NCBI GenBank assembly: GCA_021767325.1
Contig: JAASTM010000012.1
Coordinates: 1-14,230, forward strand
Length of the DNA stretch: 14,230 nt
Direction of reading: 5' to 3'
Source: Spirochaetales bacterium
GTDB taxonomy: Bacteria; Spirochaetota; Spirochaetia; DSM-16054; Sediminispirochaetaceae
Made by a program: the position numbers and the translations under genes. Positions 1 through 14,230 of the stretch are shown piece by piece (the stretch's first letter is position 1; each line of letters begins with the position of its first letter). The notes beneath the pieces are model-generated. The model ran no database searches and was not told the origin of the DNA. It saw only the letters and a list, made by a program, of their open reading frames with translations.

Positions 1-1538
1 AGGCTGGTGAAGTCGCGGATGTCGGCGAACAGCACGGTCATGCGGTGGCTGGCATGATCGCCGAGTTCGATCTCCATTACATTTTCTTTTTTGAGAAAGC
101 GCAGGAACTCCCGCGGAACGAAGCGCTCCATCGACTGGTTGAGCTGCCACAGGTGGGCGGCCATCTCTTCAGAACGTCGGAACGCATTGGCGAATTTCTT
201 GGTCATGACCATCGACTGAAAAAAGATGAACAGGAGCAGTCCAAAGGGCACCAGAAATATGGTCGGCAGCACCATGTACGTCTTCACTATGTCGTGGACT
301 GTTGTGGCAAACAAAAAACTGAATCCGACTATAAACAGGCCGGCGCCGGCTTTGCGCGTGTGCACAGCCTTTACCAGCACATAGAATACATACAAGGCCA
401 CCGTTATGGTAAATAGCTGAAAATACACCAGCAGACGCATATACACCGTAGCCGGCGTAAGCATGATCACCAATGAGTAGAGCAGTGCCAGAATGTCTAT
501 TACCCGCGGCACCGGCCGGTGCACGTGCTCGGGAAAGAGAGCATGGATAAAGCGGAAAAAGAAAAGCACCGCCAGCGAAAAAGTAAGATATCCGAGTTTC
601 GCTATTAGGGCCCATTGCATATCCGGAAAGAATTTCAGAATCATCAGCTCTTCGTACAGGATTATTCTGAAGGCCAGCACTAGGGTCAGCAGGGCAAAAA
701 ACAGGGGCGAAGCATCGCTGCGGCGGAAATAGTACAGGCCGAGGTGGTAGATGGACATGATAATAAGTGCCCCGAACAGAAACATGTCGTAGAGCATGCG
801 ATTGATGCGGTGCTGATACGCCTGAGATACCGTCCCCAGCTGGATTGAATCGACTACACCCCCGGTCCGGTCGTGAAAATTCGAAACCTGCAGCACAATG
901 TCCAGCCGCGGCTGATCGGCCTGAAAATCGACCACCGCCGGCCGCCACTCGGGAATCGACTCTTTCGGTGTTATGCCGACCTGGCCGGCCCGGTACACCA
1001 GCGTTCCGTTTATGTACATCCGGGCCGCAGATCCGATAAACCCAAACCGCAGGCCGAATGTTTCGGGGTACTCCGCCGGCAGCAGCACCTCGAGCCGGTA
1101 AGTTCCATACCCGTATTCGCTGATCTTTGTTGTAGAGAGGGATGAATCGGACCACATTCCGGGTAGGGGCATGTGGATGGGGGCCGTCGGGCCCTCCGCT
1201 TCCCCGGTCGGTGGGATGAGCTGGTTCCAGTAAAACTTCCACTCACCATCGAGCTTGATTGGGCCATCTTTTTCAAAGGAATAGGTTCGCAGATCGAGTA
1301 CGCCGTCCTGGATGTGCGGGCCTTGGGTGGTGGGGAGGGCCGCAGCGGGTGCATCGGTCTGCTGTGGGCGGTCGGCTGCTGGCCGCTCAACCGCCGTTCT
1401 CTTGGCTGTCTGCCGCGCGGTCGCCGGTTCTTCGGCAACCGACCGCTCAACCGCCGGAGCGGAAAAACTTGACACGAGAAGCAGTACAATGAAAATGAGA
1501 ACAGCATGCAATTGTGGGGTTCGTCGTCTGCTTTTCAC
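1..1538 (-). CDS. 7TMR-DISM membrane receptor with class III adenylate/guanylate cyclase domain (partial, 3' end outside window)
   Basis: Membrane-bound nucleotide cyclase that probably makes cAMP or cGMP in response to a periplasmic ligand. Reading from GTG at 1538, 512 codons are visible. A basic N-terminus and hydrophobic segment (about residues 11-26) form a signal peptide or anchor. Residues about 27-75 are an Ala/Pro/Arg-rich linker. Residues about 80-240 form a 7TMR-DISM-type sensor (LDGEWKFYW, then beta-rich sequence). Seven hydrophobic segments follow between about 249 and 444. A short linker with ERFVPREFL leads to the cyclase domain start, VLFADIRDFTS, where D506 is the expected first metal-binding Asp. 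The catalytic core lies beyond position 1. The start is GTG because an in-frame stop lies just upstream and no ATG is near; there is no Shine-Dalgarno, but a TATAAT box lies 10 nt upstream. A 357-codon open frame overlaps it in another frame and is a shadow. Functionally it looks unrelated to the neighbouring operon, from which a terminator separates it. Cyclase identity is firm; whether it makes cAMP or cGMP is not known. Confidence 0.88.
   Translation of the reverse strand, partial: MKSRRRTPQLHAVLIFIVLLLVSSFSAPAVERSVAEEPATARQTAKRTAVERPAADRPQQTDAPAAALPTTQGPHIQDGVLDLRTYSFEKDGPIKLDGEWKFYWNQLIPPTGEAEGPTAPIHMPLPGMWSDSSLSTTKISEYGYGTYRLEVLLPAEYPETFGLRFGFIGSAARMYINGTLVYRAGQVGITPKESIPEWRPAVVDFQADQPRLDIVLQVSNFHDRTGGVVDSIQLGTVSQAYQHRINRMLYDMFLFGALIIMSIYHLGLYYFRRSDASPLFFALLTLVLAFRIILYEELMILKFFPDMQWALIAKLGYLTFSLAVLFFFRFIHALFPEHVHRPVPRVIDILALLYSLVIMLTPATVYMRLLVYFQLFTITVALYVFYVLVKAVHTRKAGAGLFIVGFSFLFATTVHDIVKTYMVLPTIFLVPFGLLLFIFFQSMVMTKKFANAFRRSEEMAAHLWQLNQSMERFVPREFLRFLKKENVMEIELGDHASHRMTVLFADIRDFTS
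1383..1456. repeat. Two 14-bp direct repeats 60 bp apart inside the cyclase linker
   Basis: The sequence CCGCTCAACCGCCG occurs at 1383-1396 and again at 1443-1456. The 60-bp period is exactly 20 codons, so both copies encode the same short peptide (AVER) in the low-complexity linker between signal peptide and sensor domain. It looks like a remnant of an in-frame tandem duplication rather than a regulatory element. Confidence 0.5.
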
Positions 1539-1548
1539 AACAGGGATG

Positions 1549-1577
1549 ATTATAACGTGGGAGCTGAGTTTTGTCTT
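1549..1577 (-). promoter_or_regulatory. Candidate sigma-70-type promoter of the cyclase gene
   Basis: On the minus strand AAGACA (1577-1572, four of six matches to TTGACA) is followed by a 17-bp spacer and a consensus TATAAT (1554-1549). Transcription would start near 1541, about three bases before the GTG codon at 1538, so the message would be almost leaderless. The fit is good, but there is no experimental support. Confidence 0.5.
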
Positions 1578-1617
1578 TTTGTTTTAGTCCATTTTTCCGA
1601 ATCCACACCACAGCGGC

Positions 1618-1658
1618 AAAAAAAGAGGTTCTATTCGTGCCGTGACACGAATAGAACC
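1618..1658 (-). terminator. Strong rho-independent terminator ending the catabolic/transport operon
   Basis: A perfect 13-bp inverted repeat (1627-1639 with 1646-1658) surrounds a 6-nt loop. In the minus-strand direction the stem is followed by TC and seven T (1624-1618), the classic intrinsic terminator layout. It lies 34 bases after the aldolase stop codon and before the cyclase promoter, so it insulates the two transcription units. No T-run follows on the plus-strand side, so it acts in one direction only. Confidence 0.9.
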
Positions 1659-1691
1659 GGTATACATATAAAAAATAAAGGAGGCCGTGTG

Positions 1692-2567
1692 TTATTTATA
1701 TTCCTCTAAAACCGCTTCAAGTGCTTTATCAATATCAGGACTCACGATATTGGCCGGCTCGCGTACTGGACCGACTTCGTATCCCATCAGTACCATCGCC
1801 CGCTTTACAATCGAGTTCGGGTTTCCGAGCTTAAAGGTAGTTCGAAAGGGCCCGATTTTTTCCTGTCGTGTGCGGGCGGTGTCCAAATCGCCGGCCTTCC
1901 AGGCATCGTAAATTCCCGCCATGAGCTGGGGGAATGGATTCGCACAGCCGGCAACCGCACCTTGTCCGCCATACTGGAGGGTTTCCAGAATAAGCGAATC
2001 GGTTCCAACCAGCATGGAAAAGTCATCTCCGGTCAGGTCAATATAGCGTTTCACATTCTCCATTTTACCGCTGCTGTCTTTAATACCGATTATGTTATCG
2101 ATCTCAGACAGGCGCTTAACGGTTTCCGGTTCGATATGATTACCGGTGCGCATGGGAATATTATAGATCATAACCGGAATATCTACCGACTCGGCAACAG
2201 TTTTGTAGTGGCGGTAGAGCTGATCCTGGGAGAGTCCGACAAAATAGGGAACGATAACAGATAGCGCATCTACCCCTAAGGCCGCAGTCGCCCGCGCCAG
2301 TTCCACCGTTTCGCGGGTAGTTATGCAGCCTACCCCGGCGGCAATCGGTATACGTCCACTGTTTTGGTCCACGATTGTCCGGGCAACCTCTAGTCGTTCT
2401 TCATGCTGCATTGCATAGAACTCCGAATTTGTTCCTAAACAAAACAGACCGTGCACTCCCGCTTCGATCTGGCGGTCCACCTGTCGGCGCAGCTCTGCAT
2501 AATTGATCGACTCGTCCGCATGCATTGGTGTAATGAGTGCGGTTAGCACTCCTTTCGGTTGAAACAT
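1692..2567 (-). CDS. DapA/NanA-family (dihydrodipicolinate synthase family) lyase/aldolase
   Basis: Class I (Schiff-base) aldolase of the DapA/NanA TIM-barrel family, 291 residues, normal length. Members form an imine between a Lys and pyruvate (or a 2-keto acid) and make or break a C-C bond. Visible residues, numbered from ATG 2567: catalytic Lys163 in GIKDSSG, Tyr135 in YNIP, Tyr108 in VPYF, Thr46 in LGTNSE (GTTGE in DapA) and Arg140 in MRTG. The start is ATG 2567 because AAGGAG sits 5 nt upstream; the GTG at 2573 overlaps that Shine-Dalgarno. It is the last gene of the operon, 12 nt after the ATPase F stop and before the terminator. It is probably not biosynthetic DapA: it sits with acid-sugar genes and a transporter, and the GTTGE motif is altered. 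It more likely cleaves a 2-keto-3-deoxy acid to pyruvate plus an aldehyde. Family is certain; substrate is not. Confidence 0.92.
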   Translation of the reverse strand: MFQPKGVLTALITPMHADESINYAELRRQVDRQIEAGVHGLFCLGTNSEFYAMQHEERLEVARTIVDQNSGRIPIAAGVGCITTRETVELARATAALGVDALSVIVPYFVGLSQDQLYRHYKTVAESVDIPVMIYNIPMRTGNHIEPETVKRLSEIDNIIGIKDSSGKMENVKRYIDLTGDDFSMLVGTDSLILETLQYGGQGAVAGCANPFPQLMAGIYDAWKAGDLDTARTRQEKIGPFRTTFKLGNPNSIVKRAMVLMGYEVGPVREPANIVSPDIDKALEAVLEEYK

Positions 2568-2579
2568 ACTCACTCCTTG

Positions 2580-3563
2580 TTATACTAAATGACAGGCAAC
2601 CAGATGTCCTGGCCCCTTTTCTTCTAATTCGGGCACCTCGCGTGAACATATCTCCTGTGCCAGGGGACAGCGCGTATGGAAACGGCAGCCGCTAGGCGGC
2701 TCGAGAGCGTCGGGCACATCCCCTTCCAGAATAATCCGCTGGCGATCGCGCTCCGCATCTGGATCGGCTTCCGGAACCGCAGAAAGCAGCGCCTTGGTGT
2801 ACGGATGCAGCGGATTTTCGAACAAATCGTTCTTACCGGCTATCTCGGCCAGCCGGCCGAGGTACATCACCGCGATTCGATCGCATATATGACGAACTAC
2901 CGCCAAATCGTGGGCGATAAACAGATATGTGAGGTTATACTTTTCCTGCAGATCCTGCATCAGATTGATAATTTGGGCTTGCACCGACACATCCAGCGCT
3001 GAAACCGGTTCGTCGCAGACCACGAACTCGGGTTCGATCGCCAGTGCCCTGGCGATACAAATTCTCTGTCGTTGTCCGCCGGAAAACTCATGCGGATAGC
3101 GGTTCGCCAGCGCCGGCTTCAGTCCGACGTCTTTCAGCAGCTCGGCCACACGGTTTTTGATCTCGCTCTTCCCCATCAAGTTATGCGCACGAATCGGTTC
3201 GCCGATACTCTCACCGATAGTCATACGGGGGTTAAGAGTAGAATAGGGATCTTGAAAAATAATCTGTATCCGTTTCCGTAGGGGCCGCAAATCTTTTTCG
3301 TCCAGCGTAGTAAGATCTTGCCCGTCGAAAATGACATGTCCGGCCGTCGCCCTGTGCAACTGGACAATTGTAAATCCGGTAGTCGATTTACCGCAGCCGG
3401 ATTCTCCCACGAGACCGATTGTCTCACCGCGGAAAATATCCATCGACAATCCGTCTATGGCATGCACTACACCAGAGCGCTCGCCAAAGGCTCCCAGTTT
3501 CACAGGGAAATGCTTTTTTAGGTCTTGTACCGAAAGTACTACGTTACTCTGTTGTGCGTTCAT
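2580..3563 (-). CDS. Dipeptide/oligopeptide-type ABC transporter ATP-binding protein F
   Basis: Cytoplasmic ATPase (327 residues) of a peptide-type (Opp/Dpp) importer, the second nucleotide-binding subunit and partner of the D ATPase. Numbered from ATG 3563: Walker A GESGCGKS 53-60, Q-loop in IIFQDPYSTLNP about 102-112, signature FSGGQRQR 160-167, Walker B VVCDEP 181-186 and H-loop His218. The C-terminal oligopeptide-ABC extension carries Cys293, 299, 306 and 324, spaced like the iron-sulfur cluster ligands reported for some DppD proteins. The frame stays open to 3665, but the start is placed at ATG 3563: a GGGGGAGGCGAG Shine-Dalgarno region precedes it, the ATG overlaps the preceding stop as ATGA, and the upstream 34 codons repeat the tail of the D gene in another frame. 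Co-translation with D is likely. The cargo cannot be read from the ATPase. Confidence 0.95.
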   Translation of the reverse strand: MNAQQSNVVLSVQDLKKHFPVKLGAFGERSGVVHAIDGLSMDIFRGETIGLVGESGCGKSTTGFTIVQLHRATAGHVIFDGQDLTTLDEKDLRPLRKRIQIIFQDPYSTLNPRMTIGESIGEPIRAHNLMGKSEIKNRVAELLKDVGLKPALANRYPHEFSGGQRQRICIARALAIEPEFVVCDEPVSALDVSVQAQIINLMQDLQEKYNLTYLFIAHDLAVVRHICDRIAVMYLGRLAEIAGKNDLFENPLHPYTKALLSAVPEADPDAERDRQRIILEGDVPDALEPPSGCRFHTRCPLAQEICSREVPELEEKGPGHLVACHLV

Positions 3564-4558
3564 CTCGCCTCCCCCGTCTTCGTATTTACCCAACAGGCCA
3601 CATTGTGCGTCCCGTCTCCGCTCACGGAGTCCACCGCAGAGAGGGTCGGATTCTCTTTCCAGCAACGATCGATACTGAACGTGCAGCGCGGAGCAAAGGG
3701 GCAGAACTGCGGCTTCTCCAGCAGATCCGGGGGCGATCCGTCGATTGAGGAGAGCCGGCTTACGGTAGATCCGCGTAATTTCGGGATACTCTGCAGCAGG
3801 CCCATTGTGTAGGGGTGGCGGGGATTCTTGTACAGCTCGTCTACCAAAGCCTCCTCGACGATAAAACCGGCATACATCACGATAATCCGATCGACCATCC
3901 CCGCAATCAAACCGAGGTCGTGAGTTATCAGAATGATCGAAGAGTCGAGCTTCGACCGGATATCCTTGATCAATTCTACTATCTGAGCCTGGATTGTCAC
4001 GTCCAGCGCGGTGGTGGGCTCGTCGGCAATCAAGACCTCCGGATCGCAGGTCAATGCCATCGCTATCATGACTCTCTGCCGCATCCCCCCCGAAAGCTGA
4101 TGCGGATATTCGTTCAAACGTTCGCGCGGGTTCGAGATCCCTACCAGTTCCAGCAGTTCGGCACTCCTATCCAGGGCGGCTTCCTTAGAGAGCTTATTAT
4201 GGTATCTGAGGGCCTCGATCATCTGAGTCCCGATCTTCATAACCGGGTTGAGTGAGGTCATCGGATCCTGGAAGATCATACCGATCTTCTTGCCACGGAT
4301 ATGCTGCACCTGCCGACGAGTCATTTTCCGAATATCTTTCCCGTCGAACAGTACTTGCCCGTTTTCGATGGTAGCCGCAGGCGGAAGCAGGTTGACTATA
4401 CTCAGCATACTGACGCTTTTCCCGCACCCGCTCTCTCCGACAACCCCCAGCATTTCGCCTTTCTTCAGCGTAAAAGAGACGCCGTTTACTGCGTGTACTT
4501 TGGTTTTTCGTTGTTTAAAAGTCGTCTCCAGATCACGCACTTCTAATATAGTTTTCAC
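3560..4558 (-). CDS. Dipeptide/oligopeptide-type ABC transporter ATP-binding protein D
   Basis: Cytoplasmic ATPase (332 residues from GTG 4558) of the same importer. Numbered from that GTG: Walker A GESGCGKS 41-48, Q-loop Gln97 in [11 protein letters not shown], signature LSGGMRQR 155-162, Walker B VLIADEP 175-181 and H-loop His213. The C-terminal HPYT extension has Cys286, 292, 299 and 322, a possible [4Fe-4S] site. Two starts are possible. ATG 4576 lies 3 nt after the permease C stop but has only a poor Shine-Dalgarno. GTG 4558 has AGGAG six nt upstream and gives the family-typical start [10 protein letters not shown], so I prefer it; ATG 4576 would add six residues. The stop overlaps the next ATG (ATGA), so D and F are probably translationally coupled. 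Confidence 0.94.
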
Positions 4559-4579
4559 TTGTCTCTCCTGTTCCATGCA

Positions 4580-5572
4580 CTATTCCCACTGTCGCGGATT
4601 AAATGCGTCATTCAGGCCGTCACCCAGAAAGCTGAATGCCATAGTGACAACCGCCAGCACTCCGGCCGGTGCGGCCAAAATATGTGGATGTAGGTGCCAT
4701 ACCCGCAAACCGTCGCTGATCATGTTTCCCCAACTGGGCATCGGCGGACGTACGCCTACTCCGAGAAAACTGAAGGCGGACTCCAATACCATCGCTTCGC
4801 CAAGAATCGCACTGAAAAGCACGATAACCGGCCCCATCGCATTGGGAATAATATAGCGGCGCAATATACCGAAGGTTGTTACGCCGGCGGCGCGGGCCGC
4901 GACCACATAATTCTTATTCCGAATAGAGAGAATTTGCCCCCGGATGATTCGAGCCGCCTTCGGCCATTTAATCAAGGCCAGCGAACCGAACACCAGCACA
5001 AAATCGACCCAAATTGTCTCCCTGAAGATCGGATTTTTGGTAGCCAGGTACTGTTCCTCCATCCAGCGTATCATCGGCGGCTTCAGCGAGGCGTTGATTA
5101 CAACCACCAATAGCAGTGATGGGATCGACATCGTCAGGTCGATAAGCCACACGATAAAGGCATCGACTTTACCGCCGACATACGCCCCCACCGAACCGAT
5201 AATAATGCCGATTAAAAAACTCAGCACTGTAATCGAGATCGATAATATAACGGCGGTACGAGCACCGTAAATGACCCTACTCAGGACATCGCGGCCGAGG
5301 TCGTCGGTTCCAAACGGGTGCGCCCAAGAGATTCCCTGGTTGCGAATCTCCAGGTTCTGCGAGAGAAAATCGTAGGGTGTAATATATGGTCCGAAGAGAG
5401 CGATGAATATCAACAATGAAATAATAATCAATCCAACGACCGCACCCTTATTGGCGATTAAACGCAGAAACGCATCTTTCGTAAGGCTTTCAGTAGGCGC
5501 ATTATCTATGCTGTTAATTACATTATCTTCCGGCTTAAAAACGGGATCCATAGTTTTTATTTTCTCTTTCAT
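4580..5572 (-). CDS. Dipeptide/oligopeptide-type ABC transporter permease C
   Basis: Inner-membrane permease of the DppC/OppC family, 330 residues. It has a polar N-terminus of about 40 residues, a first membrane helix (about 44-63), the family hallmark FGTDDLGRDVLSR (87-99), then five further membrane segments. The EAA-like cytoplasmic loop that contacts an ATPase is at about 221-244 (NYVVAARAAG, RRYIIPN), and the C-terminus has the usual FLGDGLNDAFNPR. An oddity is the stretch of about 24 extra residues at roughly 162-187 (RWMEEQYL region) compared with E. coli DppC as I recall it, between the PSLLL helix and the next one. The start ATG overlaps the permease B stop as ATGA, with AAGGA just upstream, so the two permeases are coupled. 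Confidence 0.94.
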   Translation of the reverse strand: MKEKIKTMDPVFKPEDNVINSIDNAPTESLTKDAFLRLIANKGAVVGLIIISLLIFIALFGPYITPYDFLSQNLEIRNQGISWAHPFGTDDLGRDVLSRVIYGARTAVILSISITVLSFLIGIIIGSVGAYVGGKVDAFIVWLIDLTMSIPSLLLVVVINASLKPPMIRWMEEQYLATKNPIFRETIWVDFVLVFGSLALIKWPKAARIIRGQILSIRNKNYVVAARAAGVTTFGILRRYIIPNAMGPVIVLFSAILGEAMVLESAFSFLGVGVRPPMPSWGNMISDGLRVWHLHPHILAAPAGVLAVVTMAFSFLGDGLNDAFNPRQWE

Positions 5573-6531
5573 GCTTCCTTAATCTCCTTCTTACTAAGCG
5601 CGCGCGGATCTAAAAGAGGAAACACTATATCGACCAGCAGGTTTACAGTGAGCACAACCGTCGACCCGATAAAGACAAGCGCAAGGATTACCGGGTAATC
5701 CGAAGTGGTTATGGCGGTAACCGCCAACTGTCCGAGACCGGGAATACCGAACACCGTTTCTATCAGAACCGCATTATTCAGCATATTTATGATGATAAGG
5801 CCGAGCTGGCTTACTACCGGTGTGAGCACCGGACGCATGATATGGCGTATAACGATAGTAAATCCGGGTATTCCTTTTGAGCGGGCTGTGCGAATAAAAT
5901 CCTCGCTTAATACCTCTAATACTGCCGCCCGGGCCTGCCGGATGATTAATGCCATCGGAGTTATCGCTAATACCAGTAAGGGCAATATGACCATCGAGTC
6001 GAAGAGCCCGTGCCACCCGTATGGCACATCCATTATATTTAGCACTTTCACAAACAGCATCATCAAGAGCGGGCCGGAGACAAAAACCGGCACCCCCCAT
6101 ATTCCCAGTGCAAATGCGGAGATAACGTTATCCAACCATCTGTTGTGGTTGAGCGCGGCAATAACACCAAGAGCTGTTCCGATTACAGCTAAGAGTGCTG
6201 TTGCTGCCAGGCCTAATTGCAGAGTAATGGGAAACGCATTACCGATGATACTTCCCACCGAACGTCCACTGGTAAGAGAGTTACCAAAGTCTCCCCGCAT
6301 CAAGTGCAATAGATAATCACCGAACTGGACTATAAAAGGCCGGTTCAAGCCGGCAGCTTCACGCATGGCTTCGATTCGCTCGGGATCGTACGCCACGTCA
6401 CCCGGCGCACGCAGAAAGATCAATTTAATCGGATCGCCTGCACCGAAGAAGGCCAATGCATACACCACAAAGAGTACGGCCAGTACGGTAGGTATCCATC
6501 GCAATAATCTATTTAATATATATTTCCACAT
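5569..6531 (-). CDS. Dipeptide/oligopeptide-type ABC transporter permease B
   Basis: Inner-membrane permease of the DppB/OppB family, 320 residues, normal length. It starts with the typical MWKYILNRLLRWIPT first helix, has GLNRPF and GDFGNSL in the periplasmic part (about 61-86), six predicted membrane segments, an EAA-type loop at about 208-225 (SEDFIRTARSKG), GIPGLGQL at 262-269 and the usual DPR near the C-terminus. It pairs with permease C to form the channel. GGAG five nt upstream supports ATG 6531. It lies 65 bases downstream of the binding-protein gene, and that gap contains a stem-loop. Confidence 0.95.
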   Translation of the reverse strand: MWKYILNRLLRWIPTVLAVLFVVYALAFFGAGDPIKLIFLRAPGDVAYDPERIEAMREAAGLNRPFIVQFGDYLLHLMRGDFGNSLTSGRSVGSIIGNAFPITLQLGLAATALLAVIGTALGVIAALNHNRWLDNVISAFALGIWGVPVFVSGPLLMMLFVKVLNIMDVPYGWHGLFDSMVILPLLVLAITPMALIIRQARAAVLEVLSEDFIRTARSKGIPGFTIVIRHIMRPVLTPVVSQLGLIIINMLNNAVLIETVFGIPGLGQLAVTAITTSDYPVILALVFIGSTVVLTVNLLVDIVFPLLDPRALSKKEIKEA

Positions 6532-6546
6532 GTCTTCTCCAAGAGG

Positions 6547-6578
6547 CAGGTGCGAGCGATCTGTTTCACCCGCACCTG
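6547..6578 (-). other. Intercistronic stem-loop between binding-protein and permease genes
   Basis: CAGGTGCG (6547-6554) and its exact reverse complement CGCACCTG (6571-6578) flank a 16-nt loop in the only sizeable gap inside the operon. No T-run follows in the minus direction, so it is not a normal terminator. In many ABC operons a hairpin here stabilises the upstream binding-protein mRNA against 3' decay and raises that protein over the membrane subunits. That role is inferred. Confidence 0.5.
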
Positions 6579-6596
6579 ATATTATGCATTAGTTGA

Positions 6597-8228
6597 CTAT
6601 TGAGCCATTTCTGCTTTCAGCTCTTCGTCTATATGGACAGCCCACGGTTTAATAACCTGCCAGTCGTCGTTCTTCTCGAAATTCTTTACCCACGGCATGG
6701 CCCATTTGGACATCGTGTCGTAGCGGTAAGGAATATACTGCCAGTCATCTCTGAAAATGCGCTGTGCTTGCTGTGCAAGTTCGATTCTTTCGGGGTTATC
6801 CACCGATTTAGTGGCCGCTTCTTCTAACAGAGCATCAATTCTCTCGTTTTCATAGCCGCCCATTTTCCGCTTTGCATTTCCCGAATCGGAGTGGATGGAA
6901 CCCATCAGGTAAGACACCATATCGGGAACACGGGTACCGACGTCGTCGCGGAACACTTGAATGTTGCCTTGATCGGGGCCTTCGTAACTATCGATGGCCG
7001 GCTTCATTTCAGTACCTTGGATTCCCAGTACCTGGCGCCACTGCTCGGCGATGTACTGTGCGGCCGCCTCGTGCGACGGGTTGCTGATGCCGACGAACAT
7101 GATCTTGGGCAGGTTTTCGGCGGAACCGTAACTGGAATCGGCCAGTGCAGCCTGGGCAGCTTCGGGATCGAAACCATACGGCTCGAAGTCGGGATCCACG
7201 CCCTTCACCTTGTTTACGATTTGTGTGGCCGGTTTGTGCGGTCCGTCCGGAAAGGCTACATCGAACATCTCTTTGGTATCGACCGCAAGAATCAGAGCTT
7301 TACGAACATTGATATCGTCCATCGGCGCTTTGCTCGAATTGAGCCAGAACTGATGTCCTTTGGCCAGCATAGATCCGTCGGCAAACTCCTTACCCAAGTC
7401 CTGAATCATAGTGGGGGTGTTGAGCTCGGTGTGGGCATCCATCTGTCCCCGTTGAAGCATCATGGTAGCTGTTTGAGCATCTTGTACGGTATTGATAATA
7501 ATTTTGTCGAGTCGTGGCTCCGGACCGAAGAAGTTCGGATTCTTCACCAATACGATCTCGCCGGTGTTCAAGTTCATCGACTCGGGCATGAACGGTCCGC
7601 TTACCACTACGTCGTTCTTGGGATGCCACCACTCTGTAATCTGCTGCCCGTTTTCATCCTGCGCCTGTGAGATCTTTACCGGCGGAATTAGAGCAGTTGC
7701 GAGCTTCTGATAGAAAATAGGATCGGGCTGACTGAGTGTAACTTCGATCGTACGATCGTCCTTTACCACGAGTCCCGACATCTCCATGGCTTCGCCGGTA
7801 CTGACCGCATCAAAGCCTTCTACCCCTGACAGAAACAGGTTTACCCGCTGATGTTTTGTACTCGGGCGGGTCGAAAGGTCCCAGGTTCCCTTTACATCTT
7901 CTGCGGTAATCGGGCTCCCATCTGAGAAGACCGCGTCTTCGGCTATAGTAAAAGTCCATACGGTACTGTCCGCATTACCCGACCAATCACTGAACACATA
8001 GGGCTGCAGCTCGCCGTCCGCATCGAAATACATCGGACTGGCCCACTGCAGTGAGAGCCAGCGAACTTCGTGCCCGCCTCCGTTTAACGGCGACCAGTTT
8101 GCACTGTTTACGGGATGGATTATCCGCAGCACCTGACCGCTTCCAGCCTCCTCCTGCGAACCATTAGCCATAGCTCCGGCTAATATGAGTACGCTAAGAA
8201 TCATTAGGGCTAATGCTTTTTTCATCAT
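6597..8228 (-). CDS. Periplasmic solute-binding protein of peptide-type ABC importer (SBP family 5)
   Basis: Periplasmic ligand-binding protein (543 residues) that delivers the cargo to permeases B and C. The N-terminus MMKKALALMILSVLILAGAMA is a signal peptide, probably cut before NGSQEEAG. There is no lipobox Cys, so the mature protein should be soluble in the periplasm. Family 5 (DppA/OppA type) features include SDWSGNADSTVWTFTI with AVFSDGSPITAEDV (about 80-115), the pattern around NVRKALILAVD (about 303-313) and the length. Start ATG 8228 has a strong AAGGAGG eight nt upstream. It follows pdxA2-like by 20 bases. Family 5 proteins bind peptides but also oligosaccharides, nickel, heme or sugar-phosphate conjugates. 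Given the catabolic neighbours, a sugar-acid-containing ligand is as likely as a peptide. Ligand unknown. Confidence 0.93.
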   Translation of the reverse strand: MMKKALALMILSVLILAGAMANGSQEEAGSGQVLRIIHPVNSANWSPLNGGGHEVRWLSLQWASPMYFDADGELQPYVFSDWSGNADSTVWTFTIAEDAVFSDGSPITAEDVKGTWDLSTRPSTKHQRVNLFLSGVEGFDAVSTGEAMEMSGLVVKDDRTIEVTLSQPDPIFYQKLATALIPPVKISQAQDENGQQITEWWHPKNDVVVSGPFMPESMNLNTGEIVLVKNPNFFGPEPRLDKIIINTVQDAQTATMMLQRGQMDAHTELNTPTMIQDLGKEFADGSMLAKGHQFWLNSSKAPMDDINVRKALILAVDTKEMFDVAFPDGPHKPATQIVNKVKGVDPDFEPYGFDPEAAQAALADSSYGSAENLPKIMFVGISNPSHEAAAQYIAEQWRQVLGIQGTEMKPAIDSYEGPDQGNIQVFRDDVGTRVPDMVSYLMGSIHSDSGNAKRKMGGYENERIDALLEEAATKSVDNPERIELAQQAQRIFRDDWQYIPYRYDTMSKWAMPWVKNFEKNDDWQVIKPWAVHIDEELKAEMAQ

Positions 8229-8248
8229 TTCAGTTCCCTCCTTAATAT

Positions 8249-9283
8249 TTATCGCACACGGCTCAAACGAACCGCATAGTCGATTGCTTGATTTAGACTT
8301 GCATGGCTGGCTTGCCCCTTACCTGCAAGGTCGAACGCTGTACCATGGTCCACCGATGTACGCACAATCGGCAGACCGAGGGTAATATTTACACCCGAGA
8401 CATCTCTGAACTTACCTGTGGCGGGATCTACCTGAAACCCAACCAACTTCAGAGGAATATGACCCTGGTCGTGATACATGACTACCACCGCCGAAAACTC
8501 ACCACCCATCGCGCGGGAGAAGACGGTATCCGGGGGTATAGGTCCCGCAACATTGAATCCATCGGCTTGGGCCTGTTTTATTGCGGGAATGATTTCATGC
8601 AGCTCCTCTTTTCCGAATAAGCCGTGTTCGCCGGCATGCGGATTTAACCCGGCCACTGCGACAACACCGTCGGTTCCATCCAACCGCCGGATCGCATCGG
8701 CGGTTAAGCGCACCACTTTTTCAACCCTCTCCTTGGTGGCCATGTCGCACGCTTCTCTAAGTGAAACGTGGGTGGACACATGCACTACCCGCAAGGGGTC
8801 ATGCACCAACATCATGGCGTAATCTTTAGTGCCCGTCTGCGCGGCAAATATTTCTGTGTGCCCCGCATGTGGTACTCCGGCCGCATTGAGCGCTTCCTTA
8901 TTGATCGGATTGGTAACTACCGCATCGACTCGGTCGTCTAAGGCGAAATCTATCGCCTTGGTAATACAGTCGTAGGCGGCCCGCCCGTATTCCGCTTTTA
9001 CTGTGCCGTATTCGAGGGTGTCCGCTGCGACCCCGCCCAAATCGTACACAGCCAGCTGCCGGACCGACAACTTTTCAATCGCTTCTCGCGTTATTTCTTT
9101 GATAGGAACCAGTTCGATTGGTGCGGAGGTAACGCGTGCCGCTCTATCGAGCACCTTCAAGTCGGCTACGGCTATAAGATCGGCCTGCGCGCGAACCGCA
9201 TCGTCGGCGGCCGATTTGATCAATATTTCAGGGCCAATACCTGCAGGATCGCCCATAGTGATTGCACACAGCGGAAGCGCCAT
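8249..9283 (-). CDS. pdxA2: PdxA2-like 4-phospho-D-threonate/D-erythronate 3-dehydrogenase
   Basis: NAD-dependent, metal-requiring dehydrogenase of the PdxA family, 344 residues. PdxA proper oxidises 4-phosphohydroxy-threonine for vitamin B6; PdxA2 enzymes oxidise 4-phospho-D-threonate or -erythronate at C3, and the product loses CO2 to give dihydroxyacetone phosphate. Visible: GDPAGIGPE (11-19), substrate-contact GHTE (141-144), the three metal His at 172 (STHVSL), 216 (GLNPHAGE) and 271 (MYHDQG), and TLGLPIVRTSVDHGTAFDLAG near the end. YHDQGHIPLK, where E. coli PdxA has YHDQGLPVLK, and above all the DUF1537 kinase in the same operon point to the PdxA2 catabolic branch. ATG 9283 overlaps the ADH stop by one base (TAATG), with GGAGG seven nt upstream. 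The family is certain; the substrate is inferred from context. Confidence 0.9.
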   Translation of the reverse strand: MALPLCAITMGDPAGIGPEILIKSAADDAVRAQADLIAVADLKVLDRAARVTSAPIELVPIKEITREAIEKLSVRQLAVYDLGGVAADTLEYGTVKAEYGRAAYDCITKAIDFALDDRVDAVVTNPINKEALNAAGVPHAGHTEIFAAQTGTKDYAMMLVHDPLRVVHVSTHVSLREACDMATKERVEKVVRLTADAIRRLDGTDGVVAVAGLNPHAGEHGLFGKEELHEIIPAIKQAQADGFNVAGPIPPDTVFSRAMGGEFSAVVVMYHDQGHIPLKLVGFQVDPATGKFRDVSGVNITLGLPIVRTSVDHGTAFDLAGKGQASHASLNQAIDYAVRLSRVR

Positions 9284-10446
9284 TATTTAGCCTCCATAAG
9301 TTGGGCGTAGATCGCACCAACTTGCTCTTTCGTAAGATCGACCGGATTATTGTCCATCAATCTGCGATTTTGATGGGCGCTTTGGATCAAGGTATCCATG
9401 TCTGTTTGTTTGACTCCGAAATCGCTAAGCGAGGTGTTGATAGCCAAGTCCGATAACAGGGTATGCAACTCTTTGACCAGATAATCGGCCGGGTCCTGCC
9501 GATCGTTTCGCTTGTCAAAACCGAAACATTCGGCCACCTTCTCTGTTTTTACCGGCATTGCCGCCACATTCTGTTCCATCACATATGGAAGCAGCATGGC
9601 ATTTGATTGACCGTGCGGGATATGGTACGTAGCGCCAAGTGGATATGAAAGGGCGTGCACGGCATTGGTCCCGGAAAGGGTAATACACATTCCCGAATAG
9701 TAGGAAGCAAGCAGCATATCGCTGCGCGCTTCAATGTCCCTGCCGTCTCCCATAACCTTTCTCAAGGAGCGGGCGATGCGCTTGATGGCGTCCAAGGCCA
9801 GCAGATCGCTCAGAGCATTCGCCTTCTTCGATAGATAACACTCCATCGCATGACAGAGGGCGTCCATACCGGTAGTAGCGGTTATCCCCGGCGGAAGACT
9901 CAACGTCAAACCAGGATCGAGAAGCACGAGATCCGGCAGTAAGCGTTCATGAACTACGGCTCCCTTGGTATTGCGGGATGGGATAGCAATAATCGCGTTC
10001 TTGGTCGCTTCGGCCCCGGTTCCGGCAGTAGTCGGAATCAGCGCAGTAAAAGTAGCATGCCGGGGAACGTCCTTGCCATCCAGTAGTTCCAGCACGGTCG
10101 CATCAGAACGAACCAATACCGAACAGAGCTTGCCGATATCTAGCACCGATCCCCCGCCGATGGCAACCACACCATCCGGGTTCAGTTGCTTCACACGTTC
10201 GACAACTCTATCTACATCCGGTACCCCCGGTTCACGGGGCAGGTCGGCTATTGTGTGTAGTTCGATGCCAGCCTTAGTAATAAAAGCGGACACTTCGTCA
10301 GCAATTCCGCTCTTCTCGATGCCTTCATCCGTGAGTATTACGAGGCTGGAGAGTTTATAATTCACAAGCAGGCTGCCGAGCTGTTCACGGCTACCGTTGC
10401 CCATTACGGTTCTAGAGGATGAAGAGAGATCAAATGCCATTTTCAT
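9283..10446 (-). CDS. Iron-containing (group III) alcohol dehydrogenase
   Basis: NAD(P)-dependent alcohol/aldehyde oxidoreductase of the Fe-ADH family, 387 residues, full length. The nucleotide-binding half carries GGGSVLDIGK (97-106) and PTTAGTGAE (138-146). The metal ligands are Asp195 and His199 (GMDALCHAME), His264 (VHALSYPLG) and His278 (IPHG). These are the four canonical positions, so the enzyme should be active. The start ATG overlaps the kinase stop as ATGA, with GGAG seven nt upstream. Family members reduce or oxidise short alcohols, lactaldehyde, 1,3-propanediol, glycerol or hydroxy acids, so the substrate cannot be named. In this operon it could interconvert an aldehyde released by the downstream aldolase, or oxidise the imported compound before phosphorylation. 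Confidence 0.93.
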   Translation of the reverse strand: MKMAFDLSSSSRTVMGNGSREQLGSLLVNYKLSSLVILTDEGIEKSGIADEVSAFITKAGIELHTIADLPREPGVPDVDRVVERVKQLNPDGVVAIGGGSVLDIGKLCSVLVRSDATVLELLDGKDVPRHATFTALIPTTAGTGAEATKNAIIAIPSRNTKGAVVHERLLPDLVLLDPGLTLSLPPGITATTGMDALCHAMECYLSKKANALSDLLALDAIKRIARSLRKVMGDGRDIEARSDMLLASYYSGMCITLSGTNAVHALSYPLGATYHIPHGQSNAMLLPYVMEQNVAAMPVKTEKVAECFGFDKRNDRQDPADYLVKELHTLLSDLAINTSLSDFGVKQTDMDTLIQSAHQNRRLMDNNPVDLTKEQVGAIYAQLMEAK

Positions 10447-11708
10447 ATTTTTACTCCTGTTGTGCCGAGATAATCCAGTACACCGGCCAGAGCGTTACTC
10501 TCACCGTATGAACCCGCTTTCGTAACGAATAGTGTTGGTTTGGTACTTCCGGGTATTTGGATTGTGGAGATAGGAATGCCGGGCGACACTTCGTCTATCA
10601 GTTTTATGCTGCCTATTTCTAAGCTTCTGAGAACGTTCAGAGCGGTATCGCCACCGGTTACAACCATCGCATCCAGCTCGGTCGCATTGACCACCCCCTT
10701 CACGACGCGACCGAGAGTGCTACCGACCTTAGACGCCACTAGGCTCTCATCGGTTTTACTCCGGTCGGTGCGCAACAAGACAATATCGCTCTGCTGATAC
10801 GCAGAGTTTATCGAATCTATTTGCAGCTTGATTTCAGACTCCAGTTCACTCAAAAGGTTCTCAGTACTGAGCATGCTGATATGAATCGGATTACGCTGCT
10901 GCATATATTCAACTTGCGAAAGAGTGGTTTCCATAAGGCTCCCAACAACGAATAGAATCTTTGGTGTATTATCCGTGTTCAAAGCAACCCGGTCTGTGTG
11001 TGTAACTGCAGTATCCTTCATTGCGTGGAATAGTCCGGCAGAGCCGACATAGAGTACCTGTTGGGCTAGATGCTCAAACAGACGTGTGCTGACTCGCAGG
11101 TCATCCACAGTTTCCGCATCACTGACTATGATCTCCGCTCCGGCTTCTACAAGCTTGGTAAGATAGCTCTGTGCTTCTGCGAAGGGTGATCTAATGATCT
11201 CCAGCGGCAAAAGCTCAGTCGAGCGTCTGGATTGCGCGGTAATTATTTTTCGGATGTCGGAAAAATGCACCGGAGTAAACGGATCTTTGGCCATCTCGGT
11301 ATCGCCCAACTCAACTCCATTCACGTAACATACTCCATTTTTTACAGTACGTCCATTTCTTGGAGTTGCAGTTGCAACACAGGCGAGATGAAAACCGACC
11401 GTATCCATTACCGCATCGATTTCCGCACCGACGTTGCCTCTTAATGTAGAATCAACCTTTTTATAGATCTCTTTTGGTCGGGGATGTACATAAGCGTTCA
11501 TGCTCTCGCTCACTTTTTGATACGCCGTCTCCCGGCTGCATAACCTCGAGTCGGTGTTTATCACAACAGTATCGGCAGTTGGAGTCGAGGAATCTTTTTT
11601 TGGATCAACTACTACAACTACCTCATTGTCAGCAGCGAGAAAGTGGACTCCGGTATCATTCGACCCGGTAAGGTCATCAGCTATCACAATTCGTTGTATC
11701 TTTTTCAT
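10443..11708 (-). CDS. Four-carbon acid sugar kinase (DUF1537 family, DtnK/OtnK-like)
   Basis: ATP-dependent kinase of the DUF1537 family, 421 residues from ATG 11708, full length. Family members phosphorylate D-threonate, D-erythronate or 3-keto/2-keto tetronates at O4. N-terminal substrate domain: ADDLTGSNDTG (10-20), INTDSR (50-55), KKVDSTLRGN (83-92), TPRNGRTV (115-122) and VNGVELGDTEMAKDP (129-143). C-terminal nucleotide domain: VGSAGL (221-226), VVGSL (254-258), VTGGDTA (350-356), PGIP (376-379) and VTKAGSYG (395-402). It is the first gene of the operon. With the PdxA2-like gene two positions downstream it forms the known C4-acid-to-DHAP pair. GTG at 11711 is an alternative start. No usable Shine-Dalgarno exists: GGAG is only 2 nt away, and the predicted sigma-54 transcript starts at 11711-11709. 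Expression should be inducible through the divergent regulator. Confidence 0.93.
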   Translation of the reverse strand: MKKIQRIVIADDLTGSNDTGVHFLAADNEVVVVVDPKKDSSTPTADTVVINTDSRLCSRETAYQKVSESMNAYVHPRPKEIYKKVDSTLRGNVGAEIDAVMDTVGFHLACVATATPRNGRTVKNGVCYVNGVELGDTEMAKDPFTPVHFSDIRKIITAQSRRSTELLPLEIIRSPFAEAQSYLTKLVEAGAEIIVSDAETVDDLRVSTRLFEHLAQQVLYVGSAGLFHAMKDTAVTHTDRVALNTDNTPKILFVVGSLMETTLSQVEYMQQRNPIHISMLSTENLLSELESEIKLQIDSINSAYQQSDIVLLRTDRSKTDESLVASKVGSTLGRVVKGVVNATELDAMVVTGGDTALNVLRSLEIGSIKLIDEVSPGIPISTIQIPGSTKPTLFVTKAGSYGESNALAGVLDYLGTTGVKI

Positions 11709-11720
11709 CACTCCATAAAA

Positions 11721-11736
11721 AGCAAGGATCGTGCCA
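11721..11736 (-). promoter_or_regulatory. Sigma-54 (-24/-12) promoter of the operon
   Basis: Reading on the minus strand, TGGCACGATCCTTGCT matches the sigma-54 consensus TGGCAC-N5-TTGCW. The GG (11735-11734) and GC (11723-11722) are separated by exactly 10 bp. A run of T follows the -12 element. With C 11722 at -12, +1 falls at 11710, on or beside the kinase start codon. The divergent gene encodes a sigma-54-dependent activator, which makes the call strong. Confidence 0.92.
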
Positions 11737-11809
11737 AAAACAAAAAGGAGCGAATTTTTGTTATAAATTCCACTGTTACAACAAAATATGATCGCTTCAC
11801 CGCCTGTAC

Positions 11810-11819
11810 TGAACGTTCA
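11810..11819. promoter_or_regulatory. 10-bp perfect palindrome, possible second operator
   Basis: TGAACGTTCA is self-complementary and lies about 105 bp upstream of the predicted sigma-54 transcription start, 9 bp from the larger interrupted palindrome. It could be a second regulator site or a site for another factor. It may also be chance, since one 10-bp palindrome in a 200-bp AT-rich region is only weak evidence. Confidence 0.3.
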
Positions 11820-11828
11820 ATATATACA

Positions 11829-11852
11829 TATGGTGAATTTATCATCACCATA
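11829..11852. promoter_or_regulatory. Candidate enhancer (activator-binding) site: 8-8-8 interrupted palindrome
   Basis: TATGGTGA (11829-11836) and its exact reverse complement TCACCATA (11845-11852) are separated by 8 bp. The centre lies about 130 bp upstream of the predicted sigma-54 start, the usual distance for an enhancer site of a sigma-54 activator with a Fis-type HTH. It is also about 24 bp upstream of the regulator's putative -35 box, so autoregulation is possible. Function is inferred from symmetry and position. Confidence 0.6.
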
Positions 11853-11875
11853 CTGGCGAAATATTGATTATTTTT

Positions 11876-11904
11876 TCGACATATGAGAAATTCAATGGTA
11901 AAAT
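11876..11904 (+). promoter_or_regulatory. Candidate sigma-70-type promoter of the regulator gene
   Basis: TCGACA (11876-11881, five of six to TTGACA), a 17-bp spacer and TAAAAT (11899-11904, five of six to TATAAT). Transcription would start at about 11911, immediately before ATG 11912, again implying a leaderless message. The absence of a Shine-Dalgarno before that ATG agrees with this. Confidence 0.55.
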
Positions 11905-11911
11905 ACACCTC

Positions 11912-13834
11912 ATGAAGATCCTTTTAGTAGCACCCTACCCAGACTTAGTAAAAACGGCTCAAGCGACCCTTGAAACATCGCCCTATTCGGTAAAGATATT
12001 ACTCGGGGACCTTCAACAGGGACTCGAGGTTGCCGGATCACAAATCGCGAGAAATGAAGCCGACATTGTTGTCAGCAGAGGCGGAACTGCTTCTCTGCTG
12101 CGTCAGAACCTCACCATTCCCGTCTTCGAGATCGATGTCAGCGGCTACGACCTGATGCGCAGCATCTATCCACAGGTAAGACGTAACCGCAAGATAGCGG
12201 TTGTCGGGTATGAGAACGTCATCAGCGGAGCTCGCAGCATCGCCGAAATCATTGGAATCAATCTGGGCTACTTTCAGGTAAACTCCCAACAGACCATCGA
12301 AGCGGTCATCAGAGAAGCCAGAGAGTGGGGAGCCGAGATAGTAATCGGGGATACGGTTTCGGTGCAAACTGCTAGGGAACAGGGGATAGCCAGCGAACTG
12401 GTACGTTCCGGCCCCGAGGCGGTCCTTCAGGCAGTAGAGGCGGCGGCCAGTTTTCTCGGCCATATGAAAAATGAGATAATTCGTAATAAACGCTTCAATT
12501 TAATAATGGAGCACAGCGACCAAGGAGTTGTGTACTTAGCTAAGGACGGGTGCGTGGAGTTATTGAATACCCATGCCGAACAGATCCTGCAAACGAGCCG
12601 GGACCAACTGGTAGGGCGCCCTTTCAATACGGATACTGCACCGAAAGAGCTTGTTGAGGCGGTTGCCAATAAAGCGACTCACCAGCTTATACGCGTAAAA
12701 GAAAAAGACTATATGGTCGAGGTGATGGACCTAAATAGCGAGGGCAACCATGCAGCCACCTTAGTGTTTTTACAAAGCAGTGGCCGGATCAGAGATTTAG
12801 AAGGAATTATGCGAAAACAGATGGCCAGCCGCGGGCTGATCGCCACTTACAAATTCGATACCATGATCGCCAAGAACGGAGCTATTAAGAAAACAATCGA
12901 AAAGGCTCGCCGCTACAGCAGCACTAACTCAACTATTCTTTTGTTGGGAGAAACCGGTTCCGGTAAAGAAGTGTTTGCACAGAGCATCCACAACTCCTCG
13001 TTAAGAAAAGACGGACCCTTTGTAGCAGTAAACTGTGCGGCACTTCCCGATAGCCTACTCGAAAGCGAACTGTTCGGGTATGCGGAAGGGGCTTTTACGG
13101 GCGCCAAAAAGGGGGGCAAACCGGGGTTATTCGAGATGGCCCATAAAGGCACTATTTTTCTCGACGAAGTGAACGATATGAGCAATACGGTTCAGGCGCG
13201 GTTTTTAAGGGTACTGCAGGAAAAGCAGGTAATGCGGGTCGGCGATAATCGCCTCTACGATGTAGATGTACGGGTCATAGCCGCGTGCAATAAAAACTTG
13301 TATGAGGAGACCGAGGCGGGTCGCTTTCGCCGAGATCTCTATTACCGACTGAGAGTGCTGGATATTGAAATTCCACCTCTTAGAAAGCGCAAGGAGGATA
13401 TACTTCCGCTTTTCCAGTTTTTCGTTTCCAGCTTTAACGAAAAGTATAACTACACAGCGCAGGGCATCTCTTCCAGTTTGAAAGATGCCTTACTTGCGGC
13501 GCGGTGGCCGGGAAATGTGCGTCAATTGAGGAATTTTGCCGAAAAAGTGAGCGTCCTGTTTTCTCTGCACCAGGACAAACAGGAAATCGAACAGGACCTC
13601 ATCAGTGAACTTCAGCAGGATGCGTGCGCGGAGGCTCAGCCCGAACCGCACAGTTCTCCCGTTCCGACAGGAACGGCCGGTTTTTCAAAGAAAAAGCTTA
13701 AAGAGATCAATGCGGCGGTAATTCATGAGTGCTGGATGGACAATGACCGGAATATAAGTAAAACGGCCCGCACACTCGGGATAGACCGAGCGACTGTAAG
13801 AAAACACCTGCAGATGATAGAGACACCGAATTAG
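11912..13834 (+). CDS. PrpR-type sigma-54-dependent transcriptional activator (PrpR_N, PAS, AAA+, Fis HTH)
   Basis: Cytoplasmic enhancer-binding protein, 640 residues, that senses a small molecule and opens sigma-54 promoters by ATP hydrolysis. Domains: PrpR_N effector domain about 1-185 ([17 protein letters not shown] at 53-60; FEIDVSGYD at 72-80), PAS domain about 193-288, AAA+ about 315-550 with Walker A GETGSGKE (346-353), the sigma-54-contacting GAFTGA (393-398), Walker B TIFLDEV (414-420), arginine-finger region [10 protein letters not shown] (471-480) and RWPGNVRQL (531-539). A Fis-type HTH lies at about 610-635 ([20 protein letters not shown]). All key residues are present. The frame opens further upstream, with a possible start at 11864, but MKILLVAPY is the usual PrpR_N beginning and 11912 fits the promoter. 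It is divergent from the catabolic operon and is its likely activator. The effector may be the pathway substrate or a phosphorylated intermediate; that is inference. Confidence 0.93.
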
Positions 13835-13867
13835 CAGTGCTCAAAGCACAGTTTCTTGTATTCATTG

Positions 13868-13896
13868 TTGACCCCGCCACTATTCAAGGCTATCCT
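13868..13896 (+). promoter_or_regulatory. Candidate promoter of the short-chain dehydrogenase gene
   Basis: TTGACC (13868-13873), a 17-bp spacer and TATCCT (13891-13896). The -35 box matches five of six consensus bases, the -10 four of six. Transcription near 13903 would give a leader of about 37 nt containing the gene's GGAGG. This is a modest match; read-through from the regulator gene is an alternative, since I see no convincing terminator between them. Confidence 0.3.
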
Positions 13897-13939
13897 GTAA
13901 TATATCAGTTTGCTAACGCACGGAGAAATGGAGGCGCGT

Positions 13940-14230
13940 ATGGATAAGCCGAAAATTGCACTGGTAACCGGAGCTGCCGGCACGATGGGGATGGCCGTGA
14001 CCGAAACCTTTATTTCCGAGGGAATCGAGGTGGTTATGGTCGATATTGTCGGGGACAAGCTCGAATCAGCGGCCGAGCGGCTCGGCCCGCAGGCGCATCC
14101 CTATGCCTTTGATATCAGCGATCCGGAACAGGTGGAAACATCCGTGCGGAAGATCACACAAGAGGTCGGCCCGGTTACCATACTGGTGAACAACGCCGGC
14201 ATTCTGTCGAACAACAAAGTAATGGAAACT
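13940..14230 (+). CDS. Short-chain dehydrogenase/reductase (partial, 3' end outside window)
   Basis: The N-terminal 97 residues of a classical SDR (NAD(P)-dependent oxidoreductase, Rossmann fold). Visible: first beta strand IALVTG and the cofactor loop TGAAGTMG (10-17), an acidic residue at the end of strand 2 (Asp35 in VVMVDI), which usually means NAD(H) preference, DISD (58-61) for adenine contact, and the NNAG motif at 84-87. The catalytic Ser-Tyr-Lys lies beyond the window. The usual second Gly of TGxxxGxG is Thr15 here. The start is ATG 13940 because GGAGG lies five nt upstream; an in-frame ATG at 13928 would add four residues but has a poorly spaced site. It is co-directional with the regulator, 105 bases away. 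It may belong to the same sugar or sugar-acid pathway, but that is unproven. Confidence 0.88.
   Translation, partial: MDKPKIALVTGAAGTMGMAVTETFISEGIEVVMVDIVGDKLESAAERLGPQAHPYAFDISDPEQVETSVRKITQEVGPVTILVNNAGILSNNKVMET

Follow-up and report, generated by a model that had tools for sequence, protein, structure and literature searches.

Which substrate is served by an operon that joins a full peptide-type ABC importer to enzymes of four-carbon acid sugar catabolism and a DapA-family lyase? We analysed this question in the window, the whole 14,230-base stretch of DNA, and in related loci of other genomes. The operon probably serves the import and breakdown of a 2-keto-3-deoxy-heptulosaric acid, likeliest DHA (3-deoxy-D-lyxo-hept-2-ulosaric acid), a rare seven-carbon sugar from the walls of plants and algae that would be taken up either free or bound in a small ketoside. 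This prediction draws on gene neighbourhoods and chemistry: genes, layout and conservation were observed, and from these we infer every reaction and the ligand.

Operon layout and regulation

Nine intact ORFs lie between positions 1692 and 11708, all on the minus strand, in the order DUF1537 kinase, iron-containing alcohol dehydrogenase (Fe-ADH), PdxA2-like dehydrogenase, OppA, OppB, OppC, OppD, OppF and DapA-family lyase (Table 1). The gaps between neighbours, in bases, are −4 (kinase/Fe-ADH), −1 (Fe-ADH/PdxA2), 20 (PdxA2/OppA), 65 (OppA/OppB), −4 (OppB/OppC), 3 (OppC/OppD), −4 (OppD/OppF, reckoned with the OppF start at ATG 3563) and 6 (OppF/DapA). The hairpin after the lyase gene is the strongest terminator-like site of the window, and the hairpin search of the window detected no strong terminator inside the operon. 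In total, 13 terminator-like sites were found against 9.5 expected from shuffles, so the weaker ones say little. The initial annotation had described a nine-gene operon, whose order, strand, Pfam families, tight spacing and strong terminator were all confirmed; it had also reported L-threonate genes to be absent, and none was found among the ten scanned proteins or the two partial flanking genes. Rfam and tRNA searches of the window retrieved nothing. A partial SDR gene (13940-14230) was discarded as a pathway member, its matches being just 32-37% identical.

Table 1. Features of the operon and its surroundings in the window.
Feature	Coordinates	Strand	Basis or remark
Intrinsic-terminator-like hairpin	1627..1658	-	3' of last gene (lyase); 14 pairs, then TCTTTTTTTG
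DapA/NanA-superfamily lyase; predicted 3-deoxy-heptulosarate aldolase, giving pyruvate + C4 semialdehyde	1692..2573	-	Pfam, alignment
OppF-like ATPase	2580..3563	-	ATG 3563; longer mechanical ORF from 3665; 68% to L001
OppD-like ATPase	3560..4576	-	Pfam; 65% to L001
OppC-like permease	4580..5572	-	Pfam; 73% to L001
OppB-like permease	5569..6531	-	Pfam; 67% to L001
Family 5 solute-binding protein (OppA-like)	6597..8228	-	N-terminal signal-like stretch; no Cys in first 40 residues
PdxA2-like dehydrogenase; predicted 4-phospho-D-threonate 3-dehydrogenase, giving DHAP + CO2	8249..9283	-	Pfam/NCBIfam
Fe-ADH; predicted reductase of C4 semialdehyde (2,3-dihydroxy-4-oxobutanoate)	9283..10446	-	Pfam
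DUF1537 (SBD_N/NBD_C) four-carbon acid sugar kinase; predicted D-threonate 4-kinase	10443..11708	-	Pfam/NCBIfam
Sigma-54 type -24/-12 promoter motif	11721..11736	-	exact match TGGCACGATCCTTGCT
Inverted repeat TGGTGA...TTCACCA	11828..11853	.	between divergent genes; similar repeat 5' of kinase in L001, L002
PrpR_N / PAS / sigma-54 AAA+ activator	11912..13834 (about)	+	divergent; Pfam domains; 64% to L001

The divergent gene for a PrpR_N/sigma-54 activator was missing from the initial annotation; its mechanical ORF starts at TTG 11864, with an ATG at about 11912. Going by the motif and the activator domain, this PrpR-type protein would turn the operon on via sigma-54. The -24/-12 motif has one match against 0.35 expected when up to one mismatch is allowed, so its position is weightier than the count. 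The inverted repeat is a possible activator site. Across related loci, a sigma-54-like site was detected 5' of 6 of the 44 kinase genes that have a PrpR-like neighbour and of 3 of the 47 that have none, a low rate that we count against DHA.

Enzymes and predicted reactions

After uptake of the heptulosaric acid, which would be carried out by OppABCDF, the lyase would split DHA by a retro-aldol reaction into pyruvate and 2,3-dihydroxy-4-oxobutanoate, a carboxylate-bearing C4 semialdehyde like aspartate semialdehyde. The Fe-ADH would reduce this semialdehyde; the product must be D-threonate because the substrate is taken as D-lyxo DHA. This agreement with the substrate for which the kinase and PdxA2 families are named counts for DHA. 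From family-level knowledge, the DUF1537 kinase would then form 4-phospho-D-threonate, which the PdxA2-like enzyme would oxidise and decarboxylate to DHAP and CO2, an oxidation that the Fe-ADH reduction would offset.

The kinase scores 273 bits against NF047819 (D-threonate kinase), under the cut-off of 450, and its closest solved structures are 4xfm and 4xgj. The PdxA2-like protein likewise falls under the cut-off of NF002891 (D-threonate 4-phosphate dehydrogenase; 318 bits, cut-off 583) and exceeds that of TIGR00557 (pdxA; 343 bits, cut-off 290), with 2hi1 (4-hydroxythreonine-4-phosphate dehydrogenase 2) and 6e85 (named D-threonate 4-phosphate dehydrogenase) as closest solved structures. DUF1537 domains and a PdxA-family gene share one operon, the pairing used here to recognise D-threonate kinase/dehydrogenase. 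The Fe-ADH is 65-66% identical to copies in loci L001, L002 and L003.

In alignments, the lyase keeps the Schiff-base Lys and active-site Tyr of DapA, presumably K161 and Y133 of the E. coli protein. It reads GTNSE and PYF where the aligned solved DHDPS chains read GTTGE and PYY, and so departs from what we take to be the DHDPS marks, the second Thr of the GTTGE motif and Tyr107. Nevertheless, its 227 bits against TIGR00674 (the DapA equivalog) exceed the cut-off of 206, which counts against DHA. One alignment column holds an Arg that we assume to be the residue binding the semialdehyde carboxylate in DapA. Its retention in 36 of 42 lyases, including that of the window, counts for DHA, and both KDO-type lyases lack an Arg in this column. 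Its absence from the other six, among them all four members of a second lyase type, counts against DHA and rules out an Arg rule covering all lyases. The 42 lyases are the 48 aligned rows minus two KDO-type lyases, two fragments (L049, L092) and two unrelated DapA proteins (L011_15125, L042). In the lyase tree, the window protein has no supported close group and stands apart from the lyases of other Opp-type spirochaetes, an isolated position also counted against DHA.

The initial annotation had suggested a larger ligand. Its option of a C7 2-keto-3-deoxy acid that is broken down into pyruvate and a C4 unit is favoured by the comparative evidence, while an acylated or peptidyl sugar acid gained no support. 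Within the C7 option, a heptulosaric (di)acid is the narrower reading, and DHA is its favoured candidate. Free KDO or sialic acid was rejected as substrate: they would yield D-arabinose or a hexosamine, and no C4 acid. A DAH-type heptulosonate was also rejected, as it would yield a tetrose requiring aldehyde oxidation, a reaction rare among Fe-ADH families.

The importer and its relatives

The importer is a full Opp/Dpp set, with a family 5 binding protein, two permeases and two ATPases with oligo_HPY. Proteins of the window's OppA clade were found in 4 of 299 Pseudomonadota genomes, 1 of 296 Spirochaetota, 4 of 394 Spirochaetia and 7 of 175 from a single order; these samples overlap and yield 13 distinct genomes in all. 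Near OppA, these 13 other genomes encode a DapA-type lyase (13/13), the kinase (12/13), a sialidase-fold protein (BNR_2; 12/13), PdxA2 (11/13) and Fe-ADH (9/13), a coupling that counts for DHA. Two of them (G1409 and G1436) have neither PdxA2 nor Fe-ADH near OppA, which counts against DHA.

The structural model of the OppA-like protein (mean pLDDT 91) is closest to OppA, DppE and MppA, as would be expected of an ordinary peptide importer lying beside an unrelated sugar-acid operon. We consider such a chance arrangement very improbable, given the single strand, the overlapping or tightly spaced genes without a strong internal terminator, and the lyase near the importer clade in every one of the 13 genomes. 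The argument of the initial annotation that such importers usually take larger solutes is unsafe, because related clusters replace Opp with other carriers and because SatABCD, an ABC importer of sialic acid, has a solute-binding protein closer to peptide-binding proteins, according to PMC10017367.

Recurrence of the cassette

The window arrangement is conserved in other genomes, a point absent from the initial annotation, which had called for a survey of neighbourhoods and transporters. In that survey, the four enzymes recurred with varied carriers: Opp-type ABC, SSF, TRAP, TTT, MFS and SLC13. TTT and SLC13 carriers are typical of di- and tricarboxylates. Among 80 kinase-centred loci, the best of 572 confirmed matches, 23 encode DapA and Fe-ADH within 11 kb of the kinase; they belong to Spirochaetota, Bacillota and Pseudomonadota and count for DHA. 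A scan of genome contigs with a single kinase as query confirmed no relative. We lean towards a complete DHA route that recurs widely as a single cassette whose carriers are interchangeable. It would occur in spirochaetes, rhizobia, Paenibacillus, Bacillus and enterics, and in degraders of rhamnogalacturonan-II (RG-II) it would be paired with a sister module for KDO.

Many loci contain the kinase and PdxA2 without DapA or Fe-ADH, and the nearest named families are D-threonate kinase and D-threonate 4-phosphate dehydrogenase. Both observations would suit mere scavenging of D-threonate or D-erythronate, in which the importer takes free C4 acids and Fe-ADH and the DapA-like protein act in side reactions. 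This is improbable, since both enzymes accompany the kinase across phyla, occur as a pair with no kinase or PdxA2 nearby in 6 of 20 RG-II loci, and are not required for D-threonate.

In the best 80 of 572 loci, BNR_2 genes were detected 14 times, 13 of them within the 23 cassettes with DapA and Fe-ADH (Fisher p 4e-8, the loci not being independent); a separate locus search found the lyase and Fe-ADH in the 14th (L071) as well. BNR_2 of the cassette type occurs in 9 of 299 Pseudomonadota genomes, with lyase, Fe-ADH and PdxA2 adjoining in eight; in the ninth (G236, locus L135) a carrier alone adjoins, which counts against DHA. In the Bacillota sample, it was found in 1 of 299 genomes (E <=1e-40), the centre genome G001. 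The BNR_2 protein of the relatives is cytosolic, and its model matches GH33 sialidases. The position of the first catalytic Arg, which we placed by an assumed GH33 motif aligned by eye, reads His in 18 of 18 rows. We therefore rejected a flat assignment of BNR_2 as a ketosidase, given this His and several carriers that seem too small for a disaccharide. Some relatives also carry genes for a NanQ-like anomerase (NanQ/YhcH family). The carrier classes of sialic acid named in PMC10017367 include SSF, TRAP, MFS and peptide-like ABC, and the same classes occur in the cassettes. We count BNR_2, the NanQ/YhcH-family genes and these carriers, as a signature of ulosonate catabolism, for DHA.

BNR_2 or a 2-hydroxyacid dehydrogenase is present in 20 of the 23 cassettes from the best 80 of 572 loci. 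Seven of the 23 have the dehydrogenase without BNR_2, and therefore the cassettes need not all share one substrate. The genes of the window include neither, which counts against DHA. Together with the stereochemistry, by which D-lyxo DHA gives D-threonate and the D-xylo isomer does likewise, these cases would fit the same chemistry acting on a different C7 keto-deoxy diacid (the D-xylo isomer, an ester or a lactone), with DHA reserved for BNR_2-bearing relatives. We regard this as unlikely, if the most serious of the alternatives: the Opp clade of the window accompanies BNR_2 in 12 of 13 genomes, and we know of no natural D-xylo heptulosarate.

Association with RG-II degradation

According to PMC12168206, KDO and DHA are confined to RG-II in plants. 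RG-II belongs to the pectin of plant walls; fruit, chocolate and wine are rich in it, as stated in PMC12282258. The cassette of Paenibacillus sp. Soil766 lies beside genes for GH138 RG-II galacturonidase, an apiosidase-like protein, GH78, GH95, GH29 and GH106, a setting that counts for DHA. In a reverse test within one bacterial family, Paenibacillaceae, we took the best-scoring 20 of 27 genomes with near-full-length GH138 (at least 877 bits), one locus each. The DapA/Fe-ADH pair was present in ten loci, which count for DHA, and four of these encode all four enzymes; in the other six, neither a kinase nor PdxA2 was found within about 20 kb at an identity of at least 38%. These six, and the ten loci without the pair, count against DHA.

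Lonepinella has another gene group at a distance of about 3 kb from the cassette. It encodes a FucI-type isomerase, BNR_2, TctCBA, a further DapA-like protein and an FGGY kinase, the set expected for KDO (to pyruvate and D-arabinose). Since KDO and DHA occur together in RG-II, these two parallel modules count for DHA. No such KDO module (KDO-type lyase, D-arabinose isomerase, sugar kinase) was found among the scanned proteins of the window. If the DHA assignment is true, this poorly understood RG-II sugar would have a defined gene set, testable in ordinary laboratory bacteria. Prasinophyte scales also contain DHA, as stated in PMC6930497, and would then be a food source for marine relatives of the importer.

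Comparison with known systems

The statement of the initial annotation that no characterised pathway has this gene set agrees with our literature search, which found no described route of bacterial DHA breakdown in open-licence papers. The DUF1537 kinase/PdxA2 pathway for D-threonate (Zhang et al. 2016, PNAS 113:E4161) shares the kinase and dehydrogenase families and probably the last two steps to DHAP; the window adds an upstream lyase and Fe-ADH that would make the C4 acid from a C7 acid, whereas in the known pathway the C4 acid itself is reportedly the food. In galactarate/glucarate catabolism (GarL, GarR, GarK), a keto-deoxy diacid is split into pyruvate and a carboxylate semialdehyde, followed by reduction and phosphorylation. 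The proposed route would follow the same logic with a C7 instead of a C6 acid and a DHAP-forming exit, but its lyase, Fe-ADH, DUF1537 kinase and decarboxylating dehydrogenase all belong to other families. With sialic-acid catabolism (NanA, NanQ, SiaT/SiaPQM/SatABCD), as outlined in PMC10017367, the window has a DapA/NanA-superfamily lyase in common, and its relatives share the NanQ-like anomerase, the sialidase-fold gene and carrier classes including peptide-like ABC. However, the window lacks a ManNAc kinase or epimerase and has the C4 branch in their place.

The nagE-glnS island of E. coli (GR 6, strain BEN2908) and the Sinorhizobium meliloti cluster named with it in PMC12928451 resemble the window cassette. 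The E. coli record encodes the same four enzyme families, a sialidase-fold protein and YhcH, but has SLC13 and TerC-family proteins in place of Opp. The same source, citing Thiaville 2016, ties the kinase/PdxA2 pair of the island to vitamin B6 synthesis, by a salvage in which 4-hydroxythreonine would be converted by the two enzymes into the PdxA substrate. For the window we hold this to be the least credible explanation, as it leaves the lyase, Fe-ADH, sialidase-fold gene, anomerase and RG-II neighbourhoods unexplained; moreover, PMC9997740 treats PdxA2 as an enzyme of organic-acid catabolism, albeit capable of the PdxA reaction. A DHA route, if true, would correct the annotations 'exo-alpha-sialidase', 'dihydrodipicolinate synthase' and 'PdxA' in records of rhizobia, Pantoea and E. 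coli. It would also explain an island, a relative of the window cassette, that was matched in 1,043 of 5,426 complete E. coli genomes, about a fifth.

A predicted pathway for a C7 diacid

The window encodes a DUF1537 kinase, an iron-dependent alcohol dehydrogenase (Fe-ADH), a PdxA2-like dehydrogenase and a DapA-family lyase together with an OppABCDF importer. Pfam and NCBIfam support the gene families named in the initial annotation, which had proposed a larger ligand, among other options a C7 2-keto-3-deoxy acid, that is processed to pyruvate and a C4 unit. This interpretation was partly right and can now be made much more specific. The last two enzymes would handle a C4 acid and the lyase would release pyruvate, and the substrate would therefore have seven carbons; since the semialdehyde would need only reduction to reach a tetronate, it would also be a diacid. 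3-deoxy-D-lyxo-hept-2-ulosaric acid (DHA) is a C7 diacid of the required kind and, in Fischer bookkeeping, yields D-threonate when cleaved and then reduced. The same chemistry could act on another heptulosaric acid or a related C7 keto-deoxy diacid, and of the eight isomers listed, D-xylo also leads to D-threonate. We consider DHA the probable substrate, both the reactions and the ligand being predicted from gene context and chemistry, and it is highly likely that the substrate is either DHA or another heptulosarate.

In the DapA superfamily, the Arg adjacent to the catalytic Tyr is the binding site for the carboxylate group of aspartate semialdehyde. This Arg is kept in 36 of 42 lyases, including that of the window, which departs from DHDPS at two active-site places (GTNSE versus GTTGE and PYF versus PYY). 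However, a second lyase type lacks it in each of its four rows (L136, L138, L140 and L151), as do L076 and L122, and these lyases count against the argument from the Arg for a diacid such as DHA.

Rhamnogalacturonan-II neighbourhoods

In plants, KDO and DHA occur only in rhamnogalacturonan-II (RG-II), according to the available text of one source (PMC12168206). In Paenibacillus sp. Soil766 (L025, L082 and L083), the cassette lies amid GH95, GH78, GH29, GH138, apiosidase-like, GH2, GH42 and GH106 genes. The GH138 protein, of an RG-II galacturonidase family, matched PDB 6hzf (E 6e-187) and NCBIfam NF049878. Near-full-length GH138 (at least 877 bits) was detected in 27 of 104 genomes of the Soil766 family, none of the 27 proteins passing the NCBIfam cut-off. 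The reverse test covered 20 of these 27 genomes, which are related and hence non-independent, with 20 kb of flanking sequence on either side and enzymes scored as present at ≥38% identity over half the query. Lyase and Fe-ADH accompanied GH138 in 10 of the 20 loci and all four enzymes in 4; Fe-ADH alone, >20 kb away, was found in 2 and none in 8. A KDO-type second DapA occurred in 13 of the 20 loci, and two genes of the sialidase fold BNR_2 in 14.

Lonepinella koalarum, a koala gut bacterium, has a second cluster whose end lies ~3 kb from the cassette and which encodes an L-fucose-type (D-arabinose) isomerase, BNR_2, TctCBA, a KDO-type DapA and an FGGY kinase. Succinivibrio carries the isomerase, FucU, BNR_2 and TctCBA on a contig separate from its cassette, and no KDO-type DapA was seen on that contig. 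Judged by their gene content, these second clusters look like much of what conversion of KDO to pyruvate and D-arabinose would need.

Recurrence of the enzyme set

A kinase scan using one genome per species gave 80 loci, the best 80 of 572 confirmed, and in 23 of them genes for both a DapA-family lyase and an Fe-ADH were found no more than 11 kb from the kinase. Requiring all four enzymes to be called in the locus also gave 23, in a slightly different set (L003 gained, L030 lost). Carriers under the 11-kb rule were SSF (11), TTT (5), TRAP (2), MFS (2), Opp (2; L001 and L002) and one untyped (L025, with a family 1 binding protein nearby). L001 and L002 share the order kinase, Fe-ADH, PdxA2, lyase and OppABCDF, with a divergent PrpR gene, and their operon continues into BNR_2 (L092; the L002 copy is split by the contig end). 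Of 119 genomes in the L001 order, 3 carried the 65% Fe-ADH clade. Nine more loci, from lower-scoring matches, contained the same enzymes, with BNR_2 in four (L117, L119, L120 and L123), a 2-hydroxyacid dehydrogenase in three (L115, L121 and L122) and neither in two (L116 and L118). Seven of the 23 cassettes are of the 2-hydroxyacid dehydrogenase type, and their substrate may be a related yet different acid. No BNR_2 is encoded in the window; the gene may lie elsewhere, the contig being short, or the window version may take free DHA.

A related enteric cassette was matched by 1,043 of 5,426 complete Escherichia coli genomes; the match spans ~56% of the query at 74%, the SSF part of the query being absent. 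Sialidase-type, DHDPS-family, TerC-family and Fe-ADH features were present in all 35 rows listed (34 records), one of which had an IS1 transposase in between. In the one record examined (L230), the cassette lies between glnS and nagE and comprises D-threonate kinase, D-threonate 4-phosphate dehydrogenase, Fe-ADH, lyase, TerC family, sialidase family, YhcH and SLC13 genes. In K-12 MG1655 the glnS-nagE interval contains no genes. According to the available text of a 2026 paper, BEN2908 carries the glnS-nagE island, S. meliloti has a comparable cluster, and the kinase/PdxA2 pair is tied to vitamin B6 (PMC12928451). Absence from the literature is weak evidence, because the papers covered were open-licence ones.

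Coupling to the importer

Window-type OppA was detected in 4 of 299 Pseudomonadota and 1 of 296 Spirochaetota (E up to 1e-60 for both), 4 of 394 Spirochaetia (E up to 1e-120) and 7 of 175 genomes from the order to which G168 belongs (E up to 1e-100), giving 13 distinct genomes with samples pooled; misses are possible, as scoring was limited to the few top candidates in each genome. The lyase was encoded in all 13 neighbourhoods, the kinase and BNR_2 in 12 each, PdxA2 in 11 and Fe-ADH in 9. The genome in which no kinase was seen, G168, has a contig ending within OppD, and the one lacking BNR_2, G1054, a contig of 15.8 kb. Neither PdxA2 nor Fe-ADH was seen near OppA (33 kb) in G1409 and G1436. 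No Fe-ADH was found in G1354 (L225) and G1388 (L226), where an SDR gene, possibly a non-homologous replacement of the semialdehyde reductase, adjoins PdxA2 and the lyase.

The G1054 OppA is 75% identical to that of the window, and its kinase, Fe-ADH and lyase copies just 32-39%. The importer thus stands beside the same functions from different lineages, a pattern that favours functional coupling. In the two plasmid records examined of 131 matching (Rhizobium binae and Pleomorphomonas), the importer adjoins kinase, PdxA, Fe-ADH, sialidase-fold and lyase genes, two of which (kinase and sialidase-fold) are annotated as hypothetical in Pleomorphomonas; both lyases group in a tree with the second, Arg-less type. 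Locus L135 (G236) has a cassette-type BNR_2 with an SSF carrier only and none of the four enzymes within the fetched 20 kb.

The window operon, its control and its flanks

The nine-gene operon of the initial annotation was confirmed: the widest intergenic gap is 65 bases (OppA/OppB), with overlaps or short gaps elsewhere. A site resembling the sigma-54 motif, with one mismatch (read by eye), lies just 5' of the L001 kinase, and an inverted repeat like that of the window is found upstream of the kinase in L001 and L002. This control element is not general, since, of the kinase genes that have a PrpR-like gene nearby, only 6 of 44 were preceded by a looser sigma-54 pattern, against 3 of 47 of those that have none. 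Only 12 bases separate the motif from the kinase ATG, with similar closeness in L001, which would leave the transcript almost without a leader.

Coordinates of features in the window and in two other loci
Feature	Position	Remarks
7TMR-DISM_7TM-domain gene	3-1583	minus strand; cut by window start
Hairpin with T run	1658-1627	strong; 3' of last gene
Nine intact genes, kinase through DapA-like lyase	11708-1692	minus strand
Binding protein	6597-8228	
Kinase ATG to sigma-54 motif	11708-11736	
Sigma-54 motif TGGCACGATCCTTGCT	11736-11721	exact
PrpR_N/PAS/sigma-54 activator		divergent from operon; domain match
SDR-family gene start	13940-14230	beyond PrpR-type gene; cut by window end
Lonepinella second cluster	L086:8516-17101	
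E. coli cassette (L230)	NZ_LR778152.1 1962090-1971069	

The N-terminus of the binding protein is signal-like and has no Cys among the first 40 residues, so the protein is probably not a lipoprotein. The nearest named relatives of the kinase are spirochaete MAGs, which makes a spirochaete the most likely source of the window; OppA relatives include the marine genera Marispirochaeta and Cohaesibacter. The visible end of the 7TMR-DISM_7TM gene resembles the start of a cyclase domain, as read by eye.
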